NCBI GenBank assembly: GCA_903813345.2
Contig: CAIIXF020000009.1
Location: forward strand, 11,960,030-12,024,029
Direction of reading: 5' to 3'
DNA: 64,000 nucleotides
Origin: Owenia fusiformis
Taxonomy: Eukaryota > Annelida > Polychaeta > Sabellida > Oweniidae
Below are positions 1-64,000 of the stretch, piece by piece. A program made the position numbers and the translations under genes. A model generated the notes under the pieces. The model was not told the origin of the DNA and ran no database searches. It saw only the letters and a list, made by a program, of their open reading frames with translations. Position 1 is the stretch's first letter. Every line of letters begins with the position of its first letter.

Positions 1-259
1 ACCTCTCACATTACCAATAACCATCTATGATTACTGTTATTAATCCTCTATTGTAATTTAAACTACCTAGAATGCCTATGGCGATTGGTAGTAGATATTT
101 TGTGTATTTTTTGTTCATGAAGGAAATAAATAATATGTTAAAAAAAATTAAAAAAAGATGTAAAATATATAACAAATGTCAAAGGCGGTTGGAGTAAAAA
201 AAATGTCTGGAAAGAAATCAAGCCAATAAATATGTTTATGACACTAATCAAAATCAGAT

Positions 260-770
260 ACCGTTTGATTCCGAACCAGAAACAATTATATTGAAAAATA
301 CTAAATCAGCTTCAGACAATGCAGCTTTTGTAGGAGAAAATATAGAGAGGCTTGTTTCACAAAACTGTGTAAGGGAGGTCAACATCCTTCCTAGGGTAAT
401 TAATCCCCTCAGTGTCAATCAATGGAAAGGGAAATAAAAGACACGTTTTATATTGCAGACATATCACTCCACGTATGAGGCTAGATAAGGTTGAATTCAA
501 TGATATTTCTACTTTAAAGAGTACCTATTAAAAAAGGAAGACTATATGGGGATGTTTGACATTTCTCAAGGGTACAATCATTTGGATATTCATCCAGATT
601 TCCCATTCTTCTCTAAAGAAGAGATACAAATCTTCCATCAAACACTCTTCTGATAAAATGAAGTGCTATTCCTCTCCTAAGGGGAGTACCAACTCAACCT
701 CTGGTATAGAAATGGAATTGGGAAAGGGGCCGCAGTTGGTCCATCTAATCATGGATACCCGGCTGAAGTA
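260..770 (+). pseudogene. DIRS-like reverse transcriptase relic
   Basis: Broken reverse transcriptase fragment. In one frame (about 303-435) it reads through VGENIERL and then NPLSV, the start of the RT fingers region in DIRS/tyrosine-recombinase retroelements; in another frame (about 546-635) it reads MGMFDISQGYNHLDIHPD, matching the conserved 'DL..GYHH.DI' block. Between them are stops and at least one frame change, and the catalytic YxDD region is not seen. Downstream (640-780) nothing recognisable continues the domain. The assignment to DIRS rather than another RT class is inference from the NPLSV plus GYxHLDI combination. Confidence 0.6.
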
Positions 771-1032
771 GAACTGGATGTACCTCATGTAAAGGCCATT
801 ACCAAGATTCAGGCCTAAACTAGGGGATACCTGGTCAGGAGATCACTTAAAGTTCTAAGCAGGCCATTGGACTAGAGTAGCCGAGTCCAAGCACAAGTGA
901 TTGTTAAACCCTTTATCACTATGGATTATAAAAACTATTACTAAAAAACCAAGGGTTTTAAACTTATCCAAATCAGGATCAGGATCACCTTTGTATATGA
1001 ACTGTTGAAACCAAGCACCATAAATGAGCTTC

Positions 1033-1215
1033 ATGCGTCCCATTGACGCTTTGTGATTTTTAAAGAACAACCAAGTGCAACCAGAAAGTGCAATTGTAAT
1101 GTGTCATATTGACGCTTTTTGATTATAAGGAGATTAAGTGCAACAACAACTTGTACCATAACATTTGTAATGTTTCATATTGATGCAGTGTGATTTTTAG
1201 AGATGTACTGCAACC
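1033..1215. repeat. Degenerate ~90-bp tandem repeat
   Basis: Three imperfect units share a core of 'cattgacgct...gtgattttta...aagtgcaac'. The units lie just upstream of a polypurine-like tract, a place where LTR elements often carry 3' untranslated repeats. No coding potential. Confidence 0.5.
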
Positions 1216-1318
1216 AGGACACTTGTTGGAGATGGTGAACAATCTTAGAAACTTGTGCTGTTCTATTAGCCCTGTATTTTGAAATGTAAATGAGAATGTT
1301 CGGGGTCGAACATTACTT

Positions 1319-1345
1319 AACAGGGGGGGCAGTGTAACATTCTAG
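1319..1345 (+). promoter_or_regulatory. Candidate polypurine tract and LTR start
   Basis: A run AACAGGGGGGGCAG (1319-1332) is followed directly by TGTAACATTC (from 1334). This is the usual layout of a plus-strand primer next to the TG of a 3' LTR in Ty3/gypsy elements. A short palindrome, ATGTTCGGGGTCGAACAT, lies just before it. No matching 5' LTR is seen in the window. Confidence 0.45.
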
Positions 1346-2350
1346 TCCCTTTGGTGGCTTTATTTTTCATGCTCTTTATGTTCAGATTGCCCAGAAATCA
1401 ATCAATTTGTTTTTTTTCATGGAAGCCGCCATATGGGTTTTGTGAGGTCTCGTGAACAGGATCCATTATTTTTTTAATTATATCTTGATTATGTTTCATA
1501 CGCCCCTAATAGGCCTTTCAAATGTATGCCATTATTTTATAAGTATATTTTTCAACTTTATATAGCCTAACATTGGCCATTTTTAAAGATTGGTATCTCT
1601 TTCTCGGAAGTAACGTCACGAACGTTTATACAACGTTTTGCACATGGTTGAAAACACTCTGATACTCAAATTTCCAAATTACTTGTTTCATTAATCTTGG
1701 CTTCAGCCCTACTGTTCTATTGCTGTGTGTGTATATGTGCAAAATGGACAGTTTACCATCACAGGTGCTATTTCATTTTGGCTTTTTAACTTTTAAATTG
1801 TACTTATTCATGTTGATATTCTGGTAAAGATCATACTAAGCAAATTTTCTTGAGCGCTGGTGATGCATTTTCAATGAACCGCTCTTTTAAGTTTCTATGC
1901 TCATCAAAGTACACTTAATTATATCTATGCTCATCAAAGTACACTAAATATATCAGAAATATCTGTTTCTGTAATTTTACGCATGCAGTCACTTAACTGT
2001 ATAACAACTTTCCTCGATTGAATACCTGTCACCTAACCCACTTCTATGGTACACACCATGATCGAGCAGTTGGCACGACTTGTTTTTAAATGTTTTACAT
2101 GATTGTATGCTGGCATATGTATCACTGAGTGAGCATGCCCAGCTTTTAATTACATCATGTATTTAGCCACTACTAAGTGATACAGTGTTTCCATAAAACC
2201 TCAATTTAAACCTAAAATCCACATCCCTATTCTGTTCTGTTCTGCCAGAAATTTGCTCCTAAGCTGACTTATTTCTTACCTAAACATGATCCTTTGATAA
2301 TTGCTTTTGCATACAAATACCACAAAAATTGTTTACATGTAACATTTTTT
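1346..2350. other. Noncoding, possible LTR body
   Basis: AT-rich sequence with no coding region. It may include the rest of the LTR starting at 1334, but the other edge is not recognisable. A short direct repeat 'tatgctcatcaaagtacact' occurs twice near 1897-1945. Confidence 0.3.
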
Positions 2351-2353
2351 ATC

Positions 2354-2534
2354 TCCAGTCCAACAGAAGACAGATTCATGTCATCATCCTATAATCTAAT
2401 TGAACCAAAGACTAATAACTGTCTTCGACCTTTTTATCTCAAGTATAACTGAAGACAGATGTATGTCTTCATCCTATAATCTAATTTAACCGAAGACGAA
2501 TAACTGTCTTCGACCTTTTTATCTCAAGTATAAC
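2354..2534. repeat. Two-copy ~80-90-bp tandem repeat
   Basis: The block containing 'gaagacag...catcctataatctaat...ctgtcttcgacctttttatctc' occurs twice back to back. Each unit contains inverted GAAGACAG/CTGTCTTC words and so could form a small hairpin. 2535-2850 holds nothing recognisable. Confidence 0.6.
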
Positions 2535-2849
2535 CTATGTTTTACTTAACGTCGTCCTTTCATTAGATGGACCCCAAAAAATAACGTTGGACAGAGAAAT
2601 AAAAAACTCCAGAGTCCCTTGGACACACTTTATTTCCACAGCACTTTCCAAAAATCATACTTCTTAGAACACTCAAACAGTAGTAGAAACGTTTTTACCC
2701 CAGAGCAGCTTATTTATCCTCTGAATGTATGTTTTATGAGACGTTTTGTACAAAATTTAAAAATATTTGTTTTAAAATGATCCGCCATATTCATCTCCAC
2801 CATCTCGAGATCTCGCAAGGAATCTCGTATTGGCCAAGCATTGTCTTCA

Positions 2850-3100
2850 GCTGATCCAAAATCCAATGGATTTTCCATGTTACTCTCAATTGGCAGAGAT
2901 TGCCTTGATCATTCCTCTCAACTCAGCTAGTTGCGAAAGGGGATTCCAAATTCAAAATAGGATAAAGGATAAAGAATAAATCTCGTGCAAGGCTTGGATA
3001 GGGGCCTCTGGACCAACTCATTCGCGTGGCTGTAAATGGTGAAGTTGACTTGGCTGATGCTAAAAGGCGTTTCAATGAACTTGTTGTCAGGCGCAAATGA
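2850..3100 (+). pseudogene. hAT transposase C-terminal (dimerisation) relic
   Basis: The C-terminal end of a hAT-type transposase or ZNF862-like derived protein. One frame gives IPLNSASCERGFQIQNRIKD (from about 2909), matching the conserved 'S.CERGFS..N.IK' of the hAT dimerisation region; after a frame change, LDQLIRVAVNGEV and AKRRFNELVVRRK follow to a TGA at 3098-3100. The N-terminal zinc finger and catalytic core are absent, so this is a truncated, inactive copy. It lies 400 bp upstream of a separate small hAT element. Confidence 0.65.
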
Positions 3101-3501
3101 GCTGACCAATACATCCCTATCAAGGCGACTCTTGCTTCACTTATTTGTGATTTTTTGGCCTCAGACTTATAGTGTAGGTGTTTGAACTTTGAAGCACATG
3201 TACTGGCTAGTATGTACCTCATGTATGTGTATTATTTGAACAGATTGAGATAATAAAAAGAGGAAAAATTGAATTATCATTACATCCTTCATGTATTGAC
3301 AATGATGATAATGAACATTATGAAATGTTACAATAAATATGTTTATGTAGTTGTAAGTTTAGTAAATATAAAATCACTGCATATGACATGGTAAAAAGAC
3401 AAAAATGCCCCCCCTCCATTCCAAATTGATTTATTTCAATTATTTTTTGTATAACGCATGGAAACTAACTTTAAAAAGTGAGCAATGTCATAAGGATTGT
3501 G

Positions 3502-4669
3502 ATAATAACTAGGGCTCTCACGGTTTCATAATTCCTCGGTTCAGTTCGGTTCACGGTTTTTATCTCCTCGGTTCGGTTTCGGTACGGTTTTCGGTTCTTA
3601 TCGCACTTTAATGTAAAAAATCAAATAACTCAAATTGACACTTCATCTAACTAATGTATTCAACTATAAACATCAAACTCGGAAAGGTGTTTAAGTCTGC
3701 AAACTTAATACGTTGCATAATATTACAAGATGGAATTTTATACTTTGGATCTGTAGTATTCACGAGATCAATAAATCCTTCATTTTGAACAACTGAGTAG
3801 GACGGATGTCTTTGGCTATGAATCTGCCAATTTATTCCGAAATGGCTTTGGCTCTTGGATAATGAGTGGGGTACATGGCCTTAGCTTGGATCATTAAAGG
3901 TACTGTTCCAGAACCTACTGTTGAAGATGAACTAGAGCTGGAAGACGACGTTAAAGTTGAAGGTGCTGACAATGTTTTTTTCAGAGCTGGCGGATCAGCT
4001 GGAGAAGCCTGTGCTTCATGGAACCTTTTGATGTGATTATTCATGTTAGATGTATTCCCTGCAAGATAGATAGAAGTTAAATAAAAATGAACTTTGTTTA
4101 TGTATTTCATTCATGCAATGGTTAAAAAGATGGCGCGATTTCATTATTAAAATGAGCAGCCCGGGAGCATGTATACCTCTGATCTAAGTAAGTTTTATTA
4201 ACAAATTAATCATTAACTTTGTATTGTATTTTATTTATGTGATGATAAAAAGATGGCGCAATTTCATCATTATAAATAAGCGGCCCGGGAGCATGTATAA
4301 CTCTGACCTATTCTATTTCTGCAGACAGCAAATTTTCGCATTTTTTCACACGTACCTTTCTCATGTACCATAACGATTTTGCAAAGCCGGCATATCGTTC
4401 TTTCCGTGAAAGGAACACCATCTCTCGTATGAAATCCAAAATAACCCCAACAGTGGGCCTTGTACGACTTTGGAGCGTTTAGAATGCCGAAATATTCACC
4501 TCTCGTTTCGAGATTCATCTTCCTCTACTTTAGCGAACGGCACTTTTTTCTGAATTAACGAACCGTTAAAAAACCGAACATCAGAGTTTTCGACCCGAAC
4601 GTACAGACCGAGGCTCAAAAACCGCGGAGCACCGCGGTTTCGGTGCACCGTTAGACCCTTAATAATAAC
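3502..4669. mobile_element. Compact hAT element with 8-bp TSDs
   Basis: The element (3510-4661, about 1.15 kb) starts TAGGGCTCTCACGGT and ends with the complement of TAAGGGTCTAACGGT: 12 of 15 terminal bases match. It is flanked by identical 8-bp target duplications ATAATAAC (3502-3509 and 4662-4669), which fit the hAT preference nTnnnnAn. The ends are rich in CGGTTC/CCGAAAC words, possible transposase-binding repeats. It carries only a BED zinc-finger exon pair and no catalytic core, so it is non-autonomous by content. Confidence 0.8.
3832..4518 (-). CDS. BED zinc-finger protein, two exons, in hAT element
   Basis: Exon 1 is 4518-4356 and exon 2 is 4058-3832 on the minus strand. The donor is GAAAG|GTACGT and the acceptor CTTGCAG|GG. 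Exon 1 ends one base into a codon and exon 2 supplies the next two, so the reading frame closes across the intron. The joined finger has the BED layout: aromatic CWGYFGF, then CRLC, then HIKRFH with an intact H-x4-H. Exon 2 then runs into a serine-rich stretch and stops. In ZBED/hAT transposases the BED domain is the N-terminal DNA-binding module; here no RNase-H-like domain follows. The start codon choice (4518) is uncertain. The intron contains a ~130-bp tandem duplication (4100-4315). Confidence 0.65.
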
Positions 4670-4687
4670 GTCCCTTATACCTATTTA

Positions 4688-4766
4688 TTACAGGTCGTGT
4701 AGACCATTGTTGCTTGGTTTATAGCAAAAACATTGATTTTTGCACGTTGGTGATGATGCGTCTTTC
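4688..4766 (+). repeat. Left part of old repeat interrupted by piggyBac
   Basis: Starting 'ttacaggtcgtgtagaccatt', this stretch matches the sequence at 59859-59945. Its continuation lies on the other side of the piggyBac element (11346-11570). It is thus the left half of an older repeat into which piggyBac inserted. It begins just after the end of the hAT element. Confidence 0.7.
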
Positions 4767-5629
4767 TTAACCCATTACCACCCAACTACGGATATATCCG
4801 TAGTTTTGACGTCACATGCTTACCACCCAACTACGGATATATCCATAGTCGCTGAATATTTCATCAAAATTTTGGAAAAATCCTAATATCCGGGCCGAAC
4901 GTGGCTCATTTGAAATGAAATTTCGTCAAACGATAGGCATAATATCCTTTGAAATAAATGAATAAGAAATATCAATTTCCTGATTATATATTTACTTTCC
5001 GATGCGATATTTGACGGTCTGTCAACTTTTTGAAACTTTTTAGAAACTTAAAAACAAATGTATGGCGCGTCATGACAAAGTGGGCGTGCCGGAAATAAAT
5101 TAGTCAGAATTCTTTTCCAAATAGCTTCAATACTATTGGAGATGGTTTCTTCATAATAACAGCATATACTTATCACAAGTCTACCTTGACATATAAAAGC
5201 TAAACTCATCGATAGTATGCAAAACGTACAACTTTGACCTAATTTGTTTCGGAGTTTAAATTTCGCGCCAAAATAAAAAAACACGAAACAAAAATTTTGA
5301 TAATTATAAATTTCTTTTCTGAATGTCAGTTCAAGATATTCGTTACCAACGTTTACCTTATGTTATTCATTAAATATTTATCATGCTGCATTTTGTGAAG
5401 ATACTGCGTACACCTATATTTATGCTGTTGAACGGGAATCATTTTGGACTGTGTTTGTGTTGATTTCCGGTTTGAAATTTTGGAAGACGAAATATTTTCA
5501 CTTTAGGATATTTTTACAATTATGTGCAATAGAGCCAGATCAAGTGTGATAAAATCAATGAATTTACATTATCTAGTCAAAACAGTCAATTTTCCTCCTC
5601 AATAAATGACAGTCAATTAACTTGTTCAT

Positions 5630-8437
5630 CTGAAGACGATGAAGAGTGGGAAGATTTTGATGATGTTGGTGAAGAATATCCATTTACAGGAGGTCCATCT
5701 TGACCAAAGAACATTACAAATGGAGAACTTTTACAACCCGTAGAACTTTACAAACTATTTTTTTACTGACTCATTGTTGACTTATATTGTACTTTGTACA
5801 AACTTGCATGGACAACAAAATCATAAAAGCTGGTAACCTCTGGATCGTGACACATTGTAAGCCTTCATTGGTATACTATTTGCCATGGATGTATTAGAAA
5901 AGAAAGGCAGCATCTCAGATTATTGGGAAGAAAATATGTACAACCTTGCATGGACAACAAAATCATAAAAGCTGGTAACCTCTGGATCGTGACACATTGT
6001 AAGCCTTCATTGGTATACTATTTGCCATGGATGTATTAGAAAAGAAAGGCAGCATCTCAGATTATTGGGAAGAAAATAGATTGGTTTCCACTCTAGGTAT
6101 ATCTGAGGTTATGTCGAAAACCTCTTTATGGCCATATATGGATAAATTCATTTCTCCCACCCCAATGCTGTTGATGATAGTAATGACAAATTTTACAAGG
6201 TGCGCACGTGGTCTTACAGTATATGTCCTGACATGGAAAGACGAGCATAATATATCTATACTGACATCAAAGATTACTAAGGGATGTAACATGGTGCCAT
6301 CATTCACAAGGTAGGCAATATAAAAATAACTGCACATAAGCCCTGCACTGAATAAATGTATAATGCAGCACATATTTCATTTCTGGTTTGATATAAGCAT
6401 CCTCAATTTGAATTAAATTAAATTTGATTACAGTATGCTACCATTCATCTTAGTTAAAGAGAGAATCAGATCTAGCAAGCAGCCGAACAAAAAATTATTT
6501 CTATTTTAGAATATTTCTGGTTTATGTCCTTCCGTTTCACATCTATTTTCTAAAAATCCCTGAAGTGTGCATTACACTTGTTCGCAGGAAAACTAAAGAT
6601 TTTTACAATTATGTATTATGTTTCTATAAGAATGGTTATCATTTTTATTATTTAGGAGAATTAATCATTTTCACACATTTTTGCACTTTGAATCCATTAT
6701 GACTTCACCAATTTATAACATATTGTGAATCATTTGGAAGATATTGTATTTGAGATTGTAAGGAATAGATTGGTATAGGTCAATTGTACATTTTTCTTGT
6801 AATTTTGTTACCCTCACATATCTGATTCTGCCTTTAAGTCTTTTTGGTGTTTATTTTTCTACTGTTTACATTTTTATCCTAGGAGAAGAGGAAGGTGGGT
6901 CAAGGGAGAAGTTAGTAAACCTGAGCTTGTGCAACTCTACACCAAGTTTATGAGAGGAGTAGATGTAGCGAATCAGCATGTTGGTACTTCAAAATAGGAC
7001 ATGGTATCGACAAGTGTTTTTCCATTTGATGAGGGTGTCTCTTGTAAATGCACACATCATTCATACTGAGGTAATAAATATTAACAGTATTAAAGGTAGA
7101 GCTACAGTGGCGGATCCAGGATCCCAGAATATTTTGGACTCAGCAATTGTGTAAGGCCTCAAAAATGGACCTTTTTGGCATGATATTGCATTTTAGGCCT
7201 TTTTAGGCTTTTTCAAAAATGGGCCTTACATTTTAAAAATTTGGGCCAAATTTTTTGTTTTTGGGGCCCCACAATTTTTTGCATCCCCTTGAGCTTCTGG
7301 AAATGCCTCTGAGCTGAAATGTAGATAAAAAAGTAGCTGTATTGTTATAGAGAACTTATACAACTTAATTACCTCATTCAACCTAAAACCCCTACTTCTA
7401 CCCTACAGTGATCTATTAGCTGAATATTGCCAGCTTTAATACATGGCTTACACAACACTTGACTAATTCTTATTTTAATGGTGTATTGGTGATCTATTGA
7501 TGATGTATTAGTGGTATATTAGATCTCTTTTTTACTAGGGCAATTCATTCCTTTCAACATGCATTATGGTAGCTGATTCAATTGTATGTACTAAACATTT
7601 TGTAGAATAACAATGTTACCTCATTTAGAATGTACACCAAAGTAAAAAAAAAGTGTGACTACACCTGATTCAAAATGTCTTCACATGATTTTCTTATTTT
7701 ATCAAAGCTTCACACGGTAGCCTCAATGCCACAGAGGAAATTCCACTTGGAAGTAGCCACTGGACTCATCAATGGCATGATGATGAACAATCACAAACGC
7801 GTCATTCTGAATCCTGATATTAGACATGAAAGGGAGATGGCTCATGCCCCACAGCTGCTAAGTACAGCATCATGGTGCACTGTACACAAACAGAAGTGTG
7901 ACACAAAGTATTCTTGCAGGGTGTGTAAAGTCAGGATGTGTCAAGATCCTTGCTTTTTCAGGTATGTTTTTATGGTAAATGTTTTCACTTTTACTCATTG
8001 ATAAAAATATAATATAATATATAATTTCTCTCAACATATTTTTATGAACCAATTAACCTGCAATTTGATATGCCCCATTTGAGTACAACTTCTGCTCAAA
8101 AGTAAATTTTCAAAATAGCCACCAGTTTCAAAATGGCCGCCATTTTAGTATCAATTTTACAGTTTTTTAGGTAGAACATATTAAAATGTAAAATTGTAAA
8201 TGAAAAAAAATGATTAAAAAACAATATGTCATCACTTCTTGGTGTTGACATCATAAAAATTATATGAACATTTATTTTATCCATCTGTCATGTCTGTTGT
8301 CACACTGTTCAATATTTATATGTATCTCAGGCTCTTTATGTTTCAGGTATCACAATATGGTCAACTATGAATATGATGATCCATCAAAGGCAGGCAAGCC
8401 AAATAAGAGAAAGTTAAAGAGGATTTGTGAAAACTAG
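5630..8437 (+). pseudogene. piggyBac transposase (DDE), degenerate
   Basis: Decayed transposase of the piggyBac family. From the 5' side: an acidic segment SSEDDEEWEDFDD (about 5628), the region FIGILFAMDVLEKKGSISDY (twice because of a 142-bp duplication), HPNAVDDSNDKFYKVRTW out of frame (about 6158-6212), then GVDVANQHVG (about 6958, the third-Asp region of the family) and, after a frameshift, RTWYRQVFFHL. A C-terminal exon (about 7707-7961) encodes a cysteine-rich zinc finger ending CRVCKVRMCQDPCFFR. It splices at AG|GTATGT to a last exon (8347-8437, acceptor TTTCAG) giving RYHNMVNYEYDD and a TAG. Several stops and frameshifts make it inactive. Confidence 0.85.
5795..6078 (+). repeat. 142-bp tandem duplication in transposase
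   Basis: The segment beginning 'tgtacaa' at 5795 is repeated from 5937 with almost no differences. It lies within the piggyBac transposase region and repeats the ATGGATGTATTAG... coding block. High identity suggests the duplication is more recent than most of the decay. Confidence 0.85.
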
Positions 8438-8939
8438 GCTGAAGATAAGAGACTGCACATGTACCAATAAGTCAATTTAAGTCAATGAATGAAAGAAACT
8501 TCGTCAGGTGAATTGGTAAGGCAAGAATAGTGCAATTAATTTGTCAAACTGAGTAAGCCTCCAAACTAAAATACAGTGCCTCATTCGTATGGAGAGTGAG
8601 TTAAAGGCATGGTTTGATGAAATGAAATGCAAAGGTCTGTAGAATTCTCATTTATCATACTATCTGACTATATTCCTCACATAGCGCAATCTCTGCATTA
8701 GTCTGTAATACTGGCATATGTATTTAGGTCATCATACATCCATCATAGCACATGAAATATGGACTGAGTTAGTCAGGATGTGTTAGTTGAAATGTAACAC
8801 TCAACATTTTACATAATAGAATACTGATTATGTAATAACACATACATGTGCATGACATTGCAAAATAGATTAAATTCCAATATGTGGTCAAAGAATGAAC
8901 AGTGTATAAAGTTGTTGAAACTAAGCTAAGGAGTATGAT
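8438..8939. other. piggyBac 3' noncoding stretch
   Basis: No gene or repeat recognised between the transposase stop and the hairpin satellite; it is AT-rich sequence inside the element. Confidence 0.4.
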
Positions 8940-10330
8940 GCTGTAGACTCATTATGTTCCTTTGTAATTTGTGTTTGTAATATTCAAACACACTAAAACT
9001 TTATCGTTTCAGTAATTGTTATTAAATATAAGTGGTATGATATTACAAACATTCTAGTCCATTACTGCTATAGTTTTATTTTGTGTTTGAAATATCACAC
9101 TTATCATTTTACAACTGCAAAATTGCCAAAAGTTACAATTTTAATGAGGAATGAAAAGTAATTGTGTCAGTAATGACTATAAGCTAAGTGGTATGATATT
9201 ACAAACACACTAAAGTTTTGTCATGTGTTTGTAATATCATACTCATATAGTCAAATAGTCAATTGCAAAAATACTGATAGTTTCAATATGAGTGAGGAAT
9301 AGTGGTATGATATAACAAACACACTATATTTTCATTTTGTGTTTGTAATATCATATTTTATAGTTATGAATCAAAAGAACTGGGCACAAAGTCATACGTT
9401 ATGATATTAATGAGGAATAAAAAGTTATTATGTCAGTAATGACTAAAACCTAAGTGGCATGATATTACAAAAACGCTTTTTTTATTTTGTGTTTGTAATA
9501 TCATACTCTATAGTTTATGAATTACATGAAATAGTATTGTTGTGCATTATCAAAAGTTACAGCATTAATGAGGAATGAAAAACTATTATGTCAGTAATGA
9601 CCATAAGCTAAGTGGTATGATATTAAGAACATGGTTAAATTTACAGTAATGACTGTAAGCTAAGTGATATGATATTACAAGCACACTAACATGAATAAAG
9701 TTTCACCCTGTGTTTGTAATATGTAATATCATGTTTACAAATATACAATCGCAAAATAATGAATAGTTAAAATATTAGTGAGGAATGGAAGTTATTTTGT
9801 CAGTTATGGCTATAAACTAAGTACATGTAGTATGATATAACAAAAACACTATAATTTCATTTTGTATTTGCAATATTATACTCTATAGTTATGAATTCAT
9901 AGAACTGGGCACAGTACCATATGTTACAATATTAATTAGAATGAAAAGCTATTTTGTGAGTAATGACTATAACCTAAGTGGTTTGATATCACAAACATTT
10001 ATTTTGTGTTTGTAATATCATACTCTATGGTTTATTATTAATTAATAGTATTGTCACACATTATCAAAAGTTACAATATGCATTAAAGAATGAAGAACAA
10101 TGACTAAGCTAAGTGGAGCATGTATGATATTACAGACTCATTGTAGTTTTGTTTTATGTGTTTCTAATATCAAACTTGTTACAAATATTATGGTGTATAA
10201 TAACATGGGCTTTCAATAAGAGTTTGTGAAGAATGAAAAGTTATTGTAAGTGGTATGATACTTCAAGCACACTATAGTTTTATTTTGTGTTTGTAATGTC
10301 ATACTATATTTCTTCATGAATGTATGGTAT
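8940..10330. repeat. Hairpin satellite inside piggyBac, ~10 units
   Basis: About ten degenerate units of roughly 100-150 bp. Each contains an inverted pair: TATGATATTACAAACAC on one arm and GTGTTTGTAATATCATA on the other, with a short AT-rich loop. Between hairpins, units share 'ttaatgaggaatgaaaagttatt' and 'cagtaatgactataagctaagtgg' style spacers. Clear hairpins lie near 9190-9242, 9305-9358, 9456-9512, 9983-10026 and 10250-10305. Confidence 0.8.
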
Positions 10331-10474
10331 TCTGAAACATAAATATATAGCGAGGAATATAAAATTATTGCGTTGGCTAATACACGCCCAGTGAGCTGTT
10401 ATATTTACAATACACTAATTTATTTTGTCTTATTACAGTAATATTTGTTTTTATATGTTATTGTTATTATTGTT

Positions 10475-11235
10475 GACAAATAAACATCTTACTGTATTTT
10501 CAAATTCATACATAATGTTTCTCACTTTAGAAAAAGTTTTGGTGAGTACATTAGATTGAACAGCCTATTATATTGCAGTACAATGCAGTCAAATGATAGA
10601 ATTAAGAAAGAAAATAATGTATTAAGACAAATGTAACTTTTTTGTCACAATGACTATAGCAATTCTTAATTTTTGATTTTCAATATGTGTGAATTAATCC
10701 CAAAATCCGCTTAAAATCAAGGGTTTTATTAGGCATGTTTTATTGGTTGCTATGACAACGCTTATTAGAATATTTATAAAAACTAAGGGAACAGTTTAAC
10801 ATTGTACCAAATGAATGTATAACACCACACATCATTGATTATGATCATGTACAAGACAAATAAACATCTTACTGTATTTTCAAATTCATACATAATGTTT
10901 CTCACTTTAGAATAAGTTTTGGTGAGTACATTAGATTGAACAGCCTATTATATTGCAGTACAATGCAGTCAAATGATAGAATTAAGAAAGAAAATAATGT
11001 ATTAAGACAAATGTAACTTTTTTGTCGCAATGACTATAGCAATTCTTAATTTTTGATTTTCAATATGTGTGAATTAATCCCAAAATCCGCTTAAAATCGA
11101 GGGTTTATTAGGCATGTTTTATTGGTTGCTATGACAACGCTCTTTAGAATATTTATAAAAAATCTAAGGGAACAGTTTAAAATTGTACCAAATGAATGTA
11201 TACTACCACGCATCATTGATTAAGACCATTTACAA
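10475..11235. repeat. 380-bp tandem duplication near piggyBac right end
   Basis: The sequence from 'gacaaataaacatcttactg' at 10475 is repeated from 10855 with few differences and ends near 11235. It sits just inside the right terminus of the piggyBac element. Confidence 0.9.
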
Positions 11236-11345
11236 GACAGTTAAAAATTGTAACAAAAGTGCTCCCAAAAGTTGTATTTTGAGCAAATCGGCTGGGTGGT
11301 AAGGGTAGTATAACGTCAAAAATGGGCCGGGTGGTAAAGGGTTAA

Positions 11346-11570
11346 TAGATCTCATATCTTAGAAGGGTATCAGTTCAAAAAAATTACTAGATGACCTAAC
11401 ATATTTTGCCATGCACTGCGCCTATTCATTTGGCAATTTAATTGTAAATTTTCTCTTGAAAAAATAAATAATATCTTCCAAAAATATAAATAAATCTTCC
11501 AAATTTGTTGAGTTTTCTTGCAGATATCGCCTTATCCCCCCTCCATCATTTTTGTACGATCACCGGGCGT
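11346..11570 (+). repeat. Right part of old repeat interrupted by piggyBac
   Basis: From 'acatattttgccatgcactg' (about 11399) through 'cgcctattcatttggcaatt' to 'cccctccatcatttttgtacg', this matches 59967-60110. Together with 4688-4766 it forms one repeat copy split by piggyBac. Confidence 0.7.
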
Positions 11571-12290
11571 GTTCAAGCAAATATTTTGCTGACCATCAAA
11601 ATCTTACACAACCTTCTCTGAAAAAACATACACATGATACAAGTTCAGACTCTCAACTTGACAAGAAAGACATTGTGCTGACAATTAATTTGAAGGAATA
11701 TAAGTGCGTTGCACAGCTGCATAACGAATGTTCACAATAGATACCAGATAATGAAACACGTCTATTCTATAGCATTTCCCATGTTATTTAAGTTAACACA
11801 TTGTGCTGCCACCTGCTTTTATATATGATGTGCATTTTTAAACTTACCATAAATGACTTTTATAATATTATAATATAGGTTAAAACCTAGTATTAATTAA
11901 ATATTGTATGCTTCTGTTGCTCATTAACAAAACATGTGGGACAGTGTATTTATATATTACAAGATGTCCAAAATAATGTATAATGGTACGAGAGATTCTT
12001 TACAAGATTCTCCTACAATACACAAAATTGTGTATTGTGAAAATCACATTTAACTTTGTATATCTTAAGTGAAAATTAGAAAAAAAACTATTATCAATAA
12101 TGATGTTATAACAGAATTGATATTATCTTTAATCAAGTATAGAGCATCGTTATATATGTAACATCCCTTAGTGTTAGTTGCAAATGCTGCAAGTGGAGAA
12201 AAAAACTCTCCAGTTTAAAGAAGAAGTCATTGTTATATTGCCTTAGGTTATTGGAGGTAATCCTGCAATATGACAGCGAGTGGGGGTCAA
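11571..12290. other. No feature recognised
   Basis: AT-rich sequence. An open frame at 11552-11740 (62 codons) crosses the end of the old repeat but matches no family I know and has no ATG at its start. Nothing else supported. Confidence 0.4.
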
Positions 12291-12475
12291 ACTTCAACGA
12301 GAGATAGGAATACATTTCCTGGATCTAGAAAATGCAATGAAGTAAGGTGGAAGTTATGCTCATATTTTCAAGAAGGCAATTACATTAGATCCACTATAGC
12401 AGGAAAGAAATATAAAATATTGAGACAAGACATGAATTGCAAGATCGATAATATTTATTAACTCATCTGGCTACA
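12291..12475 (+). pseudogene. Penelope-like element C-terminal fragment, copy 1
   Basis: Encodes the region just before the GIY-YIG nuclease of Penelope-like retroelements: PGSRKCNEVRWKLCSYFQEG, then TIAGKKYKI and NCKIDNIY. The pattern (Cys cluster, G-K-x-Y-x-I, NC..N(V)IY) is typical of the linker entering the endonuclease. The nuclease itself has been removed: relative to copy 2, about 280 bp are missing right after the 'ggctac' at about 12470. Confidence 0.7.
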
Positions 12476-12587
12476 ACCGAGAATATCATTTTCATTCACA
12501 AGCATAAATTTCACTTGTAAGCCAGCATAAATTTCACTTGTAAGCCAGCATAACATAAGTGGGTAATGCACACCAAGAAATGCCAGC

Positions 12588-12686
12588 ATGGAGGAAGCTT
12601 CAGACAGTAATTGTTGTGCTTCATGTAATAATACTGCAAAAGAACCAAAGACATTAGATTGTAAGCACATTTGCTGTTTGGGGTGA
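12588..12686 (+). CDS. Short RING-like ORF, copy 1, ends in TGA
   Basis: A 32-codon ORF. Its cysteines and histidine follow the first half of a RING/B-box-like finger: CASC, then eleven residues, C-K-H, then C, with the next ligand position occupied by TGA (12684-12686). After the TGA the same frame reads LQSLINENK before another stop. In TRIM-type RINGs this position is normally Cys, so the stop looks like a Cys-to-TGA change. The downstream cysteine pairs are not seen. It follows the Penelope-like fragment by about 115 bp and is repeated at 13381. Confidence 0.4.
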   Translation: MEEASDSNCCASCNNTAKEPKTLDCKHICCLG

Positions 12687-12827
12687 CTTCAAAGTCTAAT
12701 AAACGAAAACAAATCGTTGAAACTAAACCATCCAAGATGAAAAAGGGAAAGCTGCGTACCTGATGGGATGGAACAGTTGAGGAAGAGTCAGAAAGCATTA
12801 AGGAATCGTACAACTCAATTGCCTTCA

Positions 12828-13292
12828 ATTAGAGATAGGAATACATTTCCTGGATCTAGAAAATGCAATGAAGTAAGGTGGAAGTTATACTCATATTTTC
12901 AAGAAGGCAATTACATTAGATCCACTATAGCAGGAAAGAAATATAAAATATCGAGACAAGACATGAATTGCAAGATCGATAATATTTATTAATTCATCTG
13001 GCTACATGTAGATGCTGCAGTATGCAATGTGTTGGTCAAACTACAACAACTTAGAAAGAGGTTTGACAACCATAGAAGCCTAATAAAACACCAGAAAGGA
13101 TCAAACAATATGAATTTTCCTCACATTTTGCAGTTTAGTCAGATATTTTGTAGATTGTTGAAAAAACTGAAGAAAGTGGTAGGTTGCTTAATGGAAAGCG
13201 AGATGCGAATGTTAAGAGAAAGAGAAAATAGAGAAGAATTTTGGATTAGAGACCTCCAAACAGTGTTTCCACATGGATTAAATAACAGACAA
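12828..13292 (+). pseudogene. Penelope-like GIY-YIG endonuclease region, copy 2
   Basis: C-terminal part of a Penelope-like retroelement ORF. It repeats the CNEVRW...GKKYKI...NCKIDNIY linker, then after frame changes shows CVGQT (13028-13042, equivalent to the YVGQT of GIY-YIG nucleases), LRKRFDNHRSLIKH (the R...H region), and MLRERENREEFWIRDLQ with FPHGLNNR (about 13211-13290), the characteristic end of these proteins. At least two frameshifts are needed, so it is inactive. The reverse transcriptase core is not present upstream. Confidence 0.8.
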
Positions 13293-13380
13293 CCGAGAAT
13301 ATCATTTTCATTCACAAGCATAAATTTCACTTGTAAGCCAGCATAACATAAGTGGGTAATGCACACCAAGAAATGCCAGC

Positions 13381-13479
13381 ATGGAGGAAGCTTCAGACAG
13401 TAATTGTTGTGCGTCATGTAATAATACTGCAAAAGAACCAAAGACATTAGATTGTAAGCACATTTGCTGTTTGGGGTGA
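13381..13479 (+). CDS. Short RING-like ORF, copy 2, ends in TGA
   Basis: Second copy of the 32-codon RING-like ORF, almost identical to the one at 12588, again with TGA (13477-13479) exactly at the expected last zinc cysteine of the half-finger. The shared TGA shows that the change predates the duplication. Function unknown; it may be only a decayed exon carried with the retroelement. Confidence 0.4.
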   Translation: MEEASDSNCCASCNNTAKEPKTLDCKHICCLG

Positions 13480-13589
13480 CTTCAAAGTCTAATAAACGAA
13501 AACAAATCGTCGAAACTAAACCATCCAAAATGAAAAAGGGAAAGCTGCGTACCTGATGGGATGGAACAGTTGAGGAAGAGTCAGAAAGC

Positions 13590-13940
13590 ATTAAGGAATC
13601 GTACAACTCAATTTGTGTGTATACTTTGATTACACCTTGTTTTATCTTGAAAAAAATGTAAAGCAAATAAAAAAAACTTAAAATTCATGAGCATATGTCT
13701 CCTTTACTGATATCTTCAAGATACTATTTGACCATACTGGAATAACAAGAGACCTTTGAGCTCTTATCTTAGGTTGTTCCTATTTAAGGAATCATACAAT
13801 TCAATTTAAATGTACAGTTTCTGATGAGACTTTTTTATCTAAAAAATCTTTTTATGTGAAAAATGTAAAGCAAACAGAGATAAAATACATGAGCACCTGT
13901 CTCCTTGACCAATATATTTTAAATCCTACTGGACCATTTT
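13590..13940. repeat. Diverged ~190-bp direct repeat
   Basis: 'aaggaatcgtacaactcaatt' (13596) and 'aaggaatcatacaattcaat' (13787) begin two diverged units that share 'atgtaaagcaaa...catgagca...tgtctcctt'. Noncoding. From 13940 to 14375 nothing else is recognised. Confidence 0.5.
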
Positions 13941-14375
13941 ACTTAGATGGTTACAATATGACTTGAATAATTGTTATAAATGTCATCAGGCTAGGGAGAT
14001 AACAATTTTATCTTGATTAGAAGCACTTGATTTATTTATTCTACAAGATAAGGGATATGCAAGTTGCCCCCATTTCTTAAATCCAATGAAAAGAAAGGAT
14101 GCAAACAACAGTAGAAATGCAAGGATGCAAACAACAGCAGAATTGTAACCAAAATGTAAAAGGGGTTTAAAGATACCATGGAAGGCTGAAGAAACAGAAG
14201 ATGTTGGACGATGTTCTGAACTGTAAGCATGTGAGAGAGCTCAAGACACTTAACAAGATTATGTCTGCAACTGTGAATGATGAAACTGTTATGCCACTTC
14301 AATCTGTAATTCCAACTAAATAAACACAAATACTCTCTGGAGCCATGCTGTCAACCTGGAATGTAGCCAGAATTT

Positions 14376-14560
14376 AGAATGGAGCTTGAATGTCCATGGA
14401 GCTGAAATGTCCATGGAGTTGAAATGTCCATGGAGCTGAAATGTCCATGGAGTTGAAATGTCCATGGAGTTGAAATGTCCTCTGGAGCTGTGTTGTCTCC
14501 TGAGCAACCTGGAATGTACAACAGAGCTGGAATGTCCACTGGAGCAGGAATGTCTAGAGC
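14376..14560. repeat. 17-bp minisatellite
   Basis: About six tight copies of 'ccatggagttgaaatgt' (with ct/tt variants) at 14391-14480, followed by degenerate copies to about 14560. Open frames on both strands here are by-products of the repeat. Confidence 0.85.
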
Positions 14561-14589
14561 TGAAATGGAGAGGGGTGGAAAACTCTTGA

Positions 14590-15295
14590 ATAATTGGCAC
14601 AGGGAGGCATTTCAGGGAATTCTAACAGAAACTTTAGAATATTTTGCTATGACCTCATTAATTATTATTCATCCCTGCAAGAGGGCATGGATAATATAGA
14701 ACACTGGTCAAATTTATGGCAACTAAACTTTAATGCAACTAAAAGGGCACACAACACTAGAAAATATTTATCCCCTTCATATAGGAAACAAGCTTGTCCC
14801 AAAATACAATCATCATAAACACCTTGGGCTCATATTAGATGAAACCCTAAAATTTGAGAATCACATAAATGGAATTATAATGCAAATTGACAAACTAATA
14901 AATCCTCTCAAACCCCTAAAATCAAAACTGAATGGAATTCATCTTTTGACAATCTTTAGCACAACCTTTGGCACAACAGCATCCAGTATCCAAGAGAAAC
15001 TGAAAGCTAAATCCAAGGCGACACCTCCGTAACAAGCAAGCTCAAGCAAGACACAAAACATAATGGAGATGCTGGGTCTTCGTAAACATACAACCAACAA
15101 AACCAATGCCAAACCCAACGATGCCATAATATCCAGACTCAAGACAATGGCATATCATTCTAAGTGACCTTATACTAAGCCCAAAAATATACACACACAC
15201 CCCGAACATCGCCCTCAGAAGAAACCAGAATCTGAATGATAAACTAGTAAGAGCAAAATTCTCCGATACAACAGAAAATACCCGAACTGACAGTA
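14590..15295 (+). pseudogene. Non-LTR reverse transcriptase 3' relic
   Basis: The thumb and downstream region of a jockey/CR1-like non-LTR reverse transcriptase. One frame shows LQEGMDNIEHWSNLWQLNFN (about 14675-14735), another HKHLGLILDETLKFENHING (about 14814-14873) and LINPLKPLKSKLN, with RRNQNLNDKLVRAKF (about 15222) near the C-terminal end. Several frame changes and stops; the catalytic FADD box is absent. Strand plus, 5'-truncated. Confidence 0.75.
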
Positions 15296-15452
15296 ATATA
15301 AACTGACTTCAGTTGGCCTACAGTTGTCACCAATTAATCATTTTAATGCAAACCAGACTTTCCACAACGTGTTCCTACATTCTTGTACTTTGACTTTTCC
15401 ATTAGAGTACAAATTCATTGAGCTTATAGTGAGAGGTCATTATAACCCAAAC

Positions 15453-17606
15453 TGGTATTTTGCTCATCTTTGACCGTGAATTAGGCACATAATATAATTA
15501 CAGATTTACATTTAAACTGATTATATATTTAAAAGCAACATTTATTTATGGATTAAACCAAATATCATCTCAGGATAAGGCAGGATAATGTAGCAAAATT
15601 GGATAACTTTAGAGCTACCGTATGAATTAGAAACTGTCAAAATGGCAGAGCCTAACTCACAGCATAGTTCGTGTATTAACAATATGTGCAGAGTATGTGG
15701 AAAAAGAGCCCAGAAGTTTAAGGATATTCAAAAGAAAGTGCAAGTTAAGTTGGTGAAAAACTATAAAGGTGAGTTGATAGAATATTTTGACATTAATATT
15801 GATGAAGACGATGAAGACAATGAATATATTCATCCGGTCAAACTATGTGATACATGCTACAGAGCCATAATGAATAGAAAAAGGAACAGTAATCCTATTA
15901 AAAAGCCCGTGACCATTGAAAACTTCATATTTACTGAACACTCTGACACTGAATGTAAGGTATGCAATGCATTTAATAATAAAAAAAAACATGTGGGAAT
16001 CCGAAACTACTCAAAATACATCAGTCAAAACTACAACATGAAGTTCTAAAATCACCAATTCCAGAAGACCAGTCAAACGAACAATTGTCACCAGTACGAA
16101 CAATTAGTCCGAATTTAGTTTCTATAGGAACATCACCCTTTCAATTTACTAGTACCCCTAAATCCAAGGAGGAATTGGAAGGTAATAAATCACTTAATGA
16201 AACAAAAAACAGATCCATTACATCACCATTGAATAAATCAGAGAATCAGGCTGCAGATCGCTTAATAAGGAGGAGACTGAATTTTGCAAAAAAACGAGGG
16301 GATAAAAGAAGGCTATCAGTTAAGACAGGTGGACCACCTTTGGTGTTAAAGCACATTCCACAACCTAGAAAAGTTAAAAACCTGTCAAGCTTCACTATGA
16401 AAAGAAGAATTCAACATGTTAAACAAATAAAAACGAATATATCTGGAGGACACACCGAAGTCTTTCAAGCTTCTGAAATTGATTGCATTGGCATGTCAAT
16501 CAGAAGAAAAATTTCCAAAAATCTAAAACATAGAAAATACTTATCAAGAAAAGTAATCTTACTTTTGAAAACAGCCTGTGGCCTGTCCTTGAACAAAACA
16601 AGGGTACTGAGAAGAATTTTGAAGATAGAAGGGATAGATATTGAGGCAGAAAATAAAGCAAGAGAGTTGAGATCTGATATGATTGGGAATGAACTTAAGA
16701 TGGGAGAAAAAAGATGATACATCATCCTCAAGTGTAAAAGGGTTTACTCTTGTCAATGCCCCCATAGCCTCTTTAGAACACAATGATCATGATCACAAAA
16801 GGAAGTCTATACTATTCAAGATCATATTGACATCTACATGAAGTATTTTCGAGACAATTTTCCAAATAAAGTTCTCCCGAAACATCATTTCTTAGAAGCA
16901 CATGCTTGTCAATTTATTGCTGACAAAGGATTCGGGTTAGCCTTGCATGGAGAGCAGGGTTGTGAAGGGATCCACAGAGAAATGGGACGTATTGACAATA
17001 TAATGCAATCCCAAGCAAATGCCACTGAACGATTACGCAATACAATGCGAGAACATTTCACCTGTGTAAGTCCTGAACTTAATGTCGAAATACCCCAGGC
17101 AAAGAAACGAGCAAAAAAGTTTGTTTAATTGATTATAACATTGTATGGATTATAAATGAAAACCTGCCCAAATTAAAAAAAAATTATTACAAAGTACAGC
17201 AAGATATAGGACATCAAGATATCAAACTCATTACAAACTAATATTTGGATTATTATAACGAAAATCAGATGGACTCACAATCAGTGTTATGTCATCCTGT
17301 CCAACCAGCTCACTGCTCAAAAGGTAAGACATATATTTTATATATAACTTAAAACATGGGTGTGTTAAATAAGCCATTGCATGTAATGGTATGAAAACAA
17401 AATGGGAGAAATGGGAGTTTTAACAAATTAAACCAAAACAGGTGACCAATGTAATTGTTATTTGAATGCATTTAATCTTGTTATCCAGCTGTTTTGTTTG
17501 CAAGGATATGAAGGTCAAACTCTCTTCTCAATTTGTATCTAAATTTAATTAAAATCTGTAATTATATAAACCAATTAATTGGCCCTTACAAACGAGCAAA
17601 ATACCA
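15453..17606 (+). mobile_element. RAG1-N-like element with terminal inverted repeats
   Basis: A 2.15-kb unit bounded by inverted repeats. TGGTATTTTGCTC (15453-15465) is exactly repeated in inverse at 17594-17606. After the same 26-base spacing on both sides a second 16-base block, ATATAATTACAGATTT (15492-15507), is exactly repeated in inverse at 17552-17567. Two exact blocks with identical spacing are very unlikely by chance and mark this as a DNA transposon-like unit. I could not identify a clean target-site duplication, so the outermost base of each end is uncertain. The only gene inside is the RAG1-N-like ORF set. Confidence 0.7.
15642..17128 (+). pseudogene. RAG1 N-terminal-like transposon protein, frameshifted
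   Basis: Starts at ATG 15642. The first segment (15642-16049) has three zinc-ligand clusters in the order found in the N-terminal region of vertebrate RAG1: C16-x2-C19; then IHPVKLCDTC (H64, C69, C72); then H100, C105, C108 in SDTECKVCNAF. A run of nine A (15981-15989) is followed by a frame change; the shifted frame is open from there through 16717 (basic, LNFAKKRGDKRR, LLLKTACGLSLNKTRVLRRIL). A second frame change lies in the A run near 16708. The last segment (16838-17128) contains HHFLEAHACQFIADKGFG and GEQGCEGIH, a C-terminal block I recall from related multi-copy invertebrate proteins. Aplysia N-RAG-TP is a known molluscan precedent for RAG1-N-like transposon proteins. No RNase-H-like core is visible. 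Confidence 0.7.
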
Positions 17607-20055
17607 AATATGTATATAAAATTGTTTTAGACTGATGCTATAAAAGTGGATGTTTCACCTTCACATAGTGAAAATCTTGCAAAAATGTTAAGATATTTGG
17701 AATCAGCATACTTTACTCTCAATAGAAAACATATTTTCAAATAGAAACAAGGTACTATATGGAAGAAAAGGGAAAAATTAAGTGTGCGGTCTACTTAAAA
17801 CAGATGATATTCCCGCTTAACTCAAACTACTGCTGTGTACTGGATAAACAAAGATTATCAGACTGGCTAAGGGGTTAATTAATCACCAGCATCTGGAGTT
17901 CACTGACAGTTTAGTGCAACAGAGAAAGACTACTGTGGGAAGCGAACCCTTATCAAATCAAGGCCATGTGTATGAATATGAATGAATGGAATAACCTCTC
18001 CCTCAATCTGATACAATCTTTATTTTTAAACATAGAATGGCATTCATATTCTTCCATTATTATATCATTCACTGAATTTTTGGACAAAGCATTTTCTTAT
18101 TGATAAACCTCTCCTCATTTGGAGCACCACTTACAATGCCAACAGTCACCCTGGACCAACAACGCAATGCATTTTTTCAACCATAAATGTTGTAACAATG
18201 CCAATATGTATATAAACTGTAAAATTGGCTCATAATGTCTTGTTAAGACCGAGCCACAATTAGAATTTTAAAAAAAATAAACTCATTTATTGATGCTCTG
18301 AATGATGCTCTTACTAGCGCATTAAAATATGATTTGAAAAAGGGCGTGACAAGTACATGTGTATTATTTTGCACCATGCACTTGTTTGGAGTAATTGGGG
18401 GTGTGGGTACTTCGAATCATCCTTGCTCAAGTACTTTTTAAATTGCTGTGTACTCTGTTTCATTATTTACCATCATTAAACTAACCGTAGTCATATAATT
18501 CCAGGGAAAGTACTTTCACTTTCATTTTACAACATAGTGTCGTAAAATATTCACTCAGTTCTGTGCATTATATATGACGTTGGTTTTGTTATGTAATAAC
18601 TAAAATGAGTATTAGTTCAGTGTTTTCAGTAGGTTTGTCCAAGATTGCGTCCTGGGGACATAATGATTTTCAAAAAATGTGTCTCCCTCAAAAAAACTGC
18701 GTCCCTTGAAAAAATGTTCCCGGGAATTCAAAGTTTTTCATTTTTATTTCAGGGTCCAAGGGATATATTTTGCGTGTATGTAATGTAAGGACGGCGTTAT
18801 TGAAAACACTGTAGTTACACATTACGCTGCACTGGAATTACCCAGATGCGAGTAGTTACCAGTTTCACCACCAGGTGGCTAATTCGGCGTAAATAGCATG
18901 GCAGGTATAGCAGAAAGTGCCCTTAAACTTAAATATGCATCTGTTCTAGTGGAATAATTTTCATGTAACCCTTATGTATCTGATAGTTATACAAATGAAA
19001 AAATGTCAAGTAAAGCAAAATATTATCTGTCCACTAAATGAAAAGATATTTCAGTTTTTGTGATTTTATAACACCATTACTTGGATTACCTACATGTCAT
19101 GTGTTCAAGATATCTATTTACCAAATTAATCACACAATCTAAACTGAAAAAGAGGAAGACCACTGAAAAGATCGAGAATAGTACAGTTTGGTCTCTATGT
19201 AGCCTCCTCATCGGAAAAGTCAAAGCAAGTCAAACGTCAAAGTCTCCATTAGGATAATTAAACTTACTGGGCGATGTTACTGGGTGATGTAACTGGGCGA
19301 AGTGTAGAGGATGCAGTGGATGGTGTTTTTTCAATACGAAAATATCTGGATGCTAAATTAATACCAGGACAGATACGACTATATTGCAAGTGTTCTAGTG
19401 AATGATGAAGAAAGTGATAGTGCTAGCAATGGTGATATTGAAGTTATAAAGACTCGTTACCTATTCAGGTAATAATTAATATTCTATAAATAACAACATA
19501 CAGGGTGATCCAGAAGTAATGCCACTACTAGACCAATCTTCTTGAAACTTGGAACAGATGTTCACCAAACATAATTTAGTTAATACCTCAAGATTAAAGC
19601 TTCTACTATTTGATTGGTTCTGGACTTGACAAACCTGAATGGACATCAATAATCAATCATTCAATATAATTATCTATTTATTTCATGTTACCATGGGAAT
19701 CTAATGTCAGTGATTCAATGTGGGATCATATATAATCTCACAGACAATATTTAGTCAATTTTTTTTTCTGAGAAAGTGTTCAACTAAGCATCACAGTAGC
19801 AAATACATGACTGGGATAGATGATACTTACAGCCTTAACTAGGAAAATGCCCTAGGACATAAGGCCATTCTCATAACCAAAACAGTGGACGAGCTGGGAC
19901 TGCCCCAACTTGGGCATGACCCAAATACCCCCTACTTGACTTTTACTTAAATTGTATGGTGTATTTAAAAGAAAGCTCAGTGGAATCAGTTTTCAAACTT
20001 CTAACGAAGGAAATGTGTCATTGGAGCAATCCAAGAAATCAAATATATCATACCT
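17607..20055. other. Long noncoding stretch
   Basis: No coding region supported. At 19503 'cagggtgatccagaagtaatg' looks like one terminus of a Tc1/mariner-type element, preceded by TA, but no matching inverse end is seen. The remainder is AT-rich unassigned sequence. Confidence 0.4.
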
Positions 20056-20435
20056 TATGAAATATTGATACGGAAACAGTTGCCGAAGCATTGTTGTCAA
20101 TATTTTCAAGAGTAGGGTTTCTTATGCAAATGTTGAATGATCAAGGATCACAATTCATTTCTGATATGATGAAAGAAGTATGTAGATTGATTTCTATGAA
20201 TCAAATCACTACTAGCCTGTATCATGCAATGTCAAACGGTCTCGTAGAAAAATTCAACGGAACCTTGAAATCCATAATTAAGAAAATGTGCGCAGAACGC
20301 CCGTTGGGTTGGGACCGCTATGAAAAAAGTTCACAAACATACAAATGTCACTTTGACAAAAGGACTAAACCAAGAAAATTAAAGCTGGGTGACAAGGTTT
20401 TATTATTGCTACCCACCGATAATAACAAACTGTTA
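20056..20435 (+). pseudogene. Ty3/gypsy integrase core relic, internally deleted
   Basis: Integrase catalytic-core fragment: LNDQGSQFISDMMKEVCRLI holds the second catalytic Asp, SNGLVEKFNGTLKSIIKKM the Glu block. Reading then passes directly from GWDRY to KCHFDKRTKPRKLKLGDKVL (the C-terminal GPY-type entry), so some 90 residues that normally lie between are missing. No in-frame stop until past 20435, but the deletion and absent N-terminus make it inactive. The last ~45 bp of the open frame belong to the opposite-strand relic that begins there. Confidence 0.8.
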
Positions 20436-20439
20436 ATGC

Positions 20440-20692
20440 ATTTTGCCATGCATACTCCAGTATCCCATTGCTGACAAACTGCCATGATCTATCTCTTGAA
20501 TGATAGCGTCAGTAACTGTGCCAATGGCAGTTTTATCAATTTCCTTGAGAGCCCCATCTTCTTTAAATCCCTCTTTGTCTGTCTCTCCAAAAGTGTAATT
20601 CCATGACGGAACTTTAAAAACATGCCGATCTCCTTGTACGTAAAACTGTCTTCAAAGTATGTGCCAATACATTCATCTCGATCTGACTCCAT
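20440..20692 (-). pseudogene. Integrase-type protein N-terminal relic
   Basis: Minus-strand fragment. It begins MESDRDECIGTYFEDSFTYK with EIGMFLKFRHGITLLERQTK, a helix-turn-helix pattern (YKEI..FL...HGI..S.RTLKR.L) that I associate with metazoan transposon proteins carrying an rve-type integrase core. After a frame change it continues KEIDKTAIGTVTDAI and GSLSAMGYWSMHGKMH. The integrase core itself is missing. It abuts the Ty3/gypsy integrase relic tail to tail. Family name uncertain. Confidence 0.5.
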
Positions 20693-20776
20693 TTCTTCTT
20701 TGATTATAAGTCAGGACACGCCACATCTAGATTCTACAAAATCTCCTTTACAGAATCTCCTTTTCATAAATATTTT

Positions 20777-21100
20777 GGGGTTGTCGAGTTGGCCGAGAGG
20801 GCTTGAGCGCCAGCACATTCAGGCTAGGCAATTGGGCGCTGTAACCACGAGGTTGTGAGTTCGAGACGCTTGTGCTCCTTGTGTTTATTCATTTATGACC
20901 ACTGTCTGAGCTTTCAGTTGCAGAGGTATTTACCCGCTCTGGGTTCTTAAGGAAAGCAATGTGTGTATGTGTAGAATATATAAGCGCAAATGCCAAAGGG
21001 AAAAAAGTGGGAAGGAAATGTCAATTGTGCTTCCTCTGGTGTGTTCTAACGTTAGCATCAGCTGCCTCTAGTCAAATCGACTAACAAAACAACATTTTTT
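20777..21100 (+). mobile_element. tRNA-derived SINE
   Basis: The head resembles a type II tRNA with RNA polymerase III promoter boxes: A box TTGGCCGAGAGG (20789-20800) and B box GTTCGAGAC (20859-20867). The cloverleaf is not intact, so this is not a tRNA gene. The body runs to about 21100 and ends near an ACAAAACAACATTTTTT tail. Confidence 0.65.
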
Positions 21101-21101
21101 G

Positions 21102-21142
21102 GGGTTGTTGAGTTGGCCGAGAGGGCTTGAGCGCCAACAATA
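21102..21142 (+). mobile_element. Truncated second SINE head
   Basis: 'ggggttgttgagttggccga' and 'gagggcttgagcgcc' repeat the first ~36 bases of the SINE at 20777, with the A box intact and the rest missing. Confidence 0.65.
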
Positions 21143-21320
21143 AGTATTTTGCGAGTTTTCAAAAGTAATTTATGATTTAAAAACTATTTCAATTTTTGTT
21201 AAAGTTTCTAATTTTTAATAAGTATTATGTGAGTTTTTAAAAGTTAATTATGATTTTAAAAAACTATTTCAATGAGTATTTAGTGAGTTTTTAAAAGTTA
21301 ATCATGATTTTCAAAAATAG
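21138..21320. repeat. AT-rich tandem repeat, three units
   Basis: Units share 'aataagtatt..gtgagtttttaaaagttaat.atgattt' and 'aaactatttcaat'. Three copies of roughly 60-85 bp. Noncoding. Confidence 0.6.
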
Positions 21321-21359
21321 AAAAAAGAAAAAATGTCCCTTTTGAAGCTTCGTAAATGT

Positions 21360-21570
21360 AAACAGCTCATTCTTACCAACTGAAGACGTTACAACAGCAA
21401 CAAGCTTATAACAGAAATGTTGATCTAATAAATCAGTTGTTGAAAAATTTGTGTGAAGCATCGCCACATTTGTATCTTTGGAAAACATGGGGGTGATTCA
21501 AAATTGGATGGATATGCTTGGAAAAGATGGAATGCACTTTAACGCGGAAGGCCATAAGTAGTATTGGCTG
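21360..21570 (+). pseudogene. SGNH-hydrolase-like C-terminal relic
   Basis: One frame reads YNRNVDLINQLLKNLCEASP; after a frame change, WMDMLGKDGMHFNAEGHK followed by a stop and YWLSK. The DGMHFNAEG segment matches block V (DxxH) of SGNH-fold esterases, as in retroelement and related invertebrate multi-copy proteins. The catalytic Ser block is absent, so this is a truncated relic. Two other SGNH-like fragments occur in this window (49264 and 55302). Confidence 0.55.
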
Positions 21571-21730
21571 AGTAAGACAGAGAGAAACTATTGTGTTACT
21601 TGAAGTTTTATCAATTGTCAGAGCTGTGGGGGTCAGTTAGCAGTCCCTTTAGGGTCCAAACTGCTTGGATTTGATTGATACTTTTCAAACAACCAGAGAG
21701 CTAATTAGCTAAGTGGATGGGGAGATAAGG

Positions 21731-21870
21731 ACAGTATGACTTCAAAATAAGATAAAAGTCTGGATCGGAACACTTGAGTGCAGATGATTTGCCTATGAGG
21801 GCAGTATGACTTCAAGATAAGACAAAAGTCTGGAATGGAACACTTGAGTGCAGATGGTTTGCCTATGAGG
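21731..21870. repeat. 70-bp direct tandem duplication
   Basis: 'acagtatgacttcaaaataa' (21731) and 'gcagtatgacttcaagataa' (21801) begin two nearly identical 70-bp units ending 'tttgcctatgagg'. Confidence 0.85.
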
Positions 21871-22179
21871 CCTTGTGTATATTGTTCTTATTCTTACTGT
21901 TAAAGACAAGAAACCTTAGGAAGTCTCACTTAGGTAGTCTCTAAGCAGGTCAATTAATTTGTTATGTTTTTGAATTAAAACTCGGTTAATGGGATTGGTC
22001 AATCGACCATTAATGTTACACCTTTTGGACATCCATTATCAATTCGCCCACCTTACCACACATTCTAGATCTGGATTTCGATCAGCCAGTCAACACACAA
22101 CATACAAGCATCTTCACTTTAAACAAAACCGTCAAGTTCAAGTTATTCTTCACTGTTAGGCGATTTTCACCCACCCAAC

Positions 22180-22535
22180 AAAAGGATGATGTTTTTGCAA
22201 ATTTGAAAAAATGGCTCACAGATGAGGTTAGGCCGGAGAAGTCTGAAATTTCAGACAAGTCACTTACCTTGAAGAAAAATTTGGCACAGTGGGACAGGAT
22301 TTAACTTGAGAAGGGAATGATATATAGGAAGTGGGTTGACACTGATTTGCGTGTAATTACTTGGCAAACTGTTATACCTAAAACTTGATTCTAGAAGCTA
22401 CTCATGATGCTTTGGAAAGCAACCATTTTGATGTGAATAAATCTGCCAGAAGGCTTCAAGCAAGTACTATTTGGTTGGGTTCAAAGCAGATGTGGCTCGT
22501 TTGGTAGCAGCAGGGTATTTGGTCAATGAAGTTTA
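22180..22535 (+). pseudogene. Ty3/gypsy integrase zinc-binding region relic
   Basis: Decayed pol fragment ahead of the integrase core. It reads KNLAQWDRI, EKGMIYRKWVDTDLRVITWQ, then in other frames EATHDALESNHFDVNKSARR and GFKADVARLVAA. This is the H-x-H region of the HHCC integrase zinc finger and its preceding linker. Several stops. The catalytic core lies elsewhere (20056, same strand but upstream), so the pieces come from different copies or a rearranged one. Confidence 0.65.
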
Positions 22536-22539
22536 TTAA

Positions 22540-23340
22540 GCTGCATATCATTTCAATTTGTGTTTGAATTATTTCAGTCAGTGTATTATTACCCACCAAG
22601 CTTTGGAGAGATCGAAGTTGTTTCCTCATATTTACTTACCAAAACACCTTTCATTAATGTCAGTTGGCCCTCAAATATAAATATATACCAATATTCAGAG
22701 TTAACTAAATCACTCGGTTATGGAATAAAGTTTTCTTTAGTTTTCTAAAAGTTCCCCAGGGGCAGCCATCTTGGAAGCCTTGTTTTGAAAGTTACTTCCA
22801 GGCTAAAGTGGTTACCACATGTTGTCACATGTTTAGCTTATTAGCTCAAAATATCAGGCAGGTTAGTGTTCTTTTTGCCTCATTCTTTAATCAAATAAAT
22901 ATGTGTTATCATAGAACAAATTTAACATATTTGTTTTCAAAATTCAAAACTGAAAGTGTGAAAATGATGGTAATAAGGAGACCAGTGTTATACTATACTA
23001 AAGAATATACAAATCAGTTGAATTAAGACGAAAGACCGAGCATATGAAAATGCAAGCGACTAAATGGGATTATTGGGTCCAAACGAGCCCATGTTGAACG
23101 TGACTTGGGAATATCAAGGTTTTTTGGGTGACAGGTACTCTATTCAGACACCCCGCAAAATAGTTCAATAGTTTAATTTTGTGCAGGGCTTTTTTCATGA
23201 ATTCGATATTTGAACTTATTATATGTGCAGAGGTTTTATCACTTCTTGATTTATTGATATTCTCATTATACATTTATTTTAAATTGTTATCGTTAATTGG
23301 AACATGACTGTATTCACGCCTTCTATAAACTGTGAACAAA
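22540..23340. other. No feature recognised
   Basis: Short open frames only, none with a recognisable domain. AT-rich. Confidence 0.4.
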
Positions 23341-23346
23341 GTCAAC

Positions 23347-23387
23347 CTTTCACCAGGGGAATATTCGAAATTAATACCCCTGGTATG
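23347..23387. repeat. Small hairpin
   Basis: ACCAGGGGAATATTCG and AATTAATACCCCTGGT pair as inverted arms. The loop core resembles that of the larger hairpin at 23757. Confidence 0.6.
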
Positions 23388-23756
23388 TTCTAAGTGTTTC
23401 GGTCAGTGCACTCATTGGTCGGTTCAGGCTATTCCGGTCTTTCGCATCCCCCTCTCGTCTGCAAAATGGCAGGTTAACAAAAAATTGTCCCGATCCCAAG
23501 TTTTCTATCAGGGCATTTGTCAACTGTAACCTGAAACACCCTGATGCACAATTTTTAATAAAAGATCAGCTAGGGTACTTAACCAATGTTTCCAAAACGA
23601 TCTATTCAGGGTCAGGAGGTAAGTAAACAAATTGGAACAGCCAAAAGCTCAACCGGAAGTAGGAAATGAAGAGTGGAAATGGACATTGAAATTGATGAGT
23701 TTGTAATATTCTGGTGATTTTTCATGTTTGAATGGTAATATTGACCTAAGAACAGG

Positions 23757-23853
23757 GGAAATATTTCGAATTCACCCCTTAGGGCTAGGCACAAACGCTT
23801 TCGAACACTATGGAAAATGTTTGTGCCTAGCCCTGTGGGGTGTATATTTCTTA
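23757..23853. repeat. Long hairpin upstream of gag relic
   Basis: Inverted arms CACCCCTTAGGGCTAGGCAC / GTGCCTAGCCCTGTGGGGTG, with pairing continuing outward into AAATATTTCGAATT / TATATTTC sides. The arm is nearly perfect over about 25 bp. It lies 200 bp before gag-like coding sequence. Confidence 0.75.
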
Positions 23854-24003
23854 ATTATATTTACACCTAAATCATTTGAAAATAAATATTGAAAATATAT
23901 TTGACATGATTTACAGTGGATTTTAGTCTGTATCGGGTGTTGGAGTTGGCGAGTTTGAAACAACCCTAATTGGAACAGTATATCATAGTCAATAACATTG
24001 AAA

Positions 24004-24300
24004 ATGACACAAAAACGTGCTATATTGCTAAATGTTTGTGGTGAAAGGTGAATCGCTTACTGAGGAATATGTTCATGCCAGAAAAGACCGAAACAAAAAG
24101 CTGGAAATCTCATGAAAAGGGTAACATAACATTTGGATCCAGAACCAAATGAAATAATTGCACGATATAATTTCCAAAATTGTCTCCAAAAGCAAGATGA
24201 AAGTGTGCTTGATTACTTGGGAAAACCGAGAATAAAGGCCAAAGAATGTATGTATTCACAAAACACTGATAATAGAATAATGGAGGATACTGTTGCAACC
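24004..24300 (+). pseudogene. Ty3/gypsy gag relic (capsid part)
   Basis: Gag-like reading: MTQKRAILLNVCGE, then after stops DPEPNEIIARYNFQNCLQKQ and DESVLDYLGK...RIKAKEC. These fit the capsid stretch of Ty3/gypsy gag ('RAILL..VG...', 'F.P..N.I..R..F....Q...ES'). In-frame stops between the two blocks; no zinc knuckle follows here. Confidence 0.7.
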
Positions 24301-24665
24301 TGGGGTTGGCTTGTCATATTTTACTCTTGAATATAATGCAACCTTTAACCTGGTATTGCTACCTCCCTTCCACTCGGAGCATGAATAGTACCGCTGCACA
24401 GTCAGGTTAATACATGTTATAGTTAGAGCTCTCTATAGATTCTATATTCAGTACAACTATTTTGTAAGTTTTTTTCAATTTTAAACATTTTGTCAGGTAA
24501 CTTTATGTTAGGGTTGATCTCTCTTGAGAGAGAGACAGGGAGAAGTTAGAGTTGGCACTATATTTTTTTCCTCATGAGGCCATTTGGATTTGAATTCTTG
24601 TGTGTCGAGTCATTTTGGACACTTGATCAGCACTGATCAAGACATACTCATTGGACCGGAGTAAA

Positions 24666-24785
24666 ATGGCAAGTGCTACCCATCAGCGAGTAACTGCCAA
24701 GATTGCTCCAATAGCAAGTACAGTTACTCAACCTCATTTACAGGGTCTTATTCCTAATGTGAGAGCTCCAGTCTCATTAACTTAA
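24666..24785 (+). CDS. Unrecognised 39-codon ORF
   Basis: ATG in a fair context (GTAAAATGG) opens 39 codons rich in Thr, Val, Gln and Pro and ends in TAA; the same frame then continues QQLQKMGMVIPSAQSIQ. The composition looks like real low-complexity protein, perhaps an exon remnant, but I do not recognise the family. The following tandem repeat starts within 70 bp. Confidence 0.25.
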   Translation: MASATHQRVTAKIAPIASTVTQPHLQGLIPNVRAPVSLT

Positions 24786-24846
24786 CAACAGCTACAGAAA
24801 ATGGGAATGGTAATTCCATCAGCACAATCTATACAGATATGCTTTC

Positions 24847-25670
24847 AACAGGTGGAATAAAGAGTGTATATATGAACTTTTAATTGAGACCTGCGTTTGT
24901 GGTGACATGCTCTTGTGGTGACTTAGCCAGGTCTTTCAACCCTTTGGCATCTGTGTTTAGATATTTATTTTTGTCAGAAGTGAGTCCCATAATTCATGAA
25001 CATAATGTATTTAAATCACACCCATCAGTATATGATGTCCAATCAAATGATATGATCATATGGACAATAACAAGCACATGCTTTCTCAGAGCCGAGCATG
25101 AGCAAAGTAAATTTTTAAATCGTGAAAATGGCTTATATTTCAGTTCAGTGCTTCATTGGGGGAAGTGAAGAGTGTATATGTGTACTATAAGATGAGACAT
25201 GCTTTTGTGGTGACATGCTTTTGTGGTGACATGCTCGTGTGGAGACATAATACAATGTGAAGTGTACTAAATGGGTAAGAGTTTTAGACATGTTTTATGA
25301 AGATATGTTTCTAACAGGGGAAGTAAAGAGTGTATATATGAACTTTAAAAGTTGAGACATGCTTTTGTGGTATCATGCTCTTGTGGAGACATAATAATAC
25401 AATGTGAAGTGTATGAAATGTGTTTATGAAGATACACTTTCAACAGGGGAAGTAAAGAGTGTATATATAAATTTTAAGTTGAGACATGCTTTTGTGGTGA
25501 CATGTTCTTGTGGAGACATAATAATACAATGTGAAGTGTACTAAATGGGTAGGAGTCTAGACATGTTTTTATCAGAAAGACTTGTGCTTTCGTGAGGTGA
25601 CATGCTCTTGTGAAGACATAATAATAAAATGTGAAATGAACTAAATGTATCTTAAGTTTAGATATGTTTT
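24847..25670. repeat. Tandem repeat, ~120-170-bp units
   Basis: Units begin 'caacaggggaagtaaagagtgtatatatgaac' (24847, 25155, 25315, 25441) and carry 'gagacatgcttttgtggtga', 'catgctcttgtggagacata' and 'ataatacaatgtgaagtgta'. The first unit is separated from the others by an unrelated 220-bp stretch. Confidence 0.75.
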
Positions 25671-25715
25671 TGTAAAGAATTGGAGGGAGACCAAGTGCAA
25701 GATGGGTACGATAAT

Positions 25716-26771
25716 ACTGTAATGAAAATGCAATTTAATTTTGTGTTCTCCCGGGGAGTTACACTGAACGAACTGTGGTTTGTTTATAAAAAATTAGGAT
25801 TTTGTTCGGATCTTCAATTTCTTGTTCCGTATGTCGGTTTAGTTGTTCCCACTTACTCATTTTTAATATATGTGTGCTCCAATTTATAAATTTAGGAAGA
25901 TCATAGTGATTAGTCTGTATTCCCCGGAGAATTTTGTGAAACTATTTGGCAATAAATTTTGATTGATAAACCGGATATTAATTTTCTTCCGGAACTATTT
26001 TTATGTTCATTTCACGTTATTTCTTGCACATTTCTTCCTTTTTATACAATCAAACACATTTAGTTTTATCTCTTGTATTTTCTTTCTACATTTTGCATAC
26101 TAGTCACCGTAACCATTGTCTATTTAGTTTATCCGGCGTACTTATTTGCGACTTATTTCCATACGCGCGGTTAAAGGTAGTGAGCTGGGTTATAAAAGAA
26201 ATCTCTATTGGCAAAAGTGCGCACTCATCGATATTTCAATGGACATACCCTGTACGGCGGCGTAACAATATTTTACATGTTGTAACGTGCTATTTGGATT
26301 ATAGTTGCATTATTGAATCTTGGATAATTGAGGATAATTGTCGATGTGTTCAAGTTTGGAGTAGTACTTCCGAGATCTGCGATTTAGTAGCGCTTATTCC
26401 GACTGAGTGTGCCAGTGTATTCACAGGTGTCCAGATTTGTTGCGCGATCGGCCACACGGAATAATTTACGTAAGTGCATGTATTTAGTATTTTCCAGTCC
26501 CTGACGTAGTGAGTGGTGATTTGGGCCAACTAATTGAGATGTCGATGTAGCCATCTGATTTCCATATAAGACTGAGAGATTATTTTGATATGAACTTTTG
26601 ATAGATAATGACAATCCATTGGATTTAATTTTGAAGCCTGATAGTAAGAACTTGTTGATTTTTCTTGTAATAAAAACAGGAAAATAAAAGCTCTGTAATT
26701 CATGATATATGTTGCAAATATAATTCTAATTGTTTTGTGGATTGTGTAATCATATAAGAGTTGCGTTTACA
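25716..26771 (+). mobile_element. Candidate LTR
   Basis: Sequence from TGTAATG (about 25716) to ...TTACA (26771), followed at once by a primer-site-like stretch. No second copy is present, so the left edge is a guess from the TG...CA rule. A 153-codon open frame (26003-26464) inside it matches nothing I know. Confidence 0.3.
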
Positions 26772-26772
26772 G

Positions 26773-26792
26773 TGGAGACCCCGCCACCGGGA
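26773..26792 (+). promoter_or_regulatory. Candidate primer-binding site
   Basis: TGGAGACCCCGCCACCGGG starts with TGG directly after a possible LTR end, as in retroelement primer-binding sites. The tRNA partner is not identified. Confidence 0.35.
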
Positions 26793-27005
26793 CCTATTGC
26801 TCATTAAAAACCCCTGACAAAATTAACATCCAGTGATTAATCCCACATTGTGCGGGCCCCACCTCAAATCCCACAATACATTGGCAAAAGCTGTGAAGGT
26901 AATTATGTTGCTTATAATTAGTTTCTCCAGATTAATTATGATGGCAAAACCCTAACGGTGTGTTTTCCTCATATTCCTTCATTTACGGTTGAGGGAAGAT
27001 GCACC

Positions 27006-27116
27006 ATGGTTGCTTATAGAATCTTCATTGGAGCTTACCTTCTGAGCATTCTCTTGGCGTGCTGGGCTGCTGAATTTAATTCAACTCTACCCCCATCTTC
27101 TGATAGAGATGTCTGA
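27006..27116 (+). CDS. Small ORF with signal-peptide-like sequence
   Basis: A 36-codon ORF. Start context CACCATGG is near ideal for vertebrate-type initiation. Residues 6-22 are hydrophobic and end in small residues (IFIGAYLLSILLACWAAEF), as in a secretory signal peptide. The stop TGA overlaps the ATG of the next ORF (ATGTCTGA). No family recognised; it could be a real first exon or an accident. Confidence 0.3.
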   Translation: MVAYRIFIGAYLLSILLACWAAEFNSTLPPSSDRDV

Positions 27117-27297
27117 TCAATATTTCCACAAATCATCCACACTAGATGGATATGAATTAGGACAAACTATAGAAGCTGTTCTTACAGCTCTGCGGGTTCT
27201 TGATCTGAAGTTACGCAGAAAACTAAGTAATGTTCAGAAGAAAGGCAACAAAATTATAACAATTTTGGAAAAGCTCCACGCATCTGTCGACGAATGA
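27109..27297 (+). CDS. Unrecognised helical 62-codon ORF
   Basis: ATG at 27109 lies inside the end of the preceding small ORF. The protein is polar and predicted helical by eye (VLTALRVLDLKLRRKLSNVQ, then KKGNKIITILEKLH). No known domain. Confidence 0.25.
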   Translation: MSDQYFHKSSTLDGYELGQTIEAVLTALRVLDLKLRRKLSNVQKKGNKIITILEKLHASVDE

Positions 27298-27770
27298 GGA
27301 CGTATTATGGAGGGTTGGCTAATGTACCAGGTATTTTATTGCATATATGATGTTAATTATCATGTGGCTTTGTGGTTCGATTTCCTCGATAATGTTTGAA
27401 GGGGATGTGACTTTGTTAGTTGCAATGCAGCAGTTGTGTAACGTGTATTTCGTTGTGCTCTTCAGGACAAGTCAACAGAGGCGACGAAGGGCAAAAAGAG
27501 GAAAATCGATTTTGGTTTAAATGTTTAAACCTGGTTTATATTGGAAAAGAATTACAACACTGTCTTAATCACATGACTGGGGTTTGAACTTTAAGGTCAG
27601 CGAAACCTTGTTTATCTCACATTTCTTGTAGCAGAGCTCGAAGCTACAGGGAATCGCTAATACTTATAATATACTACATTCGATCATCTTAATTATCAAA
27701 TTCACTGAGTGGATTATACTATACTCACACCAGGATAAATAATGCTAGTCTTTATCACTACCATTACACG

Positions 27771-28131
27771 ATGGCCACCATCAGAGAACTTAAATGAAAG
27801 TTGGAGGAACTTGGGGTAAAGTTGCCACCAAAAAATGCACGTAACAGTATATGAGGAACTTTATAAGTCAGCTACTCAAGAAGTTGATGCTGAGGATTAT
27901 GGAGACATAAACAGAATTCATGACGTAGAGCAAGGACAAAATGACGATTTGAATTCTAAGTTTAAATCGATGGGTGAAAGCATGTTAGCCATGCGTGACA
28001 CGATAACGGAACTGTCGCACACAGTCACTGGAAGTTTGAGGCCGAAACCAGCACAAACGCTACAACAGCCGCTCATTCACCGGCGTCAGGTATCAATAGT
28101 GTGTCCATTCTTTTCTAGCGGGTGTGTTTAA
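27771..28131 (+). pseudogene. SAP-like start of a possible gag/ORF1
   Basis: ATG 27771 begins MATIRELK, one stop, then KLEELGVKLPPKNAR, which resembles a SAP-type helix-extended-helix. After a one-base shift it continues EELYKSATQEVDAEDYGD and a coiled-coil-like segment (LNSKFKSMGESMLAMRDTI) to 28131. Small N-terminal proteins of this style occur in retroelement gag-like ORFs. It lies 1 kb after a candidate primer-binding site on the same strand. Function not certain. Confidence 0.35.
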
Positions 28132-28690
28132 AATGATGAACGCTAACTGGGCGCATTCTAGGATGTGCCATGGCGGGCCCCATATACATTGTCAGGATTT
28201 TTGCGCTAAATATACGAAGGCGACCGAAGGGAGCCGAGTAAACGAAGATGATGCGCATTCTTAAATAATGATCTTGTGATCGCACTTAACAAATAGAAAA
28301 TGGTTTAAATCAGGTCTTCAGCTAGCGGCCAATCGTAAGACTCGTACTGATTACTGCTCAGATATCGAGTATTGGATAACTATTTGTCCTATCACATGCC
28401 TCGTACTATTTTGATCAGAAATCAACTTCTTGGAAGTTCGAAAGAAAATTTTATTTCTTTTATAAATAGAATTTCCTTCAATTATTTAGTGGATTCACGA
28501 AGTGATTTACGAAATTCAAATGGTGTCCTAAAAACGTAATTATTTTTTAAATTTACATCCTCTCCATTGAAGGAAGCAGTTAATGAAATCACTGTAATTC
28601 TTTATAAAATTAGATAATTTAATAATTATTGGACTGACATGGGGTCCAACAGTATCACATACCTTGACATGACACAAAATCAAAAGATAG
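28132..28690. other. No feature recognised
   Basis: AT-rich intergenic sequence with a somewhat CG-richer patch at 28140-28260; no gene supported. It forms the 3' flank of EEF2KMT. Confidence 0.4.
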
Positions 28691-28691
28691 T

Positions 28692-30506
28692 TTACACCGG
28701 CCTTATGTGTAGAAGTTCAATGGCTACTGATCTATCATAGAAGAACACTTCTTCCTGTGGACCAGCAATTTTTTCAAACTTGAGATCTGCACTTTCTGTA
28801 ATGAAATAAAAATATACAAAAATTAACTTGAAAAATGTCACCACCTGCCATATACTACAGATGCCTTACTCTGAAGACAAACTACAGTCACTCGTGGTTC
28901 TGACATAATACGTATTCTGTTTTGGGAAATGCTTCTTAGGGTTTGTATGGTACCTTAGTCATATAAGTCATTGTTAGTATTGTTTTGGGAAAAATATTTA
29001 CCTAAACATTCTAAAAATGCATTTCTTGTATCTTCATTCCTGACAGTAGATGCAATGTAAGCTTCTGGATGATGAGTGGAATGTTTATTGAGTAGCAGCT
29101 TCTTAATGACATTCACCAAGTTTGGAACAATGCTTACATCATAAACAACATCTAAAAAGTAAAAGATCAAACCCATATTTCTCTGAGCCAAACTTACTGA
29201 TAATCTGATTTAGTAGTTTCCAAAGGAAAGGACCAACAAAACTGTACAGAACACACAGTAAGTGTACACTACACATTACATTAATGATTAATAAATTGTA
29301 ACATTTATGTTCTGAACATAAATACATAAAATCTAACCTGCAGCTATTATGATATCAGGATTCATGTGTTCAAGAACCCAGCTATCGGTGTCTCCCCAGT
29401 CCAAATCCATCACAGACACTTGTTTATTAGATTTCAGTAAATCATGTACTATTTCACAAGTGCCACACTTAGTCAATCTATGCGAAATATCTTCATTTGT
29501 TGAGAGTTTTTCATCAACCTTTGGCATGTCTTCCAAATTAGTTAAAATGTTTGATTTCAAAGATGCTATTACAGCAGAATGACAATCGCTAAATGTAAAG
29601 CTTGAGGGTTGACAAGTTTTGTAAATGGAAAGACCTGTTAACCCAAGTCCACTTCCAAGTTCAAGTACTCTCCTTTTGGAGAATACTTCAGGATTCTCCA
29701 ATGCCCATTCCGCAAGATATTGAGCAGCTGGCCATGTAGATAGTCCAGTTGTTCCTTTAGATATAGTCTGAACAGTTTCCCTAATTGTCACTAAAGTGCC
29801 ACTTTTCTAAAATTCAAACAGAATTGACTGATTTATATGAAAACAAATCATTGGATTGCTACAGATTGCATTCTGAATATCTATTTGAGTTTCAACTTTA
29901 CCATAGGACAAAACATTGTACTGATTCATTCTTAACACTCACCAGTGTGTAGGTTTTATAGCAGGAGTCTCCATTATCTACTTCATTGATTAGTGTGGCA
30001 GATGCTTCATAAATAGCATCACATACTTCAATCCCTTCTTCCTCAAGCTATATAAAAATACAATGTTATAATAGTATCGCTGAACTGTTGTGGATTGCTT
30101 TACTCATTGTCCAGAATGTTCCAAGAATACAATATTAAAGTTCACAGTCATGGATATTTGAAGTTGTATAAATGTATTGACAACACCAACTTGCATCATT
30201 ATTAAACGTTAGCCTTAATGATGTTCAGATGAAAGTAGCATGTTACTTTATGGTAAAATATTCAACCATTGAAATAAAAAATAATCATTATGGGTCATTT
30301 TTTATTTTAAAATGCATGAAAGGAGTATGAAAAACTAATATATTAGTATGTGAGCCTGAAATTACACAAACCTTTGATATAATATATTTCAGGAATGCCC
30401 ATCTGTATGTCCTTGAAGGTGGATATTTAGTGGTGTGTGCATTTCCAATGGTTGAATGTATCAGTTTTTCCTGGTTAGTTTCTGTTTGCAATATACAAAA
30501 TAGATT
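28692..30506 (-). CDS. EEF2KMT: Elongation factor 2 lysine methyltransferase, exons 2-6
   Basis: Class I SAM-dependent methyltransferase that methylates a lysine of elongation factor 2 (FAM86/EEF2KMT family). Five exons on the minus strand: 30506-30372, 30047-29943, 29806-29338, 29151-29002, 28795-28692. All have AG acceptors and GT donors and phases that close (0,0,1,1), giving 320 residues plus TAA at 28694-28692. Motif I is RVLELGSGLGLTGL in the third listed exon; the acidic motif is VMDLDWGD; the DxxY catalytic signature IIIAADVVYD spans the next junction. The family-specific QTISKGTTGLSTWPAAQYLA precedes motif I. About 30 N-terminal residues (exon 1) are not found; in human the total is 330 residues, so only this short exon is missing. 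Introns are short (325, 136, 186 and 206 bp). It appears intact over this range. Confidence 0.9.
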
Positions 30507-31579
30507 CTGGAAATACAAAAAAATAAGATTTTATTTCAACTGCTTGTTTATAAACTAATCAATTCTAAACTGCAGCTTAAATCAGAAAATAATTGTAACC
30601 TTTGATTACTTGTACATTGAGCACTGTACTTTACATTATGAACTACAAATTCTGGAAAGAATTAAAAGAAAAAAAACTATAAATTCTGGAGAATACAAGT
30701 AAGATCTGTGGGGCCTTTTTAAGGGTAGTTTTCCCTGCACTACATTTCTAGCAACTAAATTCATTTCATATTCTTCATTGTGATTTTAAATACATTTCAA
30801 TTCCAGGCTACACTCTTTATCAATATGAGCTGCCACATCTGCAGATCTAAGGCTCAAAATCGTGACTTGTAACTATCGAGAATTGTCAGACAGTATATTA
30901 CGAGATCAAATAGTACTGGGTGTGAGTGACGATAATTTATGAGAACGACTTCTCCGCACAGAGGAATTGGATTTATCTAAAGCCATTACGGTGTATTTCG
31001 GTGAAGCAGACAAAGCTCCAGATGAAGGCGTTTAAACATGAAAAGTCTACTGTAAGTGTAGTGAAAAGTGCATGTAAGACTCATACTGAGACACAGCCTA
31101 AGATAATAAATAAACAATTGCCATTGATGTGGAATATGTCATAAACCTAGGAAATGTCCTGCATATGGATGCAAATGTGCAGCTTGCAGAATGGTTGAAT
31201 GTATCAGTTTGCCCTGGTTAGTTTCTGTTTGTAATATACAAAATAGATTCTGGAAATACAAAAAAATAAGATTTTATTTCAACTGCTTGTTTATAAACTA
31301 ATCAATTCTAAACTGCAGCTTAAATCAGAAAATAATTGTAACCTTTGATTACTAGTACATTGAGCACTGTACTATACATTATGAACAATAAATTCTGGAG
31401 AATACAGTACGATCTGTGGGGCCTTTTAATGGGTAGTTTTCCTGCACTACATTTCTAGCCACTAAATTCATTTCATAATTCAAAGTTTCATATTATCGCA
31501 ATTTTGAATTCTTCATTGTGATTTTAAACACATTTCAATTCCAGGTTACACTCTTTATCTAAATGAGCTGCAACATCTT
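30447..31579. repeat. Duplication of EEF2KMT exon 2 edge and intron
   Basis: 30447-30838 is repeated at 31188-31579, offset about 743 bp. The second copy includes the acceptor and the first ~18 codons of exon 2, then breaks off. A 350-bp gag fragment separates the copies. The second copy also has an extra ~35 bp near 31480. Confidence 0.85.
30855..31187 (+). pseudogene. Ty3/gypsy gag relic (C-terminal, zinc knuckle)
   Basis: Gag fragment inserted between the two copies of the EEF2KMT intron duplication. It reads in pieces ENCQTVYYEIK-like stretch then, in the best frame, LDLSKAIT and VKQTKLQMKAFKHEKS; the start matches the 'LRDSLIRDQIV.GV....REQLLR' block after frame changes. The end (31140-31187) has KPRKCPAYGCKCAAC, the CCHC knuckle region of such gags. 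Stops and shifts throughout. Confidence 0.6.
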
Positions 31580-32210
31580 TGCTTATGATTTCTACAAGAT
31601 TTTTAGTAGTTACAATTTCACAAGTCATGGGCATGTGAAAGGCAGCATCTTATAAAAGTTCAAAAGTAATATACAAAATCATCAGTGATTTATGCCCTTA
31701 CTGATTAAAAGAAACAAACAGGCATTGCAATGCATTTTGTGAAAGATATTAAGTCCATGTTGAAGGCTAGATTATGGTCAGCTGGCAAAAAGACTGATTT
31801 TTCATTAAGTAATTCAGAAGGACTGGCCTAATAGAAAGTGAAAAGATACTTGCAAAGTGGTAGCATGGCATCACTCCTGTGCTCCTGTATGTATAAAATA
31901 AGTGTACTAGATCTATTATATCCCAATTTGTTTATATATACTATATATCATAAATCCAGAATTCAGTGGAGTAGATGAAATCATGGATTAACTAGTATTG
32001 AATTGTTCCATCCTAATCTTGACAAGATGGTCTCTGGTCACTCAGCTGTACATGGAACAAGGACCAGTTTGATCAGTCGTAGCAGATCAATGCTGCAAAG
32101 TGCTATAGGGTTTATGACAATATATATATTATCTTTCACTTAGCTCTTGTGTATTCTATGTATAAATTTTACTAGATAGTAATCAAATGCCCCCTTGCTG
32201 CAGCTGTTGA
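31580..32210. other. No feature recognised
   Basis: AT-rich sequence. No exon 1 of EEF2KMT could be identified here or further upstream on the minus strand. Confidence 0.4.
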
Positions 32211-32213
32211 TTA

Positions 32214-32896
32214 ATGAACAACACTCCAGGTGAATCGACTAATGAGGCATGCAAGAATGAGCCCATTCAAGAATATTTATCAGTAGTTAGAAAAAATGTG
32301 CATGAATTTGTTTTTACAACCAGGTCTGCAAAGCAGAGACTTTTGGTGCCAAACATACAATCAGATGGAAATCATCACCTTCTCTTCCGCATGGTCAAAG
32401 TTTAGTAAATTACAGATTTTGTCATGGTTACATAACATCAGGTATGCTTCCAAGTCAATATGACGACTTAAACATCACAATTTGGGCATATAGAAAAAAA
32501 CTGCAAACTATGACACAAGAATTTGCATCTCACATTACAATTGCAGCCTTGGAATCCTGCAGAATTACCTTTTAAGAAGAGAAGGAAAAAACAAGGCCCC
32601 TTGATGATGGTATAGGAATAATGACTGATGCCCGTCACGGATGGAGGAAGAATGCTAACGATTGTGATGTCATTTGTATAGGACTTGAATGTCAGTGTTG
32701 AGAGCAAAACATGTGACAAAGCAAGATGACACTATTTCACAAAGGCATGCAAAGATTGGAACAGACCGGATATATACACATGTCGATGAAAGTGATGTAA
32801 AAGTACATGCACATGATGCTAATCAAAGAATCAACAAACTTGTAAGAGAATGTTTTGGCAATACCAAAAATCAAAGTGACACTTGGCACTTGTACT
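32214..32896 (+). pseudogene. Transposase-like relic (DARHGWRKNA family)
   Basis: The strongest part is 32617-32690, GIGIMTDARHGWRKNANDCD with VICIG, followed after a frame change by KHVTKQDDTISQRHAKIGTD, RIYTHVDESDVKVHAHDANQ and QSDTWHLY at 32896. I recognise this order (D.RHGWRKN, HVTK.DD..SQRHE..GT, VHTHD, N..NDTWH) from multi-copy invertebrate transposase-like proteins with acidic catalytic residues; a Kolobok-like affinity is possible but not established. The upstream 63-codon ORF (32214-32405) may be its earlier part. At least two frame changes. Confidence 0.55.
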
Positions 32897-32899
32897 AAT

Positions 32900-33474
32900 G
32901 TGAGAAAATTCAATATAAAAATATTCCCTTAACATTGACAATGAACACATGATATTAATTCAAATTTTTACTGTTAATATAGATAGATATTTTAATTTTT
33001 GCATATCTTAGTGGGTATCTGTTATATCTGTTATATATTGGTATAATGGCAATGAACATGTATTATAATGGCAATACATGTAGTTTCAAAATTTTAAAAC
33101 AAATTTAACGTTTTGTTATGTTAATGTCAGATTACTTTAAATCTCATAGTAGGCTATGGTAGACAGTATAACATTATGATAATTATGTAATTATTACATG
33201 TAACCATGTATGCACTACAAAACCTTTTGACAAAAGAGACAAATTCCATTTTAGTCTCTTATCCCAATTTATTGATGAAACATTCCTTCAAGACAAGCGA
33301 ATGGTGTATTTGTTGTGCAAATTTTAAGAACAGCTAGAGCTAATTTTTATAAAGTAAATTTCTTAATCAGGGCTTTGATGAAGCTAGACTTTTAAACTGA
33401 GGAGAGGGAGTACTAAATAAACATATATAATTTTGTTGGCTGTGTTGATAAAATAAATACTAGTTCAATACTTA
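32900..33474. other. No feature recognised
   Basis: AT-rich noncoding sequence between the transposase-like relic and the dispersed repeat. Confidence 0.4.
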
Positions 33475-33735
33475 CGATAAAGGTGATATTATTCTATTAT
33501 TCTGATTGTTGTGCCAGATTGCTTATTTTTGGTTCAAAATATCATGTGACTACTAATTGGAATAACACCATAATGGTAGAAAAAGGCCAAACAACAGCTA
33601 TATTTGGCAGAAAGTGTAAAAAGACACAAAATTGACCAAAGAAATTGACCAGAATAATAGGAGAGTCTTTTAATAAATTGTGTGAAATGCAGGATTATTT
33701 GATTACCACATGAGGCTGTGTCACAGATCTATCCA
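33475..33735 (+). repeat. Dispersed repeat, copy A
   Basis: Matches 43465-43785: shared blocks include 'tattctgattgttg', 'caaaatatca.atgactacta' , 'agacacaaaattgacca' and 'cacgaggctgt'-like ends. Copy B has an extra ~65 bp near 43515-43575. Both copies lie ahead of P2X7-like loci on the same strand. Confidence 0.7.
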
Positions 33736-33941
33736 CAATAAAATCTGAATAAAGAGTATTTATTTGTAATGATTAGATTTTAAATTAATAAAAAATGATA
33801 ATATAGGAATAAAATGGACTTCACTACATTTTAATGTCAAACAGTTGATGGAAATACTCGATAACACAATCACAGCCATGCAGTATATATGCTTTAAGCT
33901 AATAATGCATCATGGATTTGTTAACCTTTTACTATCTTTCC

Positions 33942-34075
33942 AGGCTGGTGCTAAACCAAAAAGTGCCAATCCTAAAAGGCAAGATGGAATGAGCCAAGTG
34001 GATGTGCAATGCGTTGCAAGTATGAGACAGAAACGTGATGAGCAAGCTATGATATTATAAAGGTACCTTCAATTG
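33942..34075 (+). pseudogene. Exon-like segment before P2X7-like exon
   Basis: Acceptor CTTTCCAG at about 33941 opens an exon-like segment AGAKPKSANPKRQDGMSQVD, then VQCVASMRQKRDEQAMIL and a TAA, followed by a donor-like AAAG|GTACCT. Composition is lysine- and glutamine-rich. It fits an internal exon of the P2X7-like gene that continues at 34108. Confidence 0.35.
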
Positions 34076-34127
34076 TTTTAATTTATATATTATTTTTCCA
34101 TGTTACTGCATTTTAGGAAATGATCGG

Positions 34128-36968
34128 GTCAACAGTGTAGACGCAATGGTTTATTAATGGATGGTCCGTCAATTGACGGATGGGCCATTCATAGAAAGAT
34201 TTCCCAAATGCGCATGCCAATATAAATACTTCGTTTGACGTTTCATCCGTCAAATAACGGGTACCTGTAATTTGATTCATGTTCTGTCAGTTTCTGAATT
34301 GTCCGTCAATTGACGGGTGTCCTTGGTGTCCTTTATTATCGCCCAGCATGGCCGAGGCCAGGGACCAGTTACACTGAGATATTTGCGTATAGAATATTTA
34401 AACTCCAATATGTTGCAATGTTTCATCCGTACATGAGATGGACTTCACAGTTACTAGCTTGTACAGTGATAGTATTAGACATGTCAGATTATTTCTTGTT
34501 TAATAGCACGAACATTTAACTGACCGGAATAAGACGATCCTGGGAAGACGATTCACTTGTTTAAGAAATTAACCCGGCCTGGTCTTTTGTTGGTCATTTA
34601 AATCATTATTTTATAAACCCCATTTTAGAATATATCCTTTCCATAATAAAATTTTGTATAATTTGTGTATTCACGCTGTATCAAGACGAAATTACTGCTT
34701 GGGAACCAACCCAAAGTTCATTCTTGTTTTGTAGTGTTTTTCACCTAAATATATGCCAAATTTATTCATTGGACTTTAGCTATGAATGCATTCATTCCAC
34801 ATTTGTCATAGTCCCGGAGTCATTATATTTGCGTATTTATTTTTATCGTTGATGTAAAATGTATTTTCTAAAGGTTCCTATCAAATTCCTTCAAAATGAA
34901 AAGTTTAGATTATATTAAAATAGTAATTCTCAATGCAATCGCACAAGGCAGTGTCAATTTTATAACTATTGAAATAATTGAGATGTTGCCAATTTACTTT
35001 CTAAGTATAACATGAGTTGTGAATTTCGTAGTAAAATCTTCTAATCTGACTTATTGAAAAACTCGTTGAAAGAATTAATTCTCTTGTCTTAGTTTTTTCT
35101 TGAACAATGAAATCAAATTTATATTTGATGAGTCGGCTCAAGACTGCATTCCACTAAAATAAGAGTTCACTTCAAAATTGAACGGAATATCACAGGAAGA
35201 AGAAAAAATATCAAAATTTTCTTCGAATTTATGATGCAAACAATGTCTTCTGCGATGTCCTTGAACAATTATATTAATTTGTTTTTATATTTAATGAGAA
35301 ATATATGTTTTAAATGAATAATGATAAATAAAATAATCGAAGACGGGTCTAATTCATAATTTATGATAATGAGATACAGGCTTAGGTCAGAAGGTCAGAC
35401 TTATTAGCCAATAGGGGGTCTTTCAAGGTAAGTTTTATAAGTATGTAATTCCACAAGATTTAGAAGGGGTCTAATTTTAATGTTTCTATTTGCAGAAGAA
35501 AACTCGGGAGAAAACTATAGATCAATTCAATAAGTAATGGCTAAATCTATGGCCAGATGTATAGCAAATATTAAAAGATTTTTCTAAAGCGAACATTGCA
35601 TGTTATCTGATGAAACTAGTTACATTATTTGCCAAAAAAGACAACCCATCAGGAGGGCAGGTATTGGATGTAAAAGCTTAAAATAGATGCATCACAATCG
35701 GAGGGTGGTTTATATTGGATGTAAAAGCCAGAAATTACAGTACATCTAATTGCAAACCTTAAACCACTCACTCCCTATCAAAATTGTTTGTTTTGGTGTT
35801 TATCCTGTGTACTGCGCTTCGTCTGAACTTATTGTATATTTTGAGTTAGCTGAGCAGTATAATAACTACCAATGTGAGCTAGAAGTGCACACAAAAAAAG
35901 ATCTCATCCTGACCACTTGTCATGGTGTAAGGTTTGAAAATAGATTTACTGTAGTTTCTGCCGATCTTACATTTAATATCGTCTGTCGAACGACCAATGT
36001 CGTAATCGCTTTTGTTTTTTCATTTCTTGCTTTGTCTGTAGATAACAAATAGAAAAATGAAAATGTAAAATGAGTCAGGGAATGATTGTTTTGCAGTCCG
36101 TAAATTAACATCAATTTTTTATTTCCTAAGATGAGGAAAATTCTAAAATTCTGCGATGATCCATGGCAGACAGTCCATTAATACGTAGAGTACATTCCTT
36201 TCTTGGGACACAAATTTCTTACAACAGAAATACGGAAAGTTATCGTATAAAAGAAACTTTAAAGGCAATATTGACATATGATGGGGTGCAATACACATGC
36301 ATTGGAATTAAAATAGGGAGTATGACCGCTTTAAATGCCGTCGCCAATGTTAGAATTAATTATATTTATATGTATTATTTATCTTTTTGATGTTACATAT
36401 TGGTCCTCAGAGCGTAACATATTGCACTATACAATATAAAATCTTTGATTCTTCCTTTTTTATCGTGAATGAACGGTGAAGTTCTAGGCCTAAATATAAG
36501 ATTGTATTTCTTATTATAGCGTGGAATCCTGAACTCAATGTAACTATTATTTACTAATAAACATGCGAATCATTTTTATTGCGTACACATATGTACATGC
36601 CAGACATACATGTATGGCTGAATTACACTCCTAAAATAATGCATGATGATGAAGAGATTTTCATGCTGGAATCAACCAGCTGTCTTTGACAGGCTGTAAA
36701 ATATTTAGCACACATAGAAATGTAAAAGCACACATGGAAAACATGCGTTGTATGCAGCACATTCGTCGGATGTAATTGGTTTTTCTCCACAGCAGTAAAT
36801 TAAATTCCAAGACATAAATAACTGACCCAGTCTTTTATTTTGCCGTTTTCCAATTCAAATTAACGGGTTTTCTTTATCCGTTAATTAACGGATGATAAAA
36901 AAATTGAAACAATGATCAGTCAATTGACGGACCATCCATTAATAAACCATTGCGTCTACACTGGTCAA
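34128..36968. mobile_element. TIR transposon, 45-bp TIRs, 5-bp TSD
   Basis: The element is 34133-36963 (2831 bp). The first 45 bases, beginning CAGTGTAGACGCAATGGTTT, are exactly repeated in inverse at 36919-36963. It is flanked by direct GTCAA at 34128-34132 and 36964-36968. Removing the element and one GTCAA restores an open P2X7-like exon. Subterminal regions carry several copies of the palindrome CCGTCAATTGACGG and variants. No transposase recognised inside: open frames at 35750-36052 and 36163-36390 match nothing I know. The 5-bp TSD is seen in Transib/RAG-like elements, but the terminal CAGTG differs from the usual CAC start, so the superfamily is open. Confidence 0.9.
35750..36390 (+). 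CDS. Unrecognised ORFs in TIR transposon
   Basis: Two open frames: 35750-36052 (100 codons, not starting with ATG) and 36163-36390 (75 codons, ATG, MADSPLIRRVHSFLGTQISY). Neither shows a DDE motif or zinc finger. They may be parts of a decayed cargo gene or chance frames. Confidence 0.2.
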
Positions 36969-37265
36969 TGACCAAACAAGAACTACAGGACACTCTTCTG
37001 AAAGTTGTTAAGAAATATCCTTCCTTGATATTAGATGTCTTAACAAAACAAGAACCCTGAACCAGAGAGGCCACCCAATGGAAATTTAAACTTTCATTGC
37101 AGCTGTGGAGATTGCAGAAATATGGCCACAGATGCGTGGGTACCAGCCAGAAACCTGCCTATCAACAAGAGCTGTAAGTTGACAAAGACTTTAGATACAA
37201 TTATTCAATTGAATTAAAATACAATAAATAGAATCTAAAAAATAAATATAAATATCTATACATAA

Positions 37266-37708
37266 TGTGTCATGATGTGGTTGCTCATCTGTGATTGGTT
37301 AAAAAGATATGCTTGCTATGGCAACGGGGCCCAAGGGTACTCGGTGTTATAATCAGAGGGTTATGTTTCAATAGTTTGTATGATATATATTTGTTAGTAT
37401 GATTATTATGTGTATAATCCTGCATGTCAGAGTGCATAATCCATATTTACTAAACAACTTTTAATGTAAGTCTGTATCTTTAAGAACTTGGTTTAAGTAG
37501 ACAAAGATCTTATTGGAGAATGAGAATGCTGGAGCCTAAATATAGCTCAGGCTTATTGAATATATTTGGTGGTAAAAAGACTTAGAGCGGGTTTTTGGAA
37601 GAAATAACACTGGAGAAATATATGACTTATAACTAAACGTTTTGTCTCTGTTGTACTATAATCAACCACACATATAGAATAAAATAACACTGGTGCCGTG
37701 ACCAGGAT
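37266..37708 (+). mobile_element. Candidate LTR and primer-binding site
   Basis: TGGTGCCGTGACCAGGAT (37691-37708) is a good match to primer-binding sites of invertebrate LTR elements (BEL/Pao style). The preceding ~425 bp run from about TGTGTCATGATG (37266) to AATAACA and include an AATAAA signal, as expected for a 5' LTR. No second copy of this LTR is found, and no gag or pol follows: the next coding region is envelope-like. Confidence 0.5.
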
Positions 37709-37889
37709 ACATCTGAAAATGAAAAGTCAACATGATCGGAACGTTCTCTTGATTTCCACATATGAAATTAAACAGACAAAATCTCTATTTCTTTGCTTAT
37801 TTATACTAATTGTAGAGCAAATAATTCTAAGTTCCGGCTTCATATTCCCTGATACGGCCGTTTCTTATCTCTGGACCTAACAAACCAAC

Positions 37890-40411
37890 ATGTGGACTAC
37901 AATATTGCTGACTCTCATGACACCGATTTGCTTGGCCTGTGACCCAGCGTGTAATTGCATCAATAACCTAACATTAGTCTGCTGGAAAACGTAAGTAGCA
38001 TTATGTATAAATTTTTATTAATTTCAATAGAATAAATTCTCCATAGTTTATTTTAGTTCAATCTGACCCATGGGGATCAAACAGTCCCATTTATGTTATT
38101 ATCTCCTCATTATCTAGCCATACCTTGTTTCATATACAATTTTGACTATTTTTAAGGGAGACGCCAACAACGTCACCTGGAAGACTACCAGCATTGTCTA
38201 CTTTGTCGCCAGTTTCCCTACACACCTCGTTTCCTCATTAAAAACCGAAACTACCGCCGTGTTAAGAACCCGTGTCAGACAACCAACATCAACAATGTCG
38301 TCCCAGAATACCACAAAAACATACACCCAACCACCTGAGAAAAATTTCACACCCACAGAATATCACATAACAACCTCTACCAAAATGACATCCATCCTAC
38401 TAAACAGTATAACTGAAACCAAGCAGTACAATTCTACGCCCGTGTACCCTGAGAAAACTCTCATCCTCGCGGAATCACATAGTACGACGTCTATCCAATT
38501 CACTATCTTACTCAACACTCTGGCTTAACCCACAAATTACTGATCTACGCCCGTGCCAGCTGAGAAAAATCTTACATCTACTGAATCTCCAGTAGCAAGT
38601 GGAAGTGTGGTGTCTTATTCCACCCTGAAAAGGCGATTCAATTGGATACCGAATTTTTCCAATATACTTTCGGAATCAAATGGGCGCCAAATCTCCCCGA
38701 CATGGAAATGCCAATTATGCAGTGTCACCGTCCAATTGTAAATTAGCCAAATCGTATGCTGTTACTCTAAAGCAGGATCGAGACGAGCTGGAAATGAAGT
38801 TACATAAACTGACTGCCGATGCGAAAGCCGCCTTGCCGGCGTATGAAGACCTTAGATCTCAGAGGAAGAGACGGAACATCATAGGCACTATCATGAGTCC
38901 TGTTTATAGATTTTTCGGACTCGCTAGTTCGAAAGATATTGACATTTTATCAAATCATATACAAAACCTAAAGAAAGGACAACGGACCCTTTTCCGGGGC
39001 CAAAGGGCGTTGAGATCAAGTGTTCTAACCCTTGCTAATATTACTGATTCTCGCATTCAAAATCTGGTATCTGTTATGGGTCGCAATCAGGCAAAAATAG
39101 CTAGAGCATTTAGAAATGCTTCTGTGGCTCTGGATGATGTAAACATGAGGGTTATTTCCGCTAACTCGCATATTGTTCAATTCAGGCGGTTAATACTATT
39201 CATAGCTAGGGCAATCCATTCCCAAACTAGACACATGTCAGAAATTGAGATGGCTTATGCTAGTTTTTTGTCGAGTATTGATAACATCCTTAAGAGTCAG
39301 TTGCCTTTTGTATTTTTTGAGTCCGTCACTGCTAGAAAAGGTTATATCTGAGGTCGTTTTGGTAATCCAGTCAGAATTGAGTGATCAATATTCGTTAGTG
39401 TATGAAGTCCCTGTAGATTATTATAAGAATGTGAAGGTCATTGCCTTAGCCTTGTACATCATGTTATCAATTCCATATCATCATAAAAGTGGACAATATT
39501 TGGTTTATGAAGTCTTGCAAAATCCAGTGTCCATTGGAAATACCAAGAAGAGTACCTGAGTACTGGATATACCTGCCTATCTGGCTATTGAAAAGGAACA
39601 TTACATGGTTTTAAATGAAATTGAATATTTGTCTTGTGATGGCCGGTGTTCTAAACCGTTGATCCCAAGAGTTATCCATGATCAAGTTTGTGTGTTAAAC
39701 TTGTTCAAGAAAAGATTAGTAAGGTCAGCACAAACTTGCGATTTTGATGTCATACTTGACTCAGCTGAAGATTTTGTAGAAATAGTTGATGAATATGTGT
39801 TTCTCCATAACATCACTGGCAATGTTTCTATGCAGTGTCAAAACGGGTCTTTTCCCCTCTGTTTATCGCCCTCTTGTATTGAAGTGTTACCTTGTTAATG
39901 CAAGATTTTCTGGGGTCGAGAGGTCATTCATAACCACCCAAGTGCTTGCAAGGTCACGCAGAGGTCAGCTCCTATTATAAAGAATGTGGCTTTTCTTCTG
40001 AAATATCATGCTCCATTGATGGATTTGGGTGTTTCGGATACCGTGGTGGACGTTCTTTCTTATCCCCAATAACCACCCTTGCAGCTAGAAAATCCTTCAG
40101 AAAAGGATCAAGAATATAGCATGAAATTGTCCAGCGTAGTTGAGAACCTCCATAACCAGCAAAATTGGTTAAAAGCACCAATCAGTTATGGAGTCAACTT
40201 AAATACATTGCAGACCGGTTTTGTCGAGGTCATTCAGTTTGTTCGACTTCTGATAACATTGGTGTTTCTGGTAGCCGGGGGAGTGTATTTATATCGCCAA
40301 AGAAGGGTTTTGCTTACTCTTGGTCACGTTATTTTAGACAAGACTCTCCATTTCATACAACGTAGGAGGCCCGAAACGCCAGTTGCCATTGAAGGGCCAG
40401 AAGTATATTGA
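37890..40411 (+). pseudogene. Envelope-like fusion glycoprotein gene, broken
   Basis: An envelope-like gene as carried by errantivirus-type LTR elements; here a broken relic. A first exon (37890-37990) has a signal-peptide-like start and a GTAAGT donor. A Ser/Thr-rich segment follows (38142-38528). The segment 38680-39351 carries a furin-type basic site (RKRR, codons 62-65) followed by a glycine-containing hydrophobic stretch and long heptad-like helices. A Cys-rich piece lies at 39605-39898. The last segment (40079-40411) has one membrane span at about residues 53-72 and a basic cytoplasmic tail. These pieces lie in different frames with stops between them, so no full protein is encoded. Family assignment by layout, not by search. 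Confidence 0.65.
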
Positions 40412-40653
40412 AAGCGGTATCCAATGCGTCAAAACCGACTACTCCAATTAGTATCCTAATTCAAAGGAATGAAAAATTGTCAAGAGGAAAGACGTCGTTG
40501 ATGCAAATAGGGGACACACTTAGTAATCTTGAACAGACAGCCTGGGGTTTAGCTATCAGAGCCAGACTTGCGAGAGTAAAGGCAGGGATAGACAGAACCA
40601 AGACCTGCTCAAAATGCAGTCGCAGGGGTCATGTCGATTCTTTCTGTGGGTAG
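40408..40653 (+). CDS. CCHC zinc-knuckle ORF after env-like gene
   Basis: Overlaps the end of the envelope-like frame by a few bases and has no ATG at its opening (first ATG about 40501). It ends in CSKCSRRGHVDSFCG, a C-x2-C-x4-H-x4-C knuckle as in retroelement nucleocapsids, preceded by a basic region. A nucleocapsid-type knuckle 3' of an envelope-like gene is not the standard order; it may be a small accessory protein or a chance juxtaposition. Confidence 0.45.
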   Translation: MKAVSNASKPTTPISILIQRNEKLSRGKTSLMQIGDTLSNLEQTAWGLAIRARLARVKAGIDRTKTCSKCSRRGHVDSFCG

Positions 40654-40920
40654 AAAATATAACGGCAACTAGCCTATTTTTATTATGGAAATGATGGGGG
40701 TTGAACATTGAATTTTTCATTTTCTTTTGTAGTCTGTACAATCGAGAAACATTTATTATTAAATATTGTTGATGTTATAATTCTGAGTCATCAGTCCATG
40801 ATTCAACAATTACATTCATTACAGTCCCTCATACAAGCCGGAAAAACCATTAAGATTTTGTCAAGCTTTGAATTGCCTATGGACTTCGAGACTGGATTTT
40901 ATCTATCCCACATCATTTTA

Positions 40921-42440
40921 GACTGAATACTCTATCTTTTATGAGTACTAGTATCTACAACTATTTTTGATGTTATGAGTATTGGCTATCAATTTTTTCA
41001 ATTTTTCTTCAACATGTATTGTAATGACTTCAGTATGAATGAAAAGTCCCTTGGTGTTCTGGTCCTGGATTGAAATATTGGTTCTCGATTGGAGGGGGAG
41101 AGGGATGTTAGACATAGTTTCTTTTCACGTAAGATTATGGTTTTGGGATATATAGGGTCTACTTTTCTTATGACAGATTTACACTTACAGTTTGCTTTTC
41201 TTGTTGGGTTTCTTTAAAGTTTTTAGTCACCCTTCCCTTTGGCATTTGTGCTTATACATATTGTAACTGAGCTACTTTATAAATACATACAGTTCTGTAT
41301 GAACTCTTAGGCATAGATAAAAGACTAATTAGTAATGTTTAGTGAGTTTAACCCTGTTGACGTGAATAGTGCACATCCAATACGGGGTATAGTTAGGAGA
41401 CCATTTAATTTTCGGGAAACCGAACTTCTATCTTCACCTAGCCTGGACATCTTAGTCCAGAAGCAGTGTTCGGAAATTTGACAATTTTGCATTAAGTCAT
41501 TTAAATCTTACCAACGATTACCCTGTTATATCGTATTATCCTCTTTTAAAACAACTATGAGTTCTTCGCCAATAACTGATCATTTGTTATTTGCCTGATT
41601 AATGGAAAATTGAGATTCGTTTTTTTCAGGGTGATATATTTTACACTTCATTATGGTTGTGTTCTTTCATCATCCTTTGAGACTGAATACTCTATCTTTT
41701 ATGAGTACTAGTATCTACAACTATTTTTGATGTTATGAGTATTGGCTATCAATTTTTTTAAATTTTTCTTCAACATGTATTGTAATGACTTCAGTATGAA
41801 TGAAAAGTCCCTTGGTGTTCTGGTCCTGGATTGTGATATTGGTTCTCAATTGGAGGGGGAGAGGGATGTTAGACATAGTTTCTTTTCACGTTAGATTATG
41901 GTTTTGGGATATATAGGGTCTACTTTTCTTATGACAGATTTACACTTACAGTTTGCTTTTCTTGTTGGGTTTCTTTAAAGTTTTTAGTCACCCTTCCCTT
42001 TGGCATTTGTGCTTATATATATTGTAATTGAGCTACTTTATAAATACATACAGTTCTGTATGAACTCTTAGGCATAGATAAAAGACTAATTAGTAATGTT
42101 TAGTGAGTTTAGTGAGTTTAACCCTGTTGACGTGAATAGTGCACAACCAATACGGGGTATAGTTAGGGAGACCATTTAATTTTCGGGAAACCAAACTTCT
42201 ATCTTCACCTAGCCTGGACATCTTAGTCCAGAAGCAGTGTTCGGAAATTTGACAATTTTGCATTAAGTCATTTAAATCTTACCAACGATTACCCTGTTAT
42301 ATCATATTATCCTCTTTTAAAACAACTATGAGTTCTTCGCCAATAACTGATCATATGTTATTTGCCTGATTAATGGAAATTGAGATTCGGTTTTTTCAGG
42401 GTGATATATTTTACACTTCATTATGGTTGTGTTCTTTCAT
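40921..42440 (+). repeat. 760-bp tandem duplication with polypurine tract
   Basis: 40921-41680 is repeated at 41681-42440 with few differences (small indels such as an extra 'tttagtgag'). Each copy contains GGAGGGGGAGAGGGA followed by TGTTAGACATAG (41106 and 41867), which looks like a polypurine tract next to an LTR start. It lies downstream of the envelope-like region, so this may be the 3' end of the same retroelement, but the putative LTR does not match 37266-37690. Confidence 0.8.
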
Positions 42441-43464
42441 GTCATCAATCTATCTGGGAAAAATTGTCTCCTCTTACTTAATTCCAAAGCCTTCTCTATG
42501 TTTCGGTTTTGAGTGACGGCCACAGTAGCCGTGGTATTCCTTATTTACAAATGCATGGTGCCAACCGCACATTTGTTTCAGCATAATTATAGGAACCATA
42601 CCTTTATGCATGTAATAGCAGAATATCAGCTCATATCCCTGTCTTAATCGATCGTATATAAGGACTCAAATTAGCTAAGCGAAATTTTATTTTTAAAAAA
42701 TGACCACCGTTTCTGCCAAGTGGGCTGCATACATGGCGGATCCATTGAGTTAAAAGCATTTTTAGAAGAGAAACTTTGAAATGTCTAAACTTAGACAAGA
42801 ACGTTTTCATATCCATACAAATAAAATTTCTTATAAACATTTATAGGAACTACTACGTTTACAGGAGCACAAACAAAATCAATGAAGTTACATTTAGTTG
42901 TAAGCGAGAGACTCGATTAAGTTTCCTCAAGTTTAATTTGTTACTTTCCTCCTAGTATTATAAATTGCTATTGATAAAACCAAATATTTGCACTTTGTTT
43001 CATGAATACTGAGGGCTACCGCCCATACAACTTGCTCATCTGGTAATCTCATCTGCATTATATTGGTTGATGGGACATAGGAGTTGTGTTTACTGTAGCT
43101 ATTAAATACCAGTAAAACAAACAAAAAAATCATAGATCGCGTGTCATATCTGGTATCAACTGTGAAATAGTCAGTTCTGTTTTGAATCACATGCATTTCT
43201 GTCTGAAAATTTCACAGGATCTTTCACCCTTCACTAAATTACAAAATAAACATATTTAGACCAACAACAAGTGTATGGACTATAGTTTATTAGGATTATT
43301 GTTTTTAAGTTGATCTCCAAGGTGCCTTTATATAAGGTCAACCACCAGCGGAGAATTTGTTTTTAAAATTAACCTCGTGTTCCTCTATTACATAAAGACA
43401 TTCTCTTTGTATTTACGATTATGAATCAGTCTCTTCGAAGTTCTTATGTTCTTATGTACTTATG
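42441..43464. other. No feature recognised
   Basis: Possible continuation of an LTR starting at 41867, end not identifiable. No coding region supported. Confidence 0.35.
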
Positions 43465-43785
43465 TTAAAGGTGTCATTATTCTGATTGTTGGACAGATTG
43501 CTTACTTTTTCACCAGCCAATCTGTGTTAAATGATGCTTTGACAATGTTTGAAATTAAGCAATCTCATTTGTTCAAAATATCACATGACTACTAATTGAA
43601 AAGGCCAAACCACAGCTATATTTGACGGAAGGTGTCAAAAAGACACAAAATTGACCAAAAAAGGAAATCAGATGTGACGAGAATAACAATAGGAGACTTG
43701 TGTTAAGTCAGGGATAATTTGAAGGTGTCAAATGCAGAATTAGCCACTCTTTTGTTTATCACACGAGGCTGTATGGCATACTTGA
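43465..43785 (+). repeat. Dispersed repeat, copy B
   Basis: Partner of 33475-33735; see that entry for shared blocks. This copy is longer by an internal ~65-bp segment containing 'accagccaatctgtgttaaa'. Confidence 0.7.
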
Positions 43786-45000
43786 CCTATATTCGGGGAA
43801 TTCTGAATATATGTAACAGAGCTAAATAGTTTGAAACTTTTATTTGTTTAAACTTCCCGCTGTAAATTACTCTTAACCCAATCTCATTGGTTAAGAGAGT
43901 AGGTCGGCCATCTTGGATAAAAAGGCATGTTTCCAAATTTGATTTTTGAATTTCTTGTAAAAATTTACTTCTTTTTGCATCAATAAACCTAGGTTTAGGT
44001 AGAAAGACCCTTAATGAAGTCAGGTATGGTTGGATTTATTATATTTCAAACTTGACTTTATGAAGAAAACAGATTAGATTGCATGTTATTTAGCATTGAT
44101 GAGATTTTTTAGGATTTAATATTTTTTGTAATTTCTGTATGGAAAGATATTCAATTTGTATTGAATATTGTGATTTATAACATGATTTAAAGAGTGTTTG
44201 TAAGACATATTTTGAACTCCTTCATTTCATTCTAGTGTTGATCAAGACCAGATGTTATGTAGGTGTTCTATCAAACCCATGGTCTACAGGAGATACTAGT
44301 GCAGTGTAGTTCCTGGGTAGGTTTTCTAGGCTAGGATCTGTTTGACATGTTTGGTGCTATATAATGTAAGATTACCATATATGTACAAAGATCTAGCTAG
44401 ACGTATAAAATATGTCTCAATCAGTTCATAACAGTATACAGTAAATACGTTTATTTCATTACGATCTTGTCATTTTTGTATGTCATAGATCTGAATTGTA
44501 ACTATTTTATTTTTGTATGTTCCAGGGTTTTTATTATGATATTAAGACAATAAAGAAAGAAACTAAACAAAGAACTCTGTTGTACTTGGTTTACATATGG
44601 GTCCTTATCAGATAAATGGAAATAATAACTTCCTTCACATTTCTATTTAATATATATTTTTTAGCATTGACATATTAATCACATTTCTGTGTGTTGACTT
44701 GCCATTTGGGCCAAGGAAATATCACAGTTAATATATAGTGATTTTTTTTACATATGTAGAAATTATTTAAATTTTATCGGAAATTGTCATGTTTTTACAA
44801 CCTCCTTAAATGATAGTGTTGAGGGTGCACTGTCAAAGTCGACTTGAACAAAGTTGTAGCTTTACTGACTGGACACACTGTTATTTAATTTCAAAGGGCA
44901 ATGATATTTCTTTCTAATGATATCATATTTTCATTATATTTTCTAAGAAAAACGTACAAAAATAATTGATGAAAAACTGGTAGCGTCAGTTACGATGTCG
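43786..45000. other. Noncoding, one small hairpin
   Basis: CTCTTAACCCAATC and its near complement TTGGTTAAGAG (43871-43901) form a hairpin. The rest is AT-rich; 'gacaataaagaaagaaacta' near 44548 could be a polyadenylation region. Confidence 0.35.
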
Positions 45001-45400
45001 GTCAAATGACGGTCGATGTTTACAAACGAGTTTTACAAGTTTGTTCTTCAGATAAAGTTCTGATTCTTTACAGTAACAATGAATAATAAATCTTCCATCT
45101 AAATTTATTTTATTTCACGGATGACACGCTGGATTTAAATTCTAAAGAGAACCAGTAAAGTGATGATGTTGTTTGTCGGTCAATTCGTCACGGGCGTATG
45201 TTTTCGTCTGTGTGCACAGTTAGACTAAGGGGTCCACGCCAATTGCGTTATTTTGTTTCATTTCGAGGCGATCTGTGAACTACGTCACCGTTTCCCGTGT
45301 AGAAGCCAAGATGGAGGAAGGCATGGTAAGTTACATTTGTCGGTCACCATTTTTTGTAAATAACAGCCGTCACACGCGATCGTTTATATGAAATAGACGG
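45000..45400 (+). promoter_or_regulatory. CG-richer candidate 5' region with short first exon
   Basis: This stretch has clearly more CG dinucleotides than its surroundings. It contains an ATG in good context (CCAAGATGGAGG, 45311) followed after five codons by a donor, ATG|GTAAGT (45326). Such tiny first exons are common in spliced metazoan genes. The downstream gene could be the P2X7-like locus on the same strand (46.4-51.7 kb), but no exon can be joined to it with certainty. Confidence 0.35.
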
Positions 45401-45713
45401 CCAAAATGGGAAGCAGTGTGCACTTTTGGGTACTGAAGCGATTGGAATGTTCACTTGTGTAAATTCATGTCAATCAATCGCATTAAGTAATGAGAGATTG
45501 CACCAATGATAAACGCCGGTTATATTTTGACAGAATCTGCTATACGCATGTTGTCAAACGTAACCGCCGAATGTGTTCGTCAATCAAAACAACGAATGGG
45601 CACATCCAGGATCAAATGGACAGTTTATTTCATTTCAGTACTAAATGCCATCGCTCATGAAAAAAACCGTTTGCTTTCATTTAAATATCATACCCTGGAA
45701 TAAATGTATCTAG

Positions 45714-46370
45714 TAAACGCCCATAACAAATTGACATTTTTTAAGGTGTTGGGAGTGACAAAGTTGACTTAGAATGGTGGTCGAAGTAACTAGCAATCAA
45801 ATTCTTTGTCTTAATTAAACCTACTGTGACATATATGAACAGATGGAAATTTAATTGTAAATATCTTTTCCATCCATTTACTGTTTAAAACAGAATTTAT
45901 TTAAGAAATAACAATAGTGGTGTGTTTCCCCATTAAACATACGCCCATAACTTATTGACAGATTAATTTGTCTACGGCAGTGATGTTTGACTGCTGAAAT
46001 CGAAAATTCCTGTGTCAATGTAACTTCCAATCACAGACATAGAATTTATGACGCCATTTGAAAACTCAAGTTCTATCTGATTAAAGAGCTTTTAAGTACG
46101 GTTAAAATCATTTTGCCTCGGTTGAAAAATGACGAATTCGTCTGAGATGTAGCCAATAGATTTTGCAGAGAAGAAATGCCAGTTACTTTTTGACAATATT
46201 AAGTGTAAGGTGGTGTAATGTATAGTAAACGCCCATAACAAATTGACATTTTTTTAGGTGTTGGGAGTGACAAGTTGACAGTAGAATGGTGGTCAAAGTA
46301 ACTGGCAATCAAATTCTTTGTCTTAATTAAACCTACTGAGACATATGACCAGATGAAAATTTAATGCTAA
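45714..46370. repeat. Direct repeat pair, 145 bp, offset 509
   Basis: 'taaacgcccataacaaattg' begins both 45714-45860 and 46223-46370, which share 'ggtgttgggagtgacaa', 'tcaaattctttgtcttaatt' and 'aaacctactg'. The second copy runs up to the exon-like segment at 46381. Confidence 0.85.
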
Positions 46371-46380
46371 AAATCTAGCA

Positions 46381-46872
46381 CTGAAGAAAAAGGTGGTTAA
46401 GAAGCTTTCGTCCCTGAAAAAGTACCGGTTGAACAAGCAGCTGTCGACATTCCTTGGGGTTCAGGAATCGTTCCTTAGCAAGCAAAGTGTATCTGAAGAA
46501 TCCAGGAAAGTAAGGAATGATGCCACCTGTGAAAACGATAAAGAGAAAATGAAAAACTTCTTCCGTAGGCCAGATGTTTCTACAAATCTTCCAGCTGCCA
46601 AGAGAATCAAGAAAGACATGAATGAAAGACGAGTACTAGATAGGCCACTGGTGGATGTCTGCAACACTTTCAAAAGCAACAACCCAGATGTTAATGTATC
46701 ATTTTCGACCTTTGTTAGGAATAAACCTGGGAATGTCGAAACTACAAAGAAACAGCCATGGTATGGGTGCTTATGTGAACAGTGTACAAATATCATTCTT
46801 TGGAGAGAATGTTGATAAAGGATCTCAAGCCTTTTTCCACTGTCAAGATCCGAAATTTGCAAAGTTTCCATA
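46381..46872 (+). pseudogene. Uncharacterised invertebrate multi-copy protein, N-terminal part
   Basis: From just after an AG (about 46380), an open frame runs 140 codons: LKKKVVKKLSSLKKYRLNKQ, a lysine-rich stretch, then a segment VDVCNTFKSNNPDVNVSFST, FVRNKPGNVE and CLCEQCTNI. I recall this order (LKKKVVKKL..., YxKF...NP...ISY/FS.F...P..V, CxCxxC.N) from multi-copy invertebrate proteins that sometimes carry a C-terminal 'NEN..R' block, also found downstream here (47755). After the stop at 46815 another frame continues NVDKGSQAFFHCQDPKFAKF. Role unknown, probably transposon-derived. Confidence 0.45.
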
Positions 46873-46874
46873 AT

Positions 46875-47299
46875 TTATTCTATTTCACTTAGTAATGGCC
46901 CTAGTACTTATAAAGGATGTGTTAAAAGTCTGATTTCAACTCTTTCAAATCATGGTGTCTGATTCTTGATTCTGAAACAAATCTTAGTGCTCATTAACAT
47001 TATCCTTTTCAAGAGATAATGGATTTTTAACCAAAATTATGGGATTATCTGGAGCCAGTGCAGCATTTTCCTTGCTTTGGTGTGACATTTATAAAGCTGA
47101 CTACAAAATCTAAGAGAAGAACAAGAATCCTCCACTGAAAACAAGAAATTAATTTGCGAACATTTGATAACCTGAAAAAAAGATTATGAAGCATACAACA
47201 AGGCAAGGCGCAAAAAAGGAAAGGGCCAAATTACACAATAACTTCATAAATGATACTTTGTTCCAAAAGTCTGTGTACCACACTATTTACCTATCTTGT
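46875..47299. other. No feature recognised
   Basis: Degenerate sequence between parts of the multi-copy family; no domain visible. Confidence 0.35.
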
Positions 47300-47615
47300 T
47301 AGATTTCACATTGAATTACCTTAACCTCTTAATGAAAAAATGTAATCAAATTACTGCAAGGGACTATATTCTGACTTCATCAGGAACAGATATACTCTAT
47401 GGAAAGTATGTGTCACAATGATCAAGACATTAAACTAGAAGATAAATGGGTTTATCTACAAGATTTAACATTGAATCACATTAACCTCACATTAGTGAAA
47501 AAATGGAATCAAATTGACCACTTAATAGCAAGATGTATTGCAAGGGATGATATTCTGACTTCAGAGCAGATACACTCTATGGAAAGTATGTGTCACAATG
47601 TTCAAGACAGGGTTA
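47300..47615 (+). repeat. ~170-bp tandem repeat with open frame
   Basis: Two units share 'cacattgaat.ac.ttaacct', 'gaaaaaatg.aatcaaatt', 'gatattctgacttca' and 'ctctatggaaagtatgtgtc'. The second is open for 73 codons from ATG 47399 (MESMCHNDQDIKLEDK...), which repeats MESMCHN...QD at its end. Confidence 0.7.
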
Positions 47616-47754
47616 TTTGAATGGATTTTCCTGAAAATTGTCTGTTCTATTCAACAGTGCAAGTCTGTTCACTCTGTGTCTTGTTTTCTTTTTGTTAGAA
47701 GCTACCCAATTTTCTCTAAGATAATTATTGCAACTTCTATTAATTTTTATTTTA

Positions 47755-47880
47755 GAGTGCTCCTTGCAGCAATGTATTACAATGAAAATGCTGGGCGGGC
47801 AATAGCCAAAAACAAGAGGGGGAGAAACACCTAAATGTGACCTATCCAAGGGCGAAGAGTGGGGAACTGACACAAAAATG
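47755..47880 (+). pseudogene. C-terminal block of the same multi-copy family
   Basis: Reads LLAAMYYNENAGRAIAKNKR then, after a frame change, VTYPRAKSGE. The pattern (AA..NEN..R..A....G...Y.V.FPK.K.G) is a conserved C-terminal block I know from invertebrate transposase-like proteins. Preceded by a polypyrimidine-rich stretch and AG, so it may be a separate exon. Confidence 0.5.
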
Positions 47881-47889
47881 TAAGTTGTA

Positions 47890-49250
47890 AACCTCAATAT
47901 TGTATTGGATTTGAGTTACTCTTGTCATCATGTCTAGAAATATTGACATAGCCATGTAAGTATATTCTTATAAATGTAAATCATAATTTGATTCCAGTAT
48001 ACAATGAGGAATTGATCACTTAAGTATTCAGGCTGGTTCTCAACCAAAATGAGGCAAGACAGTGGGAGATAACCATCAAAGCTAGGACACCTCATGCACC
48101 ATCTAATGATCCCCAAAGCAGATAAACATGATTTATATAATAGACTTTTTACAGGATTTCCGGATAGATTTGCGGACTAATTATTTTTTTCTGTGAACAT
48201 TTGAAAATATTGGTACCAGTTATTTAATTTGTTATCATGTCAAAAAAAGTGATAACTTGTTCAACTGTTTGGCAACTTGTTGTAGAATTTTTAGTGCACT
48301 TTAAAAAGTTCACTTTAAAAAGTGCTATATTGCTATTGCCTTGTTTTGTAATATTGCAATAGAGTGAAATTCAATGTGATGTGCTATGAACCATTAGACT
48401 GAACAAGTAATGTTGAGCTTCATTAATTTGACAGATTTACTGTAAACCGCATTATTTATAATATCTGTTACCATGGAAATGCTTATTATCTGTAACAATT
48501 TTAAGTTTTAATAAAATGTAAGATGCAATGAACCTCATACAGTAACACCTATATAGTACCATTATATTGAATAAACGCATTACAGTACAATGTGGAATGA
48601 GGACAGGGCCCGTGCAACAACTTCATCTAGCCAACCTTCCACATATTTTTTCAATATAAGCATGTCAATACTGCCAGGGGTGCAAAACACTTTCATCGTA
48701 CTAAAGAAGCCTTAGTCTCATTAAGAATTCTACTCAATGAGCTCGCTGGCTTATTTTGTTTGATAGACCTGTATATTTTTATACAAATATTTTTTATGCA
48801 TCATAAAAGTCTTTGTGGGACGACTGTATCGTTGCTTTCTTACATTCATAAATATTAAGTAGGTTTAAATGATGGTCACGTGGTTGTCTGCTGTTCAAGA
48901 CCCAGGCACTGGTCAACGTGGGGCAGTTGTATTCTATCAGTCTATGCTAGCACATAGCTGGTCTCAGATATTTTAACTTGTGATCACTAATATTATTTTC
49001 ATTATAAGTAACTATTATCATTTTATTATTATCAGTATATATTATTATATGGACTGTTTTATACTTATTATTGGAATTGTGGACTATTATATACATTTAT
49101 TGTTGGAGAGGAACTCAAGGAGGAGTTAGAGAGTTATCAAAGTACGACGACCGGTACTGGCGTATAGTCCTACAGTCCTGGAATTGGATAAATAATCGTC
49201 CAGCTTTTACTCGGTGAGTAGGCTACAGAATGTACATTAATTTTACAATA
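47890..49250. other. No feature recognised
   Basis: AT-rich intergenic sequence; 48850-49240 is somewhat CG-richer and could hold a promoter for the SGNH-like gene. Confidence 0.35.
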
Positions 49251-49263
49251 TAACTTGGACAGA

Positions 49264-49910
49264 ACAAGCATGACATCGCCCAAAACAAAAGTAATTATAT
49301 TCGGTCATTCTTACATTCATTGGCTTGAACAATACCAACGAAAATACCAACGAAAACACCGACCAAATTTAAAGCTAAATAGAGGTGAATTTAAATTATT
49401 TTTCCAAGAAATTAGAGGCGGGCAGTTTGGTGGAAACCTCAATCTAAAAGCAAATTCCAAAAGAAAGAATTGCACTCATATTCATCTGCATCTGTCAAAT
49501 CTTTCAAACCTGATATCGTCTATTTGCAAATTGGAACGAATGATTTGGACAGAAGAGAATGTGATGTTACGCTATTAGCCAAAAAGATGGAAACGTTAGC
49601 ATCGTTTTTGTTAATGGGATACGATAGTATCACATCAGTGTGTATAGGGCACACATTTAAGCACCTAAAACCAAACGTTGGATATGGGGAATATGAAAGA
49701 AGACGATTACTCTTCAATAATAAACTATCTGAAATTGGAGCAAGTAATAGACGCATTAATATATTCCCTAATCGAGGTTTCTACAACAATGTAGATAGCC
49801 TCTATGACTTAAAAGGAGTACACCTCTCTGATACGGGAAACCTAAAATTCGCAAAAAATCTGAAGCGTTCGCTGATTTTTGCGAGGGATGAGTCGAAAGT
49901 GAGTAATTAA
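49264..49910 (+). pseudogene. SGNH-hydrolase-like protein, one frameshift
   Basis: Best-preserved SGNH-fold protein of three in this window. Starts at an ATG (49270) followed by TSPKTKVIIFGHSYIHWL; GHS replaces the usual GDS of block I, keeping the Ser. After a frame change between about 49430 and 49470, the second frame gives SFKPDIVYLQIGTNDLDRRE (block III GxND), then GYDSITSVCIG and, near the end, SLYDLKGVHLSDTGNLKFAK (block V with His). The stop is TAA at about 49908. With the single shift corrected, all the catalytic blocks would be present, which points to a young loss. Such proteins occur in retroelement ORF1s and as multi-copy genes in invertebrates. Confidence 0.65.
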
Positions 49911-50039
49911 CATGCTTGTTTTGTCCAATTTATCCAATATGACAATTAATTTATTAAGACGTCAGCCGAAATATAATATTTGTTTGTATTAGTAAATTGC
50001 TTATCTATGTTTTCTCCTCATTAAATTGATTCATTAGTC

Positions 50040-50425
50040 TTGTTGTCAGTACCAACAAGGGCCGTTGGGTAATAATGATTTTGAAACATTATCAACTCTC
50101 GGCCGTATTAATGTTTACCCTTATAGTGCACATGGTAGTAGTCCTGACTATCGCACTGGTAAATCATATTTAATTTCAATTAATCTTGTCTGGACCAACA
50201 GGTGTTTACCGATAATGTGCAAATGATAGTAGTCCTGCCTATCGCACCGGTAATACATAATTTAATTAATTTTGTTGTCGGGACCAACAAACCTTTACCA
50301 ATAATGTGCAAATTATAGTAGTCCCACCTATCGCACCGGTAAGGTATAATTCTATTAATTTTAAGCTTGTTGTGGGGACCAACAAAATGTGTACCATAAG
50401 CTGCAATGGTAGTAGTACTGAATAA
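50040..50425. repeat. ~90-bp tandem repeat, 3-4 units
   Basis: Units contain 'ggaccaacaa', 'tttacc.ataatgtgcaaatg', 'atagtagtcc' and 'ctatcgcaccggtaa'. ACCAACA starts at 50051, 50194, 50283 and 50378; the first unit is longer by about 50 bp. Immediately upstream of a P2X7-like exon. Confidence 0.8.
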
Positions 50426-50480
50426 CAAGTTAATTAAAAATGGACATGTTCTTTTATTCGTTTCATTTGTATATTTTCAG

Positions 50481-50708
50481 AAAGAAATTGCGAGCCTATT
50501 ACTTGAGAAGAGCAGAGACCTCCTGCTGAAAGTTCTAGAGAGAGTGCCAAGCATCATGTTTGATGTGGTAAAACCTAATTCCGCACCTCCTAATCCCATC
50601 ACAGATGTTGCCACGTGATACACATGCAGAAAATGCAGACAAATGCCTACAGCGATTGAGAGAGTTTGTTGTCTAAGGACCCCAGAAAATTGCCTTTCCA
50701 TGAACCAA
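50481..50708 (+). pseudogene. P2X7-like cysteine-rich exon with in-frame TGA
   Basis: Acceptor TATTTTCAG (50480) opens KEIASLLLEKSRDLLLKVLE, RVPSIMFDVV, a Pro-rich linker, a TGA (50616-50618), then YTCRKCRQMPTAIERVCCLR and a donor CAA|GTAAGC (50709). The Cys pattern C-x2-C-R-x-M-P-T-x4-x-CC is the P2X7 C-terminal zinc-type signature. The TGA falls where these proteins usually have Trp. All Cys ligands of this part are intact. No ion-channel domain nearby. Confidence 0.75.
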
Positions 50709-51354
50709 GTAAGCATATATTATATTAAAAATGGTCGATAAATGAAATGGAAAAGTTTGATTATAGCCTAGAGGGCATAAATGTTTTTCTGAATCTTACC
50801 AATTTGAAAAAAAAACTCACTCATAAGATCAAGTTCAATCTCAAACAATCAACATAAAATTATGTAGTTCAGCATGCAAAAATCACACTTCAGTGCAATG
50901 TCATTCTCACTGGATAAAGGCAATATGAATTACTGCATCTGAGCCATTATGATCAATCTTGTTCCCGATTTGTCAAAAATAATTGTACATGCTCTTATGC
51001 GTTCATTTGTGATTTTTCTTGATACCATATTATTTGAGTCATTCTATGTGATTGTACTTGTTCCTATGTGATTTTACTTGCTATAATATCTCACTCTAGT
51101 ATTTTCTCTTAAATGATTGGATTTTCTCCTTAATTGTTAAGTTTGGCTCTTTGCATTGGACATGGTCCTTTGATTGTGTTTGGTCCATTGTATAATATCA
51201 GTGTTGACTCATAATTTATTGCTCTTGATTCTTTGTGGTTGTACTTGGACACCTATGATTAAACTTATTAATTCAATATGGTGGTGTAACATGTCTAATG
51301 CGCATCAATATGGAAATTTACTATTCAAGTAATATCTTATGCTTTTACTTTCAG
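50709..51354. other. Intron between P2X7-like exons
   Basis: AT- and T-rich sequence bounded by GTAAGC (50709) and CTTTCAG (51354). No other feature. Confidence 0.55.
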
Positions 51355-51683
51355 GAGATAGATATACTGGTAGCTATTCTAGATAGAACAGTTATCGCAA
51401 TTGCTTTAGCCCATCAGCAAGATCTCATAGGATATGGGAATATGACCCAGAGGATAGTGATGCCGATGTCACCAGGGCCTTTAGATATGGCGCCTACCGC
51501 CAGTTTGTGCTATGGGAGCACGGTTGCCTTGGGGTTGGCAAAGAGTAGTCATATCCAGCTGTTGCACTAGGGAGGATAAGGGACGAATATCTAGATCCAT
51601 TTGGACAGTATCAGTGGTTTAAAGTTGCTAAAGCCCGTCTTGGGGATATTCAAAGACATCAAGAAGGACATCAATATTTGTAA
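51355..51683 (+). pseudogene. P2X7-like terminal exon, frameshifted
   Basis: Begins EIDILVAILDRTVIAIALAH QQDLIG; a frame change near 51435 leads to EDSDADVTRAFRYGAYRQFV, LWEHGCLGVG, one stop, then RDEYLDPFGQYQWFKVAKAR and a TAA at 51681. 'YGAYRQFVLWEHG.LG.G' and 'IR..YP.P.G.Y.GF' are the characteristic second half of the P2X7 C-terminal domain. The two changes indicate a recent pseudogene. Confidence 0.75.
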
Positions 51684-51779
51684 ATCTAAATACTAGATTA
51701 TTAGAGTAAAGACTGACCATTGTGTAATATTGAAACATTATACCACGTAGTAAGAGTTTTCTTTTGAATGAGACTAGAT

Positions 51780-52050
51780 GTACAATCTAGATTTATTACT
51801 TATCATTGTGTAATTTTTGCAAAAATTTTCTGTACAGCTGACATCTGAAGTTTTAGTTAACATGTCAAACGTTTTCATTCGTTGAATAAGACTGGTGTGT
51901 AATTTCAATTTATTGCTTATCATTGTGTAATTTTTGTAAATATTTTTCCTACAGTTGAATTCTTCATTTTCAAAACTGATGATTTTCAAGAGTTTAAAAT
52001 CGTCATTAAAATATTCATTGCAAAAGTTTTCGAAAGAGAATAGATGCATT
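51780..52050. repeat. Weak direct repeat after P2X7-like gene
   Basis: 'tttattacttatcattgtgtaattttt' -like segments occur at about 51790 and 51910. Noncoding. Confidence 0.4.
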
Positions 52051-52116
52051 AATGAATATCTGTATAGATGACATCCACAAAGAAAAAAACAATATGAAGG
52101 GAAACGACGAAATACT

Positions 52117-52665
52117 ACCAGTTATTAACCTTGAGAGTTTTGGAATCAATGGTTTGAGTGTAAATCACTTACCTGTGAGTGTTTGTAATTGTTAGTACAA
52201 ATTGAAAAGCATAAAAAAATCCAATTCAAACATTGGGACTAGAAATAATTGCTGTTGTTTGTTAATTTTAGGTAAAAATGAAACAAAAATGGGCAAGACT
52301 AATATGTTCCTGTGGCTAATTCAGTTTCTGCATCAACTAGATTAGCTTCTTTGACATTGTCATCTGAAGTCATAAGAAGCAGTACAATCCACCACAGTCA
52401 AGGATTGATAGATGGGCGATCAAAAGATGAAATCGTCACAAATCTCCCTATAGATAGAGCACAGTATAGTAGATGTGCTAATCTTATAAAATACTACCAT
52501 TTATTAACTATAATAGTTTTGGAATCAATGGGTTTAGTAAATCACTTACCTGTGATTGTTTGAAATGTTAGTATTAATTGGAAAGCATAAGTGCATAAAA
52601 TCCAATTGAAACATTGGGTCTAGAAAGAAAATGCTGGGGTTTGTTAATTTCATGTAAAACAAATG
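52117..52665. repeat. ~170-bp direct repeat pair, offset 376
   Basis: Shared blocks: 'gagttttggaatcaatgg', 'gtaaatcacttacctgtga', 'gaaagcataa' and 'aaacattggg.ctagaaa'. The segment between them (52312-52470) is open but not recognised. Confidence 0.8.
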
Positions 52666-52669
52666 TACT

Positions 52670-53855
52670 TGATATCTTTATAATGAAACACCCTATGGAG
52701 CATTTTTTCAGGTAAACCTAAAGTCTATTGTTATTGTTTATTCCGTCCTTTTCTTAATTGTATTTGTCCTCTATGATTGTTCATGAAGCAGTACAGTATA
52801 AGAACATGCCTAAAAGAAACATTTATAATGCCCCGATTATATCAGTACATGAAGCATTGTCTTCTTAAAAAAGGAGAAGGATCTTTAATTGTGTTGAAGA
52901 TACATTGGGCTCATTGTGTTCTGTCAGCGAAATGAATTTGAATTTGATTTTAAGCAGCTGAGGTCAGGAAATTGCAAACTAAAAAAAGCTAAATCTAACC
53001 TAAATGTAACTTCTCATCAGTTACCAGCGACACTATCCCTTTATACATATACGGGCGCAATACACATTAAATTTGCAGGGAATAATCTTGATTATAACTA
53101 CTCTGACAAATTGCCATGGAATCAACTCCACCCCACATAATTCATATTTACATCCCTTAAAAATCTATGCCATAAAGATATTGATGTGTCTAGGCCAATC
53201 AACCTATATCGGACATCACCCCAACCCTACACACCAAGCAGACCCTGCTCTACTAACTAGACTGAGAATTTCAATCCACTAGGAAGTTAGACATGATGGC
53301 GTCCTCCAAAGCAGAAACAACTGTCCTAAGGCATACCCAGAGGCCTCATATTCAATATCAGATGTAGTGCTCATATGAAAGAGACCTCTGATATCGCCAA
53401 GGCCTTCAATGTGAAGTCATCAGCCCCAAAATTATATGTATTTGGCATGTATCTGAAGATAGAAATTCAAGAAGGGGCCATATGCCCTTTAGAGGGTCCT
53501 TTACACAATAATTTTTGTGTCATTGTATTCCTTGAAATTTACTTATAAAATTGGCAAAACATTTGTTCTTTTTCTCACCTCTCTCTTAAGTTAATCCTGT
53601 GGCAACAATCTTCTCACTGAGCACTGAATGAAGGAAGGCTTATGAAGGCAGGCACGCCAAGGAGGATTTCACTGAGGAGACAACCCCATATGGACTTTAG
53701 GATTTGGAGTAGATCCTCAAATCAGCAGAAAGGATTACCTTACATTGTAAGTACAACATAATTTCAAAGAAGTTAATATTTTACAGGTAATCTTGATCTA
53801 ACAACTTACAACCAGAACAACGGCAACGTCAAAGCGTAGCGAATCCCATCGAACA
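52670..53855. other. No feature recognised
   Basis: Several short open frames on the plus strand without recognisable domains. AT-rich. Confidence 0.35.
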
Positions 53856-53856
53856 T

Positions 53857-54710
53857 TTTTCAAAAGGGGCACCTTCTACCAAAAGTGTCATTAGACAGTG
53901 TGCCATGCTTATAATATTCACATACCAAATGTGAACAAAATCACTCTACTACTTTTCGAGTTATAGTAAAATACGTTAAAATGGTGGCCATTTTGAAAAA
54001 TGGCCGCCTTCTACCTAAAGTCTCATTAGACAGTGTGCCATGCTTATAGTATTCACATACCAAATCTGAACAAAATCGCTCCACTACTTTTCGAGTTATA
54101 GTAAAATACGTTAAAATGGCAACTATTTTGAAAAATGGCCACCTTCTACCAAAAGTGTCATTAGACAGTGTGCCATGCTTATACGTATTCACGTACCAAA
54201 TATGAACAAAATCGCTCCACTACTTTTCCAGTTATAGTAAAATAAGTTAAAATGGCAGCCATTTTTCAAAATGTCCGCCATTTTTCAAAATGGCCACCTT
54301 CTACCTCATTAGACAGTGTGCCATGCTTACAGTATTCACATACCGAATATGAACAAAATCGCTCCACTACTTTTCGAGTTATAGTAAAATACTTTAAAAT
54401 GGCGGCCATTTTGAAAAATGACCACCCTCTACCAAAAGTGTCATTAGGCAGTGTGCCATGCTTATACGTATTCACATACCAAATATGAACAAAATCGCTC
54501 CACTACTTATCGAGTTTTAGTAAAATAAGTTAAAAATGGCGGCCATTTTTCAAAATGGCCGCCTTCTACCAAAAGTGTCATTAGACAGTGTGCCATGCTT
54601 ATAGTATTCACATACCAAATATGAACAAAATCGCTCCACTACTTTTCGAGTTACAGCAAAAATCGTAAAATAACGAGTAAAGGCCGCCATTTTTCAAGAT
54701 GGCTGCCATG
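53857..54710. repeat. ~135-bp satellite, six copies
   Basis: The word TGCCATGCTTA begins at 53901, 54036, 54171, 54319, 54453 and 54591 (spacing 135, 135, 148, 134, 138). Each unit has 'aaaagtgtcattagacagtg', 'acataccaaatatgaacaaa', 'ctccactacttttcgagtta' and an AAAATGGCGGCCATTTT/AAAATGGCCGCC inverted junction. All open frames here come from the repeat. Confidence 0.9.
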
Positions 54711-54955
54711 TGCTTTTTTAATATCTACATTTCTAGCTTTATTAATGTCCTATATAATTTTTTACATTTAAAACATATTGCTATTACAGTTTTACATATT
54801 GCACCTAAATTACTGTAAAATCGGCACTAAAATGGCTGCCATTTTTAAATGAGCGGCCATTTTGAAAATCGGCTTTTGAGCAGAACTTCTACCCCCATAG
54901 GGTATATGTGTACAAAATATAAATAAAATCGGGCCAACGGTATTTGAGTAATTGC

Positions 54956-55024
54956 CCGGACGGACGGACGGACGGACGTACGCACGTACGGACGGACGAA
55001 CGGACGTACGTACGTACGAACGGA
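54956..55024. repeat. CGGA/CGTA microsatellite
   Basis: Tetranucleotide run of CGGA, with CGTA and CGAA variants, in a CG-poor neighbourhood. It directly follows the satellite and an 'aaaatggctgccattttt' inverted word (54830-54865). Confidence 0.9.
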
Positions 55025-55301
55025 GGCGTTCCCTATATCCCTCCGAACTTCGTTCGATGGGATAATAAGATAGCAATATCCAGGTGGATGATTGTATACA
55101 TGTACAGTAGATCTACATTGATAAATCAGGAGATATTTTGGAGTACATTTGTTTTTATTTTAGTTTATGATATAAATTTTACAGATAAAGACTGTTGTTT
55201 TTATTCTTGTTTGTGATATAACTTTGACAGATAAAGACTGTATTTGATCAAATAGTTTTTAGCAAAGTGTGCAAACCTAGGTTGGTTTTGCAAGTATCGA
55301 C

Positions 55302-55760
55302 ATGAAGCTCAAAATAAAGCTGGCTGGGCATTCTATTGTTAGACGTCTATTTCAAAGTGATCAGTTAGACCCAAAGGAAGCAGCTCAAAAAATTGTTCAA
55401 TTAGCTTTTGATTACCTGGAGAAATTTCCCATGTGCAAGCGAGTATACATAGGCCAAATACTTTTGACATTTCCATCCGCATAAATACAACATTAACAAT
55501 GAGAAACAAGCAGAAATTCACAATATCAATGTGGCAGCCTGCAATCATCACATTAAATAATAATTAACTAAAGTTAACAAACATGTCATGTATTACAAGC
55601 ACAAGGATTTAAATGACCACAAAAATCAGCATACCAAGGTTTTAGCGTTACCTAATGATCCAGTGCATTTGAATCAGACAGGCAACAAAAGGTTAATGAA
55701 AAGCTGGAGAGGTATGGCCATCAAGTGCCTAGATGACATACAAGATGGTACTCTATGAAG
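55302..55760 (+). pseudogene. SGNH-hydrolase-like relic
   Basis: ATG 55302 gives MKLKIKLAGHSIVRRLFQSD (block I as GHS), then IVQLAFDYLEKFPMCKRVYI, frame changes, and near the end DPVHLNQTGNKRLMKSWRGM (block V with His) to a TGA near 55758. The block III GxND part is not recognisable. Differs in sequence from the copies at 21360 and 49264, so likely a separate subfamily. Confidence 0.6.
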
Positions 55761-55764
55761 TTAG

Positions 55765-56525
55765 GAGTAAGTAGAAGGTTGCATTAATTTAATCAACTTC
55801 TTATTAATTTAAGTTAACGAATAACAGAGGCGACCATACAGGGAGTGGTAACTAACTTGCAGCCTTACTATCTTATTTTGCACCCTAGTATTTTATTTTA
55901 GTACTTCAATTATGTTTGAATCGTTTTAGGCTGGGCGTTTTTTGGTTGTTTTATACTGGTTGTTGGATGGTATTCATAACCTGTTATGTTACAGAGTAAA
56001 CAATATGTTGTGATATACATACTTTTGTATTTTAATATGTTATTATTTGTACACCATTTATGGGCAAGTCTCGCATATGCTCAAAATTTTGAATTTTTAT
56101 GGACCAAATGTAATATATGACTTTGAACTTCTTTAAAAAGAAATTCAAAATATATCAGGTCAGCCAGGTGGCATGACAGTTACGCAAATGTTACCCAATG
56201 GCTCTGGTTCAGTGGAAATATTCAATCTCCAAAAGGACACTGTCATGTTATCGTCTATGTTCATGTTCCCGGGATTACAATTTATAATTGTTAATATACT
56301 TTTGTTCATTGTAACACTATGTGAAACGTGAGAGATGTGCATGCACTCGCACATGCTTGGGACTTCTGGTGGAAATGAATAATCCTTGAAAACTTTATGT
56401 TCTGTGTATTGTGCCATTTGTATCGCCCACTAAACGTGTTTGTATAAAACATGACATGATATCAGTCGTAGGATTACCTGATCTAGGAAATATGTAAATA
56501 AGGACTCTATAGAAACTGTAATAAC
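55765..56525. other. No feature recognised
   Basis: AT-rich noncoding sequence; short open frames only. Confidence 0.35.
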
Positions 56526-56531
56526 TGCATA

Positions 56532-56790
56532 ATGGCTGCCAATCTAATTCCACCGACGAAAAGATTCGACTTCACTCAACCCCAAGAATTTAATACTTGG
56601 GAAGAATGATTTACGAGGTACCGTACTGCTTCCAAATTACATAAGGATGACGAAGAAGTTCAAATGTCAACGTTACTTTACATCATGGGAGAACAATCGG
56701 AAGCTATATTTAAGTCATTCAAACTTTCAGATGAACAGTGAAAATCACCTGATGTCATCACCTGACTTATTCATTACAAAATAAATATAA
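56532..56790 (+). pseudogene. Ty3/gypsy gag N-terminal relic
   Basis: Begins with ATG (56532), MAANLIPPTKRFDFTQPQEF, then NTWEE, a stop, FTRYRTASKLHKDDEEVQMS and TLLYIMGEQSEAIFKSFKLS. This is the start of a Ty3/gypsy gag ('P..FDF..P..W..W..RF.RF..AS.L....E..Q..TLLY.MG..A..I...F'). Two or three in-frame stops. It differs in register from the gag fragments at 24004 and 30855. Confidence 0.8.
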
Positions 56791-56791
56791 T

Positions 56792-56825
56792 GTACTACAC
56801 TACACTACACTGTACTGCACTACAT
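56792..56825. repeat. CACTA-type microsatellite
   Basis: 'tacactacactacactgtac' and following 'tgcactacatt': a five-base run, directly after the gag relic. Confidence 0.8.
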
Positions 56826-56983
56826 TAAGTCTAAGTTATCATAATATCATGTCATTAATGCAGAAACTATTAGAAAATAAATAAAATAGTCAAATAAATG
56901 TATGTAATGAATGGTTCTTTTTGAACTTCAATTGAACTATTATTCAGTTATCATCGTTTTATATATATAAATATTTATTTCAG

Positions 56984-57540
56984 TTAGATTTGTTCCACGC
57001 CGTTCAAAGAAGCATGAAGGAAATAAAAAGGATCACCATTTAGAAGAGATATCGCAAGGGATTTATTTTCAGAAATCACAGTGATGTAGGGAAAATGAGG
57101 ACAATGGCAACACCGGCAAAGGAAATACTGATGAGGAATCTTGACCTTTTCGTAAAAAAGTACAACAACATCAAAACTTCCAATAACATTTCGGTTAAGC
57201 GCTTGGTTTATGTTATCAATCAAAAATTTAAGAAAACATATCAAAAAGGGTTGTCTGTCAAACATTCCAGTTAAAGGGTCCATTTCAAGAAATGAAAGAC
57301 TCCACCGTAGATTAAGATATTTAATGAAATCAGATACTAAAATTGCATCGCATACAGCGCATGCAGTTATGTCAGTTATCATCGATAAAATAAATGGATT
57401 GAACACATATACAATGAGGTACACGTTGGGAAAAGAAGGAAACAGTCAAGAAATGGACTTCAAAGAAATAACGTTTGGCCTTCGACTAACAGACTCTTGT
57501 ATAGACAATGATGATATTCTTCAGCCTGTGTGCCTTTTAA
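56984..57540 (+). pseudogene. Transposase C-terminal region (OTU-linked family)
   Basis: After acceptor TTATTTCAG (56983) reads LDLFHAVQRSMKEIKRI, a stop, FRNHSDVGKMRTMATPAKEI and LMRNLDLFVKKYNNIKT; a frame change near 57230 leads to HIKKGCLSNIPVKGSISRNE, RLHRRLRYLM. I recall this order (DLFHAVQR, D.G..R...TP....L..N...F..KW, H..KGCLS.IP.G.GT.RNE.LH) as the C-terminal part of a multi-copy invertebrate transposase-like protein that often continues into an OTU domain, as here. The acidic catalytic residues upstream are not in the window. Confidence 0.55.
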
Positions 57541-58835
57541 AAAATTTTGAAAATCTCCAGGGAAAAGATCACAACTTGTCCAATCATTCATACGCTGAGT
57601 ATTACAGAGATTCGATAAAATCAATAAGTATTAAAACAACAATAAATGAATGGATTATAAGTCAAAGGTTGAGAACATTGTCTATAGCTAATGTAATATC
57701 AAATGATCAAATTCCATTTATTGTCAACGCCACAAGGGGGGAACAAGTGAAGGCTTCAACCAGTAGTCCGACAGTGTTACAGAGACAGTAGGAAATGGAA
57801 ACTGCTTATTTGAAAAGTTACCACACCAAATAATATTATTATTAAGTTCAACAAATAACAATAGGTTAACAGAGCATTTCAATATGTTAATCAACAACAC
57901 AGAATTTACTATAGAACAGCTAACAGAACTATTAAGAAAGATAATAATACAATACATGAAAGATAACAAAAATAAGATCATGGAAAGAATAGGTGTCAAC
58001 AAGAATTCATTTAATGAGATGATTAATGAGTTACAGCAAAATTACACTTTTGATAATAATTTGGCCGATACTATTCCCCTTACAGCACTGGCAAATATTT
58101 TCAAAGTACAATTAACAATATCAACCGATTTGGTAAACAATCCCATCATTTTTATTACTCCAGAAGACATTACACCATTTAAATTTGAAAATCTCAATGG
58201 AAAAGACGACAACTTGTCCAATCATTCATACGCTGAGTTTTACAGAGATTCAATAAGATCAATAAGTATTAAAACAATAAATGAATGGATCATAAGTCAA
58301 AGGTTGCAAACATTGTCTACGGTTAATGTAATATCATATGATCAAATTCCTTTTATTGTCAACGCAACAATGGGAGAAAGAGTGAAGGCTTCAACCAGTA
58401 GTCGGACAGTGTTTGAGAGAAGTATGGCAGGCTTCCATGTACTATCACATGGGACAATAGGAAATGGAAACTGCTTATTTGAAGCGTTAGCCCATGAAAT
58501 ATTATTATTATTAAGTTCAACAAATAACAATAGGTTAAGAGAGCAATTCAATACTCTAAACATAAACACAGACTTGAGTAAAGAAGATCTAACAGCACTA
58601 TTAAGAAAGATAGTAATACAATACATGAAAGATAACAAAAATAAGATCATGGAAAGTATAGGTGTCAACGAGAATTCATTTAATGAGATGATTAATGAGT
58701 ATTACAGCAAAATTACACTTTTGATAATGATTTGGCGGATACTATTCCCCTTACAGTGGCAAATTTTTTCAATGTACAATTAACAATATCAACCAATTTG
58801 GTAAACAATCCCATCATTTTTATTACTCCCGAAGA
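57541..58835 (+). pseudogene. Tandem OTU cysteine-protease-like domains
   Basis: Two diverged copies about 640 bp apart (57541-58180 and 58181-58835). Each begins NFENLQGKDHNLSNHSYAE-like and continues to the OTU catalytic block: GNGNCLFEALAHE in copy 2 (Cys at 58472-58474), GNGNCLFEK in copy 1 (Cys at 57803-57805). Copy 1 ends with the complete tail TIPLTALANIFKVQLTIST and NPIIFITPED. Copy 1 has lost about 33 bp just before the Cys and has a frame change; copy 2 is open to 58783 and then shifts. OTU proteases cleave ubiquitin chains; here the domain is a transposon-carried module and both copies are defective. Confidence 0.7.
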
Positions 58836-58837
58836 CA

Positions 58838-59242
58838 AACCTCTTCAGTACCATCCAAGAAAGACATGCTTACAACACCCGAAATAGGGTAAACTATGAC
58901 AAACCCAAAATTCGAACAAATTATGGTAAAGCCTTGATATCTTTTACTGCACCATCAATTTGGAATTCATTACCTATTGAAATAACATCATCTGGAAGTA
59001 TTTTTATTATGAAAAAAGAATTGAAAAAATATTTTATCAATCAATAATATCAATTTCAGATAACCATAGTGGGCATTATAAGACACATTCTTAGTCAGAC
59101 ATAGATAGTAGCATTCATCACACAAGCAGATCCCCAATCTGTACATTTCATGATTATAAACACGGGAATATACACGAGAAGTGTCACCCGTTTACTGTAC
59201 ATTTGATGTTGAAATATATATGAATAAATAAATAAATAAATT
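58838..59242 (+). mobile_element. 5'-truncated non-LTR retrotransposon end
   Basis: Coding end of a non-LTR reverse transcriptase: HAYNTRNRVNYDKPKIRTNY, GKALISFTAPSIWNSLPIEI and a TAA at 59045-59047. A 3' untranslated region follows with an (ATAA)n tail at 59222-59241. It truncates OTU copy 2 right after ITPED, so it inserted there. 'YNTRN...RTN.GK....Y.GP..WNSLP' is typical of CR1/L2/jockey-type ends. Only this final exon-length piece remains. Confidence 0.75.
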
Positions 59243-59252
59243 ACCATATAAA

Positions 59253-60420
59253 AATCTTGATCCCAAAAGTTTCGCCATGCAAACTAAAAAAGATATAATG
59301 CCTGTAAAGTGAACGATTTGCTCGGAAATTTGTGTTTCTTGCCTGTTTTGTATATTTTATAGTTTCCGTTGTGGTGCGTCAATTCAGATGAAATTTGTTA
59401 CATCTTATTAGTTAGGCTTTGTAGAACATTTCGCTCGTGTTTTAGTGTTGGAGGTTGTTGGTAAGAACACGAATTCGACGATAATGTTCCATTTTTGGTG
59501 TCTTCGAACTGTGATTTCGTGCAATAATTGTTTCTGTTGACAATGTTCCTGTCAGGTAACATTGTAAATGGTGTCATTCTGTAGCGGTGGTTTGTAGCTA
59601 CATTTTGATGCATAGTTTTATATGTTTTGATATGGGTTTGGTGGTGTATGCGAATGTTTTGGTTGATAAACAAACACAGTTTGGCGCCGTGGGTTATGGC
59701 ATTGAGATACATGTACGCAATTGATGGATCCTGAATTTAGAAATACAAAATTATGTCATCCTTTAACGCTTTCCTATCCGTTGGAGTCTGGTCTCTGTAT
59801 CTGTCTTCAGTAAACCTAAAATAAGAATACTGCAATGTTCCATGGTGGCGTTTTTTAATTACAGGTCGTGTAGACCATTCTTGCTTGACTAGCAAAACAT
59901 TGACTTTCGGACGTTTGCGGCATTTCGCCTTTTACATCATATACTTTAATCCTAGAATACTTACAATATTTTACCATACCGTAAGCCTATTCATTTGGCC
60001 ATTCAATCGTAAACTAAATTTTGTCTTGAAAAAGTAAATTTTCCAGATTTGTTGAAATTTCTACCAGAATTTGTCTGCTCCCCCTCCGTCCAATTTCTAC
60101 GATCATCAGCCATGGGATTGAATAGAAACTCACTCCATGTCAAAATACAAATGGCTACAACCAATAACAACAGTCAATAACATTTAGATATCTTATAACA
60201 ACAGACAGGGCCGTCCATATATTCATCCCATTGAGTTAGCTTCATTCCCCGTTTCAGTTAGCTTCATTCCTACGTCATCACTAACTTCAGTTAGAGTCAT
60301 TCTAAGTGAAGCCGTTTTCTTTCAATTTTTCTAATATCGCAGGTGCGTGAGCCTTTATTTGTGGTTGTTTACAATCATATCTTTATTAGTTTGCATGGCG
60401 AAACTTTTGGGATCAAGATT
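59253..60420. mobile_element. Inverted-repeat-bounded unit
   Basis: The first 44 bases, starting AATCTTGATCCCAAAAGTTT (59253), are repeated in inverse at 60377-60420 with one mismatch. Inside lies the stretch 59859-60110 that matches the piggyBac-interrupted repeat at 4688-4766/11399-11570. No target-site duplication is clear, and its left edge abuts the non-LTR tail. An open frame (59398-59712, minus) is not recognised. Confidence 0.65.
59859..60110 (+). repeat. Uninterrupted paralogue of the piggyBac target
   Basis: Starts 'ttacaggtcgtgtagaccatt' and ends 'tccaatttctacgatcatc'. It aligns with the flanks of the piggyBac element on both sides, passing straight through the insertion point near 59940. 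Confidence 0.75.
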
Positions 60421-60709
60421 CAGCTTTGTTTGGCTGTAATTGGAGATTTATCGAAAACGAACGAATTTTGTCCACCATCTTGAATAAGCTAACTGCAGTT
60501 AGAGTCATCCAGTTGTGGAACAGTGAATATAATTAAGTCCATAAAGTTCTAATTTCAGCTGTGGTTTACACATGTAAAATGTGATCATTTTCATTTGTTA
60601 ATGCAGAGTAAGACTTCAACAAATTTGGGTATATAATAATTACCCTACCACGTGACCATGTTTAAAAGGAAAACAGGGTACAGTTAAGTTGTAAATGGAG
60701 GACGTGGGT

Positions 60710-60795
60710 TTAACCTCTTTGGTGCCGTTATGACATATATGTCGTTTCCCGTCTTCGTGCCATTACGACATTTATGCCGTTTCAACGTGAGAATT
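60710..60795 (+). mobile_element. piggyBac-type left terminus
   Basis: TTAACCTCTTTGGTGCC (60710-60726) is followed by a palindrome GACATATATGTC and a second GTGCC...GACATTTATG copy. The order TTAACC, short motif, palindrome, motif repeat, palindrome repeat is the same as at the left end of the element at 4767. No matching right end found in the window. Confidence 0.45.
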
Positions 60796-60799
60796 TCTT

Positions 60800-62025
60800 G
60801 AAATGCAGACCTTTGATTTTATATGCTTATTTATTTTTTGTTTTATCAACCAATCTGTTTTTGTATGTTTCTAATCGAGAAAAGGGGACATGCCATTAAG
60901 AGGCCATTCTCTGACTTAGTCATTTTTTCAAAAGTGTGAAAATAAAAAAATTCATGAAAAGTTCCTAAAATATTCTGAATAACAAGTTGAATATATATAT
61001 TTAATGATGGCACAAGCAAAAGTCTGAAAATTAACATGAAATGAAGGGTTTTGACAGATGCAAAAGATGGTAGATTTGTGATGAAGAAATAGAAGTTTTT
61101 GCAGTAACAACACAATTACCTCGAAGTTATCCGTTATGAGAGGCTGAGGACTAAACTTGACATAATTTTCAATCTCAGATTATCAGTAGTATCTAACTTA
61201 AGCCGGACAGCCACTCAAAATGTATATGGAGCCCATAAGATTCATTTTTCTCAATTGAAGTCACTATTTCTGTTTTTAGCTTCAGAGGATAGGAGGTACA
61301 TGAACATGCTAAGTTTACCTAGATCACAAGCCTTACCACAAATATAAAGTATATAGGAATAGAGTTGATATGTGTGAAAACCTTAAACTTCTCATTTTAT
61401 TGGGGATGGAACTTGTGGACCATGTGTATTTCTAACTTCTTCACATGTACATGGATCTAAAATTGTGGCAGCCATCTTGGATTTGTCATATTATGTGGAC
61501 ATGGTTTTGGTTGTGCTGAATTTGTTTCAAAATAACATTTCTTGTATACCTTCGATAAGTGAGATAGGCATTTGAAATTAAATACAGATAGTATACTTGA
61601 CATTTAATGCGGTAAACAGTAATACAATTCATTCTTACATAATAAGTGAGTCCAGACAAAAAGTTGTTATTGTGTTAGTTTAACTGGGCATAAATTACAC
61701 TCATTGGCCTTGGTTTTCTTAATTGGCTTGGATAAAATGTTGTTCTGTTTATTCAGAAAAGGAGTATAGTTCAATATACAAGTTCACATTCGTTCCATCC
61801 TCTTGTAGAAAGAATCTCATATTATTTCATCTCAAATATAGAACACAAAAATATAATAAAAAACAAGTTTCTATTAATTGCAAAAGTTAGCTTCTATGTC
61901 ATGACTGAGTTTGGGTTCCGCTTCTAGGGAAAAAATATTCATCTGGAAATATCGTATTGACCATTGCTATACACTCCATATTTAATCCTCCCAGTAAATA
62001 ACATTGATATACAGTACGTACAAGT
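60800..62025. other. No feature recognised
   Basis: AT-rich sequence; the open frame at 60846-61115 (minus) matches nothing known. Confidence 0.35.
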
Positions 62026-62026
62026 A

Positions 62027-62639
62027 TACAGGGTGTCAAATAAGTCCCGTCCCCCCTGCTACAGCTAAAACCTTAACAGAAGGTACCTAGTGTGATATAC
62101 CATTGGAAAGATCATCCAAAGTTATTTTAACCCACCAACTCTCAATTATTTAGGATGAAATTTACCTATATTTTTATGATGTCTTTTAAAATTAACGTGC
62201 CCTCCTTTAAGTAGCTTTTTTGCGTCAAAATGAGAGGATATGACCTCAGAAATACATCAAAAAGTTAATCTTTTTCAGATTCCAATTGTTACAAAAAGGT
62301 TTTCACCACTTTCCTTGCACCTCTATTTTCTACACATCTAACCCTATCCAGAAATAGGTTAAATTCATCGCCATAAACATATTTAGTCATATTTTGGTCC
62401 CGTGACCTTTCTTATACACGATTCTTATAATCGTGTCAAATACGCCAAATGCCATGTTTCTAGGCATATGGTCACCTCAATTGATACAATGTAAAAATTT
62501 CTGAGATTGATTGACATGTGTCAGATATATGCCAATCAACGTAACTTTGGAAGACCTTTCCAATGATATATCACACTTGGTACCAAATATCTTGGTTTTG
62601 GCTGTAGAGGGGGGGACGGGACTTATTTGACACCCTGTA
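62027..62639. mobile_element. TA-flanked MITE (Tc1/mariner type)
   Basis: The unit 62029-62637 (609 bp) begins CAGGGTGTCAAATAAGTCCC and its first 28 bases are exactly repeated in inverse at the right end. Similarity between the arms continues, with changes, for about 95 bp (ATTGGAAAG.TC.TCCAAAGTTA). Flanking dinucleotide TA on both sides. No coding capacity. Confidence 0.92.
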
Positions 62640-62784
62640 TATGACATCGAGGATCTGGGGTTTGGGTAATGTGAGACATGAGGCCACTTGTCTTTTTGAA
62701 TCTCATATTCAATATTCTTTCTTTAAACCCTCATATTTAATATTTTTGGAGTGGTAATTCAATTATGTACCTATTTTTTATTCT

Positions 62785-63150
62785 TTATCCCATAGTTGAA
62801 CTCTGTTCCACTCTGTTAGGTAACATGAAAACATATTTATGATATTTTGCAAATGCGTGGAAAAAGTGATATCTGTGGAATACGGAAAATATTTCACAGA
62901 TATCACCTTTTGGCAGGGATTTGAAAACTACCACCAATATGATGTGTTTTGTTACATATTGATTTCATGACATCACGGGGATGAATGAATGAATGGATGT
63001 TGTTTTGATATGCTTTGTTTAGTTTTAGAGGTGAACTATGGGAAAAATAGAACATCCTATGAATTTTCGTGATATTGTGTTAATCCAACTCATTGATATC
63101 AATATCTGCGCTAATTCGCTATGCTAACTTGGCAAGATATTGATATCAAC
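62785..63150. repeat. Nested inverted repeats
   Basis: Outer arms TCCCATAGTTGAACTCTG / GAGGTGAACTATGGGAAA (about 62787-62806 and 63027-63043). Inside: GTGATATCTGTGGAA / TTTCACAGATATCAC (62867-62907). Just outside: TTGATATCAATATCT / AGATATTGATATCAA (63091-63147). Could be a foldback element. Confidence 0.6.
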
Positions 63151-64000
63151 TCGGAGATAAAGATAAAATCATTTAAAATCATATGATATCCTACACATAT
63201 CCTTTACTGTGCCACAACTTTCTCATATGTTATATATTTTGGCACAGGCCATCATTTATTTTCCTTGAATTCATGCTTTTGTTCCTCGTTTTAGAAATGA
63301 GAGGAAATCTTTGATTTTCCTTGTATTTAAGTTGCTTAAATGTTGCCCTGTGATGTTGATAAAAGTCAATAGTAATCCATTACAGTCACAATTGAAATGT
63401 ACCCATTGCTAGCCCAGAACCTACCAAAATAGCATTTGCATTTTGTCAATATTGCCCTATGTGCTTTTCCATGAAAATAATTTTAATCGTATCTTTTCTT
63501 CAGTATTTCATATATTACATTTTAATATATTTATATTGGTTAATATTTATATACTATTTACTTAAACAACAATAAATAAAGAATATTTTGTAAAAACACC
63601 AAAAATGGTATATGATCTTTAAATGACTGTTGTTTGAACATCAAAGGTCAAAATTCGCTGAAATTGTATTTTTATAAAGCACAAATGATTTTTCTTCAAT
63701 ATGATATGCATTATTATCAGATATCTTTGGGGGCTAAAAAGGGCCCTTAATGACACCCGTCCTTTATGATTTTACCACCCAAAACTGAATTTTTAACATT
63801 TGGTTAAGTTAATGATTACCTTTTTAACAGTTGAACACCTAATAAGGTGCAATTACATCATGCATTACAATCATGCACTAAAATGTATATTATACACATT
63901 TAAGAAATGTTAAAAATCCTAGCAAATAATGATTCTTACTTCATTATATTTTCAAAAAATGACAATAAATGCTATGGTAGATCTTTATTTTATATTATTG
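63151..64000. other. No feature recognised
   Basis: AT-rich sequence to the window end without coding or structured repeats that I can support. Confidence 0.4.

Follow-up and report, generated by a model that had tools for sequence, protein, structure and literature searches.

The DNA from about 15.3 kb to position 17937 of the window (the whole 64,000-nucleotide stretch that was analysed) is, at a probability that we put at roughly 93%, the relic of a cut-and-paste DNA transposon of the Chapaev type (CMC group), dead and non-autonomous. Comparisons with relatives in the same genome show that this copy is a decayed, internally deleted derivative with a broken reading frame, and they support the preliminary description insofar as it recognized a transposon relic with a zinc module of the RAG1 N-terminal type. 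The copy makes no working enzyme and could at most be moved in trans.

Zinc module of the RAG1 N-terminal type

An open reading frame at 15642–15989 (+ strand) encodes a zinc region of the RAG1-N or Chapa type (hereafter, the N-module), recognized by comparisons with Pfam, PDB sequences, shuffled controls, and L039, the nearest full-length relative in the genome. As had been noticed from the sequence, its three C/H clusters (C16-x2-C19, H64-x4-C69-x2-C72, and H100-x4-C105-x2-C108) stand in the order of the RAG1 N-terminal region, and the profile comparison that the preliminary description had proposed gave 26.7 bits (E 5.2e-6) against Pfam RAG1_imp_bd (PF12560), above the cut-off of 23.3. A shorter piece scored 26.5 bits, and in the genome-wide PF12560 search the window N-module reached 19.8 bits, or 25 with its neighbours counted. 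Ten shuffled N-module controls, including five with every C and H fixed, gave no match to this profile. Local pairwise alignment to mouse RAG1 yielded a z of 9.75, with 0/2000 shuffles as good; when C and H were held fixed, the counts were 1/2000 (local) and 0/2000 (global). The best PDB sequence for the N-module was a RAG1 chain (21wb, E 0.0092; E 0.091 with a trimmed query).

Residues 87–217 of vertebrate RAG1 (CND), for which binding of DNA and of two zinc ions is reported (PMC3124419), share with the N-module the order of the zinc clusters and the surrounding residues. The earlier claim of a RAG1-like context holds for this overall similarity but not for the third cluster, in which H and C are spaced x4 in the window, the mouse RAG1 spacing being x3 or x5 according to the His that is chosen, and which global alignment to mouse RAG1 did not bring into register. 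A second difference is that the module sits on a Transib-type core in RAG1 and on a Chapaev-type core here. The zf-AD profile (PF07776) overlaps the first two clusters, but the window copy stays under its cut-off (20.7 vs 28).

A full-length relative with a DDE core

Across the 498-Mb assembly (525 contigs), the C-terminal piece of the window gene (16796–17125) had 51 matches at E ≤ 0.001, i.e., its own and 50 others, and open frames of at least 650 aa hold 14 of the 51. We took 20 stretches around 20 of the 50 other matches, mostly for score and frame length; because of this choice, and because several are near-identical, they do not amount to 20 independent cases. L039 has a single 904-aa open frame that contains both a homologous N-module and a whole DDE core, with the motifs D441 (GGDHG), D511 (GDY), C530-x2-C533, LH602, H822-x4-H827, and E844/E848, all at positions that do not vary in alignment A3, which comprises 10 proteins taken from the 20 loci. 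Motifs of the C(2)C, LH, and H(4)H types are among those listed for Chapaev/CMC transposases (PMC4079192, PMC12730594). Pfam places DUF1280 on residues 273–495 of L039. In a tree of the C-terminal block (29 rows, with L009, which is the window itself, and L031, which has two stops, left out), the window copy groups with rows L010 and L011, the loci of L039 and L040, at a support of 93/87 that is not starred; the wider set of nine rows around it is starred (97/93).

The joined window protein (6002 candidates sharing words) and the C-terminal block (48 candidates) matched nothing in the protein databases at E ≤ 1, NCBIfam gave no match at E ≤ 1, and scans of viral contigs and of prokaryote genome contigs confirmed no relatives. 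Against PDB sequences, one of the C-terminal and middle pieces had a best E of 0.28, to an unrelated chain, and the other had nothing at E ≤ 1. Two structure predictions made without alignments (mean pLDDT 41.1 and 47.7) were too poor for fold searches.

Frame decay and loss of the D-D part of the core

The pieces of the window gene are collinear with L039 at 46–58% identity. The N-module is 46% identical to L039 residues 11–123 and is followed by the linker and the start of the core (15989–16714, + strand; approximately L039 residues 119–372, 48% identity, 0/200 shuffles as good), then by a short piece in another frame (16710–16781, + strand; residues 382–405, score 48 vs 30.6 ± 3.7, 0/200), and finally by the C-terminal end of the DDE core (16799–17119, + strand; residues 793–899, 58% identity). 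Three frame changes separate these pieces: one in an A-run near 15980 (15979–15992, + strand), from the frame of 15642 to that of 15983, a second near 16710, and a third, which leads back, near 16790 at or beside a deletion junction. This junction is placed at 16782–16798 (+ strand) because L039 residues ~406–792 are missing from the window; by the alignment, ~387 residues (~1.16 kb) of the core are gone. The equivalents of D441, D511, C530/C533, and LH602 fall in the deleted stretch, and the copy retains only the H(4)H (16886–16903) and the E of the CMC core motifs, the latter with candidate codons at 16952–16954 and 16964–16966.

Two earlier proposals give way here. What had been taken for a distinct C-terminal "GEQG...IH" block is, given the collinearity with L039 apart from residues ~406–792, the H(4)H-plus-E tail of the DDE core. 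The idea that the RAG1-N module travels without a DDE core was drawn from a copy that has lost most of one, and since the nearest full-length relative joins the zinc module to a complete core, the module is not travelling alone here. One supposed case of a RAG1 N-terminus moving without a recombinase core is thereby removed, and such core-less cases can arise through internal deletion of a Chapaev element. The lack of the D-D part in the window copy would also suit a distinct family similar to N-RAG-TP of Aplysia; in this family, which would have its ends at 15453 and 17606, the RAG1-N module would be mobile with no DDE core at all. N-RAG-TP resembles the window copy, by description only, in having a RAG1-N-like region in a mobile element (PMC8355894, PMC2996935), and one account presents it as wholly RAG1 N-terminal-like sequence (PMC8355894). 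Against such a family, the collinearity with L039 shows that the core was lost from the middle, with its tail still present. N-RAG-TP may, at a guess, itself be a core-deleted Chapaev, and it merits a re-check for an origin by core deletion.

Inverted blocks and termini

The exact inverted blocks that were first described are confirmed. The 13-bp pair at 15453–15465 (+ strand) and 17594–17606 (− strand) is identical at 13/13 positions, and the 16-bp pair at 15492–15507 (+ strand) and 17552–17567 (− strand) at 16/16, in register with the first and at the same 26-bp spacing, with spacers that agree at 11/26 positions. No inverted 13-mer pair accompanied by another in-register run of at least 12 turned up in 40 first-order Markov sequences as long as the window. 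Other inverted pairs of the same kind occur in the window (e.g., 62025/62641, 59253/60420, and 34133/36963 among 20 entries listed), so inverted repeats like that at 15453/17606 are not unique to the element. The exact 13-mer has 22 occurrences in the genome (10 in a reversed control), and the 16-bp block was absent beside all eight 13-mers examined of the 20 outside the window. RSS-type signals consist of the heptamer CACAGTG and a nonamer, neither of which is seen on reading the 13-bp and 16-bp blocks.

The preliminary description had placed the ends of the element at 15453 and 17606, and this is contradicted by homology to L039 that runs outward past both positions. On the right, the block region resembles the right side of L039 (score 40 vs 23.6 ± 3.9, 0/300 shuffles as good), and the right arm (17561–17937, + strand) aligns to L039 5520–5886 with a score of 112, its outer part scoring 99 vs 33.1 ± 5.6 (0/100). 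On the left, the block region matches the left side of L039 weakly (33/300 shuffles as good) and its right side better (3/300), and the left arm (15320–15482, + strand) aligns to L039 1782–1932 with a score of 58, its outer part (15320–15433) scoring 49 vs 26.1 ± 3.7 (0/100). Left-to-right cross comparisons of the window and L039 arms were not significant (73/100 and 49/100 shuffles as good). The site that matches the blocks of the window sits ~330–340 bp inside the L039 ends, at which the CAC...GTG termini (positions 1576 and 5886 of that locus) are flanked by the target duplication ATTA; copies that end elsewhere are what the description had named as evidence against its limits. A search for an exact duplication of 2–10 bp flanking the 13-bp blocks, at offsets of −3 to +3, found none (best 2/3 and 3/4), and the blocks were rejected as true ends with a target duplication.

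The right terminus of the window copy lies at 17928–17937 (− strand), where the alignment to L039 ends, and reads CACAGTAGTC inward, agreeing with the right end of L039 at 9/10 and with its left end at 10/10 positions. Weaker CAC matches (7–8 of 10) occur at 17837, 18450, and 18565, but the alignment to L039 ends only at 17937. A weak candidate for the left terminus, chosen by position only, is found at 15289–15319 (+ strand), with GACAGTAATA against CACAGTAGTC in L039; similarity of L039 1577–1619 to 15290–15329 is not significant there (86/200 shuffles as good), and the 4 bp before 15289 differ from the 4 bp after 17937. The window copy thus has a CAC-type end on the right, and a left terminus and a target duplication were not found.

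This poor definition of the left arm and left terminus leaves some room for the core-less family ending at the 13-bp blocks. Its predicted limits are, however, at odds with homology that passes both blocks and on the right reaches the CAC terminus, and with the genome-wide count of the 13-mer, in which the window holds the only closely spaced opposite-strand pair among the 22 occurrences. We regard that family as very improbable and retain the internally deleted Chapaev-type element as the explanation.

Hallmarks of Chapaev elements include target site duplications of 3–4 bp, CAC/GTG termini, and the C(2)C, LH, and H(4)H motifs (PMC4079192). In a scan of all 20 loci that required CAC termini, an exact duplication, and agreement at 8/10 or more TIR positions, such ends with a 4-bp duplication, a length that was part of the search criterion, were found in 15/20. 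The same scan with other lengths gave 9/20 (2 bp), 1/20 (3 bp), 1/20 (5 bp), 0/20 (6 bp), and 0/20 (8 bp), and the best alternative terminal trinucleotide reached 7/20. CAC ends with a 4-bp duplication were not found in L040, L041, L043, L054, and L057. Some of the 15 loci are near-identical copies at different sites, so that their TIRs are not independent whereas their target sites are. The relatives carry the termini and target duplications expected of cut-and-paste insertion, and the high identity of copies at different sites (L044 and L055, 99.1% over 4,527 bp; L045 and L046, 98.8% over 3,833 bp) points to recent transposition. In their CAC...GTG ends, 4-bp duplications, C(2)C, LH, and H(4)H motifs, and N-terminal RAG1-N-like zinc module, the relatives in this genome agree with Chapaev (CMC, with a Chapa domain); the window copy differs in being internally deleted and in having the subterminal 13-bp and 16-bp inverted blocks. 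L057 (C9:11953000-11959500) is a decayed match to the C-terminal block that lies ~4 kb upstream of the window start in the contig.

Relationship to RAG1 and Transib

The RAG1-N module, together with the L039 terminus CACAGTA, which comes near the RSS heptamer, could also be read as the mark of a ProtoRAG/RAG1L or Transib relic that is direct kin of the RAG1 core. Set against this, a search of PDB sequences with profile A3 returned neither a RAG1 nor a Transib chain at E ≤ 10, and the RAG1 core profile PF12940 was silent in the genome at E ≤ 1, although control genomes were likewise silent. The target duplications disagree as well, being reported as 5 bp for Transib and RAG (PMC8355894) and 4 bp in the relatives (15/20, vs 1/20 for 5 bp). 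Such a relic is hardly credible, and a Chapaev-type element accounts for the core. Comparisons of the C-terminal block with mouse RAG1 were weak (853/5000 shuffles as good locally, 111/5000 globally), BLASTP between them returned no alignment, and a direct link of the block to RAG1 by pairwise sequence was rejected as too weak. Least plausible of all is a domesticated host gene that uses RAG1-N-like fingers as a DNA-binding protein, which would fit the uninterrupted frame of the N-module but not the three frame changes, the internal deletion, and the transposon arms on both sides.

N-modules on Chapaev-type cores across the genome

Seven N-modules, those of the window and of six fetched loci, were combined into a profile. 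It located an N-module upstream of the core, in the same orientation, in 18/20 relatives, or in 12/14 when the seed loci are left out; L054 and L057 have none or only a weak scrap. L039 alone has module and core in one open frame; elsewhere the two occupy different frames. Pfam recognizes these modules unevenly: the N-module of L039 is under both cut-offs (zf-AD 18.3, RAG1_imp_bd 15.3), and of the 10 proteins scanned, RAG1_imp_bd is listed for four and over the cut-off in one (L043, 38.8 bits), and zf-AD is listed for eight and over the cut-off in one (L042). Nine PF12560 matches were obtained in the genome at E ≤ 1, eight of them over the cut-off with neighbours counted. A Chapaev-type core or a piece of one lies within 1.5 kb of five of the nine (L059, L060, L062, L063, and L066, the last being the window copy) and ~4 kb downstream of L067; none was found within 1.5 kb of L061 and L064, and the ninth match, L065, belongs to a different kind of protein, described below. 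Judged from this sequence context, the N-module is a part of the transposon.

In PMC4411706, the Chapa domain is described as a part of the N-terminus of RAG1. Under this name, Chapaev transposases that bear RAG1-N-like modules are already in print, so the combination of module and core found here is of a known kind. The several long-frame Chapaev copies with RAG1-N-like modules in this genome nevertheless offer material for testing the role of the module.

Possibly fresher are the occurrence of the module on another type of protein and a subfamily with unequal end spacing. A 1034-aa open frame (L065:1291-3249 and L068:2-1252; C3:4985950-4989051) combines a RAG1-N-like module with a DUF6589-like region. 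Its module scores 20.5 bits with PF12560, 27.1 with neighbours counted, and 18.4 for the partial frame (cut-off 23.3), and 51 bits with our own N-module profile; the DUF6589-like stretch is just under its cut-off (25.7 vs 27), and the Chapaev core profile gave no match to this protein. The subfamily consists of the Chapaev-type copies L044:259-4783 and L055:434-4959, which have CACAGTA ends (CACAGTACTG) and 4-bp duplications. Both share the 13-mer AACATTAATGTCA; its start lies 30 bases in from the left end but 21 from the right one, a difference of 9 bp. It seems to us unlikely that the RAG1-N module serves as a swappable cassette for end recognition, shared in this one genome by Chapaev transposases and a DUF6589-like protein, with an asymmetry in L044 and L055 of the kind used by RAG. 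If this were true, RAG1 may owe its N-terminal module and its taste for unequal spacers to Chapaev-like elements, or have acquired them in parallel.

Proposed mechanism of transposition

The N-module and its neighbours would, in an intact copy, bind the end region, perhaps at the paired subterminal blocks. The two blocks, whose starts are 39 bp apart and which are conserved around a variable spacer, look like paired binding sites, as far as sequence can suggest this. The N-module may provide zinc-dependent DNA binding and nuclear entry, this role being modelled on the zinc and DNA binding reported for RAG1 residues 87–217. The D-D-E site would then cut at CAC and join the ends to the two strands of the target at positions 4 bp apart.

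Other features of the window

Elsewhere in the window, a weak integrase-core match at 20061–20474 (rve, E 0.0099, below cut-off) is probably a retroelement fragment. A frame of the lysine methyltransferase type lies at 29333–29806 on the − strand (Pfam Methyltransf_16, E 6.3e-12), and a GDSL-type hydrolase frame at 49416–49910 (Pfam Lipase_GDSL, E 1.8e-6). A tandem array of 135-bp units (5.9 copies) occupies 53854–54661, and adjoining frames with repeated sequence are found at 57156–58783, the second of which matches OTU-like cysteine protease (Pfam OTU, E 3e-6).
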